Shown piece by piece: positions 1-64,000 of a stretch of DNA of 64,000 nucleotides; the stretch's first letter is position 1, and the number at the start of each line of letters is the position of its first letter. Source of the stretch: Leadbetterella sp. (GTDB taxonomy: Bacteria > Bacteroidota > Bacteroidia > Cytophagales > Spirosomataceae). Where the stretch lies: NCBI GenBank assembly GCA_019638185.1, contig JAHBUH010000007.1, forward strand, positions 62,001-126,000, in the 5' to 3' direction. The notes beneath the pieces were generated by a model. That model searched no databases. It was given only the letters and a program-made list of their open reading frames with translations, and was not told where the DNA came from. A program made the position numbers and the translations under genes.

Positions 1-48
1 TGGCCGGAGATCTCCGCTGCAAACCAGTACTACCTGCTTATTTTCCAT
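1..48 (-). CDS. N-terminus of an unidentified protein (cut by window edge)
   Basis: Reading leftwards from an ATG at 46-48 there is an open frame of 16 codons to the window edge, beginning MENKQVVLVCSGDLRP. A short beta-strand of small hydrophobic residues followed by SGDLR looks like the first strand of a Rossmann-like or isomerase-like enzyme; the resemblance to fucose-isomerase-like proteins is from memory and weak. It is divergent from the AraC regulator at 192, the usual arrangement for a regulator and its target operon. Only 16 residues are visible, so the function is left open. Confidence 0.45.
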   Translation of the reverse strand, partial: MENKQVVLVCSGDLRP

Positions 49-191
49 TGAGGTTGAATAAAATTGATAGTACAAAGTTGAGCAGCTTTTTACAAGAACT
101 ATTTCCCTAAATTTTCATATTTATCCAATATATTATCATATTATACCCAGCCCGATTCCCATTTTTACAATTTCGTACATATCTTTATTCC

Positions 192-1055
192 ATGAACCTG
201 ACGCCTAAATTACATATCGTTCCTAAAGCCCTGGATAATGCCTTCAGCCTGAGGCATGACGTCCTGCCCCATTTCGGCTCGGTCTGGCATTACCATCCCG
301 AGATAGAACTGCATTACCTCATTAAAGGCGAAGGCACCCGGTTTATCGGCGACCACATCGGCCATTTCTATAAAGATGATATGATCCTGATGGGCTCTAA
401 CCTCCCCCACACCTGGAAATGTAACCTGTCAGATACGCCGTCGCCCGACCACGTGGAAGCCCTGGTGCTGCATTTTCACCCCGAATGCCTGGGCAGGGAA
501 TTTCTGAATTTTTCGGAAACACAGGGCATCAATAAGCTGAACGAACTGGCCAGGAACGGCCTCATGATCCACGGTGCTTCCAAGGAGGAGATCAAAGCCC
601 TGCTCTGGAAAATGAAGCCCGAAACCGGCCTCCGCAGGCTCATCTACCTGCTTGACATCTTTAACATTCTCCTCGAAAACCAGGAGTATGAAGTACTGTC
701 TAATAGTATAGAATATTCCAAATTCAATAAGCTCGACGAAAACCGGATCGATAAGATCTTCTCCTATACCCTTCAGAATTTCAAGGAAAAGATTTTTATC
801 GAAGACGTGGCCAGGCTCACTAACCTGAGCGTCACCTCGTTCTGCCGGTATTTTAAGATCACGGCTAATAAATCTTATTTTGATTTCCTGACCGAAGTGC
901 GGCTGAACCACGCCTGCCGCTTAATCGTGGAAACCGATTATACCATCCAGCATATTGCTATGGACAGCGGTTTTGAGAACACGTCTAATTTCTACCGGCA
1001 CTTTAAAAAAGTAAAGGGAATAACGCCTAAGGAGTATAAGGCAGGGTTTCTTTAA
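192..1055 (+). CDS. AraC family transcriptional regulator
   Basis: 287 residues. Residues about 20-110 form a cupin-type sensor (HYHPEIELHYLIKGEG followed by a GD.I..F..DD..L...LPH pattern), which in this family binds a sugar or other small ligand. Residues about 185-285 carry the two helix-turn-helix motifs of AraC/XylS proteins, including IAMDSGFENTSNFYRHFKK and the GITPKEYK tail. It stands alone on the plus strand and is divergent from the gene at the left edge, which it may control. Family assignment is secure; the ligand and regulon cannot be read from the sequence. Confidence 0.9.
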   Translation: MNLTPKLHIVPKALDNAFSLRHDVLPHFGSVWHYHPEIELHYLIKGEGTRFIGDHIGHFYKDDMILMGSNLPHTWKCNLSDTPSPDHVEALVLHFHPECLGREFLNFSETQGINKLNELARNGLMIHGASKEEIKALLWKMKPETGLRRLIYLLDIFNILLENQEYEVLSNSIEYSKFNKLDENRIDKIFSYTLQNFKEKIFIEDVARLTNLSVTSFCRYFKITANKSYFDFLTEVRLNHACRLIVETDYTIQHIAMDSGFENTSNFYRHFKKVKGITPKEYKAGFL

Positions 1056-1116
1056 GGACTCGCTTTAGCGTTTCCAAAAACGAAAGAGCAGGCATGACGA
1101 TCAAAGAGAGGGGCAG

Positions 1117-1683
1117 CTATATCGTATTCCTTGAAATTCCGACTACTTTCCCTTTTTGATCAAACAAGATACCCAAAAACCGCCCGTCCGGTGGGTTATC
1201 CGTGTATCGCGGGCCTCTGTAATCTACCCTAACCGGTTCTTTTCGTTCATTGAGTACCGGGGCATCGTCCCTGAAGAGAGAACGAGTCATGGGCATGGAT
1301 CGGTCTTTTCTCTCCGGATTCTGGTATAACCACCCTGATAATACGGTTTTCAGTTCCTCTTCAGGCACGGTATCCTTGATATCTTTGTCATAAATCAATG
1401 CCGGCACTCCAAAGATGTAGCCGTATAAATTGGGAGAACCCTGGGAGAAGTCATCGTCAAATTTCATGGTACAGGACCACCGGTAACTTCCGTCATCGTT
1501 TACATTTTTATAGATAGCAAATACCCCCAGCTCTTTGACCGGCCATTTTTCTTCCAGGGAAACCCGGTAAAGCCCGGTCAGTGCCCGTTTTTCTTCCTTA
1601 TTGAAAAACTTCTCGTATTTACTTTGCGCATTGCAAAAAACGGGAATACAAAACAGGATAAGTATTTTAGATAACGTACTCAT
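1117..1683 (-). CDS. Exported protein of unknown function, paralogue of its neighbour
   Basis: 188 residues with a clear signal peptide (hydrophobic stretch ending CNAQ, so cleavage after about residue 19). I do not recognise the family. It is a diverged copy of the next gene (1686-2216): both begin the mature part with F.K.EK.AL, and then share a W...M..D pattern, a YG.I.G.P.LIY pattern and a block ending in a short L.. Y..P segment. It is the last gene of the six-gene operon led by the ABC ATPase, two bases after the preceding stop. A periplasmic role linked to the ABC system is inferred from position only. Confidence 0.7.
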   Translation of the reverse strand: MSTLSKILILFCIPVFCNAQSKYEKFFNKEEKRALTGLYRVSLEEKWPVKELGVFAIYKNVNDDGSYRWSCTMKFDDDFSQGSPNLYGYIFGVPALIYDKDIKDTVPEEELKTVLSGWLYQNPERKDRSMPMTRSLFRDDAPVLNERKEPVRVDYRGPRYTDNPPDGRFLGILFDQKGKVVGISRNTI

Positions 1684-1685
1684 AG

Positions 1686-2216
1686 CTACTCAAAATTAAA
1701 GGTCCATACCGGGTTTCTTACCTTCTTCTGCCCGTTTAAAGCTGCGTTTTCCTCCAGGTCAGATTGTGCCTTACCGGGTTTATCCAGCTCTTTACTGTTT
1801 CTGAACCCATCTTTATAATAAGGAATTTTTTGTTTCCCCGCCGCCGGGTAAATATAGAGCCTGTCCAGTAGTACATCCTGTATGTCCCGCTTTTCAATCA
1901 CCTCAAAACTCTTCGCCTTCCCGTAAACCAATACAGGAATAAAACCCACAAAACCATAACTCTCCACTTTACCGCGCTCTAAATCATTTTCATCATGAAT
2001 CATCCGCACCACCCATGAAACCGGTTTATCACTCCCCCGTGATTCTTCCACCACGATCACCCCTTTGTCATTGAGATAATATCCCCCTCGCTCTATGGTG
2101 GCATGCACCTGGAGTAAAGCGCTTTTTTCATCCTTACTGAAAACCCGGTGTTCCAAAAGCTGGGGATAGCTTTTTAATGAACAGAGCAGAAGACAGGTAG
2201 CGATTAATGCTTTCAT
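1686..2216 (-). CDS. Exported protein of unknown function, paralogue of its neighbour
   Basis: 176 residues; signal peptide MKALIATCLLLCSLKSYPQ with likely cleavage after about residue 19. The mature part aligns with the 188-residue protein immediately downstream (FSKDEKSALLQV against FNKEEKRALTGL; YGFVGFIPVLVYGK against YGYIFGVPALIYDK), so the two look like a tandem duplication that has diverged strongly. Its ATG overlaps the stop of the upstream gene by four bases (ATGA), indicating translational coupling. No catalytic motif is visible. It probably acts in the periplasm together with the ABC/GntR operon members. Confidence 0.7.
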   Translation of the reverse strand: MKALIATCLLLCSLKSYPQLLEHRVFSKDEKSALLQVHATIERGGYYLNDKGVIVVEESRGSDKPVSWVVRMIHDENDLERGKVESYGFVGFIPVLVYGKAKSFEVIEKRDIQDVLLDRLYIYPAAGKQKIPYYKDGFRNSKELDKPGKAQSDLEENAALNGQKKVRNPVWTFNFE

Positions 2217-3019
2217 TGTTTTATATGTACATAGGTTTCATCCGTGCCCCACACCAGCCTCACCCCATACCCGATAGAGTCAGGTTTAAAATAGGTTTTA
2301 TTACCGGATACGATCAATGTGTTTATTCCACTTTTATGGGAAACATCCACCGCTTTTACATTACTATTCCCACTTAAATTCACTTGCATAGTGTCTGCTG
2401 CAACAGCAAACCCGTATTTTACCATCGAATTATTTACATCCACCGAAATATTTCTGGCTGCGAGGGTCCTTAACTCCACATTAGATTCTCCCGCCGCTTT
2501 TATGCTGATATTTTCCATGACACTCTTGTCTTTTTTGCCCAACAGCGGGCTCATTGTCTTTAATTTGCTCCTGTCTTTCACATGGATGCGTAGGGTATTT
2601 TGGCTCACCCGGCCCAAAAGCACCTCCGTACCGCCCACCACATCTAATGACTCCACATTTCCATATACCTTGATATAGGAAGCATCTCTTAAATTGCGTT
2701 GGCTGCGAATAACCAGGGTATCTTTTACCATTTCATAGGTTTGGCTTCCCGGAGTCAGAAAACATACGGTCCGGGTAGAATCTGCAGGCAGGATTTCCAG
2801 GTCCATTTTGTCCCCGCCTTCCAGCTTCAGATACTTAAAATTCACAGTCAGTATTTCCGGCAGAATTTTGTATTCAAACTTTTCCATCCAAAACCTCACG
2901 ATATTATTTTTAGGTTCTCCGAAAGAATTTAACAACAAAATGCCCGTCAGCTCCGGCCTCACCACTTTCAGGCCAATGAGCATTACAGATAACAATAATA
3001 CAGTATAAGACGTTTTCAT
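2213..3019 (-). CDS. Exported beta-rich protein, GIN/DUF2807-like
   Basis: 268 residues with an uncleaved or weak signal anchor (residues about 5-30). The remainder is made of short beta-strands with repeated small-residue turns (VRSQRNLRDASYIKVYGNVE, VVGGTEVLLG, IKAAGESNVELRTLAARN, VNLSGNSNVKAVDVS), the pattern of the right-handed beta-helix 'head GIN' (DUF2807) domain of Bacteroidota; homology is suggested, not certain. The start codon overlaps the stop of the GntR gene by four bases. In an operon with an ABC exporter it could be an envelope component, but no activity can be read. Confidence 0.6.
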   Translation of the reverse strand: MKTSYTVLLLSVMLIGLKVVRPELTGILLLNSFGEPKNNIVRFWMEKFEYKILPEILTVNFKYLKLEGGDKMDLEILPADSTRTVCFLTPGSQTYEMVKDTLVIRSQRNLRDASYIKVYGNVESLDVVGGTEVLLGRVSQNTLRIHVKDRSKLKTMSPLLGKKDKSVMENISIKAAGESNVELRTLAARNISVDVNNSMVKYGFAVAADTMQVNLSGNSNVKAVDVSHKSGINTLIVSGNKTYFKPDSIGYGVRLVWGTDETYVHIKQ

Positions 3020-3375
3020 GATACTCTGGTTTTATAATTTTCTATAATTTCCTCCGGAGATATACCCAGCAATTCCATCGTAATAAATATCCTTGGCAAT
3101 TCTATTTCCAAAAACTGTTTTCTTTTCAGCTGAATAACCGACTCCCTGGCCTGCGCCGCCACATAGAAACCCAGGCCCCGCTTATTAAAAATAATGTCCT
3201 GATTCTGAAGCAGATCGTACGCCCGCATCACGGTATTGGGGTTCACTTCCAGCTCTGCGCCCAAATCTCTTACAGAGCGTATCTTGGAGTCAGAAACCCA
3301 TTCGTTCCGGAGTATTTTTTCCATCACAAACTCTGCAATCTGGATGTAAATGGCTTTATCGTTCTGAAAATTCAT
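3016..3375 (-). CDS. GntR family repressor, YtrA subfamily
   Basis: 119 residues, the short form typical of the YtrA branch: a winged helix-turn-helix (residues about 10-75, including IRSVRDLGAELEVNPNTVMRAYDLLQ) and a short tail of about 45 residues instead of a large ligand-binding domain. YtrA proteins repress operons for ABC transporters, and here the gene lies directly behind an ATPase and a permease gene (one-base gap) and overlaps the next gene by four bases. The operon promoter at 5053-5083 is overlapped by a 34-bp palindrome (5023-5056), the expected self-operator. The inducer is unknown; for YtrA relatives it is often cell-envelope stress. Confidence 0.9.
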   Translation of the reverse strand: MNFQNDKAIYIQIAEFVMEKILRNEWVSDSKIRSVRDLGAELEVNPNTVMRAYDLLQNQDIIFNKRGLGFYVAAQARESVIQLKRKQFLEIELPRIFITMELLGISPEEIIENYKTRVS

Positions 3376-3376
3376 T

Positions 3377-4183
3377 TTAAACTTCGTTTTCCTTTATCCT
3401 GAAATAAAATGCTACCATCCACAAGAAATGAATTCCCGCAATAAAAGCAGAATACACCAGTAGAAACAGGGGTGACGCAGATATGTTCAATTGGTAATTC
3501 CCGACTACCGTATAGGGCGCAAAAGGGAAAAGTAATATGAATACTGCCACACCCAATAACGGGTAAAAAAGAATAGCGGCTTTAGGCATTGCATAACCTG
3601 TTAAAAAGAGAACCGGGAGGGTAGATAAGAAAGATCCTACTAAAAGCCCCACCGGAAAGTCAGCCTGGATGAGCGTTGAGAAAACGAAATCGGGGGAAAA
3701 ATCATAGTATAACTCGCCATTTCTTTCCAGTGTGCGGATGGTTTCATCCCAAAACAAGGATCGATGAATATAAGCAAACAGCTCATCGGTTAAAAGGAAA
3801 AAAACCAGTAGCACCAGCGTCAGCCCTATACTGAAAATCCAGATGGTAAATACCCGTTCTAAAGCCGAAACCGGGGTTAAAACACTCAAAGAATTGGTTT
3901 TGAGTTGCCTCAGGTAACCTCCGAAACACACGTATAAATAAACAGGAATGACGCCCAGGATGGCGGCCCTCAAAAATGTCCGGTTATTAATTATGGTCAG
4001 AAACCTCCAGTTTTCTGATTTTGCGTAATCGTTACCAAGCTTATGATAAATACTATCAGGGAGCATGTAATAAAGCCAAAACAGTATAATCATCACGGGT
4101 GGAACACTGATTATAAGCCACTTATTATAACTCCACAGCTCTTTTAAAAGTAAAGACACCCGGGTAAAACTAAATGTATTCAT
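3377..4183 (-). CDS. ABC transporter permease-like membrane protein
   Basis: 268 residues with about six hydrophobic segments (around 22-42, 73-90, 107-128, 165-190, 198-225, 235-262), the layout of an ABC-2 type permease. Sequence similarity to named permeases is not obvious, as is usual for the permeases paired with YtrA-type regulators. It lies between the ATPase (two-base gap) and the GntR gene (one-base gap), so it is almost certainly the membrane half of that transporter. The substrate is unknown. Confidence 0.8.
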   Translation of the reverse strand: MNTFSFTRVSLLLKELWSYNKWLIISVPPVMIILFWLYYMLPDSIYHKLGNDYAKSENWRFLTIINNRTFLRAAILGVIPVYLYVCFGGYLRQLKTNSLSVLTPVSALERVFTIWIFSIGLTLVLLVFFLLTDELFAYIHRSLFWDETIRTLERNGELYYDFSPDFVFSTLIQADFPVGLLVGSFLSTLPVLFLTGYAMPKAAILFYPLLGVAVFILLFPFAPYTVVGNYQLNISASPLFLLVYSAFIAGIHFLWMVAFYFRIKENEV

Positions 4184-4185
4184 CG

Positions 4186-5019
4186 TTAATTAAGATTGGG
4201 CAGCAGTCTTAAAATCTCAGGCCGGTGGATAATGGCATTGAAAAACATTTCTATGTCAAAATCGCTCTCCATATCCATGGTATTTTCCACCATATAATGA
4301 TCTCCGTTTACCAGGGTTTCCGAATACAGAACACGCTGCCTGTCCACGGGAGAAGAAGTGAACCCGATGAGGCTGGCCAGGCGGCTTATCGATCCGTTTA
4401 CCACCAGTTTGCTATTGTCCAGCACCAAAATATGGTCTATCACCGAATGTAAATCCCGGATTTGATGCGATGAGATAATCACCAGGGTTTCATCGGAAAT
4501 ATGGCTGGAAAGGGCTTTCCGGAACTGCCTTTTGGAGGGAATGTCCAGACCGTTAGTGGGTTCATCCAGGAGTAACACCCGGGTGTTCGTCGCTAAAGCA
4601 AATGCCATATACATTTTCTTTTGCTGCCCGAACGATAAATTGTTTATCCGCTCCGCACGGTCTACTTTAAAGTCTTTCAGAAGTTTCTCAAACTTCCCGG
4701 CATCAAACTTCGGGTATAGAATACGGTACAGTTTTTCATATTTGCCTACGGTGATCCCGGGAAGTGTAATTTCATCCGGTACAAACATCATATCCGACAG
4801 AAACGGAATACTGCGATGCCCCGGGGTGTGGCCGTTTACCTCAATATCTCCGTACTTAGGAAACCTAAGCCCGGCTATAACCTTAAGCAGGGTGGTTTTT
4901 CCCACACCGTTTAAGCCCAGGAGGCCGTAGATTTTCCCGGGCTCCAGTTCAGAACTAATATCATCCAGGACAGGCTTTCCCTTCTTGTAGTAAAATCCTA
5001 AATTTTGTAAAGTGATCAT
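4186..5019 (-). CDS. ABC transporter ATP-binding protein
   Basis: 277 residues. All nucleotide-binding motifs are intact: Walker A GLNGVGKTTLLK (about residue 37), signature LSFGQQKKM (about 128), Walker B VLLLDEPTNGLD (about 150), and the switch histidine in ISSHQIRD (about 184). The last 70 residues are an extra tail seen in CcmA/YtrB-like ATPases. First gene of a six-gene operon. The ATG lies only three bases from the palindrome at 5023-5056, so the transcript has a leader of a few tens of bases that includes the operator. Confidence 0.93.
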   Translation of the reverse strand: MITLQNLGFYYKKGKPVLDDISSELEPGKIYGLLGLNGVGKTTLLKVIAGLRFPKYGDIEVNGHTPGHRSIPFLSDMMFVPDEITLPGITVGKYEKLYRILYPKFDAGKFEKLLKDFKVDRAERINNLSFGQQKKMYMAFALATNTRVLLLDEPTNGLDIPSKRQFRKALSSHISDETLVIISSHQIRDLHSVIDHILVLDNSKLVVNGSISRLASLIGFTSSPVDRQRVLYSETLVNGDHYMVENTMDMESDFDIEMFFNAIIHRPEILRLLPNLN

Positions 5020-5022
5020 ATT

Positions 5023-5063
5023 TTTGTAGTGTATTAGTGAATTAATACACTACAAATGTAGTG
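5023..5063. promoter_or_regulatory. Nested palindromic operators of the GntR/ABC operon
   Basis: A perfect inverted repeat, TTTGTAGTGTATTA (5023-5036) and TAATACACTACAAA (5043-5056), has 14-bp arms and a 6-bp spacer. Its right arm also forms a second perfect palindrome, CACTACA-AA-TGTAGTG (5048-5063). The first contains the GTGTA...TACAC core expected of YtrA-type GntR operators; the second resembles an ACTACAnATGTAGT site. Together they cover the -7 element and the start of the transcript, so binding should block transcription. The repressor is inferred to be the GntR protein encoded at 3016-3375. Confidence 0.75.
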
Positions 5064-5083
5064 CAGAATTTTATACCTCCAAA
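5053..5083 (-). promoter_or_regulatory. Bacteroidota-type promoter of the ABC/GntR operon
   Basis: On the minus strand TTTG (5080-5083) is followed after 19 bases by TACATTTG (5053-5060), matching the Bacteroidota consensus TTTG / TAnnTTTG. The predicted transcript start is near 5046, about 27 bases upstream of the ATPase start codon and inside the large palindrome. Confidence 0.65.
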
Positions 5084-5099
5084 TGTTTCTGCATTTTTC

Positions 5100-8000
5100 T
5101 TACAATATCTCCAGCAGCTCCCCCTTAGACAAGCCCCCGAAAAATCCGGCATCCGTTTTAACCAGGTCCTGTGCCAGCCGGCTTTTCCGCTTCTGGAGGT
5201 GCATGATCTTTTCTTCGATGGTTCCGGAGCAGATGAGCCGCACGGCCACTACATTTTTATCCTGCCCGATTCGGTGGCTCCGGTCTATGGCCTGGTTCTC
5301 GGCTGAAGGATTCCACCAGGGGTCAACCAGGTACACATAATCGGCCTCCGTGAGGTTTAGCCCTACCCCGCCGGCTTTCAGGCTGATCAGGAAAACCCGT
5401 ACATCGGCATTGGCCTGGAAATTCCGCACCCGGGCACCCCGGTCTTTGGTTTGGCCGGTCAGGTATTCAAAGGGGATCGCCCTTTGCTCCAGCTCGGCTT
5501 TGAGCAGGTCCAGCATGCCCACAAACTGCGAAAACACCAGGATCTTATGCTCCCCGCACTGGTTAGTGATCTGCTCGGTCAGCACTTCGATCTTCACGGC
5601 ATGATCCCCCGAATGCCCTTCTTTCAGCAGCACCGGCGAATTACAGATCTGGCGGAGCCGGGTCAGGCCGGTCAATACATGCGCGCTGTTTTTCCGGATC
5701 TCTTCATCGTCCCTGGCCGAAATAAACTCGCGCACCTCCCTTTCGTAGAGGTCATAGATCCTGCGCTGCTCTGCGTTCATCTCGCAGTAAATGACCATCT
5801 CCGTTTTTTCAGGCAACTCACGCGCCACCTGCCGTTTCGTTCTCCGCAGGATAAAAGGGCTGACCTTCTGCAGAAGCTCCCCGGCCCGTTTACTGTTTTC
5901 AAACTTATCAATGGGCATGGCATACACTTCTTTGAAATACTGCCGGCTTCCCAATAAGCCGGGACAGGCAAAAGAAAGCTGCCCGTAAAGATCAAACGTG
6001 TTATTTTCCACCGGTGTACCCGTCAGCACGATCCGGTTTCGCGCCTGCAGGACTCGGGCAGCTTTGTAGCGTTCTGAATCCGGGTTTTTAATGGCCTGGG
6101 ATTCGTCCAGGAAAACATAGCTGAACATAAAGTTTTTCAGGAAACGGATGTCGGACAGTAGCGTGCCATAGCTGGTCAGCACCACTTCATGGGTCTGCAT
6201 CTCTGCCGTATTTTTCGGCCTTTCCGCTCCGTGGTGCAGCATTACTTTCAGGGAGGGCGCAAACTTCTCCAGCTCTTCCTGCCAGTTAAACAGCAGGGAG
6301 GTGGGCGCTACCACCAGGTGAGTGGCCTGCCCGTACTTCTCCTGCTGCAGCAGGATGAAGGCAATGATCTGCAGGGTTTTTCCCAGCCCCATATCATCCG
6401 CCAGGCACCCGCCGAAATTAAAGCTGTCCAGGTGATTTAGCCAGTTGAGCCCTTTTCGCTGGTAATCCCGTAATTCAGCCTGCAGGTCCGCCGGCACCGG
6501 CACTTCCGGTACAGGTCCTGAAAGCTGCTGCCGGTACCGCGCGATCTCCTGCTGCACTTCTTCGCTTAACACTTCCTGTTCAAACAGCTCCTCTACTTCC
6601 GGGAAACTGATCTTCGGGATTTTGAGCAGCTCTCCCTCCAGGGTTCCGAACCGGAAATACTGTGTAAATTTTTCGATCCACTCCTGCGGTAAAATACCCC
6701 GGGTACCGTCATCCAGCTGCACAAACCGGCTTTTGTTCCGGATAGCGCGGTAAACCTGCTTCAGGGGCACTTCCCGGTTTCCAAAGCCCACTTTCAGCCG
6801 GGCATTGAACCAGTCCACACCGCTGTTTACCTGCACCCTGACCTTGGCCCTGTGCGGGTTAAGCTTATTATTTTCCAGCTCATGGAATCCCAGTAGGATA
6901 ATGCCCTCATCTCTCCACACTTCAAAAGCCTCAGGAAACCAGTTCTCATCCAAAAACCGGCTTTTATGAAGATAAAAATACTCGGGATATTCCAGCTGGC
7001 TTCGGAAATCGGGATGCTGCTCCATCACCACCATGGTCAGGCGGATCTCCGCCTCCTGATCCCTTTCAATTTTAAATACATTGCCGTTCTGATCCGTGTC
7101 AAACACCTGCTTGCGGGAGTATACCGGAACTTCCACGATACCATATTTCATCACCGGCGTAATAGCTACGTAATTTCCTTCCTGCTGCAGGTAGATGATG
7201 CGTTCGGTGTGAAACTGCTTTTCGGCCAACTGCGCAGGAGTGGCCGCGTGCACATAGCTGTAATTAATATGTACCAGCTGCTCCAGCGGTGCCAGCACCG
7301 TCTGCAGGAACTCGTCGTATTTGGAGGCATGAACCAGCAGGAGGTCGTGACTGCCCTTGAAAAACCGGATCACCCGCAGCAGGTCCGGGTTACTCACCCA
7401 GTGGAAAGCCTGCTGATAAAACACAAAGTATTCATTCCTGATCACCACATTACTGAAGGGCAGGGAAATATCATTGAACAGCAGCTCACCGGTGATTTCA
7501 TAGAAGGGCTCTTTCTTAAAAACCATGAGCTGGATATCTGCTTTCAGCACCTTCAGCTCCGTGAGTATCAGCGATTTCGCAGACAGGGTTTCCGAAATGC
7601 CCCTGTCGTGGTAATACACCTCCAGGTTCAGCGGGTTACCGGAGATCTGCCGCAATGCCTCCGGGTCTGCATCCGCAGCGCCATCCTGGTACTTATGCTG
7701 AAAAGCCACTATAGCCGCATAAAACTTAATCTCCTGCGGATCAGTGGCTTTCCAGATCCGTTGGGCGGGATCCACAGCGCTCAGCGGGTTCTTAATCTTG
7801 CCTGACAGCGCGATATCCGCCTCCATCAGCTGGAAACTCAGTTGGTTATAGTACCGGTGCCTGGCCATGACCAGGATCTGCCTTTTCCCGGTTTCGCGGG
7901 CGGCCAGCTCTTTGATAAGGGGCGGCGACTGCGGCATCAGCTTTTTTCTGAACGTCTGCGCATCCATGGGCAGCAGCTCCTTTACCCGGGTTTCCACATG

Positions 8001-8435
8001 CAGTTTCCCCTCCCGGTAGGTCAGCTGGAAATACGCATCCAGGTTAGGTTCGGCTTCCAGGCCATAGCTCCGGGCCCGCTGTAATAAGGTCTTATGGCGG
8101 AGGGCAGGGTCGAAAAAAATCCGGTAGTTCTTTTCTTCCAACAGGCAATAGATAATTTCAGCCTGATGTTCACAAAGCATCTCCGAATCCTGCCCGCAGG
8201 AACAGGCAGAAATAATAGAATTACCCTGCTGGCTGACTGAAACTTTCGGAAACTCTGCCGCAGCGCCGGTTTTGGCAAATACCCCGGCATTCAGTTCAAG
8301 GGCCAGCGGGTAAATGCCGGAAAAATCTTTCTTTTCCATAAAGCCGGCATACCGGGTATGCCTGAGCAGCCCGAATACGGAGAGCGTGCTGATGCTCGTA
8401 TCGGATAAAGTGTATTCCCGGGGCTGGCCCATCAT
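5100..8435 (-). CDS. SWIM zinc finger SNF2/Rad54-family helicase
   Basis: 1,111 residues. Near residue 72 there is a SWIM zinc-finger pattern (CSC...CEH). The C-terminal 480 residues form a SNF2-type helicase: Q-motif region LRDYQRKGLNWL, Walker A DDMGLGKTLQ, motif II DESQ, motif III LTGTPVENN, and motif VI WNPSAENQAIDRSHRIGQ. The middle 500 residues correspond to the bacterial SNF2 associated region. Such proteins are DNA-stimulated ATPases that remodel protein-nucleic acid complexes; their precise bacterial role is poorly known. Single-gene unit with two adjacent ATG codons; the first is annotated. Confidence 0.93.
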   Translation of the reverse strand: MMGQPREYTLSDTSISTLSVFGLLRHTRYAGFMEKKDFSGIYPLALELNAGVFAKTGAAAEFPKVSVSQQGNSIISACSCGQDSEMLCEHQAEIIYCLLEEKNYRIFFDPALRHKTLLQRARSYGLEAEPNLDAYFQLTYREGKLHVETRVKELLPMDAQTFRKKLMPQSPPLIKELAARETGKRQILVMARHRYYNQLSFQLMEADIALSGKIKNPLSAVDPAQRIWKATDPQEIKFYAAIVAFQHKYQDGAADADPEALRQISGNPLNLEVYYHDRGISETLSAKSLILTELKVLKADIQLMVFKKEPFYEITGELLFNDISLPFSNVVIRNEYFVFYQQAFHWVSNPDLLRVIRFFKGSHDLLLVHASKYDEFLQTVLAPLEQLVHINYSYVHAATPAQLAEKQFHTERIIYLQQEGNYVAITPVMKYGIVEVPVYSRKQVFDTDQNGNVFKIERDQEAEIRLTMVVMEQHPDFRSQLEYPEYFYLHKSRFLDENWFPEAFEVWRDEGIILLGFHELENNKLNPHRAKVRVQVNSGVDWFNARLKVGFGNREVPLKQVYRAIRNKSRFVQLDDGTRGILPQEWIEKFTQYFRFGTLEGELLKIPKISFPEVEELFEQEVLSEEVQQEIARYRQQLSGPVPEVPVPADLQAELRDYQRKGLNWLNHLDSFNFGGCLADDMGLGKTLQIIAFILLQQEKYGQATHLVVAPTSLLFNWQEELEKFAPSLKVMLHHGAERPKNTAEMQTHEVVLTSYGTLLSDIRFLKNFMFSYVFLDESQAIKNPDSERYKAARVLQARNRIVLTGTPVENNTFDLYGQLSFACPGLLGSRQYFKEVYAMPIDKFENSKRAGELLQKVSPFILRRTKRQVARELPEKTEMVIYCEMNAEQRRIYDLYEREVREFISARDDEEIRKNSAHVLTGLTRLRQICNSPVLLKEGHSGDHAVKIEVLTEQITNQCGEHKILVFSQFVGMLDLLKAELEQRAIPFEYLTGQTKDRGARVRNFQANADVRVFLISLKAGGVGLNLTEADYVYLVDPWWNPSAENQAIDRSHRIGQDKNVVAVRLICSGTIEEKIMHLQKRKSRLAQDLVKTDAGFFGGLSKGELLEIL

Positions 8436-8553
8436 AAATTCCAGGCAAATAATATCATGGACTTAATGTTAGCAAATCTCCGGAAAAGGAGCAAGAAAGT
8501 CGGTGTATTTTAAGCGTTAATGCGATGAAATAATAATCCCTGCTGCCTTCTTT

Positions 8554-9266
8554 TCAGGATATCTCCCCTGCCAGTTTATCCAGGAACTGAAACAGTTTTT
8601 CATTCATTTCGCTGAAATCCCGGCTACGGATCTCATCCGGTTTCTGCACATATTTATGCGCGGTATTCTGAGTCAAAAATGCCGGTTCCTCCGCTATAAG
8701 TAACTCCACCACCTCATGAGTGAGCTCCATATGGCACTGGAAACCGTAAACCCGCTCACCGTAAGCCACTATCTGCCTCGGGCAGCCTGTACTGCGGGCC
8801 AGTATTTTACTCTGCGGTGTAAGGCCGGGCATACGTTATGCCAATGTCCCACCGCTAAGGTTTCCCCGAAATGATTCAGCTTTTCATCTTTCAGGCCATC
8901 TGCCGTAAGCTGTATCGGGAATACCCCGATTTCTTTTTCCGGGCTGTGGTCATACCCGGCCCCTAATGCCGCACCGATAAGCTGAGCGCCCAGGCAAACG
9001 CCCACCACCGCCTTACCGGCATCAACGGCCTTTTTTATCAAAGCCATTTCCGCCTGCGCATCAAAATGAGGGCATTCTGCCACGGTGGTATCCGGGCTCT
9101 GAGGGCCACCCATTACGATAAGAAAATCCAGGTGGTCTACCGTTTCCGGCAACGGCTGATTTTCATATACTTTAGAAAAGGTAATGTTCTGTTTTCTCGC
9201 CTTTGCCCAATCCAGGTAAGCTCCCGGGGCTTCGAAAACTTCGTGCTGTATGAAATGAATATTCAA
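8554..9266 (-). pseudogene. Glutamine amidotransferase (class I), frameshifted
   Basis: Two overlapping frames together make one class I glutamine amidotransferase of GMP-synthase-like type. The first frame (9266 to about 8836) has the oxyanion GGPQSP and the nucleophile elbow GVCLGAQLIGAALG, then VGHWHN. The second frame (about 8836 to 8554) resumes at MPGLTPQSK and holds the catalytic His and Glu in FQCHMELT. The break is one missing base near 8836, where HWHN.MPGL would otherwise be continuous. The first frame starts with TTG four bases after the alcohol dehydrogenase stop. It is either a real inactivation or a sequencing error; all catalytic residues are otherwise kept. Confidence 0.8.
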
Positions 9267-9270
9267 GGGG

Positions 9271-10326
9271 TTAATTCTTCAAACTCGCCATATCAATCAC
9301 AAACCGGTACTTCACATCGCCCTTCAGCAGGCGTTCATACGCCGTATTGATGTCCTGAATCTTAATCAGCTCAATATCGGAAACGATTTGATGCTCCCCG
9401 CAGAAGTCCAGCATTTCCTGTGTTTCTTTAATACTTCCTATGGTAGAGCCTGCAAAATTCCGGCGGGTAGGAATAAGGCTGAAAGCGGCTATGGGAAGCG
9501 GGTGTTCCGGTGCACCCACCAGGGCTAACGTACCGTCTACTTTTAAGAGGCGCAGGTAAGCGTTTACATCGTGCTCAGCTGATACACAGTCCAATACAAG
9601 ATGAAGCGTACTGGCATGGGCTTTCATCTGTGCCCTGTCGGTAGATAAGATCACCTCATCTGCCCCCAGCCGTTGGGCATCGGCCACTTTTGAAGGCGAA
9701 GTAGTGATCACCACCACGTGCGCACCCATGGCTTTAGCCAGTTTCACACCCATGTGGCCTAATCCGCCGATGCCTACAATACCTACTTTTGTTCCCGGCC
9801 CTACTTTCCAATGCTTCAGCGGCGACCACGTGGTTACCCCGGCACACAGCAAAGGAGCCGCTGCCGCCGGATCCAGGTTTTCCGGCATGCGCAACACAAA
9901 ATCCTGATCCACCACTATGCGTTCGGAATAGCCTCCGAAGGTTTGCCGGTCCAGGTATTTTTCGTGGCCGTTGTATGTCTGCACATTCCCCTCTTCGCAG
10001 TATTGCTCACTGCCTTTTTTGCATTGCTCACACTCCCGGCAGCTGTCTACCATGCAGCCTACTGCCGCCAGGTCACCCGCTTTAAACCGGCTTACGCCCT
10101 TGCCCGTTTTAGTGATCCGTCCTACTATCTCATGCCCGGGAACGTTCGGATACACCGTTCCGTGCCATTCGTTACGGGCGGTATGCAGGTCAGAGTGACA
10201 CACCCCGCAATAGAGGATTTCGATCTCCACGTCGTTTTCTGTCACCTCACGGCGCTCTATACTGAGTGGCTTGAGGTCTTCAGTGGGCGCTTCTGTTCCA
10301 AAGGCTTTAACTATCTGCGTATTCAT
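9271..10326 (-). CDS. NAD(P)-dependent zinc alcohol dehydrogenase
   Basis: 351 residues, normal for the cinnamyl-alcohol-dehydrogenase/YahK branch of medium-chain dehydrogenases. Catalytic zinc ligands are seen in CGVCHSDLH and GHEIVG; the structural zinc site is the four-cysteine cluster DSCRECEQCKKGSEQYC. The cofactor fold begins at GIVGIGGLGHMGVKLAKAMG. Such enzymes reduce a broad range of aldehydes, usually with NADPH. It is followed within four bases by the broken amidotransferase, so the two may have been cotranscribed. Substrate not predictable. Confidence 0.93.
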   Translation of the reverse strand: MNTQIVKAFGTEAPTEDLKPLSIERREVTENDVEIEILYCGVCHSDLHTARNEWHGTVYPNVPGHEIVGRITKTGKGVSRFKAGDLAAVGCMVDSCRECEQCKKGSEQYCEEGNVQTYNGHEKYLDRQTFGGYSERIVVDQDFVLRMPENLDPAAAAPLLCAGVTTWSPLKHWKVGPGTKVGIVGIGGLGHMGVKLAKAMGAHVVVITTSPSKVADAQRLGADEVILSTDRAQMKAHASTLHLVLDCVSAEHDVNAYLRLLKVDGTLALVGAPEHPLPIAAFSLIPTRRNFAGSTIGSIKETQEMLDFCGEHQIVSDIELIKIQDINTAYERLLKGDVKYRFVIDMASLKN

Positions 10327-10401
10327 ATTGAATTCTTTTCAAAAGTAAAGGTAATACAGAAGGCTCACCGCTACCAAAACTAATCCCCTTTTCATTTCTG
10401 T

Positions 10402-10998
10402 TTAAATGGTTCTAATGATTTTTGCCGGAATGCCACCTGCTATTGTGTTATCCGGGACGTCTTTTGAAACCACTGCTCCGGCCGCTACAACGGCATTTTC
10501 ACCTATGGTAACCCCTTGCAGAATAGTGGCTCCTGCACCGATCCACGCGTTCTTTTTGATATGGATGGGCTTAGGCACCAGTGCGTGCCTGTTTTCGGGA
10601 TCTAACGGGTGTCCTTCCGATAGCAAGCTGACTTTCGGGGCAATCAGCACATTGTCTTCCAGGATAATTCCTCCCAGGTCTAAAAAAGTACAATCGAAAT
10701 TGATGAATACGTTTTTACCGATCCGGGTATGCTTTCCGTAATTGATGTATAACGGAGTAAACACCGCCACGCTTTCCTCAATTTCCGACCCGGTGATCCG
10801 GCTCAATAAATCCCTGATTTCAGCAGGGTCAGAAGAATTGTTCATCTGGATCAGCAGCTTTTTCGTAGCATAAGAAGCCTCCCTCAGCCGGTAGGCCTGC
10901 GGATCATCTGACGGGATGACTTCTCCATTCCGAAGCCTTTCAAAAATATCTTTTTCGTTCATCACTATGGTTTTTAATTCCTCTGCCTGACTCATCAT
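10402..10998 (-). CDS. Sugar O-acetyltransferase (maltose/galactoside type)
   Basis: About 198 residues. N-terminal maltose-acetyltransferase helical domain ([24 protein letters not shown] region), then left-handed beta-helix hexapeptide repeats, including [15 protein letters not shown] and the acceptor-site stretch [13 protein letters not shown] with the catalytic histidine, and the coil [25 protein letters not shown]. Transfers acetyl from acetyl-CoA to sugars; exact acceptor unknown. I chose the ATG at 10998 rather than the TTG two codons upstream. Single gene between the dehydrogenase and the EamA exporter. Confidence 0.92.
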
Positions 10999-11060
10999 TT
11001 GCAAGTGTTATTACCCCGCAAATTTAACTTCTTTCCCCCCGCTTTACTTTGCTGTGAAGC

Positions 11061-11954
11061 TCACTTTCCCACCCGCTTCAGTATCTGCTTTTCAAATAAA
11101 TTAAAGATCAGCCCGCCCATGATGAAGAGGGAAGCCCATAGCTTCCAGGAAGCCAGGTTTTCACCTAAAAAGAGGGCGGAGCTTAAAAAGCCTACCACGG
11201 GTATCAATAAAGTAAAGGGAACCACTGCCGATGTGGAATATGTTTTTATAAGAAAGCCCCACAGGCTGTAACCCAGGTGAGTGGATACATAAACCACATA
11301 GGCCACCGCTCCCAGGGTAACCCAGGAAATATCCTGGAATGCACTCACAATGACCGCGGTGCCGTCCATAAAAAAAGAGGCCACAGCCATGAACGGAAGC
11401 GCTACGAGGTTACCCCAGACCACCAGGGACAGCGGAGATTCCGCATTGACTTTCTTTGTAAACATATTTCCGGCAGCCCATGAGAAAGCAGCAAGTAAAG
11501 TCAGCAGAAGCCCGGTCAGGGTCACATCTCCGCCTACATGGGACGCCACAATACCAATTCCCACAAATGAAATCAGCGAACCCAGAATTTTTAAAAAGCC
11601 CGGCTTCTCCCCAAAAAATAAATATGCCAGGCCTATGGAAAAGAATACCTGCACCTGCAGGACCAGGGAGGATAAGCCCGGCGATAAACCCAGGTAAATG
11701 CCGCTAAAAAGCAACCCGAACTGCAAAGCAAAATTAAACACCCCAAACCCCACAATATACTTTAACGGGGCCTTCGGCCTGGGCAGAAAGAAAACAAAAG
11801 GCAGTGCAGATAACCCGAAACGAAGGACACAAAAGAGAAACGGGGGAAGCTCTTTTAACCCCAGGTATATGGCAATAAAATTCAATCCCCAGACGATAAC
11901 GATTAAAAGAGCTAAAAGAAGATGTTTTGGCGTTAAATTAACGGATGTGCCCAT
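11061..11954 (-). CDS. EamA family (drug/metabolite) transporter
   Basis: 297 residues with ten hydrophobic segments in two halves of five, the EamA/RhaT arrangement. The N-terminus carries the typical LLLALLIVIVWGLNFIA and the second half repeats GLLLTLLAAFSWAAGN. Such proteins export amino acids or other small metabolites; the substrate cannot be predicted. An extended frame begins at a TTG at 11981, but the ATG at 11952-11954 just before the first membrane segment is preferred. Divergent from the AAA ATPase at 12078. Confidence 0.9.
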   Translation of the reverse strand: MGTSVNLTPKHLLLALLIVIVWGLNFIAIYLGLKELPPFLFCVLRFGLSALPFVFFLPRPKAPLKYIVGFGVFNFALQFGLLFSGIYLGLSPGLSSLVLQVQVFFSIGLAYLFFGEKPGFLKILGSLISFVGIGIVASHVGGDVTLTGLLLTLLAAFSWAAGNMFTKKVNAESPLSLVVWGNLVALPFMAVASFFMDGTAVIVSAFQDISWVTLGAVAYVVYVSTHLGYSLWGFLIKTYSTSAVVPFTLLIPVVGFLSSALFLGENLASWKLWASLFIMGGLIFNLFEKQILKRVGK

Positions 11955-12048
11955 AGGGTCATTAAAAATTTGAAAGGACAAAATTAAGCACCACCGCCTG
12001 CGCTTGCGCTAACTATACGATTGAAACCTGACTAATCCTGATTTAAAT

Positions 12049-12056
12049 TAACTTTG
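12049..12056 (+). promoter_or_regulatory. -7 element TAACTTTG upstream of the AAA ATPase gene
   Basis: TAACTTTG matches the Bacteroidota TAnnTTTG element and lies 21 bases before the ATG at 12078. A TTG at 12021-12023 could be the -33 element, but its spacing (25 bases) is longer than usual. Confidence 0.45.
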
Positions 12057-12077
12057 TACGTAAAATAGTTCTAAAAA

Positions 12078-12881
12078 ATGATCCTGAATAGCTTTGGCTT
12101 ACGGAATATTCCCGATGAACCCGTCTTTCCTTTTACGCTGGACCTGGTTCGGAACCTGCCGGCTGTTTCCCTGACTCAGCAGGTGACCTTCTTTGTAGGA
12201 GAAAACGGCTCAGGTAAATCCACCCTGCTGGAGGCCCTGGCTTATGCCGCCAATGTCCCCACCGTAGGCGGGCTCCCCCTGGACGATGACCCCCTCATGG
12301 AACCGGCCCGCCGGCTGGGCAAAATGATGAGCCTGCGGTTCGGTGAAAAAACCTCCGCCGGGTTCTTCGCACGGGCAGAAGACTTCCTGGGCTTTGTAAA
12401 AAATATCCTGAGGAGTATTGCTGAACTGGACGCCGAAATGCAGGAGATCCGCGATAACTGGACCGGTGGAGACCTGGAAAGAGCCCTGGCTACGCTGAAA
12501 GCCGAGCGAAAAGGCTATACCGACCGGTACACAGAGAACTTTGACGGCATGTCGCACGGCGAAGGCTTCCTCCGTTTCTTCCATCAAAGGATCACAGGTA
12601 AAGGCCTCTACCTCATCGACGAGCCGGAAGCGGCCCTCTCGCCCGCACGGCAGTTAAGCCTTATCAAAATCATCATGGATGCCGTAAAAGAGAAAGGCTC
12701 CCAGTTCATTATTGCCACCCACTCCCCTATCATTATGGCCATGCCTCACGCCCAGATTCTGCATTTTGATAACGGGACCATCACGGAGTGTTCTTACATC
12801 GAAACCACTCATTACCAGCTTACTAAATCTTTTATGGAAGCCCCGGAGAGGTACATGGAAGCTTTAAACAAAGAGGAATAA
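12078..12881 (+). CDS. AAA/ABC-type ATPase of the 'AAA_23' small class
   Basis: 267 residues. Walker A GENGSGKSTLLEALAY (about residue 43), Walker B with DEPEAALSP (about 180) and a switch histidine in IIATHSPIIMA (about 217) show a complete ABC/RecF-type nucleotide-binding domain without a membrane partner. Proteins of this size and pattern are widespread stand-alone predicted ATPases, often annotated as predicted ATPase or ABC ATP-binding protein, whose role is not settled. No neighbouring gene suggests a partner. A promoter-like TAACTTTG precedes it. Confidence 0.85.
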   Translation: MILNSFGLRNIPDEPVFPFTLDLVRNLPAVSLTQQVTFFVGENGSGKSTLLEALAYAANVPTVGGLPLDDDPLMEPARRLGKMMSLRFGEKTSAGFFARAEDFLGFVKNILRSIAELDAEMQEIRDNWTGGDLERALATLKAERKGYTDRYTENFDGMSHGEGFLRFFHQRITGKGLYLIDEPEAALSPARQLSLIKIIMDAVKEKGSQFIIATHSPIIMAMPHAQILHFDNGTITECSYIETTHYQLTKSFMEAPERYMEALNKEE

Positions 12882-13030
12882 TTTAACATTTATTTATTTT
12901 TAAAATAACATAATTATATAAATGTATAATTATTTATTTATAGAAATATAAAATTTATCTTTACCCTGGCCGTTAAATAGCTAAGTCTTTCCCGGTTTTT
13001 ATAGGTATATATCCCTCTCCGGATTATCTT

Positions 13031-13038
13031 TACTTTTG
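13031..13038 (+). promoter_or_regulatory. -7 element TACTTTTG before the oxidoreductase gene
   Basis: TACTTTTG matches TAnnTTTG. If it is the -7 element, transcription would begin near 13045, after the first possible ATG (13041). This supports the second ATG at 13053 as the true start of the Tat-exported oxidoreductase. No clear -33 TTTG is seen. Confidence 0.45.
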
Positions 13039-13052
13039 TAATGCCTAAAACT

Positions 13053-14351
13053 ATGAAAAGACGTCAATTTCTCACCGCCGCGTCGCTCACCACCGGCGCC
13101 GTTCTTTCCCATCCTTTCATTACCTATGCCCGGCAGTCAAAATACAAGCTGGCCCTCATCGGCAGCGGCTGGTGGGGAACGAACATCCTGAGAGAAGCCT
13201 TACGCCACGGCGAATGCCGGCTGACAGCCCTGTGCGACGCCGACGAGAATCAATTGAAAAAGTGCCTGGAGGAAGCTCAGAAAATAACGTCCGACCGGCC
13301 GGCCGTATACAAAGATTACCGCGAGCTCCTCCGCAAAGAAAAACCGGATATCGTGATTAACGCCACGCCTGACCACTGGCATGCCCTCATCGCCATTGAG
13401 GCCCTGAGATCGGGCGCTCATCTCTACCTGGAAAAGCCCATCGGCCACACCATTCAGGAAGGGAAGGCCATCATTAAGGCCGTGCACGATACCGGCAAAA
13501 CCTGCGCCGTGGGCTTCCACAGGCGGTATTCCCCTCATAACGTGTCCGGAATGGAATTTCTGAAATCAGGCAAAGCCGGTACCATTAAAGAAGTAAGGGC
13601 TTTTGTCACCTACAACTTCTGGCCGGGGAATTTACCGGGAAATGAGATGGTGCCGCAGGGGCTCGACTGGGATTTATGGTGCGGCCCCGCCCCACTGATA
13701 CCCTATAGCAGCACTATTCACCCCAGGGGCTGGCGGCAGCGGCTGGAATTTGCTAACGGGCAGGCCGGCGACTGGGGCCCGCACTGGTTCGATCAGATTC
13801 TCTGGTGGACAGAAGAAACTGCGCCCAGGCGCATCTATTCCACCGCTTCCGATAAACTAAAAACCGATAACTATAACGCCCCCGAAAGCCAGGTCATCGT
13901 GTACGATTTTGAAAGCTTTAACTGCATCTGGGAGCACTCCAACCTGAACGGCCGCCCGCAAAGCCGAACCGAAAACGTGGGCGTCTACTTTCACGGAACC
14001 GAAGGCACCTTCCACATGGGCTGGGAAAAAGGCTGGAGCTTCTACCCCCGCGATAACAAAAAAGAAATCCTCCACCAGCCGGCCCAACTAAACCAGCCCG
14101 ACAGCCAGAACATCTCATCCGTATGGGCCGACTTTATGCAGGCCATTAAAACAAAAAAGCAGCCCTTCGCCGATATCCTCAAAGGTCACCGGGCCACTAA
14201 CATGAGCCTCCTGGGCATGGCCGCACTGAAAGCGGGAAGGAGCCTGGAGTGGGATGGGCAGAAAGAAGAGTTTCCCGGAGATGCTGAAGCCAACCGACTA
14301 CTCAGCCGGGAGTATCGCGGGGAATGGAAGTACCCAACCGATCGGGGTTAA
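13053..14351 (+). CDS. Exported Gfo/Idh/MocA family oxidoreductase
   Basis: 432 residues from the chosen ATG. It opens with a twin-arginine signal (MKRRQFLTAASLTTGAV), so it should be exported folded, probably with its nicotinamide cofactor bound. The Rossmann motif is LALIGSGWWGTNILREAL, and the family EKPIGH motif with its catalytic lysine is at LYLEKPIGHTIQEG. These proteins usually oxidise or rearrange sugars or cyclitols. An ATG four codons earlier (13041) is possible but would lie upstream of the predicted transcript start. Monocistronic; same theme as the Tat-exported proteins encoded at 17597-20079. Confidence 0.9.
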   Translation: MKRRQFLTAASLTTGAVLSHPFITYARQSKYKLALIGSGWWGTNILREALRHGECRLTALCDADENQLKKCLEEAQKITSDRPAVYKDYRELLRKEKPDIVINATPDHWHALIAIEALRSGAHLYLEKPIGHTIQEGKAIIKAVHDTGKTCAVGFHRRYSPHNVSGMEFLKSGKAGTIKEVRAFVTYNFWPGNLPGNEMVPQGLDWDLWCGPAPLIPYSSTIHPRGWRQRLEFANGQAGDWGPHWFDQILWWTEETAPRRIYSTASDKLKTDNYNAPESQVIVYDFESFNCIWEHSNLNGRPQSRTENVGVYFHGTEGTFHMGWEKGWSFYPRDNKKEILHQPAQLNQPDSQNISSVWADFMQAIKTKKQPFADILKGHRATNMSLLGMAALKAGRSLEWDGQKEEFPGDAEANRLLSREYRGEWKYPTDRG

Positions 14352-14468
14352 AGGTAGTTTTCACCTGACTTCTCTTACTGCCTCCTCCATATCCAGCCGG
14401 ATTAATTCCCAGCAGAATATCCACATCCCTCACAGTAAATTTTCTTATTCTTTGCCATAATTCAGATT

Positions 14469-15163
14469 TTAATGACTGGCAAACGCTGCAAGAATTTGAA
14501 CTATTCTGTCTTTTCTAAAATCGGCATTGGAAGGTTCAAGATTGCTTAATATTTCCTCTTCAAAATTGGGTCTCTCAAGTAATTTCAGAACCTCCATTCT
14601 GAGATAAACAATCGCGTTGTTTTCCTTGCTCTTCAACTCTTCAAGTATGTTCAGGCGGTTATCAAAAACATATATAATATCTTCAAAATCGCTATTGAAA
14701 CGAAAATCTGAACCATGCCGAAGTGAGTTTAGAGCCTCGAATTTCGAGGCCAGAAAATACTCCGGCTCAAAAATCAATATCTCAACTTCTTCCTGTATTT
14801 TGACCAACAAGGTGTTCTTTAAACCTTCTATATACCATGAATTAGTAAAGCCCAGAATATCACTATTCTCTGGCATCACATCTACAATAATATCATGGTA
14901 TCTGTATCGGCAGATTATCTTCGATTCATTATCGTTCTAAAACCGATTGACCTTAATTTGTCCTCAAGAATAGCATGATTTGACCGGTTTATCATTTCAA
15001 TCAATACATCTATATCATCGGTGGGTCTAACCTCCCCCCGGGCAGGATCGTCAGTGTAGAGTTCTACCACCGCTCCGCCTACGAAAACAACTTTATTCCC
15101 TATCTCTTTTAGAGCTCTTCCTACAACCTCAAGACGTACCAAATTTTTATAATTACGTATCAT
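14469..15163 (-). pseudogene. Nucleotidyltransferase (AbiEii-like), frameshifted
   Basis: Two frames form one protein of about 230 residues. The first (15163 to about 14935) has the nucleotidyltransferase signature KVVFVGGAVVELYTDD followed by the metal-binding DDIDVLIE. It stops at RTIMNRR. In the other frame the stretch immediately after GFR reads NDNESKIICRYRYHDIIVDVMP, which restores the usual 'GFR...VDVMP' continuation and runs to 14469. One base is missing from an A run near 14935 (AGAACG where AGAAACG would be in frame). The gene overlaps the upstream winged-helix gene by four bases. It resembles the toxin half of type IV toxin-antitoxin pairs; it may now be inactive, unless this is a sequencing error. 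Confidence 0.75.
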
Positions 15164-15789
15164 ACCTCATTTATTTTATTCTCAATCAATTCCCTGGCAA
15201 GATTATATACTCTTGAATTTCCGGCTCTAAGACCGTCAGTAAGTGCCAATAATTCATATAAATAAGAAGAGCTGTAAATGATATTGGGTATCGTTTTATA
15301 GAGGGGCTCAATGATCAGACCTCTCATGTTTCCTTCAGGGTGTTCCCAAATAAAATTTTCCTCTGAAACTATTTTTTCACTTAACGGGGGAGCTGAATGA
15401 GCTGTTGCAAAACCACGTCCTATACCCGAGGGTCTGGCAGGAAAAACGTATTTAAGTCCATAGAAAAGGAAGTCAATAAACGCTTGCTTATTTACTTTCT
15501 TCATTTTAACATTGCTTATTAATCCGGCATATTCTGAACGGTATAATGATTCTGAAACTTCTGATTCGCTTATTTGCAGCGCTTGTGCCATTTCTTTATT
15601 ACTAACTGGAATATTGGTAAACGGAGAAAGGCTAAACACCATCTTAGTACCTCCTGGCTCTTGATTTGAATAATCATTCTGATGACTGGATTCTATTGAC
15701 ATCTTATATGCTCTAATCTTCTTCCAATCCGCCAAAATTGCCAGAATAATCAAAATATCCTGTGGCCGCATACCATTATGCTTTCTCAT
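15160..15789 (-). CDS. Winged-helix regulator paired with the nucleotidyltransferase
   Basis: 209 residues. The N-terminal half has a winged-helix motif (IPVSNKEMAQALQISESEVSESLYRS), the middle a conserved-looking FLFYGLKYVFPARPSGIGRG and AHSAPPL segment, and the C-terminus a helical LYELLALTDGLRAGNSRV stretch. I recognise the overall pattern from proteins encoded directly upstream of AbiEii-like nucleotidyltransferases, where it would act as an antitoxin or autoregulator; this is family knowledge from memory. The ATGA overlap with the next gene supports coupled translation. Upstream heptamer repeats (15805-15836) could be its operator. Confidence 0.7.
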   Translation of the reverse strand: MRKHNGMRPQDILIILAILADWKKIRAYKMSIESSHQNDYSNQEPGGTKMVFSLSPFTNIPVSNKEMAQALQISESEVSESLYRSEYAGLISNVKMKKVNKQAFIDFLFYGLKYVFPARPSGIGRGFATAHSAPPLSEKIVSEENFIWEHPEGNMRGLIIEPLYKTIPNIIYSSSYLYELLALTDGLRAGNSRVYNLARELIENKINEV

Positions 15790-15804
15790 AATTCAATATA
15801 TATT

Positions 15805-15836
15805 ATTTGCAATTTGCAAATCGCAAATCACAAATC
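15805..15836 (-). promoter_or_regulatory. Heptamer direct repeats upstream of the winged-helix gene
   Basis: On the minus strand the sequence reads GATTTGT GATTTGC GATTTGC and continues into AAATTGCAAAT, so three direct heptamers are followed by an inverted copy (TTTGCAAATTGCAAA). It ends 16 bases from the ATG at 15789. The position fits an autoregulatory operator, although simple AT-rich repeats like this also occur without function. Confidence 0.4.
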
Positions 15837-15905
15837 CAAATAATACTCCCAAAAGATGAACTACCATTTTCTTTAATGTAAGGCCATTTCCTCTTTATTT
15901 AAACC

Positions 15906-15941
15906 ACAAAAGTCATACAGCATTTTAACCGTATGACTTTT
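15906..15941. terminator. Perfect 12-bp hairpin at the end of the PSCyt operon
   Basis: CAAAAGTCATAC (15906-15917) and GTATGACTTTTG (15930-15941) are exact reverse complements separated by 12 bases. It lies 25 bases beyond the stop of the small gene at 15966 and before the winged-helix gene region, so it most likely ends transcription of the minus-strand operon. Confidence 0.65.
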
Positions 15942-15965
15942 GTTATCTACCGGATGACGACCAAA

Positions 15966-16187
15966 CTACTTCACGCCCGAAATAGTGAAATGTACCCCAT
16001 CATCATCTACGCCATTTAAAATGATCTTATTCCCTTTCACACCGGCTATCCGCTCCGAATCATAAAAGAAATCAACAGCATCCCCCGATTTCACCACATT
16101 TACGCCCGATGCTTCCACCACCATAAATTCTGCGTTAGTGGATTTTAAACGGATGTCCAGCTTGATCTTTACTTCCGTGGCCGACAA
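15966..16187 (-). CDS. Small hypothetical protein, start unclear, possibly a C-terminal remnant
   Basis: At least 73 codons; the only usable start in frame is a TTG at 16187. The frame stays open further upstream, without any ATG, up to the TGA that ends the previous gene at 16278-16280, and that upstream part (HELSYDGTTVPGEQTNLKG...) looks protein-like and continuous with the rest. The protein is beta-rich, with KIKLDIRLKST and KGNKIILNGVDDDGVHF. It may be a short real protein, the tail of a lost gene, or an extension reached by TGA read-through. No recognised family. Confidence 0.4.
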   Translation of the reverse strand: MSATEVKIKLDIRLKSTNAEFMVVEASGVNVVKSGDAVDFFYDSERIAGVKGNKIILNGVDDDGVHFTISGVK

Positions 16188-16277
16188 GGCCGTGACCCGG
16201 ATGGTTCCTTTCAGGTTAGTCTGCTCGCCGGGAACGGTGGTCCCGTCATAAGACAGCTCATGGTAATGCGGCGGGCC

Positions 16278-17600
16278 TCAAAGATCTAAACTATCACCCG
16301 GTAAAGTATTTAACCGGTACCCGCCCGTATCAATGAGCACACCGGGCAATGCACTCATCACTCCCGCCCGGTCTTTAACGCCGGACGAATACACGTAAAG
16401 CCTGCGCAGTTCCTTCAGCCCGTCCAACTCTTTCAAACCTTTTTCAGTGACCCGGGTAAAGCTCAGGTTCAATACCCGGAGATGGGACAAACCCTTCAGC
16501 CCGGCCATCTCCCGATCACTCCATGGTGTACGCTGAAGATGCAAAACCCTTAAATTTTGTAGTTTTCCCATCACCTCCGCTAGTTCTTCCACCTGCTGCA
16601 CACTCGCAGCATTCAACCGAATCACCTGTTCTTTCAGGCCTTCCAGGGCTTTCAGTTCGTCTTTTCCGGGAGAAATACCCCGCAGGTTCACTTCCAGGTA
16701 ATTAGTATTAAGCCCCGCCGGGTTCACCAGGACACCGGCTTTCTTCAATACCTCCAGGTCAGCGGCAGCGCCGGGCTTAACCTCCTTTTCAGGAAGTACA
16801 GCCTCCGCTTCCACGGGTGCCTCCAGGCTGCGAAGTATTTTCTGTATCTTTTCATCCGGCGCCAGCTCCCGGCTTTTCTTCCTGAAATCGGCACCACCCG
16901 TGATCCACCATTCTATTAACGCCTTCTCTTCCTCCGTAACCTGCGGTTTCCCTTTAGGCGGCATATGGTCTTCGTCTGAATCGGGTAGCAGCATACGGAC
17001 CATCAATAAACTTTTATCGGGGTGAAAGGCCTCTAATGCCGGGCCGTCAGCCCCGCCCTTCAGCAGAAACTCCGGCAAGTCCAGCCGCAGCTTCCCCTTC
17101 TGTTTACCGCTGCCGTGGCAGGAGTAGCACTTCTTTTCCAGGATGGGCCGGATGATCTCTTCATACACCACCGCCTCCTGCGCATTTTCTATAGTGTGCT
17201 GCTGATCAGGATGTTTCACCTGCAGGAAATCAGCCCCGTGCGTAAGCGTACCACCGTAATGCCCGGTGAACGTAAGCACTACCAGGGCCATACCCCAGGG
17301 AATAGCCTGCACACGCGCTTTGTTTCGTGTAAAATACAGTAAAAGCAGTGTGGCACTGAAAACTACGGCTGACCACTGATGCCGGATGAGCGTTTCCGCA
17401 TCATATTCCCCCGCCCCTGAAAGCAGCCAGCCCGTGCCCATGCTGAGCAGGCTGACCACGAAAGTACTCAGCAATACCCACTTAAAAAAAGATTCCGACA
17501 CCGAGATTTTCTTCAGTGCTATCAACACGCGGATGAGAAGGGCCAGGAAGAAAAAACCGATAGGCAAATGAACCAGGAGAGGATGTAACTTTCCGATCAT
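16278..17600 (-). CDS. DUF2231 membrane domain, cytochrome c and leucine-rich repeat fusion
   Basis: 440 residues. Residues 1-130 hold four membrane segments starting MIGKLHPLLVHLPIGFFFLAL, the DUF2231 pattern. Residues about 150-245 form a c-type cytochrome domain of planctomycete type with heme site CYSCHGS and the distal MPPKGK. The last 150 residues are leucine-rich repeats (LRVLHLQRT, LRVLNLSFTRVTEKGLKEL). It is probably anchored in the inner membrane with heme and repeats in the periplasm. The frame opens earlier, at 17777, but the ATG at 17600 gives the normal N-terminus and overlaps the preceding stop by four bases. Confidence 0.85.
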   Translation of the reverse strand: MIGKLHPLLVHLPIGFFFLALLIRVLIALKKISVSESFFKWVLLSTFVVSLLSMGTGWLLSGAGEYDAETLIRHQWSAVVFSATLLLLYFTRNKARVQAIPWGMALVVLTFTGHYGGTLTHGADFLQVKHPDQQHTIENAQEAVVYEEIIRPILEKKCYSCHGSGKQKGKLRLDLPEFLLKGGADGPALEAFHPDKSLLMVRMLLPDSDEDHMPPKGKPQVTEEEKALIEWWITGGADFRKKSRELAPDEKIQKILRSLEAPVEAEAVLPEKEVKPGAAADLEVLKKAGVLVNPAGLNTNYLEVNLRGISPGKDELKALEGLKEQVIRLNAASVQQVEELAEVMGKLQNLRVLHLQRTPWSDREMAGLKGLSHLRVLNLSFTRVTEKGLKELDGLKELRRLYVYSSGVKDRAGVMSALPGVLIDTGGYRLNTLPGDSLDL

Positions 17601-18484
17601 TTCCGGTACCGGGTTTTCAGCAGGTTCAGCATATACACGTTCACCTCCCACTGGTTCACCAGCGGCTGGCGGGTATAGGGCAATGTGGGCAGGTAGGTAG
17701 GCGGCCCGAACTCCGTCAGGAAAGTGAGCTGCTTTTTCCCGCTGGCCAGCTGGTACTTCACAGCGGCATCCCACCATCCCAGGTGCCGGCTAACCGCATT
17801 TTCCCATTCCGGCGCCCGCGGATCATTCACCTGCGGCCCCTGCTGATGCCCCACCCGGGCATGAATATGGCGGGTACGCTGTAACGCCCCGTCTACCGTT
17901 TCGGCCTGGTCTTCCAGCAGCGACTCGTGAACGTTCGTCCAGTGGCTGATGTCGAGCGTCAGCTTCATTTCCGGGTACTTTTTCAGGAATCCGGCCGTAA
18001 CCGGGGCCGAATAACACATCCGTCCCCTATGCGTTTCATGCAGGATCTCCGTTTTTCCTGTCTTTTCCAGGCTGAACTCGATAAAGCGGGCATTCTGCTC
18101 AAACGTAAAAAAATCCTTGCCCGAATGACTGTTGATGTAGAGCGGTTCCCATTCCAGGGCCTGCTCCACGGCCCCCTTGTATTGTTCAAAATGGGTTTTA
18201 AAATCGGCACCGCTACCGCCACACAGGAACCCTACTTTCAGGCCGTATTCTTTCAGGGCCTCCCGCAGGCGCTGCCTTTCTGCCGCATCCGAAGACCACC
18301 ATACTTCTATTCCGTCATAGCCGGCCTCGCGGGCTTTCCGGCAAAAGGCGCGTGTATCGCCTTCAAAACCCCAGTTGGTAGCCAGAACCACCACTTCGGC
18401 ATCCGCATTCATCTTAACCGGCCCGCTCATGGTCAGCGCCATGGCCCCGCCGGCCGATTGACCTATAAATTCTCTCCTGTTCAT
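17597..18484 (-). CDS. Sugar phosphate isomerase/epimerase-like TIM-barrel protein
   Basis: 295 residues with a Tat-like N-terminus (MNRREFIGQSAGGAMAL), so likely periplasmic. The core is a xylose-isomerase-like TIM barrel: GYDGIEVWW strand, the metal-binding-type segments YINSHSG, EILHETHRGR, LTLDISHW and HIHARVGH. Substrate unknown; neighbours suggest a carbohydrate or polyol. It is followed by the cytochrome/LRR gene with an ATGA overlap and preceded, after 113 bases, by the DUF1501 gene, so it belongs to the same operon or its immediate extension. Confidence 0.85.
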   Translation of the reverse strand: MNRREFIGQSAGGAMALTMSGPVKMNADAEVVVLATNWGFEGDTRAFCRKAREAGYDGIEVWWSSDAAERQRLREALKEYGLKVGFLCGGSGADFKTHFEQYKGAVEQALEWEPLYINSHSGKDFFTFEQNARFIEFSLEKTGKTEILHETHRGRMCYSAPVTAGFLKKYPEMKLTLDISHWTNVHESLLEDQAETVDGALQRTRHIHARVGHQQGPQVNDPRAPEWENAVSRHLGWWDAAVKYQLASGKKQLTFLTEFGPPTYLPTLPYTRQPLVNQWEVNVYMLNLLKTRYRK

Positions 18485-18597
18485 TTTTTTAATTTTTTGC
18501 TATTAGACGTTAGAAAAAAGCTGCTGAAAACCGGCCGTAGGCAAACGGCCTGACTAATCGCTGACAAACACCTGTCTAATTTCTAACAATTAACTTC

Positions 18598-20079
18598 TTA
18601 TCCTGTAATCTCTTTCACCACCTTTCCCGCCACGTCGGTCAGCCGAAACGGCCGTCCCTGAAACTCGTACGTAAACTGCTCATGGTCAAAACCCAGCTGA
18701 TGCAGCACCGTAGCGTGTACGTCGTGCGGGTTCAGTTTACCCGAAACCGCCGAATAACCTATTTCGTCGGTTTCACCATAAGTCACTCCCGGCCGGATTC
18801 CGCCCCCGGCCATCCACATGGTAAAGGCTTCGGCGTGATGGTCCCGGCCTTTAAAGGCATTGGGTTTCCCTTCCCGGTTTTCGGCCATAGGTGTTCTGCC
18901 AAACTCCCCACCCCAGACAATCAGCGTATCATCCAGCAGGCCGCGCTGCTTCAGGTCCAGGATCAGGGCGGTGGTGGCCTGGTCTATGGACCGGCACTTC
19001 TCCTTCAGCCCGGTATCCACGGATTCACTGGCCTGCGTACCGTGCATGTCCCAGCCCCAGTCGTACAGCTGCACAAACCGCACCCCGTTCTCCACCAGCT
19101 TGCGGGCCAGCAGGACATTATTGGCAAAGCTGGTTTTCCCGGGCTCCGTCCCGTACATTTTATGGATATACTCCGGTTCATTATGGATGTCAAAAACCTC
19201 AGGCGCTGCGATCTGCATCCGGTAAGCCATCTCGTACTGGTTGATCCGGCTAAGGATCTCCGGGTCACCGTATTCCTTGTATTCCTGGCGGTTGATCTCG
19301 GTAATGGCATCAATAGACGCCTTTCGCAGATCACGGTTTATGCCATCAGGATCCTTAATAAAAAGCACGGGATCCCCCTCTGAGCGGCATTGCACCCCCT
19401 GGTACACCGACGGCAGGAACCCGCTGCCCCAGATGCTTTTCCCGGCATCGGGGTTCTGTCCGCCGGAGGTCAGCACCACAAAAGCCGGCAGATCACTGTT
19501 TTCCGAACCCAGCCCATAAGTCACCCATGAGCCCAGGCTGGGCCTCCCCAGCCGGGCGCCTCCCGTCTGCATCATCAGTTGGGCCGGCGCATGATTAAAC
19601 TGGTCCGTACTGACGGCTTTCATAAAGCTCAGCTCGTCAGCCACACCGCTCAAATGCGGGAGGTAATTGCTGATCCATGCGCCCGACTGCCCGTGTTGGC
19701 TGAACTTCGCCTGGGAGCCCAGCATCTTGGGAACGCCCCGGATGAAGGCAAACCGTTTCCCTTCCAGGAACGACTGCGGGCAATCCTGCCCATCCAGTAA
19801 GGCCAGGTCAGGTTTATAATCAAAGAGCTCCAGCTGTGAAGGCGCCCCGGCCATGTGCAGGTAGATCACCGAGCGGGCCTTAGGAGCAAAATGCGGCGGC
19901 CGCGCCGCCAGGGGATTCCGGGGATCAAAAGCCGGGCCCGCAGCCTTTCCGCCGGATCCGCAGGAAAAAAGGGAACCCAGCGCCAGGCCACCCAGGCCCA
20001 TAAAGCTGCCTTTCAGGAAATTCCGGCGGGTTTCCATTTCCAGGTTACGCCAGTAGGCTTCTTTTAAGATCTTTTCCAT
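18598..20079 (-). CDS. DUF1501 family protein (sulfatase-fold, Tat-exported)
   Basis: 493 residues. Twin-arginine signal METRRNFLKGSFMGLGGLALG around residues 15-35. The body matches the DUF1501 family: IYLHMAGAPSQLELFDYKP, GSWVTYGLGSEN, IVWGGEFGRTP and DHHAEAFTMWMAGGGIRPG. The fold is related to sulfatases and phosphatases, but the biochemical role is not established. The family nearly always sits beside a DUF1549/DUF1553 cytochrome protein, as here, with a one-base overlap. A later ATG (20037) would give a shorter signal peptide. Confidence 0.9.
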   Translation of the reverse strand: MEKILKEAYWRNLEMETRRNFLKGSFMGLGGLALGSLFSCGSGGKAAGPAFDPRNPLAARPPHFAPKARSVIYLHMAGAPSQLELFDYKPDLALLDGQDCPQSFLEGKRFAFIRGVPKMLGSQAKFSQHGQSGAWISNYLPHLSGVADELSFMKAVSTDQFNHAPAQLMMQTGGARLGRPSLGSWVTYGLGSENSDLPAFVVLTSGGQNPDAGKSIWGSGFLPSVYQGVQCRSEGDPVLFIKDPDGINRDLRKASIDAITEINRQEYKEYGDPEILSRINQYEMAYRMQIAAPEVFDIHNEPEYIHKMYGTEPGKTSFANNVLLARKLVENGVRFVQLYDWGWDMHGTQASESVDTGLKEKCRSIDQATTALILDLKQRGLLDDTLIVWGGEFGRTPMAENREGKPNAFKGRDHHAEAFTMWMAGGGIRPGVTYGETDEIGYSAVSGKLNPHDVHATVLHQLGFDHEQFTYEFQGRPFRLTDVAGKVVKEITG

Positions 20080-22802
20080 CAGGTTTTGGTAATTACTTCA
20101 TCCAGGTTAAGAATAGTGTTTGCCACCAGCACCATGGCGGCCAGCCGGGCATCCGTACCCGCCGTGAGGGCCCGGCATTGGGCCGGATCCTTCCGGTAAG
20201 TGTTGTAGGCCTTTTCATAAAGGCGCACCAGGGCCAATCGCTTCTCCGGCGAAATGCGTTTCCCGGTAGCCATTTTATAAGCAATATCAATGTACTTTTC
20301 GGGGGCACCCGGCTGAGGGGTGCCCGGCTGAGGGGTGCCCGGCCCCGCCGCCATCGCCCGCCGCGCCAGGTGCACCGACAGATCCACAAAAACCGAATCA
20401 TTCAGTGTCACCAGGGCCTGAAGCGGCGTATTGGTCCGGATGCGCCGGGAAAGACAGATATCGCGGCCCGTTCCGTCAAAGGTCACCATGCTGGGATAAG
20501 GGCTGGTCCGCTTCATAAACGTATAAATGGCCCGGCGGTACTGCTGGCCGTCGGTAGACATCTTCCACTTATCGCTGCTATAGGGGCTGTTCCAGATCCC
20601 CTCCGGCTGGTAAGGCATCACCGGTGGACCGTACATCTGCGGGTTCAGTGCCCCGCTTACTGCCAGGGCCTGATCACGGATCTGCTCGGCAGAAAGCCGC
20701 ACCCGCGGCCCCCGCACCAGGAACCGGTTATAGGGATCCTTCTGCAGCTTCTCCGGCGTCACCCCGGAATCCTGGCGGTACGTTTCAGACACCAGGATGG
20801 CCCGCACCAGCTTCTTCAATGACCACCGGTATTCGTGCATAAACCGGTAAGACAAATAATCCAGCAGCTCACGGTTAACAGGCGCGGCCCCCTGGGAGCC
20901 AAAGTCCTCCAGCGTTTCCACCAGGCCCTGGCCAAAGAGCTGCTCCCATACGCGGTTTACCATGGTACGGGCCACCAGCGGATTCTCTTCCGAGGTCATC
21001 CACTGCGCCATCCCGAGGCGATTCTGCGGCTGACCGGGTTTCAGACTGCCCAGCAACGCCGGAACACCCGGGCTCACTTCTTTGCCCGGGCTTAGCCAGC
21101 TTCCCCGCTCAAAAACATGGGTTTTGCGCTTAAAATCGGCCGGGTTTTCTATCATCACGGGGGTCTGCTCTACCCCCGCATTTAAGAGTTCCCAGAAATC
21201 AGCCGTAAAACTCCGGCTGCGGGCATCTCCGCCGGCAGGCAGCCCCACCGTAAAATACAGCCAGTCAAACATCATCCCCGTAGCATTAGGGTCTTGTAGC
21301 ACCGGGCTGCGGTACACGGCATAAATATCGTGCGTGCCCTCGGTCTTTTTCAGCGGAATCTCTGCCAGCCGCCAGCCCTGTGACGCCCCCTTTACCGCTA
21401 GCCGGCCCACCACCGGCCCGGCCGGGCCATCTGCCCGCAGTTCCAGGGTGCCCTCTACCCCGTGCGAAAGCCGGAGGATAACGGCATTTTTACCCGACAG
21501 GTTCACTTGCTGCAAACGGGCCGAAGACCGGTTCCGCAGCGCCAGCCACTTGGTATCGGCCAGCTCGGCATTCACAAACTCATCAAAAACAATGGAATTA
21601 TACGAAGGTTGAAGGGTTTTCAGGAACATCACCAGCTCCTTTTGCTGCTGCGGCGAGACCTTCTCCCTCAGCCAGCCGCCCAGGGCCTCCAGCTTTTGCA
21701 GCCGGGTGCTGTCGTAATGCCGGAACACCGGGTAGTCGGCATACGTATCTTCATCGCGTGAATTATTGAAAAAAGCCATGAACTTAAAATACTCTTCGTG
21801 CCGGAACTGGTCATACGGGTGGCTATGGCACTGCACACAGGCAAACGTAGTACTCATCAGGGTCTCCCAGGTGGTATTCACCCGGTCTATCACCGCCTCC
21901 GTGCGGAACTCCTCGTTATTGGTGCCGCCCTCATCATTAGTCATGGTATTACGATGAAAGGCCGTGGCAATCAGCTGGTCTTCAGTAGGATCCGGCAGGA
22001 GGTCACCGGCCAGCTGCTCGGTCAGGAAACGGTCATACGGCATATCTGCATTAAAAGCCCGGATCAGCCAGTCGCGGTACCGCCAGATATTCCTGCGCCC
22101 GTCTCTTTCATAGCCTTTGGTATCGGCGTAGCGCGCCAGGTCCAGCCACATCGAGGCCCATTTTTCACCGTAAGCAGGCAGGGCCAGCAGTTGATCCACA
22201 TAGCCGGGAAAATCCTTTGTACGGGCATACGCCGCCACCAGGTTTTCCGGCGCCGGCAGCCCGGTAACATCCAGGGCAGCCCGCCGGAGCAGGTCTTCAT
22301 CTGACGCACGGCCGGCCGGCGTAAGTCCCTCCTTTCGGGCATTACTCCAGATAAACCGGTCAATATCCGTCTTCGCCCACTTCCCATCGGCATCCGGCAC
22401 CACCGGTTTTTTCACCTTCTCATAAGCCCAGTGCGATCCCCACTCAGCCCCCTGGTCTATCCATCGCGTGAGGAGGCTGATCTCCTCTGCACTGAGCGGG
22501 TCTTTCTGGTAAGGCATCCGTTCTTCCGGATCATGCAGGCTGAGGCGACGGATAAACTCGCTGCCAGAAGCATTGCCCGGGATGATGCCGTATTTTCCTG
22601 ATTTCCCTTTGCCTAAAGCCTCCTCCCGATAAAGCAAACTGTAATTACTTTGCATCTTCACGCCACCGTGACAGCTGATGCAGTGTTTATTCAAAATGGG
22701 TTTTACCTGGGTGGTATAATCGATCTTCCCTCCCGGTGGGTTACATCCGGTCAGAAAAATCCAGAGAGCTGATACGGTTAACTTCAGCAAGTTTGCTTTC
22801 AT
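20079..22802 (-). CDS. PSCyt1-DUF1549-DUF1553 cytochrome protein
   Basis: 907 residues with a lipoprotein-type signal (WIFLTGCNPPGG). Residues about 27-110 form a cytochrome c domain with heme site CISCHGG. DUF1549 follows, with a second CxxCH-like site CVQCHSHPYDQF. The C-terminal third is DUF1553 (LVARTMVNRVWEQLFGQGLVETLEDFG, RLSAEQIRDQALAVSG, RRIRTNTPLQALVTLND). The family is common in Planctomycetes, Verrucomicrobia and some Bacteroidota and is linked to polysaccharide or sugar oxidation in the periplasm, without a proven reaction. A GTPQPG repeat near residue 830 is an odd, coding-neutral microduplication. First gene of the operon. Confidence 0.9.
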   Translation of the reverse strand: MKANLLKLTVSALWIFLTGCNPPGGKIDYTTQVKPILNKHCISCHGGVKMQSNYSLLYREEALGKGKSGKYGIIPGNASGSEFIRRLSLHDPEERMPYQKDPLSAEEISLLTRWIDQGAEWGSHWAYEKVKKPVVPDADGKWAKTDIDRFIWSNARKEGLTPAGRASDEDLLRRAALDVTGLPAPENLVAAYARTKDFPGYVDQLLALPAYGEKWASMWLDLARYADTKGYERDGRRNIWRYRDWLIRAFNADMPYDRFLTEQLAGDLLPDPTEDQLIATAFHRNTMTNDEGGTNNEEFRTEAVIDRVNTTWETLMSTTFACVQCHSHPYDQFRHEEYFKFMAFFNNSRDEDTYADYPVFRHYDSTRLQKLEALGGWLREKVSPQQQKELVMFLKTLQPSYNSIVFDEFVNAELADTKWLALRNRSSARLQQVNLSGKNAVILRLSHGVEGTLELRADGPAGPVVGRLAVKGASQGWRLAEIPLKKTEGTHDIYAVYRSPVLQDPNATGMMFDWLYFTVGLPAGGDARSRSFTADFWELLNAGVEQTPVMIENPADFKRKTHVFERGSWLSPGKEVSPGVPALLGSLKPGQPQNRLGMAQWMTSEENPLVARTMVNRVWEQLFGQGLVETLEDFGSQGAAPVNRELLDYLSYRFMHEYRWSLKKLVRAILVSETYRQDSGVTPEKLQKDPYNRFLVRGPRVRLSAEQIRDQALAVSGALNPQMYGPPVMPYQPEGIWNSPYSSDKWKMSTDGQQYRRAIYTFMKRTSPYPSMVTFDGTGRDICLSRRIRTNTPLQALVTLNDSVFVDLSVHLARRAMAAGPGTPQPGTPQPGAPEKYIDIAYKMATGKRISPEKRLALVRLYEKAYNTYRKDPAQCRALTAGTDARLAAMVLVANTILNLDEVITKT

Positions 22803-23065
22803 CAGGGTTGGGATCTTTTTGCGGAAATCGCAAAAACTTAATTTCTCCCTGAAAATTACAATTATTTATTCAATATACAATAAAATCCACCTCCTTCCGG
22901 TAGTCGGCTTTCCCCTACCCCGGAAAGCCGTTGCCATCGTGTATATTTCCCGGGAACCCTCCCCCGGGAAGAAATACCCCCCGGCTCTGATTTAACTATT
23001 TACGCCAAATATTACCGTCCCTTTTAATTTCCTGCGTACTTTTATAGCCGGATAACCCCTGTTTT
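22803..23065. promoter_or_regulatory. Divergent intergenic region with three inverted repeats
   Basis: The gap between the PSCyt operon and the amidohydrolase gene holds three perfect inverted repeats: TTTTTGCG/CGCAAAAA (22816-22836, in the operon leader), CGGCTTTCC/GGAAAGCCG (22905-22930), and TTCCCGGG/CCCGGGAA (22947-22970). The first is placed like an operator. The two GC-rich ones could form hairpins or bind a regulator shared by the divergent units. No clear TAnnTTTG is seen for either side. Confidence 0.45.
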
Positions 23066-24730
23066 ATGCGCTACCTGCTCATTCTTTTCCTCTTTCTTTC
23101 CGCCTGCCAGAAAAAGGCGGAATACGACGTCCTCATCCGAAACGGAAAGATTTACGACGGCTCCGGCACCGAGCCTTTTATCGGCGATGTAGCCATCAAA
23201 GACGATAAAATAGTATACGTAGGCCCCACCCTGAAAGATGTCCGCGCCAGGATACTGGTGGATGCCACCGGTAAAATCGTGTCGCCGGGTTTTGTCAATA
23301 TGCTGAGCTGGAGTAACGAAAGCCTCATCCAGGACGGCCGCGCCCTCAGCGGGATAAAACAGGGGGTGACCCTGGAAGTCATGGGCGAAGGTGACTCCAT
23401 GGGGCCATTCAGCAATGCTCAGAAAAAATACAACGAGGAAAACCAGGGGCGCATTAAATATAAAGTCACCTGGACCACCCTGGGCCAGTATCTCCGCTTC
23501 CTGGAGAAAAAAGGAGTTTCTACGAACGTAGCTTCATTTGTAGGCGCCGAGACCATCAGGGTTCATGAGCTGGGTTTTACGGACCGTAAACCTTCTCCCC
23601 AGGAACTGATGCGTATGAAAAACCTGGTCAGCCAGGCCATGCAGGAAGGTGCCATGGGCCTGAGCTCCGCCCTCATCTATGCCCCCGGCTCCTACGCCGC
23701 CACGGAAGAGCTGACGGCCCTGGCCAAAGCCGTGGCACCCCATAACGGCATGTACATTTCCCACCTGCGAAGCGAAGGAAACCGGATAGACCAGGCGTTG
23801 AACGAGCTCATCACCATTGCCCGTGAAGCCCGGATCCCGGCAGAAGTCTATCACCTTAAAATGGCCGGGAAAGACAACTGGCACAAGCTGGATGCCATGC
23901 TTCATAAAATAGACAGCGCCAATAAAGCCGGCCTGACCATTACCACCAATATGTATAACTACACCGCCGGCGCCACCGGCCTTGATGCCGCCATGCCTAC
24001 CTGGGTGCAGGAAGGCGGACTGGCCGAATGGCGCAAAAGGCTACGCGACCCCGCCATCCGGCAAAAAGTGGGCCTGGAAATGCAGACCGCCCAGAAGGGC
24101 TGGGAGAACCTTTGCCTTGCCGCCGGACCCGACAAATCCCTGCTCATCGGCTTCAAACAGGATTCCCTGGAAAAATACATCGGGAAAACCCTCACCGAGG
24201 TTTCGGAGATGCGTGGAACCCCCTGGTACGAGACCGCCATGGACCTGGTCATCCAGGATAATTCCCGCGTGGGCGTGGTCTACTTCATGATGTCAGAAGA
24301 AAATGTAAAACGCCAGATCGCCCTGCCTTACATGACCTTCGGGTCCGATGCCTCCTCCATAACCCCTGAAGGCGTTTTCCTGGAATCCAATGTGCACCCC
24401 CGCGCCTACGGAAACTTCACCCGCCTGATCCAGAAATACGTGCGGGATGAAAAAGTGCTCTCCCTGAGCCAGGCCATCCACAAGCTCACCGCCCTGCCCT
24501 GCGAGCGCCTGAAAATTAAAGGCCGGGGCCGCCTCCGGCCCGGTTATTATGCAGACGTGATCGTTTTTGACCTCGATAAAATGAAAGAAAACAGTACGTA
24601 CGAAAAGCCGCATCAGCTCTCAGAGGGCATGGAACAGGTATTTGTAAACGGGAAACAGGTATTGCGTGACGGCGCGCATACCGGCGTATTTCCCGGGAAA
24701 TTTGTGAAGGGGCCCGGCTATAAAAAATAA
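23066..24730 (+). CDS. Amidohydrolase, N-acyl-D-amino-acid deacylase-like
   Basis: 554 residues, a lipoprotein or exported protein (MRYLLILFLFLSACQKK). The fold is the D-aminoacylase branch of amidohydrolases: VLIRNGKIYDGSG, DATGKIVSPGF, GLSSALIYAPGSYA, the metal-site-type YHLKMAGKDN, FGSDASS near the end and RLRPGYYADVIVFD. The canonical HxH after PGF is absent: here the sequence is PGFVNMLSWSNESL. I recall a sub-family with the same NMLSW motif, so this is probably a family trait rather than damage. Annotated enzymes release D-amino acids from N-acyl forms; the actual substrate is uncertain. Confidence 0.85.
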   Translation: MRYLLILFLFLSACQKKAEYDVLIRNGKIYDGSGTEPFIGDVAIKDDKIVYVGPTLKDVRARILVDATGKIVSPGFVNMLSWSNESLIQDGRALSGIKQGVTLEVMGEGDSMGPFSNAQKKYNEENQGRIKYKVTWTTLGQYLRFLEKKGVSTNVASFVGAETIRVHELGFTDRKPSPQELMRMKNLVSQAMQEGAMGLSSALIYAPGSYAATEELTALAKAVAPHNGMYISHLRSEGNRIDQALNELITIAREARIPAEVYHLKMAGKDNWHKLDAMLHKIDSANKAGLTITTNMYNYTAGATGLDAAMPTWVQEGGLAEWRKRLRDPAIRQKVGLEMQTAQKGWENLCLAAGPDKSLLIGFKQDSLEKYIGKTLTEVSEMRGTPWYETAMDLVIQDNSRVGVVYFMMSEENVKRQIALPYMTFGSDASSITPEGVFLESNVHPRAYGNFTRLIQKYVRDEKVLSLSQAIHKLTALPCERLKIKGRGRLRPGYYADVIVFDLDKMKENSTYEKPHQLSEGMEQVFVNGKQVLRDGAHTGVFPGKFVKGPGYKK

Positions 24731-24759
24731 CCGTTAACTAAATTCCGGGCAGATAAAAC

Positions 24760-24791
24760 TTGTCTTTATGCCGAAAAAACCTTTAGTTTTG
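24760..24791 (+). promoter_or_regulatory. Bacteroidota-type promoter before the lipoprotein gene
   Basis: TTG (24760-24762) and TAGTTTTG (24784-24791) are separated by 21 bases, matching the TTTG / TAnnTTTG arrangement. Predicted transcript start is near 24798, giving a leader of about 16 bases before the ATG at 24814. Confidence 0.6.
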
Positions 24792-24813
24792 TTTATACAT
24801 CAATAAAAAGGTT

Positions 24814-25692
24814 ATGAAAAGGATAAGTCTGTGGATGATGCTGGCCGGTACTATTTTCAGTTGTAAGGATACCTGGGTTCATCCCTGGCCTGACATTGCA
24901 GTGGCACCCGAAGAGCCTAAGCCGCAGATCGTTCATCCGCCCATCGACTTTCCCGTCAGTGAGACCAAAGAACCCTATTTTGAGCTCCACGATGCCGGTT
25001 TTGAGGCCTATCTCATTATGCTGAGCATTGACAGTGATAACCAGATCAATGGAAAAGTAAGCCGGGAAGACGTGACACAATTAAAAGAACTTACCCGCAC
25101 CTCCCCGGTATATCCTCTACACCCCATAGTGATCACCCAGAAAAAAGAATTTCTGGAACGCAAATACGGAAAAATACCGGAGATAGAATCTTTTGAAGAC
25201 ATAAAGCATCTGGAAAACATCAATCTTCTCGAAATATACGGGGGTAAAAATATAGATCTGACGCACAATAAAAACCTCGAAAAGATCAACTGGCGGGCGT
25301 CCAGGTTTGATGTCCTGGATTTAAGGGGCCTGGAAAATTTAAAAGAAGCGTATTTGGGAATGTCACCCATGCCCTCCGGCTATGGCTCTCCGGGTAAAGT
25401 TCTCCTTCACCTCAATTCATCTTTACAAGACTTTAAATACTGGGGGCTGACTCCGTCTATCGACTTTAGTGGTGCCAAAAACCTGAAAGTACTGCATTTT
25501 TCAGAAGCCGGGCATTATGCCGATACGGTGCTTGACCTTTCCGCGAACGTGCATCTGGAAGAGGTTTCTCTGCATACGGGTAGCGGCCACAAAGTTAAAG
25601 TGCTTATCTCACCGGAAAGCAAAGCCAAAATGGATCTTAATCCTGCCAAATGGTGGAAATCCGATAACCTGGAGTGGGTGGTAAAAAAATAA
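24814..25692 (+). CDS. Lipoprotein of unknown function with leucine-rich-like segments
   Basis: 292 residues. Signal with lipobox-like ending (MLAGTIFSCKD), so likely lipid-anchored. The middle part has repeated short strands of the kind seen in irregular leucine-rich repeats (LENINLLEIYGGKNIDLTHN, FDVLDLRGLENLKEAYLG, KNLKVLHFSEAGHY, LDLSANVHLEEVSLHTG). No catalytic motif. It stands alone, with its own promoter and a strong hairpin terminator at 25693-25734. Confidence 0.7.
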   Translation: MKRISLWMMLAGTIFSCKDTWVHPWPDIAVAPEEPKPQIVHPPIDFPVSETKEPYFELHDAGFEAYLIMLSIDSDNQINGKVSREDVTQLKELTRTSPVYPLHPIVITQKKEFLERKYGKIPEIESFEDIKHLENINLLEIYGGKNIDLTHNKNLEKINWRASRFDVLDLRGLENLKEAYLGMSPMPSGYGSPGKVLLHLNSSLQDFKYWGLTPSIDFSGAKNLKVLHFSEAGHYADTVLDLSANVHLEEVSLHTGSGHKVKVLISPESKAKMDLNPAKWWKSDNLEWVVKK

Positions 25693-25734
25693 CCACATAG
25701 TTACATAGAATTTTTTACCTATGTAACTATGTGG
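25693..25734. terminator. Bidirectional hairpin terminator
   Basis: CCACATAGTTACATAG (25693-25708) and CTATGTAACTATGTGG (25719-25734) are perfect 16-bp reverse complements with a 10-base loop. It sits between two convergent genes (lipoprotein on plus, rny on minus), so it can terminate both. Confidence 0.8.
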
Positions 25735-25753
25735 CTAAAATAACAATGTACTT

Positions 25754-27319
25754 CTACTTCGCGAAATTCACGCTCCGCATCTCCCGGATCACACATACCT
25801 TGATCTGTCCGGGATACTGCATTTCCTTCTCGATCTTCTGGGAGATATTGAACGACATCATGTTTGCATCCTCATCCGAAACATTCTCCGAGTCTACGAT
25901 CACCCTCAGCTCACGGCCGGCCTGGATGGCATAACACTTCTCCACGCCTTTGAACGAGAGCGCCAGGTCTTCCAGGTCACGCAGTCGCCGTGCGTAAGAT
26001 TCCATCATTTCGCGGCGTGCACCCGGTCTTGAACCCGAGATGGCGTCACATACCTGCACGATCGGCGAGATCAGCGAGGTCATCTCGATCTCATCGTGGT
26101 GGGCACCAATGGCGTTACATACTTCCGGGTTTTCCTTGTATTTCTTAGCCAGCTCCATACCCAGCAGCGCGTGCGGCAGGTCAGACTCCTCGTTATTCAC
26201 TTTACCGATATCGTGCAGCAGACCCGCCCGCTTAGCCAGCTTCACATTCAGGCCCATTTCCGAGGCCATGGCTGCACAAAGCTTGGCCACCTCGCGCGAG
26301 TGCTGGAGCAGGTTCTGGCCGTACGACGACCGGAAACGCATCCTGCCCACCATCTTGATCAGTTCGGGATGCAGACCGTGGATACCCAGGTCTATCACCG
26401 TACGCTCACCGATCTCGATGATCTCGTTATCAATATCCTTGCGGGTCTTGTTCACCACCTCCTCGATACGCGCCGGGTGGATCCGTCCGTCCTGCACCAG
26501 GCGGTGCATGGAAAGCCGCGCCACTTCCCTTCTTACAGGGTCAAAGCTGGAGATCACAATGGCCTCCGGGGTATCATCCACGATCACCTCCACACCGGTA
26601 GCCGCTTCCAGGGCGCGGATATTCCGGCCTTCCCGGCCAATGATCTTACCTTTGATCTCATCGCTTTCAATGTTGAAAACCGACACACAGTTCTCAATGG
26701 CCTGCTCAGCCGCTGTACGCTGTATGGTTTCAATCACGATCTTCTTGGCTTCTTTGGTGGCCGAGAGTTTGGCCTCCTCCATGGTCTGTTTGATGTAACT
26801 CGAAGCCTTCGTCTCTGCCTCCTGCTTCAGGGCCTCCACCAGCTCCTTCTTGGCCTGTTCAGCGGTAAGGTTAGCTATTTTCTCCAGCTGAACCACCTGC
26901 TGCTGGTGCATCTTTTCCGCTTCCTCCCGTTTTTTGGAGGCCAGGTCCATCTGCTCATTCAGCTTGGTGGTCTTATTGTTAAGATCGTTCTCCAGGCGCT
27001 TATTCTGCTCGATCTGCTGCGCAGCCTGCTGCTGCATCTGCTTCACCTTCTGTTCGTTCTGAGCGATCTGGTTTTTGCGGTTATTTGACTCCTCGTCAAA
27101 ACTGGCTTTCAGCTTCAGGAAATGCTCTTTCGCTTCCAGCATCTTGTCTTTTTTGACGCTTTCAGCGGTGTGGTTTGCATTTCTTACAATCTCATCGGCT
27201 TTCTTTTTGGCATCTTCTTCGAAGTTAGCCACCTTCTCTTTCATCAGGCTGTTGCCCAAAAAGTACCCCAGGGCCAGACCTGCGAGTAACGTTATTCCTG
27301 CGATTAAATAAACAGACAT
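25754..27319 (-). CDS. rny: Ribonuclease Y
   Basis: 521 residues, the normal length. N-terminal membrane anchor ([19 protein letters not shown]), a long coiled coil to about residue 200, a KH domain ([20 protein letters not shown]) and an HD domain ([18 protein letters not shown]). It is the membrane-bound endoribonuclease that starts decay of many mRNAs. Last gene of the pheT-coiled coil-zapA-rny unit, 83 bases after zapA with a small hairpin in the gap, so it may also have some independent expression. Confidence 0.97.
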
Positions 27320-27346
27320 TATAAATTTCTTTTAAAGATTAAAAAA

Positions 27347-27363
27347 TGAAACATCCTGTTTCA
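27347..27363 (-). terminator. Small hairpin between zapA and rny
   Basis: TGAAACA-TCC-TGTTTCA is a perfect 7-bp inverted repeat. On the minus strand it is followed by TTTTTTAATC, so it resembles a weak intrinsic terminator or attenuator that would lower rny expression relative to zapA. Confidence 0.4.
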
Positions 27364-27402
27364 CTTGATATCAAAAAAAGAAGATTTTAGACTTGGAGAA
27401 AA

Positions 27403-27690
27403 TCAATCGGGTATGCTGTTTCTTATTAAATCTAACCGCGCATCTATTTCGTTTTTCAACTTGCTATAGCGGTCATCTACCTTCAGAGCATCCACCAGTG
27501 CTTCCACAGCCAGGGCTGTTAAAAGCTGATTCAGGTTAGCCGAAGCCGAATATTTATTCTTCAATACAGCTAACCGCTCACTTAACATATCACGGGCTTC
27601 CACATAAAAGGCTTCTTCCTCTTTAGGCACGAGGAAGGGGATCTTTTCACCACTCAGGTTAAAAATAACCTTCTCCTTTTCTGCACTCAC
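27403..27690 (-). CDS. zapA: Cell division protein ZapA
   Basis: 95 residues. The N-terminal region (VIFNLSGEKIPFLVPKEEEAFYVEARDMLSERL pattern, split here by my reading) and the C-terminal helix with NLNQLLTALAVEALVDAL fit ZapA, which bundles FtsZ filaments. Start is a GTG. The association with pheT, a coiled-coil gene and rny is one I remember from other Bacteroidota. It lies 21 bases after the coiled-coil gene. Confidence 0.85.
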   Translation of the reverse strand: MSAEKEKVIFNLSGEKIPFLVPKEEEAFYVEARDMLSERLAVLKNKYSASANLNQLLTALAVEALVDALKVDDRYSKLKNEIDARLDLIRNSIPD

Positions 27691-27711
27691 AAGCCGGGTA
27701 TTTATGATATA

Positions 27712-28098
27712 CTACTTGGACAATTGATTAATACAAATATCTATTTCTTCAATCAGCGTATCCAGGAAATCTCTGAGATTTACCGTCTCCACTGATCCTT
27801 TTTCTTCAATATCGGTTACAATTTTAACAAAATTATTTCGTATTTTAAAGTTTTCGGGGACTAAAATACTTTGTTCGCTCAGGCGCGCTTCCTGCTCTGC
27901 TATCTTTTCCTTCAGCAGTTTTTGGCTCTGGGTAAGGCGGTCTATCCGGTTCCGGTAATTGGAAATATCATATTTCAAGCCTTCTATCTCCGCCTTCTGG
28001 CTTCTCACCTGGCTCTTTAAAAGCAAAAACTGCCCCTGTACTTCCTCAAACTTGGAAAGTAAAAAGCCGTTCTCTTTTAAAAAGTCTTCACTCTGCAT
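27712..28098 (-). CDS. Coiled-coil protein, possible division-associated factor
   Basis: 128 residues. Residues about 10-85 are strongly predicted coiled coil by heptad pattern (FLLLKSQVRSQKAEIEGLKYD, LTQSQKLLKEKIAEQEARL), followed by a short helical tail with DFLDTLIEEIDICINQL. It has no signal peptide. Its position between pheT (one-base overlap) and zapA suggests a ZapB-like role with ZapA, but this is inference from context; sequence alone only supports a cytoplasmic coiled-coil protein. Confidence 0.7.
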   Translation of the reverse strand: MQSEDFLKENGFLLSKFEEVQGQFLLLKSQVRSQKAEIEGLKYDISNYRNRIDRLTQSQKLLKEKIAEQEARLSEQSILVPENFKIRNNFVKIVTDIEEKGSVETVNLRDFLDTLIEEIDICINQLSK

Positions 28099-30521
28099 TA
28101 CTTCCGGATTATAGCCCCTGCTTCCTTCTCAAAAACATCCATCAGCCGCTGCATCGTCTTATCGATTTGCTGATCATTCAGCGTCTTCTCCGTGTCCTGG
28201 AGAATAAAACTCACCGAATACGACTTCCTGTCACTCTCCAGCTTATCGCCTTTGTACACATCAAAGATATTGACATGCTTCAGCAGCTTCTTCTCCGTCT
28301 GGTACGCCAGCCGGCGGATGGTCTCAAACTGTACCTCATCCGGTAGTACCAATGATAAATCCCGCCTTACTTCCGGGTATTTCGGAATTTCCACATATTT
28401 AAAATCGGGTGAATACAACTGAAGCAGCAGATCCCAGTCGAACTCCGCATAATACGCCACCTGCTTCATATCGGCCTTTTTCAGCAGGTCCGCACTTACC
28501 AGCCCGAACCGCACCAGCACCTTATTACGCACCAGGTAATCCAGACCATAGCCCAGGAAAGGCGCCACGGTCTCATTATTCTCCGTTAGTCCCGTTTTCA
28601 TCAGGCTCAGCACCTGGTGCACCGCCTGGTGAATGTGCCGGTAGCCGGTGTTATCCGATTTCTCCGCCCATGACTCCGCCGAGGTCTTCCCCGTCAGCAG
28701 CAGGCTCAGCACCTTACGTTCTTTCACTTTCGTGCGGCCCTCCTGGTTAACCGTACGCGCGTACACCCGCCCGAACTCAAACAACTTCAGGTCACGGTTC
28801 CGGCGGTTAATGTTATACACCGCGGTATTCAGGGCCGAGAAAAGCAGCGACTGCCGCATCTCCGAAAGCTCCTCGCTCAGCGGGTTCAGCAGCTTCACGG
28901 CCGTTTCCGGGTTACCGGCCCACTCGTTTTCCTTAGGACTCACGATAGACAGGCTCTGAATCTCGTTAAAACCCCGCGCCGCCAGCGCTTCCGATACCCG
29001 CACCCGTAAAGACTCTTCCTCCTTCACCGGGAAATCCGACAGGAAATCAGAACGCAGGTTCTCCGACAGCTCCACGTTATCAAAACCGTAAATCCGGAGA
29101 ATTTCCTCCACAATATCCGCTTCCCGCGTTACATCCACCCGGTAAGGCGGCACCGAAACCTTCAGAATACCGTTTTCCAAGCCCGTCACCTGAATATCCA
29201 GGCTGGCCAGGATAGACGTGATCTTCTCTTCTCCCAGCTCCTTCCCGATCAGCCGGTCAATATTCCGGATCTTCACCTCAAACGCAAAATCAGCTACCGG
29301 CGCAGGATAATGATCAAAAATCCGGTCTACCGGCGTACCCCCAGCCAGCTCCTGTACCAGCAGGGCCGCAAAACGAATGGCAAAAGGCGGCATGTTCGGG
29401 TCCGTGCCTCTTTCGTAACGGAAGGAGGCATCGGTTTTCAATCCGAAATGCGATGAAGTCCGGCGGATATGCGCCGGGTCAAAATACGCTACTTCCAGGA
29501 AGATATTCCGGGTGGATTCTTTTACGCCGGAAACATTTCCGCCGAATACCCCCGCTATGGCCATGGGCCCTTCAGCATCACAGATGGCCAGGTCATTCCC
29601 CGTAAATTTACGCTTCTGGCCGTCCAGGGTCTCCAGCTCGGTGCCCTGGGCCGGTTTCTTCACCACCACCCGGCTACCCCGGATCTCATCAGCATCAAAA
29701 ATATGCATGGGCTGACCCAGGAAATGACACACGTAATTCGTGATGTCTACTATATTATTGATGGGATTCATGCCCAGTGTTCTCAGGAAGGTCTTCAGCC
29801 ATTCCGGTGACTCCTTCACCTCCACACCGCGGATTTCCAGCCCGCAGAAGCGCGGACAGGCATCCGTAGCCTCCACACTCAGGTCTATGGTGGCTTTTTC
29901 CGTCCCTAAAGCGAAACCGCTTACCTCCGGCGGGCTCAGCGGCAGGCCCGTCACCGCTTTAATGTCCCGGGCCACCCCGTAATGCGAAGCCGCATCGGCC
30001 CGGTTAGGCGTCAGCCCGATTTCGAACACATAGTCCGCTTCCAGGTTAAAATATTTGGAAACCGGCGTACCTAAGGCCAGCTCCGTATCCAGGATCAGCA
30101 GGCCCGCATGCGATTTCCCCAGGCCTATTTCATCTTCGGCACACAGCATGCCGTTCGATACCGCCCCCCGGATCTTTGATTTTTTAATGGTAAAAGGTTC
30201 GCCTTCCACCGGGTAAAGTGTGGTGCCCGGCTGGGCCACGATCACCTTTTGCCCCACTTCCACATTCGGTGCACCGCAGACAATATCCAGCAGTTCCTCA
30301 CCGCCCACATCTACCGTGGTCACCTTAAGCTTATCGGCATCGGGATGCTTCTCACAAGTGACTACCCGGCCAATCACCAGGCCCTCCAGCCCGCCTTTCA
30401 CGGCCTCCACCTTCTCTATTCCTTCCACTTCCAAACCCGTAGAAGTCAGTAAAACACCCAGTTCCTCCGGGGTGTGTGTAAAATCGACGAACTTCTTCAG
30501 GTTTTTGTACGAAATCTTCAT
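28098..30521 (-). CDS. pheT: Phenylalanyl-tRNA synthetase beta subunit
   Basis: 807 residues, full length. In order: tRNA-binding OB domain (about 40-150, VVTCEKHPDADKLKVTTVDVG), B3/B4 editing region (about 210-390, with RYERGTDP), B5 domain (about 400-475, RIYGFDNVE), the catalytic-like core, and the C-terminal anticodon-binding FDX-ACB domain (YPEVRRDLSLVLPDEV). It pairs with PheS, which is not in the window. The gene is preceded by a structured leader (30543-30631) and a promoter element at 30658-30665. Confidence 0.98.
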   Translation of the reverse strand: MKISYKNLKKFVDFTHTPEELGVLLTSTGLEVEGIEKVEAVKGGLEGLVIGRVVTCEKHPDADKLKVTTVDVGGEELLDIVCGAPNVEVGQKVIVAQPGTTLYPVEGEPFTIKKSKIRGAVSNGMLCAEDEIGLGKSHAGLLILDTELALGTPVSKYFNLEADYVFEIGLTPNRADAASHYGVARDIKAVTGLPLSPPEVSGFALGTEKATIDLSVEATDACPRFCGLEIRGVEVKESPEWLKTFLRTLGMNPINNIVDITNYVCHFLGQPMHIFDADEIRGSRVVVKKPAQGTELETLDGQKRKFTGNDLAICDAEGPMAIAGVFGGNVSGVKESTRNIFLEVAYFDPAHIRRTSSHFGLKTDASFRYERGTDPNMPPFAIRFAALLVQELAGGTPVDRIFDHYPAPVADFAFEVKIRNIDRLIGKELGEEKITSILASLDIQVTGLENGILKVSVPPYRVDVTREADIVEEILRIYGFDNVELSENLRSDFLSDFPVKEEESLRVRVSEALAARGFNEIQSLSIVSPKENEWAGNPETAVKLLNPLSEELSEMRQSLLFSALNTAVYNINRRNRDLKLFEFGRVYARTVNQEGRTKVKERKVLSLLLTGKTSAESWAEKSDNTGYRHIHQAVHQVLSLMKTGLTENNETVAPFLGYGLDYLVRNKVLVRFGLVSADLLKKADMKQVAYYAEFDWDLLLQLYSPDFKYVEIPKYPEVRRDLSLVLPDEVQFETIRRLAYQTEKKLLKHVNIFDVYKGDKLESDRKSYSVSFILQDTEKTLNDQQIDKTMQRLMDVFEKEAGAIIRK

Positions 30522-30542
30522 CTGTTACTGGTATTAAACTTT

Positions 30543-30631
30543 GAGCCGGGCGGCGAACCGCTGTGAGTCCTGAGCTATGAGCCTCACGGTCAGCCGTTAG
30601 TACGCAGCCCGTCTCTCATAGCGCCCGGCTC
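30543..30631 (-). promoter_or_regulatory. Structured 5' leader upstream of pheT
   Basis: Read on the minus strand, GAGCCGGGCG pairs with CGCCCGGCTC (30622-30631 with 30543-30552), GCTATGAG pairs with CTCATAGC (30615-30622 with 30574-30581), and GCGG-TTCG-CCGC forms a small UUCG hairpin (30550-30561). Related short segments (CTCACGGT, CCGGCTATT, AGCCGTTAG) recur inside it. With the transcript start near 30652 this gives an RNA leader of about 130 bases before pheT. It may be a regulatory leader or an intergenic repeat element; no named riboswitch or T-box pattern was recognised. Confidence 0.5.
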
Positions 30632-30657
30632 ACGGTTCCCGGCTATTAAAAATTTCA

Positions 30658-30698
30658 CAAAGATACGCTTAGACACGTAAATGTATTACTGTAATACA
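30658..30698 (-). promoter_or_regulatory. pheT promoter element with adjacent 17-bp palindrome
   Basis: TATCTTTG on the minus strand (30658-30665) matches TAnnTTTG. Seventeen bases upstream lies TGTATTAC-T-GTAATACA (30682-30698), a perfect palindrome over the region where the -33 element would be. It could be an operator for pheT or a terminator for the converging-direction DUF4143 gene, which ends at 30732 on the same strand. Confidence 0.5.
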
Positions 30699-30731
30699 CC
30701 TGAAATGTAGCGGTAATGCTTTTCCGGCCGC

Positions 30732-31928
30732 CTAATATAAAAATCCAAACAGCCACAGCGGCACCTTTCTCCCGAACCCCTGTTCAATATCATCGGCTGC
30801 AACGAGGTAATTATCCGCCTCTTTCACCTGCCGGCTGGTCTTGTTCTTTCCGCCTGCTTCAATATACGTGTCTCCCGTCAGGAAATCCCCCTTTTCCGGT
30901 AATTTTACCGTATGCCCGGCGTTTACCAGCTGATTCAGCAGAAAGGTCTCCCGTAACGAGCCCCTGTCCGGGTTATCCCGCAGGGCATAGGCCAGGTTTG
31001 TATTCTCAAAATACACCTTATCCGGCTTCTGCAGCACGGAAACGCCTTTGCCCTCCGTATTCAGTAAATTCAGAATCCGGGCATTCTCCAGGTGGGAGAA
31101 CCAGTCGTAAACCGAATCCCGGTTCACCTCCAGCTTACGGGCCAGGTCCGAAATATTAGGTTTGTAAGGTACTATCTCCGCCAGTACACCCAGCAGCTTC
31201 TTGATCTTAAACGTAGCCGCCTGGCTGTAATTTTCAATCATCGCCAGGTCAGATTCCAATACGGCATTAATCACCTGGGCCAGCCGCAAAGGGATATCCT
31301 CCGGACTGCTTTCCGTAATAACCGGCAGATAACCGTACCGGAGGTACTCCCGGAAAGCCGGAAGCGGCCGTAGCTTTTTATTCACCTCCATCACCAGGTC
31401 ATGCGGATTCTTCAGCAGGTCATCCCACGCCAGGCGCGGAAAACGGATACCCCTCTGTAAACCCAGAAACTCCCGGAACGAAAGCCCCGGCAGCTCATAC
31501 GTGATCACCCGCCGGCTCAGGTCAGCCTCACCGTTATAAATATGAAGCGCCGATGACGAGGAAAAAACCACCCGGAGATCCGGGTAGCCGTCATAAATGT
31601 TCTTCAGTTCCCGGGACCAGTTCGGGTATTTATGCACTTCATCTATAAAGAGGTAACGGCCCCCGTACTTATAAAACATATCGGCCGTTTCCACCAGGTT
31701 ATGGCTATAAAACCAATAATGATCCGCCGTAACATATAAAACCTGCTCCCGGGGTTTCTTCAGCCGGTACTTGATGTACTGGATCATCAGGGTGGTCTTC
31801 CCTGACCCCCTCGGCCCCTTTATGGCCAGCATCCGCTGGTTCCAACGGATCTTATCCAATAAAAAACGGGAAAAGGAATCATCTATGCTCCGGGAGATAT
31901 TGTCATAATATTCATACAGCTTTTCCAT
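30732..31928 (-). CDS. AAA ATPase with DUF4143 domain
   Basis: 398 residues. Walker A GPRGSGKTTLMIQYI (about residue 38), Walker B LFIDEVHKYPNW (about 95), sensor-type VVFSSSSALHI, then SRRVITYELPGLSFREFL, and a C-terminal DUF4143 winged-helix/nuclease-like half (SDLARKLEVNRDSVYDWFSHLENARIL, DKVYFENTNLAYAL). These ATPases are very common in Bacteroidota and archaea; their function is unknown. Directly upstream is a set of regularly spaced palindromes (31948-32086). Both ends are intact. Confidence 0.9.
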   Translation of the reverse strand: MEKLYEYYDNISRSIDDSFSRFLLDKIRWNQRMLAIKGPRGSGKTTLMIQYIKYRLKKPREQVLYVTADHYWFYSHNLVETADMFYKYGGRYLFIDEVHKYPNWSRELKNIYDGYPDLRVVFSSSSALHIYNGEADLSRRVITYELPGLSFREFLGLQRGIRFPRLAWDDLLKNPHDLVMEVNKKLRPLPAFREYLRYGYLPVITESSPEDIPLRLAQVINAVLESDLAMIENYSQAATFKIKKLLGVLAEIVPYKPNISDLARKLEVNRDSVYDWFSHLENARILNLLNTEGKGVSVLQKPDKVYFENTNLAYALRDNPDRGSLRETFLLNQLVNAGHTVKLPEKGDFLTGDTYIEAGGKNKTSRQVKEADNYLVAADDIEQGFGRKVPLWLFGFLY

Positions 31929-31947
31929 AATTCTGACTCAATTCACA

Positions 31948-32086
31948 TACAAAAATAATACAATTTCGTATCTATTTATATACAAAATAAATACCATTTT
32001 GTATAATCTAACACACAAATATACTATATTTTGTATATTCTTACATACAAAATTATAGTCATTTTGTATATTTTTACATACAAAAT
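31948..32086. repeat. Array of 23-bp palindromes with 32-33 bp period
   Basis: Four 23-bp imperfect to near-perfect palindromes with arms TACAAAAT / ATTTTGTA start at 31948, 31981, 32013 and 32046, and a fifth half-site (TACAAAAT) starts at 32079. Spacers between them are 9-10 bases and also partly conserved (ending TTACA in two). The period of 32-33 bp is about three helical turns, so all sites face the same side of the DNA. It fills the gap between the start of the DUF4143 ATPase gene and the blaI promoter and is AT-rich. It looks like a cooperative multi-operator or iteron cluster. Confidence 0.85.
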
Positions 32087-32115
32087 AAGTATGTCAAATA
32101 AAATCCCTGCCTTTC

Positions 32116-32159
32116 TTTGTATTGTTACGAAAAAATCGTAGTTTTACGAAAAAATAGTA
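32116..32159 (+). promoter_or_regulatory. blaI promoter with two operator-like sites
   Basis: TTTG (32116-32119) and TAGTTTTA (32139-32146) are separated by 19 bases. Two 15-bp sites overlap it: TACGA-AAAAA-TCGTA (32126-32140, perfect) and TACGA-AAAAA-TAGTA (32145-32159, one mismatch), centred 19 bp apart. BlaI/MecI proteins bind paired palindromes of this type and repress their own operon. Because the -33 element overlaps the TTG at 32117, translation must begin downstream of it. Confidence 0.65.
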
Positions 32160-32164
32160 AACGC

Positions 32165-32518
32165 TTGGAGAAACTAACGGCACAGGAAGAAGAAGCCATG
32201 CGGGCCATTTGGAAGCTGGAAGGCGGGTTTGTGAAGGATATCCTGGATGAAATGACCTCGGATATGCCTTACACCACCCTGGCCTCCACCATCAAAAACC
32301 TGGAGAAAAAAGGCTACGTAAGCCATGAACGGCACGCCAATGCCAACAAATACATCCCCCGGATTTCACAAACCGACTACAAACGGAGCTTCATGAGTGG
32401 CTTTGTGGGCGAGTATTTCGGGAATTCCTATAAAGAAATGGTAAGCTTCTTTGCGGAAGAGCAAAAGCTAAAACCCGAAGAACTGGAAGAAATACTGAAG
32501 ATAATTAATAAGAAATGA
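32165..32518 (+). CDS. BlaI/MecI/CopY family repressor
   Basis: About 117 residues from a TTG at 32165 (MEKLTAQEEEAMRAIWKLEG). Winged helix-turn-helix with FVKDILDEMTSDMPYTTLASTIKNLEKKGYVSHE, and a C-terminal dimerisation helix region. No ATG is available before residue 29 of the extended frame; an upstream TTG at 32117 would overlap the promoter. The gene overlaps the M56 peptidase gene by four bases. In the BlaI-BlaR1 scheme the membrane peptidase inactivates the repressor upon a signal; in Bacteroidota the trigger is usually not a beta-lactam. Confidence 0.88.
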   Translation: MEKLTAQEEEAMRAIWKLEGGFVKDILDEMTSDMPYTTLASTIKNLEKKGYVSHERHANANKYIPRISQTDYKRSFMSGFVGEYFGNSYKEMVSFFAEEQKLKPEELEEILKIINKK

Positions 32519-33783
32519 ACTCATTCTGGATCACTCTCCTCGAAATTAACCTCGTCCTGAGTATCGTTTACGCAGGATACCTGGTTTTTCTTAAGAACCT
32601 GACCTTTTTCAGGTGGACCCGCCTCTACCTCCTGGGCGGGATGATGCTGGGGCTGGTTTACCCCTTCCTGAAAACGCAGCAGGTGGTACATCCGCCGGCC
32701 GAAGGCGTGAACATCATTATTCCTGACATTGCGAAAGCAGCCCAAACCCCGGCCTTCGATTACAGCCAGGGAGCCGTTTACCTCATTTCTGCCATCTTCC
32801 TGCTGCTCTTCCTGAGGTTTCTCACCCGCTTCTTCAGCCTCGGGAAAATCCACCTGGCCTCCGATAAGGCCGAATTTAACGGCCGGAAATTCCGGAATAC
32901 CCGGAAGCAGCTAAACCCTTTTTCCTTCTGGAAATGGATTTATATTCACCGGAACTCTCATTCTGATTTTGAGATGAGGCAGATCATGACGCATGAGCAC
33001 ATCCATACCCGGGAGCGCCACACCTTTGACGTGCTGGTAGCGGAGATATGCACCATCATCTGCTGGTATAACCCCGTAGTGAAACTACTCTCCAAAGCCG
33101 TGAAAGATAACCTTGAGTTCCTGGTGGATGCGGAAGTACTCCACTCCGGGATCGACAGGATCTCCTACCAGCACAGCCTGGTGGGCATTTCCCTCAGCGG
33201 GTTCCCTCAGCCCCGCCACGGAAACCAGTTTGCATTTAAAACCTTAAAAAAACGAATACGTATGATGAACAAAGAACAATCGTCAAAATTCCGTCTCACC
33301 TCCTATCTGCTGCTTACGCCGCTGGTGCTGGGGTCTGCCGCCCTGCTCACCTTCTCCTGCCAGAAAGAAAGCGTAGACATTATAACCAAAGCACAGAAAA
33401 ACGAAGAGATAGCCCTGGTAGAGCCCGCTAACGCCTCTGCTAAAATAGCAGCTACCCAGGGGGCCGTCAAGGGGCTTATCATCACCAAACCCGTTACACC
33501 CGAGGAATATTTCAGAGCAGAAAAAAGCGGGGATACCGTGGCTATCGATATCCCCGGAAATCACTCCGTCACTCTCAGGGGAACCCCCACTTTACAGGAT
33601 TTACTCGTGATTTTAGATGGCACACCCATAGATTCAGAGAAAATTAATAGTATAGACCCCAAAACTATAGAATCTATTACCGTTCTTAAAGATGCGTCTG
33701 CAAGAGCCCTCTACGGGGAGAAGGCGAAAAACGGGGTGATCCTGATTACTACCAAAACAGGGAAAGCCGGTTCTCGACAATAA
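32515..33783 (+). CDS. BlaR1-like M56 membrane peptidase with TonB-plug-like C-terminus
   Basis: 422 residues. Four membrane helices (about 5-25, 32-52, 82-102, 262-282) with the M56 zinc site HEHIH (motif HExxH) near residue 160 and a following conserved RERHTFDVL stretch. After the last helix the periplasmic tail lacks any penicillin-binding domain; instead the last 75 residues (DLLVILDGTPI, IDPKTIESITVLKDASARALYGEKAKNGVILITT) match the plug of SusC/TonB-dependent receptors. The tail probably makes or senses contact with outer-membrane receptors or TonB. Coupled to blaI by an ATGA overlap. Confidence 0.88.
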   Translation: MNSFWITLLEINLVLSIVYAGYLVFLKNLTFFRWTRLYLLGGMMLGLVYPFLKTQQVVHPPAEGVNIIIPDIAKAAQTPAFDYSQGAVYLISAIFLLLFLRFLTRFFSLGKIHLASDKAEFNGRKFRNTRKQLNPFSFWKWIYIHRNSHSDFEMRQIMTHEHIHTRERHTFDVLVAEICTIICWYNPVVKLLSKAVKDNLEFLVDAEVLHSGIDRISYQHSLVGISLSGFPQPRHGNQFAFKTLKKRIRMMNKEQSSKFRLTSYLLLTPLVLGSAALLTFSCQKESVDIITKAQKNEEIALVEPANASAKIAATQGAVKGLIITKPVTPEEYFRAEKSGDTVAIDIPGNHSVTLRGTPTLQDLLVILDGTPIDSEKINSIDPKTIESITVLKDASARALYGEKAKNGVILITTKTGKAGSRQ

Positions 33784-33835
33784 CTGCCCGTTAGTCGAAA
33801 CAATCATGGCGTAAAAGACTTTTTCTTTTATATTA

Positions 33836-33850
33836 GGGTTTTTAAAACCC
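33836..33850. promoter_or_regulatory. GGGTTTT-T-AAAACCC palindrome before the S9 peptidase gene
   Basis: A perfect 7-bp inverted repeat around one central base lies between the blaR1-like gene and the S9 peptidase start (ATG at 33855). It may be a small hairpin in the leader or a partial terminator. The short gap (71 bases) leaves open whether the S9 gene belongs to the blaI operon. Confidence 0.35.
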
Positions 33851-33854
33851 GATT

Positions 33855-36701
33855 ATGATGAAAGTCTTTTACGCATTTTTATTGCTCATCAGCCTGGCGC
33901 TGGAAACCTCCGCCCAGAAAAAGCCTCTGGATCACAGCGTTTACGACGGCTGGCAGGCGCTGGGCACCACCGCTATTTCCAAAAAAGGAGATAAAGCCTT
34001 CTATGTAGTTGCGCCCCAGGAAGGCGATGCGCAGCTCTTTCTTAAAACAAACACCAATGAGACCCTGCTGACCCTGCCCCGGGCCACCAGCCCTAAGCTC
34101 AGCTTTGATGAAAAGCACTTTGTCAGCCTGATCTCACCGCCTTATGCCGATACGCGTAAGGCCAAAATCGACAAAAAGAAAAAGGAGGACATGCCTAAAG
34201 ACTCCCTGGCCCTTTATTCTTTTGCCACCAAAAGCTGGATCAAATTTCCGAATGTAAAATCCTACCAGCTGGCGGAAGAAGACGGCCGCTACCTGGTTTA
34301 TCTCTATGACGACATTCCGGAGAAAAAATCAAAAAAGGATACCACCTCCAAAGCGCAGAAACCGGCCCAGGCCGACTCCTCCAAAGTAAAGAGTGAGAAG
34401 CCGAAGAAACCCGTCAGCAAACTGGTGGTTTACCTCCTGGGCAGCGGGAAAGACACCGTCTTCACCAATGTGGAGTCCTATGAAATCGACAAAAAAGGAA
34501 ACTACGTGGTCTTTGCCCGTAAACCGGAAGAAAAAGACAGCCTGGGCACCACCGGCGGCGTATTCCGTTACCATATCTCCCTTAAGCAGCTCACCCACCT
34601 GACCTCAGGGAAAGGTACCTTCAAGAGCTTCACTTTTGACGAAACCGGCGAAAAACTGGCCTTCCTGGGCGATAAATCACCGGAAAAAGCACTTCAGAAA
34701 GATTTCAGGGTCTACTACCAGGCCGGAAACAGCACAGATTCTGCCCGGGTGCTGGTATCCGCAGCCACTCCGGGAGTTCCCAAAACCTGGAATGTCAGCG
34801 GCGAAGGTAACCTGCGTTTCAGCAAAAACGGCGAAAAACTCTACCTGGGCCTGGCGCCCGTTCCCCGCGTAAAAGACACTACCCTGGTGGAATTTGAGCA
34901 TGCCAAAGTGGACATCTGGCACTGGAAAGACGACTACCTCCAACCCCAGCAGCTGGTGAATCTCCGCCGTGAGCAGAACCGGACCTACCTGGCCGTACTG
35001 CACATGAACGCCCCTGACAGGGTGATCCCCCTGGCGGATGAGGAGCTGCCCGAAACCCGTACCACCGAAGACGCCGACAATGAGTTTGTACTGGCTACTA
35101 CTGACGTGGGCCGGAGAATAGAAACCCAATGGCAGACCGGCAGCTTCCAGGATGTATACGCGGTTTCCACAACAGACGGATCACGGAAGCTCATCATCAA
35201 AAACATCCGCGGTAATGTCTCCCTCTCGCCCGAAGGCAAATACGCCCTGTGGTATAACCGCGAAGACCGGAGCTGGTACGCCTCCCCTATGGCCGGCGGC
35301 ACCGCCGTGCAGTTGAACAAGGGCCTCACCGTATCCTTTGCCGATGAAGACAATGACTCCCCGGATGATCCCGGGGCCTACGGTACAGCCGGCTGGACCG
35401 CCGGAGACGATAAAGTATGGATCTACGACAAGTACGACATCTGGTCTTTCAAAACGGACGGCAGCCAGGCCGTTAAACTGACCTCAGGCCGGGAAAACCG
35501 GATCACCTACCGGTATGACGACTGGAAAGAGCGGAAATCGCGCTTTTCTCCCGTTCCTCTGGATGAGAAAACGCCTTTCATCCTAAGTGCGTTTAATCAC
35601 GCCACCAAAGAAAACGGCTTCTACCGCATGACCCTTCAGACCGGCAAAAAAGCCCCGAAAGAGCCTTTCAAAGAGATGGTATGGGCCAAAAACTACTACG
35701 GACAGATCAAAGAAGCCAAAGACGGCGGCGTTTATATCTATACCAAAGAGAAGTATGAGGAATCGCCTAACCTGTTTATCAGCAAGGATTTCGTGGCGGA
35801 GACCCAACTCTCCTCTATAAACCTCCAGCAAAAAGATTACAACTGGGGAACAGCCGAGCTCTTCCGGTGGACCACCCCTAACGGCCATGCCGCCGAGGGT
35901 ATCCTGTACAAACCGGAAGATTTTGATCCGAACAAGACCTACCCCATCATTGCCTACTTCTACGAAAAGCTGTCTGACGGGCTCTACCGCTACCAGGCTC
36001 CTGCCCCTACGCCTTCGCGACTAAACATCTCCTATTTTGTGAGTAACGGTTACGTGGTGCTCGCGCCGGATATTGTTTATACCATAGGCCACCCCGGAAA
36101 ATCAGCTGAAGAGTACATTAACTCCGGCATGGCCGAGCTGAAAAAGAACAAATGGGCCGGCAAAATGGCTATCCAGGGACAAAGCTGGGGCGGCTACCAG
36201 GTAGCCCACCTGATCACCGTCACGGATATGTACGATGCCGCCTGGACGGGAGCCCCCGTAGTAAACATGACCTCCGCTTATGGCGGGATCCGCTGGGGCA
36301 GCGGCATGAACCGCCAGTTCCAGTACGAGCGCACCCAGAGCCGGATCGGAGCTACCCTGTGGGAAAAGCCCGAACTGTACATGGAAAACTCCCCTCTCTT
36401 CCGGATGCCTGACGTAAAAACACCCGTAGTGATCATGCACAATGACCAGGACGGCGCCGTGCCCTGGTACCAGGGAATAGAAATGTTCACCGCCCTCAGA
36501 AGGCTTCAGAAGCCCGTTTGGCTGCTGAACTATAACGGCGATGACCATAACCTGGTACAGCGCCAGAACCGGAAAGACATCCAGCGCCGCCAGCAGCAGT
36601 TCTTTGACCACTTCCTCAAAGGCAAACCCGCCGCACCCTGGATAGAAAAAGGAGTTCCGGCTACGCTGAAGGGAATTGACTGGGGCTTCGGGGACGAATA
36701 A
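33855..36701 (+). CDS. S9 family serine peptidase (prolyl oligopeptidase type)
   Basis: 948 residues with signal peptide (LLLISLALETSAQ). Residues about 30-650 form the beta-propeller-like gate region with many WD-type strands and a lysine-rich insert near 155-185. The C-terminal hydrolase has the nucleophile in IQGQSWGGYQVAH (GxSxGG), the acid in MHNDQDGAVPW and the histidine in NGDDHNLVQ. It is a periplasmic peptidase cutting short peptides. Located directly behind the blaI-blaR1-like pair, it may be part of the regulated response. Ends at a hairpin terminator (36729-36767). Confidence 0.92.
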   Translation: MMKVFYAFLLLISLALETSAQKKPLDHSVYDGWQALGTTAISKKGDKAFYVVAPQEGDAQLFLKTNTNETLLTLPRATSPKLSFDEKHFVSLISPPYADTRKAKIDKKKKEDMPKDSLALYSFATKSWIKFPNVKSYQLAEEDGRYLVYLYDDIPEKKSKKDTTSKAQKPAQADSSKVKSEKPKKPVSKLVVYLLGSGKDTVFTNVESYEIDKKGNYVVFARKPEEKDSLGTTGGVFRYHISLKQLTHLTSGKGTFKSFTFDETGEKLAFLGDKSPEKALQKDFRVYYQAGNSTDSARVLVSAATPGVPKTWNVSGEGNLRFSKNGEKLYLGLAPVPRVKDTTLVEFEHAKVDIWHWKDDYLQPQQLVNLRREQNRTYLAVLHMNAPDRVIPLADEELPETRTTEDADNEFVLATTDVGRRIETQWQTGSFQDVYAVSTTDGSRKLIIKNIRGNVSLSPEGKYALWYNREDRSWYASPMAGGTAVQLNKGLTVSFADEDNDSPDDPGAYGTAGWTAGDDKVWIYDKYDIWSFKTDGSQAVKLTSGRENRITYRYDDWKERKSRFSPVPLDEKTPFILSAFNHATKENGFYRMTLQTGKKAPKEPFKEMVWAKNYYGQIKEAKDGGVYIYTKEKYEESPNLFISKDFVAETQLSSINLQQKDYNWGTAELFRWTTPNGHAAEGILYKPEDFDPNKTYPIIAYFYEKLSDGLYRYQAPAPTPSRLNISYFVSNGYVVLAPDIVYTIGHPGKSAEEYINSGMAELKKNKWAGKMAIQGQSWGGYQVAHLITVTDMYDAAWTGAPVVNMTSAYGGIRWGSGMNRQFQYERTQSRIGATLWEKPELYMENSPLFRMPDVKTPVVIMHNDQDGAVPWYQGIEMFTALRRLQKPVWLLNYNGDDHNLVQRQNRKDIQRRQQQFFDHFLKGKPAAPWIEKGVPATLKGIDWGFGDE

Positions 36702-36728
36702 GGTTCGGACAGAATGAATTTCAATAAG

Positions 36729-36767
36729 GGAGCCTCCTGTGTTTGTATACCAAATGCAGGAGGCTCC
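36729..36767 (+). terminator. Hairpin terminator after the S9 peptidase gene
   Basis: GGAGCCTCCTG (36729-36739) and CAGGAGGCTCC (36757-36767) are perfect 11-bp reverse complements with a 17-base loop, followed by TTCTTAC. Position 27 bases after the stop fits an intrinsic terminator, though the T tract is short. Confidence 0.65.
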
Positions 36768-36785
36768 TTCTTACATCAATACTCT

Positions 36786-37010
36786 TTACTTCCTCATAAT
36801 TTTAATCAGCTTATCGTATATCCCCATATTAGGCTATATCTCCCGGAAATCCAGCGAGTGTGGCCCGTACGCAAATACCGGCACCATTACGCCGGTATGG
36901 TCGGATGTGCTGAACTGGCCGTCTACATACCCGCGTTTTGTATCTCCATCCAGCAGGGTCAGTCCACCCGTTTCATGGTCGGCCGTAACTATCATTATTC
37001 CGGTAGGAAG
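36786..37010 (-). pseudogene. C-terminal remnant of an alkaline phosphatase
   Basis: Reading the minus strand from 37010, the frame gives PTGIMIVTADHETGGLTLLD (metal-binding VTADHETGG), then STSDHTGVMVPVFAYGPHS with the last metal-binding histidine. These are hallmark C-terminal motifs of PhoA-type alkaline phosphatase. The frame is interrupted by TAG at 36834-36836, yet family-like sequence continues in frame (MGIYDKLIKIMRK) to TAA at 36786. An in-frame TGA closes it upstream (37011-37013) and the N-terminal 300 or more residues are missing. It lies directly behind the phosphodiesterase-like gene, with which such phosphatases are often paired. Confidence 0.75.
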
Positions 37011-37038
37011 TCAAATACACCTCATGAAAATCCGCATT

Positions 37039-37818
37039 CTAAAATTCATGAGCCTTCCGGTGACGGAGGTACTGCCCCAGCTCGTTCACCTTATCGGTAT
37101 TAAGATAATCTACGCCCAGGTTCATCAGGAATTTCCAGGCATTGGGCGTATCCGGAGTAGCCCAGAAACGCAGGGGTTTCTGCTGCCGGTGAGCCTTCTC
37201 CACCATCCCGGAAAGCACCTGCCTCTCCTTCTCTACGGGAATTCCCTTCCCGTTCCACTGACTGAAATTCCGGAAAGACTGGCTGATCAGCCCTACCTTT
37301 TTTAGCTGTGCATCCGTATAATTTACTTCCGGCCGCCCATCGAAGAAAATATATTCCGGGTAATCACTGAAATGTTGAGGCTCAGGATTACTTCCTGAAA
37401 TCACCACCTTTACAGTTCCCTGCGGGTAGAAATACGCCCGGTGAGGTTCTAACACCTTCACTAAGGCGGGCAAAGCGGACGCATAATTAGTTTTCAGGTC
37501 GATCAGCAACTGCAACTGCCGGCTTTTGTCCGGGTAGATGCTTCCTCCGTTTTTACGGCAGGCTTCCAGAACAGGATACAGGTACAACGCCTCGAAGGTC
37601 CTGCCCGGCTCAATTTCCCCGTATTCATGTGCTACAAACAGCGAATCATTTCTCAGAAATAAATCGGCTTCCACAGAGCCAAACTCCTGCCTATACGCCA
37701 ATCCGAAGGGAAGAACCTGCAGATAATCGTTATGCGAATGGGCGTTTGAGGGGGTATATTGCGCATTAGCCCACGAGGAGCACAGCCCAAAAAACAGGAT
37801 AAATATCTTCTTCATCAT
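37039..37818 (-). CDS. Exported phosphodiesterase-like protein (PI-PLC/GDPD superfamily)
   Basis: 259 residues, signal peptide ending SSWANAQ. The start of the mature part, NAHSHNDYLQVLPF, and VEADLFLRNDSLFVAHEYGE, LLIDLKTN and the final VDYLNTDKVNEL match the TIM-barrel order of glycerophosphodiester phosphodiesterase/PI-PLC-like proteins (catalytic His in AHSHND, acidic pair in VEADLF). Probably periplasmic and involved in phosphate or lipid headgroup scavenging. The gene is followed directly by the alkaline phosphatase remnant, suggesting a former phosphate-acquisition pair or fusion. Confidence 0.8.
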   Translation of the reverse strand: MMKKIFILFFGLCSSWANAQYTPSNAHSHNDYLQVLPFGLAYRQEFGSVEADLFLRNDSLFVAHEYGEIEPGRTFEALYLYPVLEACRKNGGSIYPDKSRQLQLLIDLKTNYASALPALVKVLEPHRAYFYPQGTVKVVISGSNPEPQHFSDYPEYIFFDGRPEVNYTDAQLKKVGLISQSFRNFSQWNGKGIPVEKERQVLSGMVEKAHRQQKPLRFWATPDTPNAWKFLMNLGVDYLNTDKVNELGQYLRHRKAHEF

Positions 37819-37820
37819 TA

Positions 37821-37904
37821 CTTTTACATTAATAAAGCGCGCTGCCCGTACAGAACGACGGCCTAAAGGTAAAAACAGAAGAAAGATTATCAGTAATGTA
37901 AAAG
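37821..37904. repeat. Long-spaced 11-bp inverted repeat
   Basis: CTTTTACATTA (37821-37831) and TAATGTAAAAG (37894-37904) are exact reverse complements separated by 62 bases, upstream of the phosphodiesterase-like gene. They could be paired protein-binding sites or the ends of a degenerate miniature element. No target duplication is visible. Confidence 0.4.
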
Positions 37905-37947
37905 GATCTTTAAATTTTCTACACGTAGCAATTACAAATGGAGCAGA

Positions 37948-38037
37948 TCACCCTTCCCTGTCCATATAAAGAGAATACGTTCTGTAGACGATATAAGCTA
38001 CCAGCCCTATCCCCAATACGATCGTGAAGTATCCCAT
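37948..38037 (-). CDS. 29-residue single-pass membrane peptide
   Basis: From ATG (38035-38037) to TGA the frame encodes 29 residues: a start MGYFTIVLGIGLVAYIVYRT with about 17 hydrophobic residues, then a polar tail YSLYMDREG. The positive residue after the helix and acidic tail are typical of tiny inner-membrane proteins. A full TTTG-N19-TAATTTTG promoter lies just upstream (38062-38092), with the expected transcript start about 17 bases before the ATG, which strongly suggests that the frame is expressed. Function unknown. The peptide is too short for routine gene finding. Confidence 0.55.
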   Translation of the reverse strand: MGYFTIVLGIGLVAYIVYRTYSLYMDREG

Positions 38038-38061
38038 AGCAATTTTCGTTTAATGACCCCA

Positions 38062-38092
38062 CAAAATTAGTAAACTCTACTAAATCTACAAA
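38062..38092 (-). promoter_or_regulatory. Promoter of the 29-residue peptide gene with operator-like site
   Basis: On the minus strand TTTG (38089-38092) and TAATTTTG (38062-38069) are separated by exactly 19 bases. A TAGTA-AACTC-TACTA palindrome (38068-38082) overlaps the -7 element. It has the same 5-5-5 layout as the sites in front of blaI (32126-32140), hinting at a BlaI-type regulator. No other gene start on this strand is near. Confidence 0.55.
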
Positions 38093-38217
38093 ATCTATAG
38101 AGTATAAATTATTCGGGCTGGGTTTCAGGGGGATATTGATCTCATTATCTTTTTGAAATAAGATTAATTTTTCCTAACTCTACTACAAATCCTTCAACCA
38201 ATCTATCACCCTGCACA

Positions 38218-38682
38218 ATGCGTACTTTAAAAGGATCCATTAAAAAGACACTGACCGGGGAGGTCTTTGAAACAGAACTTACACCTTTCAGGTTAAAGGA
38301 TATCGGACAGATTAAAAAAGCAGATTGGCAGTTCAATTGGGAAAGAGAGGTTACAGATAAGCAGAAAAGGGTAATTAAACTCACTATTATAGATGATCCT
38401 GAAACAATTTACGTGTTGTTAAGCATTGGAGATAATATTGACCATATCCTGATGTACCTGATAGAGAGTGCAGATTTTAATAAAGGAAAAAGAAAACTAT
38501 ATGAAGGAATTCCCGGAAACCTGATAGCCTATGCCTGCAAATTATCTTTTGACCTGGGTTATGAGGGCTATGTAATGTTTTACGCCAAAAGCCGGTTAAT
38601 AAAACATTACGAAGAAACGTTAGGAGCCCGCTCCATCGGAGGATTGAAAATGATCCTGGACTCAAAAGCAGCATTAAGATAG
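38218..38682 (+). CDS. GNAT-fold-like protein of unknown function
   Basis: 154 residues, cytoplasmic. The second half has an acetyltransferase-like layout: MYLIESADFNKGKRKLYEG corresponds to the strand-and-loop before the cofactor site, IPGNLIAYACKLSFDLGYEG to the following helix, and VMFYAKSRLIKHYEETLGA to the last strand and helix with a typical Y..LGA. I have seen similar proteins described as GNAT-related or toxin-like, but cannot name a family with certainty. It is followed after 30 bases by a 59-residue gene. Upstream is an AT-rich region of low complexity. Confidence 0.65.
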   Translation: MRTLKGSIKKTLTGEVFETELTPFRLKDIGQIKKADWQFNWEREVTDKQKRVIKLTIIDDPETIYVLLSIGDNIDHILMYLIESADFNKGKRKLYEGIPGNLIAYACKLSFDLGYEGYVMFYAKSRLIKHYEETLGARSIGGLKMILDSKAALR

Positions 38683-38712
38683 ATCACAAGATTTTTAAAA
38701 ACCAAATAGATT

Positions 38713-38892
38713 ATGCCCAACTACTCAGAAATGGATAAAAAAGATTTTGTCTTTATTCCTGTGACTCCTTCTGAACAGGACAGGAAAGAAATAAGTGATT
38801 TCATCCGGAAGGATAAGGCGCAAAGTAAATCTTTGAAAATATCCACCCTCCCCACTAGAAAAAAACAGGGAAGCCGTAGAGTTAATTCCTGA
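38713..38892 (+). CDS. 59-residue basic protein downstream of the GNAT-like gene
   Basis: ATG (38713) to TGA gives 59 residues, beginning MPNYSEMDKKDFVFIPVTPS, then EQDRKEISDFIRKDKAQSKS and a basic tail rich in K and R. The N-terminus may be structured and the C-terminus is probably disordered. It is 30 bases behind the GNAT-like gene on the same strand, so cotranscribed. Size, charge and position resemble a small antitoxin or partner protein, but there is no direct evidence. Confidence 0.55.
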   Translation: MPNYSEMDKKDFVFIPVTPSEQDRKEISDFIRKDKAQSKSLKISTLPTRKKQGSRRVNS

Positions 38893-38951
38893 ATCTTAGT
38901 ACCCTCTATAGAGTCATTCTTCTCCCATAATACAATACTTCGTATTCGAAC

Positions 38952-39338
38952 CTAGGACACCACCAACTCCCTGAACAGCTGTTCCAGCTTCGCCTCCGGG
39001 TCCGCCGTCAGGCCGGGATGAATTTTAGAGCTCTGGATGACGGTGCTGCGGGTGGCGGTGAGCCAGCGGAAGCGCTCGGCGGCGGGGAGCTGACCTATGG
39101 GGCCGGCGTCTTTTCCACCCAGGGCGATCTTCCGGAAAGTGTGGAGGTATTCTTCGAGGTCTGCCAGCTGCATTTCTGTACAAAATCCCTGAAATTTTAG
39201 TGCATTGATCTCGTATTTTACCTGTAGAAAGCTCTGGGATCTGCAATAAAGCACCACGCCCACGTTAAAGAACTCTTCACGCTCCACACGGGGCACTACC
39301 CGGATCACGGCATATTCATACAAGTGCTTCTCTTGCAT
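38952..39338 (-). CDS. DUF3037 protein, partner of the HipA-like kinase
   Basis: 128 residues from the ATG at 39338 (MQEKHLYEYAVIRVVPRVER). The pattern YAVIRVVPRVEREEFFNVGVVLYC and the C-terminal GLTADPEAKLEQLFRELV are characteristic of DUF3037. The family is known to sit beside HipA-like kinase genes. The start lies 23 bases inside the end of the kinase gene, so translation is coupled. Function unknown; a regulator or target of the kinase is plausible. An upstream TTG at 39356 would add six residues. Confidence 0.85.
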   Translation of the reverse strand: MQEKHLYEYAVIRVVPRVEREEFFNVGVVLYCRSQSFLQVKYEINALKFQGFCTEMQLADLEEYLHTFRKIALGGKDAGPIGQLPAAERFRWLTATRSTVIQSSKIHPGLTADPEAKLEQLFRELVVS

Positions 39339-40077
39339 CGCGGGCTTCTTTGACAAATATTTCCGAATTCTTTAACCGTATTTTGAGGAAGTCTCCATAC
39401 ACCTGGCGGTCATTTTCTTCCACCAGCCACTGCGCCGGGATCGCCGCCATCAGCTCGTCAATGAAAGCATCGGTCAGGATCTCCTTTGCCCGGGTATCGG
39501 CTTCCTCCAGGCCAGCAGCATGCTTCAGTAAAACATGATCTTTAATGGCTTTGAACGAGCTCAGCGCCTGCTTTTCCCAGGTATCCCAGTTGTGATGAAA
39601 ATACAATGACGCCCCGTGGTCTATCAGCCACAGCTCCCGGTGCCACATCAGCATGTTCGTGTTTTTGGCGGTCCGGTCCACATTGGTCAGGAAAGCATCC
39701 AGCCATACAATGCGCGACGCCAGCTCTTCCGATATCCCGTGCAGCACCGGATCAAAGGTAATGGCCCCGGACAAATAATGTACGCCCAGGTTCAGCCCGG
39801 TACTGAACTTCAGCAGGTCCTGGATCTCCTCGTCGGGCTCGGTCTTACCGAAACTGTCGTCCAGCCAGGCCAATACCAGCTCCGGCACGCGCAGTCCCAG
39901 CTTACGGGCTATCTCCCCGCCGATCAGGTCAGCTACCAGTGCTTTGGGCCCCTGGCCCGCACCCCGGAATTTCAGCACATACAGGAAGGCATCGTCTGCC
40001 TCCGCAATGGCCGGGAGCGAACCCCCTTCCCGAAGTGGCGTTACATACCGGGTAATATGTACTTCCCGTAGTTCCAC
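39316..40077 (-). CDS. HipA-like kinase family protein
   Basis: 253 residues, GTG start three bases after thrC. Shorter than HipA of E. coli and lacking its N-terminal domain. The kinase-like features are FKGAGQGPKALVADLIGGEIAR-type glycine loop (here KFRGAGQGPKALV), VWLDAFLTNVDRTAKNTNMLMW, in which D and N match the HipA catalytic NxDRH-like loop, and LWLIDHGASLYFHH as the metal-binding DxG/DHG segment. No HipB-like antitoxin gene is present. It lies between thrC and the DUF3037 gene, in what looks like the carA operon. Confidence 0.85.
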   Translation of the reverse strand: MELREVHITRYVTPLREGGSLPAIAEADDAFLYVLKFRGAGQGPKALVADLIGGEIARKLGLRVPELVLAWLDDSFGKTEPDEEIQDLLKFSTGLNLGVHYLSGAITFDPVLHGISEELASRIVWLDAFLTNVDRTAKNTNMLMWHRELWLIDHGASLYFHHNWDTWEKQALSSFKAIKDHVLLKHAAGLEEADTRAKEILTDAFIDELMAAIPAQWLVEENDRQVYGDFLKIRLKNSEIFVKEARDAREALV

Positions 40078-40080
40078 GTA

Positions 40081-41376
40081 TTAAATAAGATTTTTCTTAA
40101 GATAGGCCCGGAAAGTATCGTAGGCCGTGTCCGTTACGGTGGCCTGCTTTTCACCGGCCATGGAAAGCCGGTCGGGAATTTCCGGCGTAAAGCCCAGGAT
40201 AGCCTCCATTTCCGGCAGGAACTTCCCGTAATGCGCTGTAGACAGGAAAACGCCTGTCAGGTCTGCCCCGGTTTCCCTGCGGTAATCCTGCAGGCCCAGG
40301 TAAGCCACCGCCGTATGCGGGCAGGCCAGGTAATTGTACTTCCGGTAGAGGTCCAGAACGGCCCTGCGGGTTTCCTCATCGGTATAGAAATACCCGGTCA
40401 GGTAATCGTGTATCTGATGGCCCAGCAGGGCTTTCAGACGGGGGAAATTACTGGGATTCCCCACATCCATGGCATTGGAAATGGTGGAAATAGACGGAGA
40501 AATGGGGGTATAAAGGCCTGTCCGGAGAAATTCCGGTACTACATTATTGACATTGGTAGCCGCCACAAAGCGCTTTACGGGCATACCCATACGCAGGGCC
40601 AGGATTCCGGCAGTCAGGTTCCCGAAATTGCCGGAAGGCACGGAAAACACCAGCTCTTTGCCCGTCTTTTTCAATTGGGCATAGGCCGAAATATAATAAA
40701 ACGCCTGCGGGATAAGCCGGGCTATATTGATGGAGTTAGCCGAAGCCAGGTGGTATTGATTTCTGAGCTCTTCATCCAGGAAAGCCTGCTTTACCAGTGC
40801 CTGGCAGTCGTCAAACGTACCTTCCACTTCCAGTGCCTTCACATTCTCCCCTAAAGTGGTCAGCTGCCTCTCCTGGATGGCGCTCACCTTCCCTTTCGGG
40901 TAGAGGATGGTCACGGATATGCCCGGTACCCGGTAAAAGCCCTGGGCCACGGCACCGCCGGTATCGCCGGAAGTAGCCACCAGGATATTCAGGGTCTCGC
41001 CCGATTGCCCGAGAAAATAAGACATCGTAGCGGCCATAAACCGGGCTCCGAAGTCCTTAAAGGCCATAGAGGGCCCGTGAAACAGCTCCAGGCAGTACAG
41101 GTCAGCGGCCAGCTTCACGGCAGGCGCCTCAAAATCAAGAGCCGAATGGATAAGGGTCTCCAGGTCAGTTTCCGGGATATCCTCTCCCAGCAAAGCTTCG
41201 CTTACCGCTACAGCAATCTCGTTAAAGCTAAGATTTTCCACATTATCCCAGAAGCTTTGAGGCAGCGTGGGGATCTCTGTGGGCATATACAGGCCATGAT
41301 CAGCAGGCAGCCCCCGGAAGATTGCCTCCCGGAAACTTACTTCGGGGCTGATATGATTGGTACTATAGAGTTTCAT
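40081..41376 (-). CDS. thrC: Threonine synthase
   Basis: 431 residues, the usual size. The PLP lysine is in GPSMAFKDFGARFM; the phosphate-binding stretch VATSGDTGGAVAQGF and FSVPSGNFGNLTAG are typical. It converts O-phospho-L-homoserine to L-threonine. The gene starts with a one-base overlap to carA and ends three bases before the HipA-like kinase gene. The usual thrA-thrB partners are not adjacent. Confidence 0.96.
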   Translation of the reverse strand: MKLYSTNHISPEVSFREAIFRGLPADHGLYMPTEIPTLPQSFWDNVENLSFNEIAVAVSEALLGEDIPETDLETLIHSALDFEAPAVKLAADLYCLELFHGPSMAFKDFGARFMAATMSYFLGQSGETLNILVATSGDTGGAVAQGFYRVPGISVTILYPKGKVSAIQERQLTTLGENVKALEVEGTFDDCQALVKQAFLDEELRNQYHLASANSINIARLIPQAFYYISAYAQLKKTGKELVFSVPSGNFGNLTAGILALRMGMPVKRFVAATNVNNVVPEFLRTGLYTPISPSISTISNAMDVGNPSNFPRLKALLGHQIHDYLTGYFYTDEETRRAVLDLYRKYNYLACPHTAVAYLGLQDYRRETGADLTGVFLSTAHYGKFLPEMEAILGFTPEIPDRLSMAGEKQATVTDTAYDTFRAYLKKNLI

Positions 41377-42479
41377 TAGCCCCTCACCATTTCCAGGAAC
41401 TGATCAAACAGGTAGTTGGCATCGTTAGGGCCAGGTGCCGCTTCCGGGTGATATTGCACCGAGAAGGCCGGCTTATTTTTCAGGCGAATCCCCTCAATGG
41501 TATTGTCGTTCAGGTTAATGTGCGTCACTTCCACATCCGGGTTATTATTAGCCTCTTCCGGTTTCAGCGCAAAGCCGTGGTTCTGAGAAGTGATCTCGCA
41601 ACGTCCCGTCTGCAGGTTCTTCACGGGATGATTCAGCCCTCGGTGGCCGTTATGCATTTTATAGGTACCTATGCCCTGGGTCTGTCCCAGCAGCTGATGC
41701 CCCAGGCAGATCCCGAAAAGCGGCTTGCCGGTTTCCAGCAGCGCGTTTACCGTATCCACGGCGTAGTCCATACAGCCCGGATCTCCGGGGCCGTTTGAGA
41801 TAAAATAACCGTCAGGATTCCAGCCGGTAATCTCTGCCACCGGTGTTTTGGCGTTAAAGACCTTCAGGTAGCAATCTCTCTCCGTAAAGTTTCTCAGGAT
41901 ATTCCGTTTACAGCCATAATCTATTACTGCCAGCCGGGTTTTGGCTTCCGGATCCCCTAAGAAGTAAGGTTCTGCCGTGCTCACCACCGAGCTCAGCTCC
42001 AGTCCTTCCATATCCGGGCAGTCGTTCAGGATAGCCTTCAGCGCCTCTATATCTTCCGACTCCGAAGAGATCAGGCAGTTCATGGCGCCTTTGTCGCGTA
42101 CATGACGTACAATCTGGCGGGTATCGATATCCGATATCCCTACAATTCCGTTTCTCTCAAAATAATCCTGCAGGGAGCCGTCAGCCGTAGCCCGGGAATA
42201 ATATTCTTCCTCAAAGGCATTGCACACCATTCCTTTGATCTTAATCCCGTCAGATTCCTCTTCCGTATCCAGTTTAACCCCATAATTCCCGATATGCGCG
42301 GTAGTGTTAACAATGATCTGGCCGAAATACGAAGGATCCGTATAGAGCTCCTGGTAACCGGTCATTCCCGTGTTAAAACAAATCTCGCCTGTAGTAGTTC
42401 CAATTTTTCCGAGTGCTTTTCCTTTAAAAACGGTGCCGTCCTGAAGCAATAAAACGGCTGTCTGTGTTAGTGAAGTCAT
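41376..42479 (-). CDS. carA: Carbamoyl phosphate synthase small subunit
   Basis: 367 residues. N-terminal domain (ALLLQDGTVFKGKALGK, NTGMTGYQEL, FGQIIVNTTAHIGNYG) and C-terminal class I amidotransferase with nucleophile FGICLGHQLLGQ and catalytic VQYHPEAAPGPND. It supplies ammonia from glutamine to CarB for carbamoyl phosphate, used in arginine and pyrimidine synthesis. carB is not nearby. First gene of the carA-thrC-hipA-DUF3037 unit, with a TATCTTTG promoter element at 42511-42518. Confidence 0.97.
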   Translation of the reverse strand: MTSLTQTAVLLLQDGTVFKGKALGKIGTTTGEICFNTGMTGYQELYTDPSYFGQIIVNTTAHIGNYGVKLDTEEESDGIKIKGMVCNAFEEEYYSRATADGSLQDYFERNGIVGISDIDTRQIVRHVRDKGAMNCLISSESEDIEALKAILNDCPDMEGLELSSVVSTAEPYFLGDPEAKTRLAVIDYGCKRNILRNFTERDCYLKVFNAKTPVAEITGWNPDGYFISNGPGDPGCMDYAVDTVNALLETGKPLFGICLGHQLLGQTQGIGTYKMHNGHRGLNHPVKNLQTGRCEITSQNHGFALKPEEANNNPDVEVTHINLNDNTIEGIRLKNKPAFSVQYHPEAAPGPNDANYLFDQFLEMVRG

Positions 42480-42510
42480 CTGCTATTGATTTGTACTGAG
42501 TATCGGAGTG

Positions 42511-42518
42511 CAAAGATA
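42511..42518 (-). promoter_or_regulatory. -7 element TATCTTTG upstream of carA
   Basis: TATCTTTG on the minus strand matches TAnnTTTG and lies 31 bases upstream of the carA ATG. The -33 element is not clear. It is probably the promoter for the whole carA-thrC-hipA-DUF3037 unit, since the gaps inside that unit are 3 bases or less. Confidence 0.5.
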
Positions 42519-42695
42519 AATTATTTTCAGACCTTTCAGTCTAATTTTAAAGGATTATGTGGAATAGTGAACCGGTATCCCATTAGATTACCATTAAAAT
42601 GAATAGATTTTATGAGAATAATCACAATTATTTAACACTTCCGTCAGTTTTTCTTTCAGGAGCATTACCTAATTTTAACATAAAATTTAAAGATC

Positions 42696-43511
42696 ATGAA
42701 AAGTGTACTGATTGCCACCGATTTTTCAAAAGGCGCTGAAAACGCCGCCGGGTATGCCCGTATGCTGGCCCGGATTACGTCCCGAAAGCTGACCTATCTT
42801 CATATTGTGTCACTTCCTGTGGTGGATCCCATGGTGACGTCCACCTTTGTAAATGAGACCATTGATGACCTGAAGGTCGAAGCCGAAGACCGGCTCCGCA
42901 AGATCGTGGAACAGGACAAAGCTGACGGGCTGACGGCGGATTATATCATTTCCTTCGAGGATATTATCGCTACCATCAATGAGACAGAAGATGCGGACCT
43001 GGTGGTGATCGGCAAGACCGGGCACCGGACTTTCCTGGACCGGCTGATCGGATCCACGGCACAGGGACTGATCAATCACATTACCCAGCCGCTGCTGGTG
43101 ATACCCGAAGATTTCTCCGGAGACCTCTTCCATCAGCTTTGCTATGCTTCCAAGCTGGAATTCAATGAAAAGCACCACCTGGCCCAGGCGCTGGAATGGC
43201 GGAAGTATTCCGATAAAGACCTGATCATAGCCCACATTATCGAGGACTTCCCGCTGGATATCAATGTCAATGAGCAGTTTATGGCTTCTATTAACAAGGA
43301 TTTCGGCAATAAAGGCTATATCTATAAGAATTTTGCCGCCGATGTCTACAAAAAAGGCATCGCAGAAGTGGTGGAAAAAGAGGGAATTTCCCTACTCTTT
43401 GTGACCACCCGCAAACGGGGCTTCTTCGAAGGCATCATTGATCCTTCCCAAACCAAAGGAATGATCAATACCGCGAAAATCCCCGTCCTGGTTTTTAACT
43501 ACGACGAGTGA
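42696..43511 (+). CDS. Universal stress protein with two tandem domains
   Basis: 271 residues. The first USP domain (1-145) starts MKSVLIATDFSKGAENAAGYA and ends with the ATP-binding signature GKTGHRTFLDRLIGSTAQ (G-2x-G-9x-G-S), so it can bind ATP. The second (about 150-271) is a degenerate copy with the family-like KKGIAEVVEKEGISLLFVTTRK. Such proteins respond to stress and starvation by unknown means. Monocistronic; a terminator follows (43533-43563). Confidence 0.92.
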   Translation: MKSVLIATDFSKGAENAAGYARMLARITSRKLTYLHIVSLPVVDPMVTSTFVNETIDDLKVEAEDRLRKIVEQDKADGLTADYIISFEDIIATINETEDADLVVIGKTGHRTFLDRLIGSTAQGLINHITQPLLVIPEDFSGDLFHQLCYASKLEFNEKHHLAQALEWRKYSDKDLIIAHIIEDFPLDINVNEQFMASINKDFGNKGYIYKNFAADVYKKGIAEVVEKEGISLLFVTTRKRGFFEGIIDPSQTKGMINTAKIPVLVFNYDE

Positions 43512-43532
43512 ATCTAATGAGGCTGTAAATGG

Positions 43533-43563
43533 AAAGGCTCATGGCAGATTGCGGTGAGCTTTT
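43533..43563 (+). terminator. Intrinsic terminator after the universal stress protein gene
   Basis: AAAGGCTCA pairs with TGAGCTTTT (one G-U pair) around a 13-base loop and is followed by eight T residues from 43560. It lies 20 bases after the stop codon. Confidence 0.75.
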
Positions 43564-43610
43564 TTTTATATCTGCTACCGGCCGGTAGAGGGGTTTTCAC
43601 CCGGGTGTAT

Positions 43611-43618
43611 TATTTTTG
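43611..43618 (+). promoter_or_regulatory. -7 element TATTTTTG before the barnase-like gene
   Basis: TATTTTTG matches TAnnTTTG and lies 20 bases before the TTG start at 43639. A -33 TTTG at the standard distance is not evident. Confidence 0.45.
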
Positions 43619-43638
43619 TCCGAAACTATCCAAAGGCA

Positions 43639-44034
43639 TTGAAAAAGAATATTGTAAAAAGCATTCTGTTCCTCCTGGCCCTGGGGCTGTTCTACTATTT
43701 CGGATACTACCAGGGCAACAAGGCTTTTTCCGGGTCCGATACCCCGGCCGTGGTCACGCCCCGGACGGACGTTCCGGCTAAAGTATATGAGGTCATGGCG
43801 TATATTGACCGACACGGAAAAGCCCCGGACGGATACGTGGGCGGAAGGCGTTTCGGCAATTACGAAAAGCTCCTCCCTCAGAAAAATTCCCAAAAGAAAA
43901 TCAATTACCTCGAATGGGACGTAAACCCCAGGCGGGAAGGGAAAAACCGGGGTGCCGAGCGCCTCGTCACCGGTGACGACAAAAGCGCTTATTACACCCG
44001 GGATCATTATAAATCGTTTACAAAAATAAGGTAG
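43639..44034 (+). CDS. Barnase-like ribonuclease with membrane anchor or signal
   Basis: 131 residues, TTG start. An N-terminal hydrophobic stretch ([17 protein letters not shown]) anchors or exports the protein. The rest is a barnase-type ribonuclease: [16 protein letters not shown] matches the conserved N-terminal half, LEWDVNPRR carries the catalytic glutamate, GAERLVTG the arginine, and [14 protein letters not shown] the catalytic histidine, ending exactly like barnase. It cleaves RNA after guanine-type sites. Followed after 16 bases by a barstar gene, its likely inhibitor. Export plus cytoplasmic inhibitor fits a defence or competition role. Confidence 0.92.
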
Positions 44035-44050
44035 TATACAGCTTATAAAA

Positions 44051-44455
44051 ATGAAAAACATAGCAATCGCCACCCGCCAGGAACTCCCCGAAGATTTCGG
44101 GATCGCCGAAATCGACGCCTCCAGGACCACCACTCTTCGGGAATTTTACGAAACCATGGCCGAAGTATTTGAGTTCCCGGATTATTTCGGCTTCAACCTC
44201 GACTCATTCGACGAGATGATGAACGACCTCTCCTGGATAGAAAACGAGAAAATCCTCATCTATTTTACCCACTCCGATAAATTCCTGGAAAAAGAGCGGA
44301 ACAAAAGCAAGATCCTCACCCTCCTGGATCTCCTGGACGCCACCTGCGAGGAATGGCGCTGGGCCGAGGGCGATGACCTTATTCCCAAAAAAGAACTACT
44401 GATCCGTTTCTCGCCGGGAGAAAGGATCCGGGATCTGCTGGGTGAAATGGAGTAG
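44051..44455 (+). CDS. Barstar family ribonuclease inhibitor
   Basis: 134 residues, longer than barstar of Bacillus (about 90). The inhibitory loop FPDYFGFNLDSFDEMMNDLSW keeps the aspartate corresponding to Asp35 and a nearby acid, which fill the active site of barnase. Cytoplasmic. It lies 16 bases after the ribonuclease gene, so the pair is cotranscribed and should protect the producing cell before export of the enzyme. The C-terminal 40 residues are an extension not seen in Bacillus. Confidence 0.9.
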   Translation: MKNIAIATRQELPEDFGIAEIDASRTTTLREFYETMAEVFEFPDYFGFNLDSFDEMMNDLSWIENEKILIYFTHSDKFLEKERNKSKILTLLDLLDATCEEWRWAEGDDLIPKKELLIRFSPGERIRDLLGEME

Positions 44456-44465
44456 CGGGCTTTCC

Positions 44466-45104
44466 TTATACTACATTCAGGAAATCATTAAGCGGCTTCA
44501 GGGACCGGTATATTTCGGCAAATTTCCGGGCAGCGTCTTTTTCCAGGAGCTCTTCGTCGGGTACGGGACGAATGGCCACGAAATGCTTTAACTTCAGGTA
44601 CTCGGCCATGGGATCATCTTTTTCAAAGCCTGCGGGCACCCGGCTCAGCTTCCCGTCTGTTTCACTCAGGCCTCCGAAGTAGCGGCGGAAGTCGGCATCG
44701 TCTATGATTTTCTGAAAAGCGGCTGCATTGTAGGAAATCTCCTGCCGGAGCTCTTTCAGCTTATCGGGCTCCAGCATATAAATTCCACCGGCCAGGAAAG
44801 ACTTCCCCGGTTCGATGTGCAGGTAATAGCCGGCTTTGTTTTTCCCCAGGTTAGCCCCGAAATTAGTTTTATACGGCTCCTTGTTATGGGAAAAGCGGGT
44901 ATCGCGATAAATGCGAAAAAGTGTCTTTTTAGCCTCAGTTTTCCCTATTTCTTCATCAAAACGGGCCACCTCTCCGATCAGCTCCTCCACCAGGGAGATC
45001 ACCTCTTCCCGGGCATCATTATACTGCTTTTTATTCTCCTCAAACCACTCACGGTTATTGTTTTTCTTTAATTCCTTCAGGAAATTCAGAACGGTAATTT
45101 GCAT
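44466..45104 (-). CDS. DUF2461 family protein
   Basis: 212 residues. The sequence KNNNREWFEENKKQYNDAREE at the start, FRIYRDTRFSHNKEPYKTNFG and YYLHIEPGKSFLAGGIYMLEPDKL are the characteristic stretches of DUF2461 (TIGR02453). Cytoplasmic; function not known. It ends facing the barstar gene with 10 bases between stop codons and is divergent from the WYL regulator. Confidence 0.92.
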   Translation of the reverse strand: MQITVLNFLKELKKNNNREWFEENKKQYNDAREEVISLVEELIGEVARFDEEIGKTEAKKTLFRIYRDTRFSHNKEPYKTNFGANLGKNKAGYYLHIEPGKSFLAGGIYMLEPDKLKELRQEISYNAAAFQKIIDDADFRRYFGGLSETDGKLSRVPAGFEKDDPMAEYLKLKHFVAIRPVPDEELLEKDAARKFAEIYRSLKPLNDFLNVV

Positions 45105-45159
45105 GTCTCAGCTTATTTTTAGGTGAACAAAGATTAAATTGCATCACAAAGAAAAGTAA

Positions 45160-46119
45160 ATGATCGACGATAGCCTCAAAAAAATTAACCGGATCATTGC
45201 CATCCTTACCTCGCTGCAGGCTAAACGCATTGTAAAGGCCCAGGACCTGGCCGATCGCTTCGGGGTGAGCCTGCGTACTATCTACCGCGACGTCAAAACG
45301 CTGGAAAGCGCCGGGGTACCTATCCTCTCGGAAGCCGGTATCGGCTATTCACTGGTAGACGGTTACCGCCTGCCCCCGGTTATGTTCACCCGCGAGGAAG
45401 CAGGCAGCCTGGTCACCGGCGAAAAACTGATGCGGAGCTTCTCTGATAAGAGCCTGGGCGATCACTACCAGTCGGCTATCGTTAAGATCCGGTCGGTGCT
45501 TAAAAGCTACGACAAAGAATGGCTGGATACCCTGGAAGAAACCATACAGGTGCGCCCACCCAAAGCCCTTTTCAACAGCGAGATCGAAGACTCCCTGCAT
45601 ACGGTGCTGCACGGCATTGCCGACCGGAAATCGGTTATCCTGGAGTACAAGGCCATCACCGACATCATTTCAGAAAGGGAAATTGAACCGGTAGGCATTT
45701 TTCATGAGAACAATAATTGGTACATCCTGGGATTCTGCCTTTTACGCGGCGATTACCGCCAGTTCCGTACGGATCGCATCCTGGCCATCCGCAGTACACC
45801 GAATCGCTTCACCCGCCGGCACGGTAAGCTTTCCGATCACCTGAACCGCCACGAGACCTTCCCGCGGACCACCGTGCGCCTGCTGGTAGAGCCCAGGGTA
45901 GCCCGGTACCTGGCTAACACCCGGAACAACTACGGTTTTGTTTCGGAGATTCCCACAGACCGCGGCGTGGAAATGACCTTCCACACCATCGAAATAGCCG
46001 AGGGCTTTCCCCGCTGGATCCTCAGTTTCGCCGATTACATCCGGGTGCTGGAGCCCCGGGAGTTAAAAGATCATGTAGGGCGGCTGCTTCAGCGGATGGC
46101 ACAATATCAGGATACGTAA
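45160..46119 (+). CDS. YafY-type regulator (HTH plus WYL domain)
   Basis: 319 residues. N-terminal HTH_11 winged helix (RIVKAQDLADRFGVSLRTIYRDVKTLESAGVP, residues about 22-60), a WYL domain (about 150-230, with IEPVGIFHENNNWYILGFCLLRGDYRQFRTDRI) and a C-terminal extension. WYL proteins sense nucleic-acid or small ligands and regulate stress and defence genes. It lies convergent to the DinB family gene at 46136 and may be linked to it; YafY-DinB neighbours are common. Confidence 0.92.
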   Translation: MIDDSLKKINRIIAILTSLQAKRIVKAQDLADRFGVSLRTIYRDVKTLESAGVPILSEAGIGYSLVDGYRLPPVMFTREEAGSLVTGEKLMRSFSDKSLGDHYQSAIVKIRSVLKSYDKEWLDTLEETIQVRPPKALFNSEIEDSLHTVLHGIADRKSVILEYKAITDIISEREIEPVGIFHENNNWYILGFCLLRGDYRQFRTDRILAIRSTPNRFTRRHGKLSDHLNRHETFPRTTVRLLVEPRVARYLANTRNNYGFVSEIPTDRGVEMTFHTIEIAEGFPRWILSFADYIRVLEPRELKDHVGRLLQRMAQYQDT

Positions 46120-46135
46120 ATCACCGCCGGATTTC

Positions 46136-46600
46136 TTAGCGCTCCCAGAAGAAAGGCGGCTGAATGCCCAGCGCCCGGAGATACACATACCCCTGCCCGC
46201 GGTGATGAATTTCATTCTCAATAAAATACAGGATGGAATCGATCACCGAGTTCTCATATTGCCCGAAAAGCGCTATTCTTTCGCTAAAACGCTCAGGAGT
46301 AATCCGCGGCCAGAGGGCATTGATCCCTTCCGTGGCTTCATCCCACAGCTGCAGTAGTTCCGCTTTGGAGTGCACGTTCATGTCTTCGCTAAGCGGGCGG
46401 GTATCCCCATCCACAATTTCCGTAAGGCCAGGAACCGCAATACCCAGCAGCTCTTTGGCCAGGTCAGCAAAGGGGCGCATGCCGCCTATGGAAAATTCAA
46501 ATAAGTCTTTTTCGGGAAAGGCTTCAATCACCCGGCGGGTGAGCCTGCGGTTACCCTGCCATACTTCTAACAGGGCAGCAGATGAAATAACTTCGCTCAT
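46136..46600 (-). CDS. DinB family protein
   Basis: 154 residues, four-helix bundle with the conserved region WQGNRRLTRRVIEAFPEKDLFEF, then MNVHSKAELLQLWDE and a metal-binding NEIHHRGQGYVYLRALG at the C-terminus. The family includes DNA-damage-inducible proteins and thiol transferases with one metal ion. Encoded on the minus strand, it ends 16 bases from the WYL regulator stop, so the two genes converge. Confidence 0.88.
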   Translation of the reverse strand: MSEVISSAALLEVWQGNRRLTRRVIEAFPEKDLFEFSIGGMRPFADLAKELLGIAVPGLTEIVDGDTRPLSEDMNVHSKAELLQLWDEATEGINALWPRITPERFSERIALFGQYENSVIDSILYFIENEIHHRGQGYVYLRALGIQPPFFWER

Positions 46601-46685
46601 AATCGTATTTGTTTTGTTTATGATACAAAGCTACCGTGGCCCTTTGACAGCAGTGTGTCAACAGACCCTGAGTACCCCATAAGTT

Positions 46686-47738
46686 TTAATCGATTTCGAT
46701 GACCACTCCTTCCGACATGGGCCGAGATACACAGGTCAGCACATAACCCTCCGCGATCTCCTTTTCCGTAAGCCCCTCATCCTCATCCATTTTGACTTTT
46801 CCTTCGAGGCATTTTCCCAGGCACGCCGTACACATACCCGCCTGGCAGGAGTACGGAAGATCAATATCCAGCTCCAGGGCCGCTTCCAGGATGGTCTGGT
46901 GCGGCTCCACATCAAAAACGTGGGTTTCGCCATCATACTGCACTGTTACGGTCTGCTTTTTCAGGTCAGGCAGCTTTTCCATGAGTTCTTCCTCGTCCTG
47001 AACGGGGGCATTGAAGCGCTCATAGAAAATATGCACCTCAGGCACTTCAAACAGCTTATAGATCTTGTGCATTTCATCCATCATGGCTTCCGGGCCGCAC
47101 ATATAAAAATAATCTTTCCGGAAGTCCACCCCGTTCTCTTTCATAAACCAGATGCCGTTAGCCTGGTGGATTCGCCCGTGATGCCCCACCCAGTAGCCGG
47201 AAGGCCGGCTCAGGATATACACTACGTTCAGGCGGCCGGCATAGGCAGATTCCAGCTGCTGCAACGCATCTTTAAAGATGATGCTGTTTTCATCCCGGTT
47301 ACCGTAAATTAAAAGGATCTTACGGTCAGTGGTTTTTAAAACCGTTTTCAGGATAGAGAACAGGGGAGTTATCCCACTTCCCGCCCCGATCATGACCAGG
47401 CTCCCATCATGCGGCTGCTCCGGTTCATAGGTAAAGCGCCCCATGGGCTCTATCACCTCCAGGAAGTCACCGGCATGCACCTGGTCACAAAGATAATTGG
47501 AGACCAGCCCCCCTTTTACCCGCTTTACGGTAATGGCCACAGACGAGTCGGTAGCCGGGGAGCTCGACATGGAGTAACTGCGCCTGACTTTCTTCCCGTC
47601 GCTTCCGGGAACCAGCACCGTTAGAAACTGCCCTGCCTTGTAGCGGAGCTGTTCACTAATGGGATGCCAGAAATGAAGGGAGGCGGTATCCTCAGTTTCC
47701 CTGACTATTTTCTGGACCTGGAGAAAGTATGTTTTCAT
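46686..47738 (-). CDS. FAD/NAD(P)-dependent oxidoreductase with 2Fe-2S ferredoxin domain (PaaE-like)
   Basis: 350 residues. FAD domain with RRSYSMSSSP (about residue 52), NAD(P) domain with GAGSGITPLFSIL (about 117) and a C-terminal plant-type ferredoxin with SCQAGMCTACLGKC (CX4CX2C) and the last cysteine in YVLTCVSRP. Such reductases transfer electrons from NAD(P)H to oxygenases or desaturases; PaaE in phenylacetate degradation is the closest named relative, but no paa genes are nearby. Single gene, downstream of the giant adhesin terminators. Confidence 0.93.
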   Translation of the reverse strand: MKTYFLQVQKIVRETEDTASLHFWHPISEQLRYKAGQFLTVLVPGSDGKKVRRSYSMSSSPATDSSVAITVKRVKGGLVSNYLCDQVHAGDFLEVIEPMGRFTYEPEQPHDGSLVMIGAGSGITPLFSILKTVLKTTDRKILLIYGNRDENSIIFKDALQQLESAYAGRLNVVYILSRPSGYWVGHHGRIHQANGIWFMKENGVDFRKDYFYMCGPEAMMDEMHKIYKLFEVPEVHIFYERFNAPVQDEEELMEKLPDLKKQTVTVQYDGETHVFDVEPHQTILEAALELDIDLPYSCQAGMCTACLGKCLEGKVKMDEDEGLTEKEIAEGYVLTCVSRPMSEGVVIEID

Positions 47739-47796
47739 AAAATAAAAAGTTGCTCAAAGTTACGCAAGGTTTTACGAAGAGCGAACCGGAAAATAA

Positions 47797-47823
47797 AAAA
47801 CTCCTTCACGGGGAAGGAGTTTT
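47797..47823 (-). terminator. Strong terminator downstream of the giant gene
   Basis: AAAACTCCTTC and GAAGGAGTTTT are perfect reverse complements with a 5-base loop. On the minus strand it is followed by TTTTTTATTTT, a good T tract. It is the second of two hairpins that end the 12-kb adhesin transcript. Confidence 0.8.
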
Positions 47824-47843
47824 AATCCGGTATAAAATATTAA

Positions 47844-47865
47844 GGGGTTCGCCGTAACGAACCCC
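47844..47865 (-). terminator. First hairpin directly after the giant gene
   Basis: GGGGTTCG and CGAACCCC form a perfect 8-bp stem with a 6-base loop, seven bases after the stop codon. Followed by TTAATATTTTA on the minus strand. Together with the hairpin at 47797-47823 it makes a double terminator. Confidence 0.65.
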
Positions 47866-47871
47866 TCAATC

Positions 47872-50800
47872 TTATCGCTCTACCGTGATGTAGTCAATGA
47901 TGTATTTATCCTGACCCACCAGTTTCAGTTTGTAGTAGTAAGTGCCGGTAGGTACGGTTCCGGTTCCCGGAATCATGCCCTTATTGGCCTTGCCATCCCA
48001 TCCTGAGGTGGTTACGGTTTCCCCGTCTTCTTCATACAGGGTAGAACCGTAGCGGTTCACAATGATCAGCTTCTCGATCTTCGCGTTGCCTTTCAGATTG
48101 ATCTTCCAGTTGTCATTCACTCCGTCACCATTAGGTGAGAATCCTTCCGGAATGGTAACCATGCTCCGCGGATCCAGATCTTCCGGTATGCTGAACACCG
48201 TAGGCGTGCTCAGATGCTTCACAATCTCTACTCCTGCGTTAGACGTATCGGTCAGCATGGTTCCGTTATCTTCACCGAACGCAATCACGTTAGTGCTGTA
48301 CGGTCCTACATTCTCTCCGAATACCACGGTCACCTTAAACTCTACGGTGTCTGTCTGAGCCGGCGCCAGGATCGCTGCTGCATCCGGCAGCAGTAGTCTG
48401 AAGTCGGTTTTACCGTCAAAGGCAGGGTTGATCACCAGGCTGCTTCCCTGCGAGGTCACCACCGGTTTACCCGTTACGGTAAACTCAGGCGCTCCGGCGA
48501 AGGTAGTGGACAGGGTGTCGGTCAGGAACACGCCGGTCAGGGTATCTGCACCGTAGTTACGAACCAGTACTCTGTAGGTCACTTCATAGGCCTTTTTATC
48601 ATTCACGAAGGCCGAATCTACTACCGCCAGCGCTGCTCCGATTCCATAGGTAGGCACATTGTCACCGATGTTAAATTCAGTATCTGTGCTGTTATTGGTA
48701 GGATCACCATCTCCATCCGGATCCGGATTCACCCCGTCAGTAGACCTGTCAGAGATCTCTTTCACAGTACCTGCGTACACGGTGGCCGAGTTAGCAAAGC
48801 TTCCTGAAGCCTTATTGCCCATGTTCACAAACACTTTCAGGCGAACGTTAAGGGTAGCTCCTGCCGCTATGGCACTTTCTTCAGCAATCAGCAGGTGGGT
48901 CTGTTCTCCGGAACCGGTATAGTTCGGATTTACAGTCAGTCCCGAATCGGCTTCAAGGTGAATAGACTCTACCATATCAGCGCTTCCGAAGGTCAGTGAC
49001 AGCGTATCGGCCAGTCTCACATGATCCAGATCTTTCAGACCCATGTTAGTGATGGTGAACACAAACGGTACCTCGTAAACATTGGCTCCCAGATCTTCTC
49101 TCCGGGTGATCTCACCCACCGCTTTGGCCAGTCCGATCAGCGAATCCACCTGGGCTACGTTATTGATCACCCATGTAGAAGAGTTATTGGCCTGGTTCGT
49201 ATCGTTCTGAGCTACGGCTTCCAGTTCTGCTTTGTTCGCTATTCTGCCCGGTGCTGTTACGGTTCCGGTATAGGTTACTTCTACCGAAGCACCCGGTGCC
49301 AGTGTATCCAGGCTGATTCTTACCACACCCCCTTCCAGGAAGGCATTTTCACTCACTTCCGTAATCTGCAGGCCTACCGGGATGATATCCCTTACCTTGA
49401 TGTCAGAAGCTCCGTTTCCGCCGATATTGGAAACCTTCACAGTGTAGGTCACCTGATCGTTCACTTCAGCGGTTTCTTTATCACCGGTTTTCTTGATCGC
49501 CACGTCTACTGCTGTAGGATGAACAGGGTTCTCACAGTTTTCAGAGATCACCACCGTTACCGGGGTTCCCACCGAGTAACATCCTGCGGTATTTCTTTCA
49601 AACAGGTAGTACACGCCGTTTGTTACCTGGGCAGAAGTTACCAGAGGCGATGTCGGCGAATTCTCAAAATGGAATTCAAACGTTCCGCCGGTGGTAGGAG
49701 CGCCAAGGATGGCATTTCTCAGATCCACATAGGCCAGCGGGCAGATGTTATTCAGCGTTTCGATAGCCGTAGGTTTAGGCAGGGCATCCACCACGTTTAC
49801 GGTGATTTCCTGCGAAGCCTCACTTTCACATCCTGCTGCTGAGCTCACGCATTTCGCAGAGAATTTGTAAGCGCCTGTGGCCGTTGGCATGAAGTTAATC
49901 GATGCGCCCGTGGCTCCGGTATTCCATACCACCTGAGCATTACAGTTCAGGGCGGTCAGGGTCACGGTAGTACCCACACAGGTAGCCGAGCCTACAGAAG
50001 AGGTCACCGTAGGAGCGGTTTTACAATCTTCTTCACCACCGTTATTGCCACCACATTCCGCAGGAGTTTTCACCTGCACCTGGATGGATCCTACTGCGGC
50101 ACAGTCGTTTCCTCCCGGGTTAGTTGGGTTACACACGGAGATGTCGGTCTCTTCGTCGCTGTAGCAGGACCCTTTATCCAGATTACTGTAGTTTGCACCG
50201 GCTACCAGTCCCTGGATATCTCCGATGTACACCAGGCTGATCACTTTATATGTACCTTCCTGCACATTCTCAAACTTAGGAGTGGTTTTCACCTGCAGAA
50301 TCTCGTAGGCATTGCTGGTCAGCAGGAAGCGGGTATTCATACCGGCAGGGTTTTGCTGCGTCTGGTATTCAAATTCCACATCGCCCACTGCAAAGTCACA
50401 AGTGCTTACTGAACCCCCTCCTTCGGAACATACCGCAGTCATGGTCATGCTTGCAGTAGCTGGCAGGGTAATGCTGCTACCTGTAGCACCGTTTGACCAC
50501 TTAATGGTTCCGTTAGTACATCCGGTAGCGGTCAGGGTTACGGTCTCTCCTGCACAATAAGCGGTTTTGTTGCTTGAGATGCTCAGGGTGCCGCCTTTCG
50601 ACTGGATGGTCACACTGTTTGAGGCAGCTGATTCACCACAATCGGTCTTACAGATGGCGGTATACGTACCCATGCTTACCTGGATGCTGTGTCCCTGGCT
50701 TCCGTTTGACCAGATCACCGTTCCGCCTGTACAGCCGGTAGCGGTTAAAGTGGCCAGTTCTTCACCACATACACCGTCGGTACTTGCGGTGATCGCAGGG

Positions 50801-53800
50801 GTATCCGGTGTGGTGGCATTGTTATCAATTTCTACTGCAATACATGCGATAGACTCATTGCCGCAGGCATCTGTACAGGTAGCGGTGTATACACCCGGAC
50901 CTACCTGGATCTTGAAGCCGCTTTCGCCGGTTGACCACCGGATCACTCCGCCTACACAGCCGGTAGCGGTCAGGGTAGCTTTCTCACTTCCACAGATTGA
51001 GCCCTTATCCGACGTTACCACCGGAGGTTCAGGTGAACCGCCTTCGGAAATGCTCACCGCAGTGGCATCCGAACTTCCGCAGCTGGTAGTACAGGTAGCC
51101 GTATAGGTTCCTGCTCCTACCTGGATGCTGGTGCCGGTGGCGCCTGTAGACCAGGTTACGGTGCCGGCACACCCGCTGGCCGTTAAGGTAACTTTCTCTA
51201 CGCCGCACACGGAATTACCACTGGCGGTGATCATCGGCTTGGCCGGTTTTTCCGAGGTACCGATGGTCACAGGAGAAGAGGTCTCCGAAGTACCGCAGCC
51301 TGTGGTACAGGTAGCGGTGTAGGTTCCTGCTCCTACCTGGATGCTCATGCCGGTGGTGCCTGTAGACCAGGTCACGGTGCCGGCACATCCGGTGGCGGTC
51401 AATGTTGCCATTTCGCTGTCACATACGGTAGCCTTGTCTGCAGTTACCGATGGAGCCGCCGGTTTATCCGATGTTCCGATGGTTACCGGAGCCGAAGCAT
51501 TCGACGTTCCGCAACTGCTGGTACAAGTGGCCGTATAGGTTCCTGCTCCTACCTGGATGCTGGTGCCGGTGGCGCCTGTAGACCAGGTCACGGTGCCGGC
51601 ACATCCACTGGCGGTCAGGGTAGCTTTTTCGCTGTCACATACGGTGCCTTTATTGGTACTTACGGATGGAGCCGCTGGTTTATCGGATGTTCCTATGGTT
51701 ACCGGTGCCGAAGCTAGCGACGTTCCGCAACTGCTGGTACAAGTAGCCGTATACGTTCCTGTTCCTACCTGTATGCTTACTCCGGTAGCGCCTGTAGACC
51801 AGGTCACGGTGCCGGCACAGCCAGTGGCTGTCAATGTAGCTTTCTCGCCTTCACATACGGCAGCCTTATCAGCACTTACCGATGGAGCCGCCGGCTTATC
51901 GGATGTTCCGATGGTTACCGGGGTGGAAGCTGCCGATGTTCCGCAGCTGGTGGTACAGGTGGCGGTGTAAGTTCCCACACCTACCTGGATCACACTCACG
52001 GTCTGGCCGGTAGACCAGGTCACGGTACCCGCACATCCGGTAGCCGTAAGGGTGGCTTTCTCGCCATCACATACAGTGCCTTTGTCTGCGCTTACCGATG
52101 GAGCCGCCGGCTTATCTGACGTTCCGATAGTTACCGGAACCGAAGCTGCCGATGTTCCGCAGCTGGTGGTACAGGTGGCGGTATACGTTCCTGCTCCTAC
52201 CTGGATCACACTCACAGTCTGACCGGTAGACCAGGTAATGGTACCTGCACATCCGGTGGCAGTCAGTGTAGCTTTCTCGTTATCACACACGGTAGCCTTA
52301 TCAGCACTTACCGATGGAGCGGCTGGTTTAGCAGACGTTCCGATGGTTACCGGTGCAGAAGCATTCGATGTTCCGCAACCTGAAGTACAGGTGGCGGTAT
52401 AAGTTCCCGCTCCTACCTGGATGCTGGTACCCGTAGCACCTGTTGACCAGGTCACGGTTCCGGCACATCCGCTGGCAGTAAGCGTGGCTTTTTCATTCTC
52501 ACACACGGTGGTCTTGTCTGCGCTTACAGACGGAGCCGCCGGTTTCACTGAAGTTCCGATGATCACCGGAAGCGAAGCCTGAGACGTTCCACAGTCGGTG
52601 GTACAGGTGGCGGTATAGGTTCCCGCTCCTACCTGGATGCTGGCGCCGGTGGCACCGTTAGACCACGTTACTGTACCGGCACATCCGGTGGCGGTCAGGG
52701 TAGCTTTCTCGCCTTCGCATACTGTAGGCTTATCTGCTGTTACAGACGGTGCTGCCGGTTTATCCGAAGTTCCGATAGTTACCGGGTTCGATGCCGCTGA
52801 AGTTCCACAGGTAGTGGTACAGGTAGCGGTGTAAGTTCCCGCAGCTATTTTCAGTACGGTTACGCCGCTGGCTACCATATCAGGTCCGGATGTTCCCGGT
52901 CTGTACCAGATCACGGTACCTGTACAGCCTGTGGCAGTCAGTGTGGCTTTTTCCGAACCACATACCGCTGTTTTATCCGATGTCAGCACTGGAGCTGCCG
53001 GAGCATTCTCCTTGTTGATCACCAGAGGTCCTGCAGACACGGTACCTCCACAGTTGGTTTTACAGGTAGCGCTGTAAGAACCGGCTCCCACCTGGATGCT
53101 GGCGCCTGTAGCTCCTGTAGACCAGGTTACGGTTCCACCTTCACAGCCTGTAGCGGTCAGGGTGGCTTTTTCCGTACCACACACCGTAGCGGTGCTGGTG
53201 GCTATGGTAAAGTTAGCCGGTGCGCTCTCCTGGTTAATGGTTACCGGAGCAGATGCTGCCGATGTTCCACATGAGGTCACACAAGTGGCCGTATAAGTTC
53301 CCGCAGTAACTACTTTGGTAGTACCTGTTCCGCCGTTAGACCAGTTAATGGTTCCGCCTGCACAGCCTGTAGCCGTTAAGGTGGCGGTTTCGGTGCCGCA
53401 CAGTACGGACTTGTTAGTAGTCACATCCGGTGCGTTAGGTTTAGCTCCGTCTCCGATCACCACAGGTGCTGATACTTCAGATGCTCCACAGGCGTTCACA
53501 CAGGTGGCGGTATAGGTTCCCGTTCCTACGGAGATCGGGCTGCCTTTGGCGCCATTGCTCCAGGTTAAGGTTCCGCCCGTAGGACACGCACCGGTCAGGG
53601 TAGCTTTTTCCCCGGCACACAGTGAAGTCCGGTTGGTCTGTATGTTCGGTTTCGAAGGTACCGGTCCACGATCAACCACTATGGTATTCGAGTTAGGTGA
53701 TCCTCCACATGCATTTACACAGGTGGCGGTATAGGTTCCTGCTCCCGCTTTTCTTGGGTTAGCCGTAGAGCCGTCACTCCAGAGTACGGTTCCTGTAGCA

Positions 53801-56800
53801 CAGGTAGCCGTCATGGTAGCTGTCTCGTTATCACACACCACGGTCACACTTGCGGTGATGGTAGGTGCGCCAGGTTTATTACCCTGGGTGATCACGATTG
53901 GCGTAGAGGCCGGTGAAGTACCACAATCCGTTTTACAGGTAGCGGTATAAGTGCCTGCACCTACCTGGATCGAACTGCCGGTAGCACCGTTACTCCATAC
54001 GATGGTGCCGCTGGCACAAACCGCCGAGAGGGTGGCTTTATCCGTACCGCATATCGCGTTGGTGTTGGTAGCCACACTTGGTGCTGCCGGTGTGCTGCCT
54101 GATCCGATGGTGATCGGTTCAGACGCTACCGAAGTTCCGCAGCTGCTTACACAAGTAGCTGTATACGTTCCGGCTCCCACTGAGATCGGGCTGCCGGTAG
54201 AACCGTTGCTCCAGGTCAGGATACCGCCTGAAGGACATGAGCCTGTCAGGGTAGCCTTCTCTGCACCACATACCGTCAGCTTGTTAGCCTGGATACTTGG
54301 TTTGCCTGGTGCTGGCTGCGTAGTGATCACTACCGGTGTTGAAGCCGGTGAGCTGCCACATGCACTCACACACGTTGCTGTATATGTTCCGGCACCCACT
54401 GTTCTCGGGTTAGCCGTAGTGCCGTCGCTCCACAGTACTGTACCGGTGGCACAGGTAGCTGCAAGCGTAGCGGTTTCTGCTCCGCAAAGAGTAGTTTTGT
54501 TGGGTGCCACAGTTGGTGCTGTAGGTGTGCTGCCTGTTCCGATCGTGATCGGTTCAGACGCTACCGAAGTACCACAGCTGCTCACACAGGTTGCAGTATA
54601 CGTTCCTGCTCCTACTGAGATCGGGCTGCCGGTGGCGCCATTGCTCCAGGTCAGGATACCACCAGAAGGACATGCACCGGTCAGGGTGGCCTTCTCTGCA
54701 CCACATACCATCAGCTTGTTGGTCTGGATGTTTGGTTTGCCTGGCGCTGGCTGCGTAGTGATCACTACCGGTGTTGAAGCCGGTGAGCTGCCACATGCAT
54801 TCACACACGTTGCTGTATATGTTCCGGCTCCCACTGTTCTCGGGTTAGCCGTAGTGCCATCGCTCCACAGTACTGTACCTGTAGCACAGGTGGCAGTAAG
54901 TGTAGCTGTTTCTGCTCCACAAAGGGTGGTTTTGCTTGGTACCACAGTTGGTGCTGTAGGTGTGCTGCCTGTTCCGATCGTGATCGGTTCAGACGCTACG
55001 GAAGTTCCACAGCTGCTCACACAAGTGGCAAAGTAAGTACCTGTTCCTACTGAGATCGGGCTGCCGGTGGCGCCGTTGCTCCAGGTCAGGGTACCACCTG
55101 AAGGACATGAGCCTGTCAGGACTACTTTCTCATCCCCACAAACCGTGTGCTTGTTGGCCTGGATGTTCGGCTTGCCAGGACCGGGTTGCGTATTAATTAC
55201 AATCGTTTCAGAATTTACGGAAGTTCCACACTCGCTCACGCAATTTGCGTAATACGTGCCCACACCCACTTCAATCTGGGCGCCGGTCATTCCGTTAGAC
55301 CATTTCAGGGTACCGCCTGCAGGGCAGATTCCACTGAGGATGGCTTTCTCGTTAGCACATACCATCTGCTTATCGGTGCTGATAACCGGTTTACCCGGTA
55401 GCTGGCCTGTAGTGATGGTTACGCTGGTAGAAGTGGCTGAAGCACCACAGGCATTCACACAGGTAGCAAAGTAAGTACCAGGTCCCACATAAATCGGGCT
55501 TCCGGTCATGGCATTGCTCCAGGTCAGGACACCTGATGTACAGGTACTGGTCAGCATGGCTTTCTCATCACCACATACACTGGTTTGGTGCGCCGTGATG
55601 GTAGGACGACCCGGTTTTTGACCCGGCTCTATAGAGATCATATCCGAAGCCGGAGAAGTACCGCAGTCGTTCACACAGCGGGCAGTATAGAAACCTACAC
55701 CCACCTGGATCGGGCTGCCGCTCGCTCCGTTAGACCAAACCAGTTCACCGTCCTTAGGACAAGTACCTGTCAGCGTAGCTTTTTCATTACCGCAGACGCT
55801 CGTTATGGTAGCGGATATGATCGGCTTAGACGGGGTAGTTCCCGGAGTGATCACTACCGGCTCGGAAGCCAGTGAAGTTCCACAGGAAGTAGTACATTTT
55901 GCAGCATAAATACCTGTACCTACATATACGGTAGGATTAAAGCCGGTTACGCCTACCCATGATACCGTGCCGGAAGCACAGAACGCGGTCAGTTTCACTT
56001 TCTCATCTCCACAAACCGTGGTGCTTACTGCAGTAACTACCGGTTTATCCGGTGCTCCGCCGGTGGTGATAGTCACCGGAACGGATGCTACAGATATACC
56101 GCAGGCGGTAGAACATTTAGCGGTATACGTTCCTGCGCCTACTTCTATCGGGCTACCGGCCTTGCCATTGCTCCAGAGAATAATACCCCCTGAGGCACAA
56201 TGCGCCCCTAGCTCCGTTTTCTCTTCACCACATACGGTGGTTTTATTCGTAGCAATGGTCGGAGGCTCAGGAGCTTTATCTTTACCTATAACTACCGGCA
56301 GCGACTCATCAGAAGTACCACAAGTGTTCTTACATACTGCACGGTAAATACCTTCGCCTACGCTGATCTCATTGCCTTCTTTTCCGTTACTCCAATGCAC
56401 GGTAGAGCCTATTTCACAAGTGGCCGTAAGTTTCACGGTCTCATCACCACAGACAAATACTTTGGATGGGTAGATGGTTGGCGGTTTTGGCACCATTCCT
56501 TTATTAATGGTGATATGGCCAGAGCTTTCTGAATCACCGCAGTCATTTCTACAAATGGCGGTATAGATGCCTTCACCCACCTGGATCATGTTACCTACCT
56601 TGCCGTTACTCCATACTACCACACTTCCTACCGGACATTCAGCCACCAGGGTTGCTTTTTCATCACCACAAACCATTGACTTGTCGGTTCTTACCTCCGG
56701 AGAGCCCGGTACCTTGCCATTAGTGATGGTGATAGGTCTTGAATCTTCAGAGTATCCACATTCATTTTTACATCTTGCTGTGTATATTCCCACACCTACT

Positions 56801-59721
56801 TCAATCGGGCTGCCGTACTTACCGTTACTCCACTCGATCACCTGGCCTACGGTACAGTTAGCTGTCAGTTTAGCCAGCTCTTTACCACAAACTTCGGTTT
56901 TGTCCGTACCTACTATAGGTGCTCCCGGTACCGGCTTACCAATGATGGTGATAGGCGCAGAGGCAGGAGATGATCCACATTTATTGGTACAAACGGCGGT
57001 GTAAGTTCCTTCTCCCACCTGGATAGTGCCTCCTACCATGCCGTTATTCCACTGAACTACCTCACCTACGGCACAAGCCCCCGTTAAAGTAGCCAGTTCC
57101 GTACCGCAAACCATATTTTTATTGGTGGTCACGATCGGGGTTTTCGGCATTTCGATTTCAGGAATTACCACGGTGTTTGTCTCATTGATACAGCCGTTAT
57201 TGTCTTTCACATAGAATTTGTGAGAGCCCGGTGCTACCATGAAAATATTACCCGACACAAACGTGATTCCATCCATGCTATAGCTGAACGGTGCCGTTCC
57301 GCCATTCACGTGTATGGTTACCGGAACTACCGGCCCCACAGCACAATCCACTTTTCCGGGGATAGCCGTAGCTATAAAGCCCGGGTAACGGAAGATCTCA
57401 ATAGGACAGCACAGGATACCGTCACACTGATCGCCGGTTCCGGCTGTATAGTAATATTTTCCGGGTTCAGTGGCTTCATAAACGCTGGCTGTAGCACCCG
57501 CTATAGCCTCTCCGTTTCTGTACCACTGGTAGTTTGCCAAACCTTCTTCTGCTTCAATGGTCACGCTGATGGCTTCATTTTCACAGAATCTGTAGATCTG
57601 GGGTACACATTCTATTTCACATTTCACCACAGCGGTAACGGTAGCGATACAGCCGTTAGCGTCTTTTACGGTGAATACGTAATTACCGTTAATCAGGCCG
57701 GTAAATACCGCTTCTGCCTGGAAGGTCACCCCGTCTTTACTGTAGGAATATGGAGCCTTACCACTGGAAGCCACCAGGGTCACCTTTCCTTTGTTATCCA
57801 CACAGGAAGGCGTAGCGGCAAGGAAAGGCGTGGTTTTCACCAGTGTGATCACGCTGGTATCTTTTGCCGTACATCCGTTACCCGAGGTTACGGTTACAAT
57901 ATATTTACCGGGCTCAGTTACGCTGATGCCAGCCGTAGTAGCCGTGAAGCCACCCGGTCCTGCCCAGCTGTAGGTAGCCCCCGCACTGGCGGTAGCGGTA
58001 ATATCCAGGGTCTGGGTATCGCAGGTCAGCTCACCTTCTTTGAGCGATACCGTCACGGTAGGCAGATCGCTGTTTTGCGTCACCACTGCCGTGTCTTTGG
58101 CGATACAGCCGTTTACGGAGGTTACCGTTACTATATAATCACCGGCCGCTGTGGCGGTGATGGTCTCTGTGGTGGCGGTAAAGCCGCCGGGGCCTGCCCA
58201 GCTGTAGGTCACCCCTGCGCTGGCCGTAGCCTTAATTTCCACGCTTTTCTTCTCACAATTCAGCTCGCCGTCATTCACCGTTATAGTAGGTAGCTGAGCG
58301 TCCTGGGTAACTGTAGCCGTATCTTTGGTAATACAGCCGTTAACACCGGTTACGGTCACTATATACTCGCCGGGCTTGTTAACGGTCACTACGGCCGTAT
58401 TGCCGGTAAAGCCGTCAGGTCCGGTCCAGCTGAAAGTATTGGCCGGATCAGAAGTGGCGGTCAGCTGAGCACTGGTAGTGGTACAGCTAAGGGCGGCATC
58501 GGCCAGCTTAACTGCGGGCGCGTCTTTTTCTCTTACTATAATAGGACAGCAAAGCTCTCCTTCACAGGTATCGTCTCCACCGGAAGTATAATGGTAGCTA
58601 CCTACAGAGGTAATGGTATAGGTGGCGGCAGTGGCCCCGTCTATGGGTTTCCCGTCTTTGTACCACTGGTAGGTGGCCTGTCCGGGTGCTGCTTCTGCCA
58701 GGATCTCAATCACCTCGCCGGGACAATACTCAAAAATCTCGGGAGTACATTCACAAAATGCGTCTACGGTTACTTTATAGGTACAGCCGTTTGCGTCCTT
58801 CACCACCACTTCGTGCTGGCCCTGTGCCAGATCCGCAAATACGGATTCCGCTCCGAAGGCTCCGCCGTCTAAGCTATAGGTATAGGGTTCCACCCCACCG
58901 GAAGCCAGGATGGTAGCGGTGGTCTTGTTATCTTTACACACGGCCTCGGCTTTCGCCAGGATGCCGCCGGGCTGTGCGATTTCCACGGTTTTTTCAATGG
59001 AACAGCCTTTGGCACTTTTAACGGTTACCTTATATGTACCGCCTGCCAGTCCTGTAAAAATATTAGAGGCCTGAAACGGTGCTCCGTCCAGGCTATACGT
59101 ATAATCCGTGATCTGGCCTACGCTGGGGGTTACGGTGATAGAGCCGCTGGTACCGGTGGCACAGGCTGCATCTGTTTTTACGATCACCGCATCAAATGCT
59201 GGCTCCTGGGTAACCAGGTAAGGACAGCATAATTTGCCCTCACAGGTCTGCGGGTCCTCTGCCGTAAAATGATATAACCCGGGAGCGGTAATGGTGTAGG
59301 TACTACCGGTAGCTCCGGCAATCTCCACATTATCCTTGAACCACTTGTAGTTTTGGTACCCCGCTTCCGCTTCGATATCTATTTCGATCTCCTGCCCGGC
59401 GCAGTACTTGAAAACTTCGGAATAGCAGGGGTCCTCGGTCCTGCTTTCTGCCGATACGGCTTTGGCATATACCGAAGTTCCGGCATTATCCGCTGTATTC
59501 CTGTACCCGGCAATGATCCTTTCCAGGGAATATAGGGTTCTTAATCCCTCCTTGTACCGTTCGAGGTAAGAGGGGGTAATGGTTTGAGACCTCAGGTAAG
59601 GGTTATACCGGAGATCGTTTGTTCCCTTAGAAAATCCCGATACCGTGCCGGCCAGCAGCAGACACAGAATCAGCAAATTTTGATAGTGGAAATTTTTCCT
59701 GATGGTAAACGTAGGTTTCAT
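47872..59721 (-). CDS. Giant repetitive surface protein with type IX secretion signal
   Basis: 3,949 residues from the ATG at 59721, which gives a normal signal peptide (LLILCLLLAGTVSGFS); the frame opens earlier at 59841. After the signal come several Ig-like modules with a CEGxLCCP end, alternating with SprB-type repeats (YSLDGAPFQASNIFTGLAGG). Next are about thirty tandem modules of about 72 residues, each with four cysteines. They are followed by a bridging region, DUF11-like adhesion modules (DVAIKKTGDKETAEVNDQVTY) and a C-terminal gliding-motility domain (EGFSPNGDGVNDNW ... YYYKLKLVGQDKY) used as a type B sorting signal for type IX secretion. It is probably an outer-membrane-bound adhesin or motility track protein. 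Companion gene lies upstream at 59896. Confidence 0.92.
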   Translation of the reverse strand: MKPTFTIRKNFHYQNLLILCLLLAGTVSGFSKGTNDLRYNPYLRSQTITPSYLERYKEGLRTLYSLERIIAGYRNTADNAGTSVYAKAVSAESRTEDPCYSEVFKYCAGQEIEIDIEAEAGYQNYKWFKDNVEIAGATGSTYTITAPGLYHFTAEDPQTCEGKLCCPYLVTQEPAFDAVIVKTDAACATGTSGSITVTPSVGQITDYTYSLDGAPFQASNIFTGLAGGTYKVTVKSAKGCSIEKTVEIAQPGGILAKAEAVCKDNKTTATILASGGVEPYTYSLDGGAFGAESVFADLAQGQHEVVVKDANGCTYKVTVDAFCECTPEIFEYCPGEVIEILAEAAPGQATYQWYKDGKPIDGATAATYTITSVGSYHYTSGGDDTCEGELCCPIIVREKDAPAVKLADAALSCTTTSAQLTATSDPANTFSWTGPDGFTGNTAVVTVNKPGEYIVTVTGVNGCITKDTATVTQDAQLPTITVNDGELNCEKKSVEIKATASAGVTYSWAGPGGFTATTETITATAAGDYIVTVTSVNGCIAKDTAVVTQNSDLPTVTVSLKEGELTCDTQTLDITATASAGATYSWAGPGGFTATTAGISVTEPGKYIVTVTSGNGCTAKDTSVITLVKTTPFLAATPSCVDNKGKVTLVASSGKAPYSYSKDGVTFQAEAVFTGLINGNYVFTVKDANGCIATVTAVVKCEIECVPQIYRFCENEAISVTIEAEEGLANYQWYRNGEAIAGATASVYEATEPGKYYYTAGTGDQCDGILCCPIEIFRYPGFIATAIPGKVDCAVGPVVPVTIHVNGGTAPFSYSMDGITFVSGNIFMVAPGSHKFYVKDNNGCINETNTVVIPEIEMPKTPIVTTNKNMVCGTELATLTGACAVGEVVQWNNGMVGGTIQVGEGTYTAVCTNKCGSSPASAPITIIGKPVPGAPIVGTDKTEVCGKELAKLTANCTVGQVIEWSNGKYGSPIEVGVGIYTARCKNECGYSEDSRPITITNGKVPGSPEVRTDKSMVCGDEKATLVAECPVGSVVVWSNGKVGNMIQVGEGIYTAICRNDCGDSESSGHITINKGMVPKPPTIYPSKVFVCGDETVKLTATCEIGSTVHWSNGKEGNEISVGEGIYRAVCKNTCGTSDESLPVVIGKDKAPEPPTIATNKTTVCGEEKTELGAHCASGGIILWSNGKAGSPIEVGAGTYTAKCSTACGISVASVPVTITTGGAPDKPVVTAVSTTVCGDEKVKLTAFCASGTVSWVGVTGFNPTVYVGTGIYAAKCTTSCGTSLASEPVVITPGTTPSKPIISATITSVCGNEKATLTGTCPKDGELVWSNGASGSPIQVGVGFYTARCVNDCGTSPASDMISIEPGQKPGRPTITAHQTSVCGDEKAMLTSTCTSGVLTWSNAMTGSPIYVGPGTYFATCVNACGASATSTSVTITTGQLPGKPVISTDKQMVCANEKAILSGICPAGGTLKWSNGMTGAQIEVGVGTYYANCVSECGTSVNSETIVINTQPGPGKPNIQANKHTVCGDEKVVLTGSCPSGGTLTWSNGATGSPISVGTGTYFATCVSSCGTSVASEPITIGTGSTPTAPTVVPSKTTLCGAETATLTATCATGTVLWSDGTTANPRTVGAGTYTATCVNACGSSPASTPVVITTQPAPGKPNIQTNKLMVCGAEKATLTGACPSGGILTWSNGATGSPISVGAGTYTATCVSSCGTSVASEPITIGTGSTPTAPTVAPNKTTLCGAETATLAATCATGTVLWSDGTTANPRTVGAGTYTATCVSACGSSPASTPVVITTQPAPGKPSIQANKLTVCGAEKATLTGSCPSGGILTWSNGSTGSPISVGAGTYTATCVSSCGTSVASEPITIGSGSTPAAPSVATNTNAICGTDKATLSAVCASGTIVWSNGATGSSIQVGAGTYTATCKTDCGTSPASTPIVITQGNKPGAPTITASVTVVCDNETATMTATCATGTVLWSDGSTANPRKAGAGTYTATCVNACGGSPNSNTIVVDRGPVPSKPNIQTNRTSLCAGEKATLTGACPTGGTLTWSNGAKGSPISVGTGTYTATCVNACGASEVSAPVVIGDGAKPNAPDVTTNKSVLCGTETATLTATGCAGGTINWSNGGTGTTKVVTAGTYTATCVTSCGTSAASAPVTINQESAPANFTIATSTATVCGTEKATLTATGCEGGTVTWSTGATGASIQVGAGSYSATCKTNCGGTVSAGPLVINKENAPAAPVLTSDKTAVCGSEKATLTATGCTGTVIWYRPGTSGPDMVASGVTVLKIAAGTYTATCTTTCGTSAASNPVTIGTSDKPAAPSVTADKPTVCEGEKATLTATGCAGTVTWSNGATGASIQVGAGTYTATCTTDCGTSQASLPVIIGTSVKPAAPSVSADKTTVCENEKATLTASGCAGTVTWSTGATGTSIQVGAGTYTATCTSGCGTSNASAPVTIGTSAKPAAPSVSADKATVCDNEKATLTATGCAGTITWSTGQTVSVIQVGAGTYTATCTTSCGTSAASVPVTIGTSDKPAAPSVSADKGTVCDGEKATLTATGCAGTVTWSTGQTVSVIQVGVGTYTATCTTSCGTSAASTPVTIGTSDKPAAPSVSADKAAVCEGEKATLTATGCAGTVTWSTGATGVSIQVGTGTYTATCTSSCGTSLASAPVTIGTSDKPAAPSVSTNKGTVCDSEKATLTASGCAGTVTWSTGATGTSIQVGAGTYTATCTSSCGTSNASAPVTIGTSDKPAAPSVTADKATVCDSEMATLTATGCAGTVTWSTGTTGMSIQVGAGTYTATCTTGCGTSETSSPVTIGTSEKPAKPMITASGNSVCGVEKVTLTASGCAGTVTWSTGATGTSIQVGAGTYTATCTTSCGSSDATAVSISEGGSPEPPVVTSDKGSICGSEKATLTATGCVGGVIRWSTGESGFKIQVGPGVYTATCTDACGNESIACIAVEIDNNATTPDTPAITASTDGVCGEELATLTATGCTGGTVIWSNGSQGHSIQVSMGTYTAICKTDCGESAASNSVTIQSKGGTLSISSNKTAYCAGETVTLTATGCTNGTIKWSNGATGSSITLPATASMTMTAVCSEGGGSVSTCDFAVGDVEFEYQTQQNPAGMNTRFLLTSNAYEILQVKTTPKFENVQEGTYKVISLVYIGDIQGLVAGANYSNLDKGSCYSDEETDISVCNPTNPGGNDCAAVGSIQVQVKTPAECGGNNGGEEDCKTAPTVTSSVGSATCVGTTVTLTALNCNAQVVWNTGATGASINFMPTATGAYKFSAKCVSSAAGCESEASQEITVNVVDALPKPTAIETLNNICPLAYVDLRNAILGAPTTGGTFEFHFENSPTSPLVTSAQVTNGVYYLFERNTAGCYSVGTPVTVVISENCENPVHPTAVDVAIKKTGDKETAEVNDQVTYTVKVSNIGGNGASDIKVRDIIPVGLQITEVSENAFLEGGVVRISLDTLAPGASVEVTYTGTVTAPGRIANKAELEAVAQNDTNQANNSSTWVINNVAQVDSLIGLAKAVGEITRREDLGANVYEVPFVFTITNMGLKDLDHVRLADTLSLTFGSADMVESIHLEADSGLTVNPNYTGSGEQTHLLIAEESAIAAGATLNVRLKVFVNMGNKASGSFANSATVYAGTVKEISDRSTDGVNPDPDGDGDPTNNSTDTEFNIGDNVPTYGIGAALAVVDSAFVNDKKAYEVTYRVLVRNYGADTLTGVFLTDTLSTTFAGAPEFTVTGKPVVTSQGSSLVINPAFDGKTDFRLLLPDAAAILAPAQTDTVEFKVTVVFGENVGPYSTNVIAFGEDNGTMLTDTSNAGVEIVKHLSTPTVFSIPEDLDPRSMVTIPEGFSPNGDGVNDNWKINLKGNAKIEKLIIVNRYGSTLYEEDGETVTTSGWDGKANKGMIPGTGTVPTGTYYYKLKLVGQDKYIIDYITVER
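50420..57147. repeat. About thirty tandem 216-bp repeats inside the giant gene
   Basis: The coding sequence repeats with a period near 216 bases (about 72 residues). The consensus unit contains VCG.EKATLTA, then C.. GT..WSNG.TG.SIQVGAGTYTATC and CGTS.AS.PVTI. The units near the N-terminus have C-type 'TATC' spacing; those from about the eighteenth on have an extra glycine (TATGC), forming a second, very homogeneous group beginning PAAPSV. Two adjacent two-unit blocks (PGKPNIQ... then TPTAPTV...) are nearly identical, evidence of recent duplication. Four cysteines per unit suggest two disulfides. Confidence 0.9.
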
Positions 59722-59895
59722 CCAAAACTCAGTTAAGTATTTCAAAAATTGGATAGATATATTTTCCTTTCCCGGACACCGGTAATTGTTCCGCCTTATT
59801 GCAACGGCCTGAAAAAAGCGCGTCACAAAAATCATTCCCAAATTTTACAGCGGGATGACATAGCGTTCCGATTTCGGTAATCCGGTTCATATCTG

Positions 59896-60471
59896 TTACG
59901 ATTGTTTTTTCAATTTAGGGACCGTAAAATCCACCGGGCAGTCCATGCAGGCCGTACCGGAATTGGAAGTATTGGAATGGTAGATCTGTACATTTCCACC
60001 GCCCAGAATTGAATTGCTGAAATCAATACCGTTAAATCCCTGGGCTGAGGAGCCGGGATCCGCCCCGTTATTGAATATCCTGACGCCCTCCCGGCACTGG
60101 CTGTCCGCGAAAGTGAAGCTGAATAACAGCAGCTTCTGGTTAGCCGTAAAGTTTACAAGCCCGCCACCGGAAGTCACCGCATGAAAGTCACGGCCCGAAG
60201 AAGATGCTGGATCGGTGATGAATTTCTCATCTTTCCACGACCCGCCCGTGTGACTGACCACATTTAACCGGGTATCCGGAGCAGATTTAGGTACTACCAC
60301 TGCGATCTGCGCCTTCCCGAAAGCAAAATTCTTTTGTGTGACGGGTGATATGGCAAATACTTCATACCTCGCAGATTCCGGGTTCCAGTCCATGGTTAAC
60401 TTGATAGTCCCCTGGGCCGAACTGCTGACGGCAGAGAGCAAAGAAATAACCAGGAGTAAACAGTATTTCAT
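59896..60471 (-). CDS. Small secreted companion of the giant adhesin
   Basis: 191 residues from the ATG at 60471, whose product starts with a proper signal peptide (MKYCLLLVISLLSAVSSSAQ); the frame opens at 60567 but those codons are unlikely to be translated. The mature part is beta-rich (GTIKLTMDWNPESARYEVFAI, AQIAVVVPKSAPDTRL) and ends in a cysteine-containing tail ACMDCPVDFTVPKL. It resembles small exported proteins I recall next to type IX-secreted adhesins. It precedes the giant gene by about 170 bases on the same strand and may be coexpressed. Confidence 0.7.
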   Translation of the reverse strand: MKYCLLLVISLLSAVSSSAQGTIKLTMDWNPESARYEVFAISPVTQKNFAFGKAQIAVVVPKSAPDTRLNVVSHTGGSWKDEKFITDPASSSGRDFHAVTSGGGLVNFTANQKLLLFSFTFADSQCREGVRIFNNGADPGSSAQGFNGIDFSNSILGGGNVQIYHSNTSNSGTACMDCPVDFTVPKLKKQS

Positions 60472-60747
60472 ATCTTTATCATTTAGGTTTAGTTCCGGCC
60501 CGTTGCACCTGCTTTTTTCACAGGACGCGCACAAAGCCAAAATATCTTTGAATACTGCAATTTCCATGCCACATATATGATCCCTTCTTCATAAAAACCG
60601 ACAGGAAATATTCCCGGGCGCCCCGCGGAGCCATTTCAGGAAGGGTATAATGATCCCGATTTTCCGTTTACAGCCCAGTTTTTTCCGGGAAAAAGAAAAC
60701 TTATCCGTATTTCTCCTATTTTAGCGGGCAGATATTCAACCTTCACT

Positions 60748-62004
60748 ATGAAAGAAAAAAACCAATACCTGATTCCTTTTATCCTGGTGACTTGCCTGTT
60801 CTTTATGTGGGGCCTGGCCAATAACCTTACCGGCGTACTGATCCCGCATTTAAGAAAGGCCCTGGAGCTCAGCAACACACAAAGCACCCTGGTAGATACG
60901 GCCGTTTATTTTGCCTATTTTATTGCAGCTATCCCCGCCGGCCTGCTCCTGAAAAAAACAGGTTACAAAAACGGGATCATCACCGGGCTTCTTATCTTTA
61001 GTACGGGTTGTCTTCTGTTTATCCCTGCCGCTAACAGCCGCGATTTCACCATTTTCCTGCTGGGATCCTTTATTATAGGTACCGGGCTGGCCACCCTGGA
61101 AACGGCGGCTAACCCGTATGCCGCCCGCCTGGGGCCGGAAGAAAGTGCCACCACCCGCCTGAACCTGGCGCAGTCGTTTAATGGCCTGGCCGCCACCGCC
61201 GCCCCTTTCCTGGGTACCCTTTTCATTCTTTCCGGTAAGGAACTCAGCCCTGAAGAACTGGCCGTGATGAGTGAAGCCGAGCGGGTCAGCTATTTTACTG
61301 CAGAGGCATCTTCCGTGAAAGGGCCTTATCTCATTATTGCCATCATCCTGCTGGTGCTGGCCCTGGTATTTTATTTCAGGAAGTTCCCGGAAGTGGAAGA
61401 AGTAGGAAATAATAAACAGGAGTCCGGTAGTTTTCTTGCCGCCTGGAAATACCCCGGCCTCCGGGCTGCGGTCATCACCCAGTTTTTTTATGTGGGTGCC
61501 CAGGTGTGTATCACCAGCTTTTTTATCCGTATGGCCATGACCGGCGGCGGCATGGGCGAAAAAGAAGCCGGCTCTTATTTAAGTATGTACGGTGCGCTGT
61601 TTATGATAGGGCGGTTTGCGGGCACGGGCCTTACCCGGGTCATTGCGCCGCCCCGGCTGCTGGCCATCTACTCCGTGGCCGCCATTCTCTTATGCTTCAT
61701 GGCCATCCACCTGGAGGGTAGCCTGGTGGTGTTTGCCCTGGGTGCCCTGGGCTTCTTCCTTTCCATCATGTTCCCTACCATATTTTCACTGGGCATAAAA
61801 GGATTAGGGCAGCATACCAAAGCCGGCTCCTCGCTGATCGTAATGGCCATTATAGGCGGAGGCATTTTCCCAGTGATCATGGGCAATGTAATAGACCGGA
61901 TCGGGGATAATATCCAGCCCGGTTATTATGTTCCCATGATGTGTTTTGTGGTGGTGCTGGGATTTGCGCTGTGGAATATGCGCCGGTTAAAAGTGAAAAG
62001 CTGA
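60748..62004 (+). CDS. fucP: L-fucose/proton symporter (MFS, FucP type)
   Basis: 418 residues with twelve membrane helices. The start LVTCLFFMWGLANNLTGVLIP and FMWG..N, together with LETAANPYAARLGP and TLFILSGK, are strong matches to the FucP subfamily. FucP imports L-fucose with a proton; related proteins take other sugars such as glucose or N-acetylglucosamine, so the exact sugar is not certain. It is followed after 13 bases by a mutarotase gene, supporting sugar uptake. Confidence 0.92.
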   Translation: MKEKNQYLIPFILVTCLFFMWGLANNLTGVLIPHLRKALELSNTQSTLVDTAVYFAYFIAAIPAGLLLKKTGYKNGIITGLLIFSTGCLLFIPAANSRDFTIFLLGSFIIGTGLATLETAANPYAARLGPEESATTRLNLAQSFNGLAATAAPFLGTLFILSGKELSPEELAVMSEAERVSYFTAEASSVKGPYLIIAIILLVLALVFYFRKFPEVEEVGNNKQESGSFLAAWKYPGLRAAVITQFFYVGAQVCITSFFIRMAMTGGGMGEKEAGSYLSMYGALFMIGRFAGTGLTRVIAPPRLLAIYSVAAILLCFMAIHLEGSLVVFALGALGFFLSIMFPTIFSLGIKGLGQHTKAGSSLIVMAIIGGGIFPVIMGNVIDRIGDNIQPGYYVPMMCFVVVLGFALWNMRRLKVKS

Positions 62005-62017
62005 ATTTTTATACAAG

Positions 62018-62365
62018 ATGAAAAAAATTGTCCTCGTACTGGACCTCAAAGATGACCCCGCCCTGATCGCTGAATACGAAGCGTATCACCGGGAGGTGTG
62101 GCCCGAGATCCTGGATAGTATCCGGGATTCGGGAATTCTCCGGATGGAAATCTACCGGTTTTCGAACCGCCTGTTTATGATCATGGAAACGGAAGAAGAT
62201 TTTTCTTTCGAGCGGAAAGGCGAAATGGATAAAGCTAACCCGAAAGTACAGGAATGGGAAGAGCTGATGTGGAAATACCAACAGGCTTTGCCGGGCTCAC
62301 CGCCGGGGGCGAAGTGGCTACCGGCAAAGCTTGTCTTCTCTATGGAATCAGAGCTCGGGGAATGA
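62018..62365 (+). CDS. L-rhamnose mutarotase family protein
   Basis: 115 residues. The pattern DLKDDPALIAEYEAYHREVWPEI (conserved Y.. H..VWPE), then GILRMEIYRFSNRLFMIMET and KVQEWEELMWKYQQALP, matches the RhaM/DUF718 family that interconverts sugar anomers. It lies 13 bases behind the fucose-type permease and may act on the imported sugar. The last 18 bases overlap the end of the convergent lipoprotein gene. Confidence 0.9.
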   Translation: MKKIVLVLDLKDDPALIAEYEAYHREVWPEILDSIRDSGILRMEIYRFSNRLFMIMETEEDFSFERKGEMDKANPKVQEWEELMWKYQQALPGSPPGAKWLPAKLVFSMESELGE

Positions 62366-62704
62366 GGATCTGAACTTAGTGAACTGGTCGGCTGTTAATA
62401 CCGCTTTAAGCTCTTTGTGGTAGTTCTCTTTGGTAGAGGCAGCCAGCCCCTGTTCATTATTTTCCCGGATCCGCTGAAGGAGTTTCTGGTTCACCACGTT
62501 AATGGTCAGTACTTTTTCTTCCTGGGGTTTATCCAGCCCCAGCACGGCCTTCATCCGGTTAGTCAGGTCCCTGGCCTGAGCTTCCGCACTGGAAGTACTC
62601 TGCGAAGAGGCCTGTCCGCCTCCGCCGCCCGTGCTCAGTCCCCCACCGGTAGCACAGGCTGTCATCAGCAGGGCTACCACGGCTATACTCATTAACTTTT
62701 TCAT
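62348..62704 (-). CDS. Small lipoprotein of unknown function
   Basis: 118 residues. Lipobox LLMTACATGG gives a lipid-anchored protein with a glycine and serine-rich linker, then a helical, charged region (AQARDLTNRMKAVLGLDKPQEEKVLTINV, split here) that resembles small periplasmic Spy/CpxP-like helical lipoproteins of Bacteroidota, which is a loose comparison. Convergent with the mutarotase gene (18-base overlap). Confidence 0.75.
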   Translation of the reverse strand: MKKLMSIAVVALLMTACATGGGLSTGGGGGQASSQSTSSAEAQARDLTNRMKAVLGLDKPQEEKVLTINVVNQKLLQRIRENNEQGLAASTKENYHKELKAVLTADQFTKFRSSFPEL

Positions 62705-62767
62705 TTTTCTTCGCGTTTAATCGTTGAGAAACATTTTACGTATTAGATCAGGAAACAGGCAAAAGGT

Positions 62768-63433
62768 TTAGACCGGTTCTGCCAGGTTCCCCATTTCATC
62801 AAAGTACAAATTAGATATTTCGCCAATTATAAAATTACCCTCCACCTGTACGGCCCTGGCCAGCACTTCCATGATCTCTTCCTGCCTGACCCGGCGGTGA
62901 ACGGGCTTCATGGTGCCGCCAAAGGCCCCGGGTTCCGCCAGCGGATTCCACTGGAAGATGGCGTCTACCAGGGTGCCGCGCGGTGCCATCAGCGGCGGGT
63001 AGCCCGTACCGCGGTAGTCCAGCTGGCGGGGATGTGGCAGCCCCAGCGCATGGCCGAACTCGTGCGCGGCCGTGGTGCTCTGGCCCAGCTGGTCGGTGAT
63101 CAGCCAATGCCCGGAGTTCTGGCCCAGCCCCATGCCCATCATGGAGCGCTCCACGATATTCGCGTCTTCCACCCGCACGAAATTCACTTCGTGTGAGCGG
63201 TTCTCCCGCATTTTCTGTTTGGCTTCTTCCACCGTTATGGCTTCCACCCGCACCTGGAAGCGTACTTTCAGGTAACGATCCGGCACCGGGATTACTACCA
63301 GTGGCTGGTTCCACATCCGGTTAATCTCCGCTTCTATATCCGCTGCCAGGGGGGCATCGGCGTATTTTCCATAGAGGAAAATACGGGCTTTCACCCGGAT
63401 CTCATCTTCTTCTATATAGCCTATCGCCGACAT
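62768..63433 (-). CDS. Matrixin-like zinc metallopeptidase
   Basis: 221 residues without a signal peptide. The zinc site HEFGHALGLPH matches HExxHxxGxxH, followed by a possible Met-turn in PPLMAPRG, as in M10-like metzincins. The N-terminal part (IGYIEEDEIRVKARIFLYGKYA) is beta-rich. Lack of a signal peptide is odd for a metzincin. It starts two bases after the rsmG stop, so the two genes are probably cotranscribed. Substrate unknown. Confidence 0.82.
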   Translation of the reverse strand: MSAIGYIEEDEIRVKARIFLYGKYADAPLAADIEAEINRMWNQPLVVIPVPDRYLKVRFQVRVEAITVEEAKQKMRENRSHEVNFVRVEDANIVERSMMGMGLGQNSGHWLITDQLGQSTTAAHEFGHALGLPHPRQLDYRGTGYPPLMAPRGTLVDAIFQWNPLAEPGAFGGTMKPVHRRVRQEEIMEVLARAVQVEGNFIIGEISNLYFDEMGNLAEPV

Positions 63434-63435
63434 GC

Positions 63436-64000
63436 TCAGAAGGGGATATACACCACTTTTTTGGTTTCAAAAAATTCTTCTTCAAAGTAATCCTTCAGCT
63501 CAAAGATGCGGTGTTTCCGCCGTACTTCGGCCATTTCTTCCTTCAGATCACCGCCTTTCAGGTAAAGGATGCCGTTATCCAGGGAGCTGAAATGATTCCT
63601 GTTGATCTTATTCCGTACCCAGCCCAGGAACGGCTCCATGCGGGTAACTGCCCGGCTGATGATAAAGTCGTACGTTCCGCGCAGCTGCTCCACCCGCTCA
63701 TGCTCGGCTTTTACATTGGTCAGTCCCAGTCCTGCCGCCACTTCCTCCACCACTTTGATCTTCTTCCCCACGGCATCTACCAGGTGAAAAGATACTTCCG
63801 GGAAAAAAATGGCCAGGGGAATCCCCGGGAATCCACCCCCTGTGCCCACATCCAGCACCTCGGAGTCATCTGCAAAACGGCAGACTTTGGCGATCCCCAG
63901 CGAATGCAGCACATGCCTTTCATACAGCAGGTCGATATCCTTGCGGGAGATCACATTAATTTTGGAATTCCACTCGGTATACAGCTCCTCCAGCCGGTCA
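63436..64000 (-). CDS. rsmG: 16S rRNA (guanine-N7) methyltransferase RsmG (5' end beyond the window)
   Basis: The frame runs off the right edge; the visible part starts DRLEELYTEWNSKINVISRK and continues with the conserved DIDLLYERHVLHSL, then the SAM-binding VLDVGTGGGFPGIPLA. The ORF start at 63954 (GTG) is internal. RsmG methylates G527 of 16S rRNA (E. coli numbering). It is followed by the metallopeptidase gene after a two-base gap. Confidence 0.95.
   Translation of the reverse strand, partial: DRLEELYTEWNSKINVISRKDIDLLYERHVLHSLGIAKVCRFADDSEVLDVGTGGGFPGIPLAIFFPEVSFHLVDAVGKKIKVVEEVAAGLGLTNVKAEHERVEQLRGTYDFIISRAVTRMEPFLGWVRNKINRNHFSSLDNGILYLKGGDLKEEMAEVRRKHRIFELKDYFEEEFFETKKVVYIPF

Follow-up and report, generated by a model that had tools for sequence, protein, structure and literature searches.

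Within the window, i.e., the complete stretch of 64,000 nucleotides of Leadbetterella sp. DNA analyzed in this study, a regular array of operator-like palindromes (31948–32086) is located between an ATPase gene (30732–31928, minus strand) and a gene encoding a BlaI-type repressor (32165–32518, plus strand, likely TTG start). This arrangement raises the question of which gene the array belongs to and which protein reads it.

Repeat Array and ATPase Gene in the Window

The array consists of two perfect palindromes, two imperfect ones and one half-site, arranged with a period of 32–33 bp. Its half-sites TACAAAAT / ATTTTGTA occur without mismatch at 31981, 31996, 32028, 32046, 32061 and 32079, and with one mismatch as TACAAAAA at 31948 and ATTTCGTA at 31963. 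Palindromes 2 (31981–32003) and 4 (32046–32068), which were recovered by the half-site search as well as by a pattern search of the genome, possess perfect arms. Palindrome 1 (31948–31970), proximal to the ATPase gene, is imperfect, and palindrome 3 (32013–32035) combines a perfect right arm with a badly degraded left arm, for which no half-site match was found even at two mismatches. A half-site identified by the same search (32079–32086) closes the array. An earlier note on this DNA had described four 23-bp palindromes plus a half-site, which is correct as to the existence and location of the array.

The spacings of 33, 32, 33 and 33 bp given there are reproduced by the left arms, which start at 31948, 31981, ~32013, 32046 and 32079 (33, ~32, ~33 and 33 bp), and the right arms, starting at 31963, 31996, 32028 and 32061, follow at 33, 32 and 33 bp. 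Furthermore, the best direct-repeat shift of the array is 33 with a score of 18.0, exceeding all 300 shuffles (maximum 11.7), and eight half-sites with at most one mismatch were counted within 31929–32130, compared to 1.55 on average and never more than 6 in 1000 dinucleotide shuffles. The array adjoins the ATG of the ATPase gene (31926–31928, minus strand) at a distance of 19 bases. Within the source genome, TACAAAAT-N7-ATTTTGTA without mismatch was found at two places, both in the array, and at up to three mismatches 50 places were obtained vs. 49 for the reversed control pattern. A genome-wide regulon of the motif was considered and rejected, since none was seen and perfect matches are confined to the array. 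The motif of one paralogue is likewise perfect only within its own array (three places).

The encoded ATPase comprises 398 amino acids and features an AAA_14 domain (104.8 bits; Pfam cut-off 27) and a DUF4143 domain scoring just below the Pfam threshold (27.7 vs. 28.1 bits). DUF4143, which we take to be equivalent to COG1373, matches all 40 members of family alignment A3 at E-values up to 0.5. Moreover, residues 26–343 match the PADLOC PDC-S01 models with an E-value of 3.3e-30, as judged without the PADLOC cut-off, and three tested homologues also match these models. PMC12988326 describes PDC-S01, a phage-defence candidate of PADLOC, as an ATPase carrying a fused PD-(D/E)XK-type domain, ranks it fourth in frequency among prokaryotic defences, with 29,494 cases in bacteria and 9,986 in archaea, and states that most candidates of this kind still await validation. 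According to PMC13356809, PDC-S01 was also the most frequent individual locus in the rumen genomes of that study. Residues D348, E357, K363 and Q367 are invariant in the ten sequences of alignment A1; the canonical E-x-K of PD-(D/E)XK nucleases was not seen in the window ATPase.

A winged helix-turn-helix (HTH) is predicted for residues ~236–295 (31044–31223, minus strand) based on weak HTH model matches at ~236–294 in three of four homologues, on matches of HTH_11, HTH_36 and HTH_24 to 11, 7 and 7 of 40 family members, respectively (E up to 0.5), and on the co-variation reported below. The AlphaFold model of the ATPase is poor (mean pLDDT 41). Among solved structures, the window ATPase matches P-loop stretches only, and the family profile matches the ATPase portion of the archaeal structures 2fna and 2qen and of ORC4.

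Affiliation of the Array with the Neighboring Genes

The location of the array between the ATPase gene and blaI would also fit a BlaI operator serving the adjacent blaI-blaR-like pair, and the BlaI box of staphylococci is similar to the TACA/TGTA core of the half-sites. Downstream of blaI, a gene for a BlaR1-type M56 peptidase follows (32515–33783, plus strand), the product of which ends in a C-terminal segment resembling a TonB plug and a SusC signature and looks like an unusual fusion. Two separate BlaI-type sites, TACGAAAAAATCGTA (32126–32140, plus strand) and TACGAAAAAATAGTA (32145–32159, plus strand), were identified outside the array. The earlier note did not set these sites apart from the array.

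Ownership of the array was deduced from a same-genus genome represented by one contig (G073), which harbors a blaI orthologue 78% identical to that of the window. Alignment of the corresponding locus (L206) to the window covers blaI, parts of the blaI neighbor and the start of an 807-aa gene (28098–30521), presumably pheT. The ~220 bp between the aligned parts contain neither the ATPase gene nor the TACAAAAT array, but two TACGA-type palindromes matching the BlaI-type TACGA/TCGTA sites at 32126–32159. In G073, no match to the window ATPase was obtained at E-values up to 0.001; one other AAA_14 member is present. Since L206 lacks the ATPase and the array and carries the BlaI-type sites, the array is missing jointly with the ATPase, while blaI retains its own sites. 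Hence, at this one locus providing the empty-site evidence, the array goes with the ATPase and not with blaI, as the earlier note had presumed, and conservation of the array with blaI only, named there as the outcome that would speak against its claim, was not observed. BlaI/MecI operators thus adjoin the array in the window, but they differ from it in their letters, form no 33-bp array and persist where the ATPase is absent. Moreover, no blaI was encountered among the features listed beside the eight array-bearing plasmid and viral loci described below. BlaI ownership was rejected on the basis of L206 and is highly improbable.

Spacing and Letters of the Arrays across the ATPase Family

Upstream regions of homologues at ~40–60% identity often contain inverted repeats at ~33 bp, the letters of which differ from those in the window, and paralogues from the window's own genome show the same ~33-bp pattern with other letters (five of seven among the clear arrays). 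Conservation of the TACAAAAT motif across the family was therefore rejected, and a search for the TACAAAAT palindrome before other DUF4143 genes, as had been recommended, would have little success, given that each protein or subfamily uses letters of its own. The shared feature is a 32–33-bp lattice, occupied in the window clade mostly by a TTG-anchored palindrome.

As letters differ between homologues, spacing was tested instead of sequence. In total, 146 non-redundant AAA_14/DUF4143 upstream regions, representing a subset of the matches found with low-identity matches of the window ATPase left out, were scored for their best ungapped self-match against 100 dinucleotide shuffles; one locus with a Walker A motif located too far inside (L148) and subsequently seven redundant regions of 153 had been removed. 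The control comprised 164 genes from 20 stretches of 16 of the same genomes plus the window. The repeat exceeded all 100 shuffles in 73 of 146 ATPase upstream regions compared to 10 of 164 control genes, and 73 of the 146 showed no significant direct repeat by this strict test. The best shift fell into the 32–35 bin in 49 of the 73 significant ATPase upstream regions (listed shifts of 32, 33 and, once, 34) and in none of the ten significant controls, which supports the earlier suggestion that a period near three helical turns is meaningful. On a lattice of 22–23, 32–34, 64–67 and 98–100 bp, defined after the shifts had been seen, 63 of 73 ATPase upstream regions and one of ten controls were located. 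Some arrays, a minority, follow a period of 22–23 bp (two turns), in part with about seven tandem copies (L084, L097, L006, L299 and others).

Identical scoring was applied to 83 new loci of the window clade (E-values up to 1e-50 with the window protein), which were collected after the first set; five of 88 regions had been left out (L309, short; L270, no usable Walker A; three redundant). Among these loci, 38 were significant, with 25 at shifts of 32–34, one at 23 and four at 64–66 (30/38 on the lattice). Furthermore, when palindromes recurring at multiples of 32/33 bp were sought automatically, 89 of 122 window-clade regions were positive, compared to 2, 3 and 2 of 122 in three shuffles and 3 of 164 among the control genes. 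Twenty loci from plasmids and viral contigs, hand-picked from homologue listings, were also analyzed. Eight of them beat all shuffles, all at 32–33 or 64–66 bp, and originate from Methanosphaera, Treponema saccharophilum, Glaesserella, Collinsella, Fusobacterium, Acinetobacter, Criblamydia and Bacteroides, seven of the eight thus being from outside Bacteroidota. Twelve of the 20 failed the strict test; ten of the 20 showed nothing, and in L186 and L190 one of 100 shuffles reached the score, at shifts of 33 and 32, respectively.

Downstream flanks of the ATPase genes were significant in 11 of 140 cases, five of them on the lattice, including two arrays of a following ATPase gene and two further copies of the gene's own array. 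Six of the 11 were inspected: among the five at shifts of 30–37, L115 and L116 represent the array of the next ATPase gene, L138 and L139 contain the gene's own motif again and L121 features an unrelated GC-rich repeat, and the flank of L163, with a shift of 98, contains a tandem repeat unrelated to the arrays. In the orthologous loci L138 and L139, a second array with two copies of the same TGACC...GGTCA motif directly follows the ATPase gene, the copies of L138 being positioned at 1798 and 1830 of the ATPase strand, so that the gene is flanked by matching arrays. A function in recombination or as a second promoter is conceivable for these paired arrays.

ATPases with a DUF234 domain, a related family, were found in three of 148 Bacteroidota genomes, which is too few to judge. 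In L226 and L227, short repeats were observed near the start codon of DUF234 ATPase genes, e.g., ACTCCAGAGTATAAT / ACTCTCGAGTATAAT in L226, hinting, from three loci seen, that this family may also use private operators.

In order to relate motifs to proteins, 77 loci with clear arrays (2926 pairs) were compared. Of the 146 family loci, 69 were kept (score reached by at most one of 100 shuffles, shift near the lattice) and ten of the 20 plasmid and viral loci were added by the same kind of criterion; L048 and L110 were removed by hand since their best repeat was not array-like. Motif similarity correlated with ATPase identity (Mantel r 0.517), a value reached by none of 2000 permutations (maximum 0.09). 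It was near the random level below 35% identity, and the fraction of pairs scoring at least 10 rose to 0.09 at 35–50%, 0.24 at 50–60%, 0.41 at 60–80% and 1.00 above 80% identity, where it may simply reflect recently shared DNA. Same-genome paralogues below 35% identity shared their motif in none of 85 pairs; at 35–80% identity, one of 22 same-genome pairs shared it vs. 0.126 of 428 different-genome pairs, numbers too small for claiming avoidance. In one subfamily, a ACACTTTTTC / GAAAAAGTGT-like motif is common to Bacteroidota, Acinetobacter, Collinsella and Glaesserella at 35–53% protein identity. Cross-phylum pairs scoring at least 9 amounted to 18, of which 12 belong to this subfamily and six connect distant proteins (17–21% identity), indicating that chance matches occur. 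The Bacteroidota draft genome G171 (L055, L105–L120) encodes 17 AAA_14 members, some of them in tandem (contigs C41 and C81); nine of the 17 are among the clear arrays.

Residue-Base Co-Variation and Putative Autoregulation

The window-clade half-site mostly consists of TTG followed by variable bases, and 68 of the 89 motifs could be anchored at TTG; the remaining 21 were left out of the co-variation set, as were pairs with at least 80% identity. All residue-base tests refer to one clade, the window's own. Controlling for the rest of the protein, identity of the HTH helices (259–284) predicted the variable bases with the highest value of the segments tested (partial r 0.223, p 0.001; 68 loci). 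In the same loci, segment 156–235 was also positive (partial r 0.121, p 0.001) and P175, located outside the HTH, was the top single column. As this test is confounded by ancestry, a tree was built without residues 236–300 and protein columns (n = 346) were scored for changes on the same branches as each base, evaluated against 2000 branch-length-weighted simulations. Residue 274 was the best of the 346 columns for base +1 (p 8e-7; reached in 5/2000 simulations) and residue 269 for base +3 (p 2.4e-6 and 3.3e-6 in two runs; 24/2000). For base +2, no column was significant in the branch test (best D211; 718/2000), and base +4, considered without simulation, showed no HTH signal. In a table blind to ancestry, residue 272 sorts base +2: T coincides with T in 28 of 33 loci, and S, N or K with A in 19 of 23.

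When changes were pooled over the four bases, Y274 ranked first, followed by D318 and R159, both outside the HTH, and N269 ranked fifth. Among the segments tested, only 259–284 and its sub-segment 262–280 were clearly enriched (MWU p 0.0008 and 0.0023; 0.059 for 285–300). Of 2000 simulations per base, 2 for base +1, 33 for base +2 and 0 for base +3 attained the excess of 259–284. An earlier scan of 24 loci had yielded a partial r of 0.22 (p 0.009) for residues 236–295 and nothing for the recognition helix alone, and a partial Mantel scan across the whole family gave no localization to the HTH helix; compared to these scans, the set analyzed later contained more loci and had been delimited by an automatic procedure. 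Two array bases therefore change together with the recognition-helix residues 274 and 269, and a recognition code is predicted at these residues and, less surely, at 272. The window's own N269 (31122–31124), S272 (31113–31115) and Y274 (31107–31109; all minus strand), located in the predicted winged helix, agree with the residue-base tables, as does its TTG-TAT.

Regarding gene expression, TAnnTTTG represents the −7 element of Bacteroidota, and a candidate, TATTTTTG (31950–31957, minus strand), is located 29 bp before the ATPase ATG inside palindrome 1, with two further matches farther up the array. Among 62 array-bearing loci with an ATG following the array, 38 contain TAnnTTTG within their final 100 bp, compared to 7.2 expected from shuffles. 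These candidates are located at a median of 27 bp before the ATG (quartiles 26–29) and overlap the best repeat copy in 17 of the 38 loci. The array sites accordingly overlap the gene's own candidate promoter. The distance between array end and start codon has a median of 30 bp and stays within 60 bp in 62 of 67 cases, although it is biased towards small values because the first in-frame start codon after the array was used.

Based on these results, the array probably represents an operator through which the ATPase gene is autoregulated, with the gene product binding to it via its winged helix. Binding by an unlinked host transcription factor could be supposed instead, given that many window-clade motifs share a TTG/CAA skeleton that is possibly a promoter feature. 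Such a factor is very unlikely in view of the differing letters of distant paralogues within one genome, the letters common to several phyla within one subfamily and the joint changes of letters and residues within the ATPase. It is likewise improbable, albeit slightly less so, that the ATPase uses the array as a replication origin, iteron set, centromere or mobile-element end and that promoter control is secondary. Iteron-like repeats beside an AAA+/winged-helix protein, the joint absence of ATPase and array from the syntenic locus, plasmid homologues (38 and 62 records in two listings) and the two orthologous loci with arrays on both sides would agree with it. The 17 family members in one draft genome argue against it, as do the position of the arrays close to the start codon, often covering or adjoining the −7 box at a fixed distance, and the low number of significant downstream flanks, with L138 and L139 being the only two of the six inspected in which the array of the gene itself recurs. 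Their second, partial array remains unexplained by a plain promoter operator. Finally, each palindromic unit could form a stem and act as an RNA hairpin in the 5' leader, but most units of the window are located upstream of the candidate −7 element and hence would not be transcribed from it, and 37 of 77 repeat segments lack significant dyad symmetry by a simple test, making hairpins highly improbable.

For the autoregulatory operator, the following mechanism is proposed. The winged helix (residues ~236–295, recognition helix from ~269) would read the half-sites, i.e., TTG plus the variable bases, and two ATPase subunits would bind one palindrome. As palindromes are spaced by 32–33 bp, or three turns, on one helix face, neighboring dimers could stack cooperatively. 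Since the promoter-proximal palindrome covers the −7 element, binding should repress transcription of the ATPase's own gene, and the array-bound protein would thereby shut its promoter. We infer physical binding, cooperativity, repression rather than activation and release from repression by a trigger such as phage infection; silencing of a candidate defence gene by the protein it encodes, lasting until a trigger arrives, would be consistent with this. With each family member having its own address, paralogues within one genome would stay insulated. The claim that the array links the ATPase to sequence-specific DNA binding or self-regulation is supported in part, at the level of sequence comparison, by the family lattice, the empty site and the base-residue co-change.

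Rep proteins and Orc1/Cdc6 with its ORB boxes are known iteron and initiator systems, the latter being AAA+ proteins with a winged helix. They resemble the present case in placing a winged-helix protein beside phased repeats and, for Orc1/Cdc6, in the combination with an AAA+ domain, but here the repeats lie on the promoter of a many-copy gene and nothing indicates replication. Autoregulated toxin-antitoxin and repABC loci with locus-specific operators (cf. PMC4492784) also act copy by copy on their own promoter via a private operator, which insulates paralogues. Unlike these, the putative regulator considered here is a single-gene AAA+ protein with several sites on a 22- or 33-bp lattice. For PDC-S01, the models of which are matched by the window ATPase and three homologues, the accessible part of PMC12988326 mentions no DNA operators, arrays or autoregulation, and a private promoter array is added by this study.

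The earlier note had named no previous description of the array, and no description of such arrays was found in the literature searched, which mostly excluded subscription papers and included some partial result lists; the link of the ATPase family to PDC-S01 had escaped the earlier reader. Autoregulatory operators are of a known kind. As far as our searches show, a scheme in which a whole family of AAA+ defence candidates keeps the spacing, uses private letters and allows protein residues to be matched to bases is undescribed. Fixed-sequence motif searches miss such regulation because mainly the spacing is conserved.

As a tentative extension, which we consider possible rather than likely, the arrays may represent assembly platforms: phased, cooperative AAA+ assembly on the own promoter lattice (33 or 22 bp) would silence the gene and store the effector, infection or ATP state would release it, and the winged-helix code would let addresses diverge, allowing up to 17 systems per genome without crosstalk. 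If true, one of the most widespread candidate defence genes would possess a self-addressing scheme extending across the family and across domains. Considered as a whole, the arrays suggest that a very common and unexplained family of suspected anti-virus genes regulates itself, and they provide the PDC-S01 family with a molecular handle in the form of a predicted DNA target for each protein, a putative recognition code and a candidate promoter switch.
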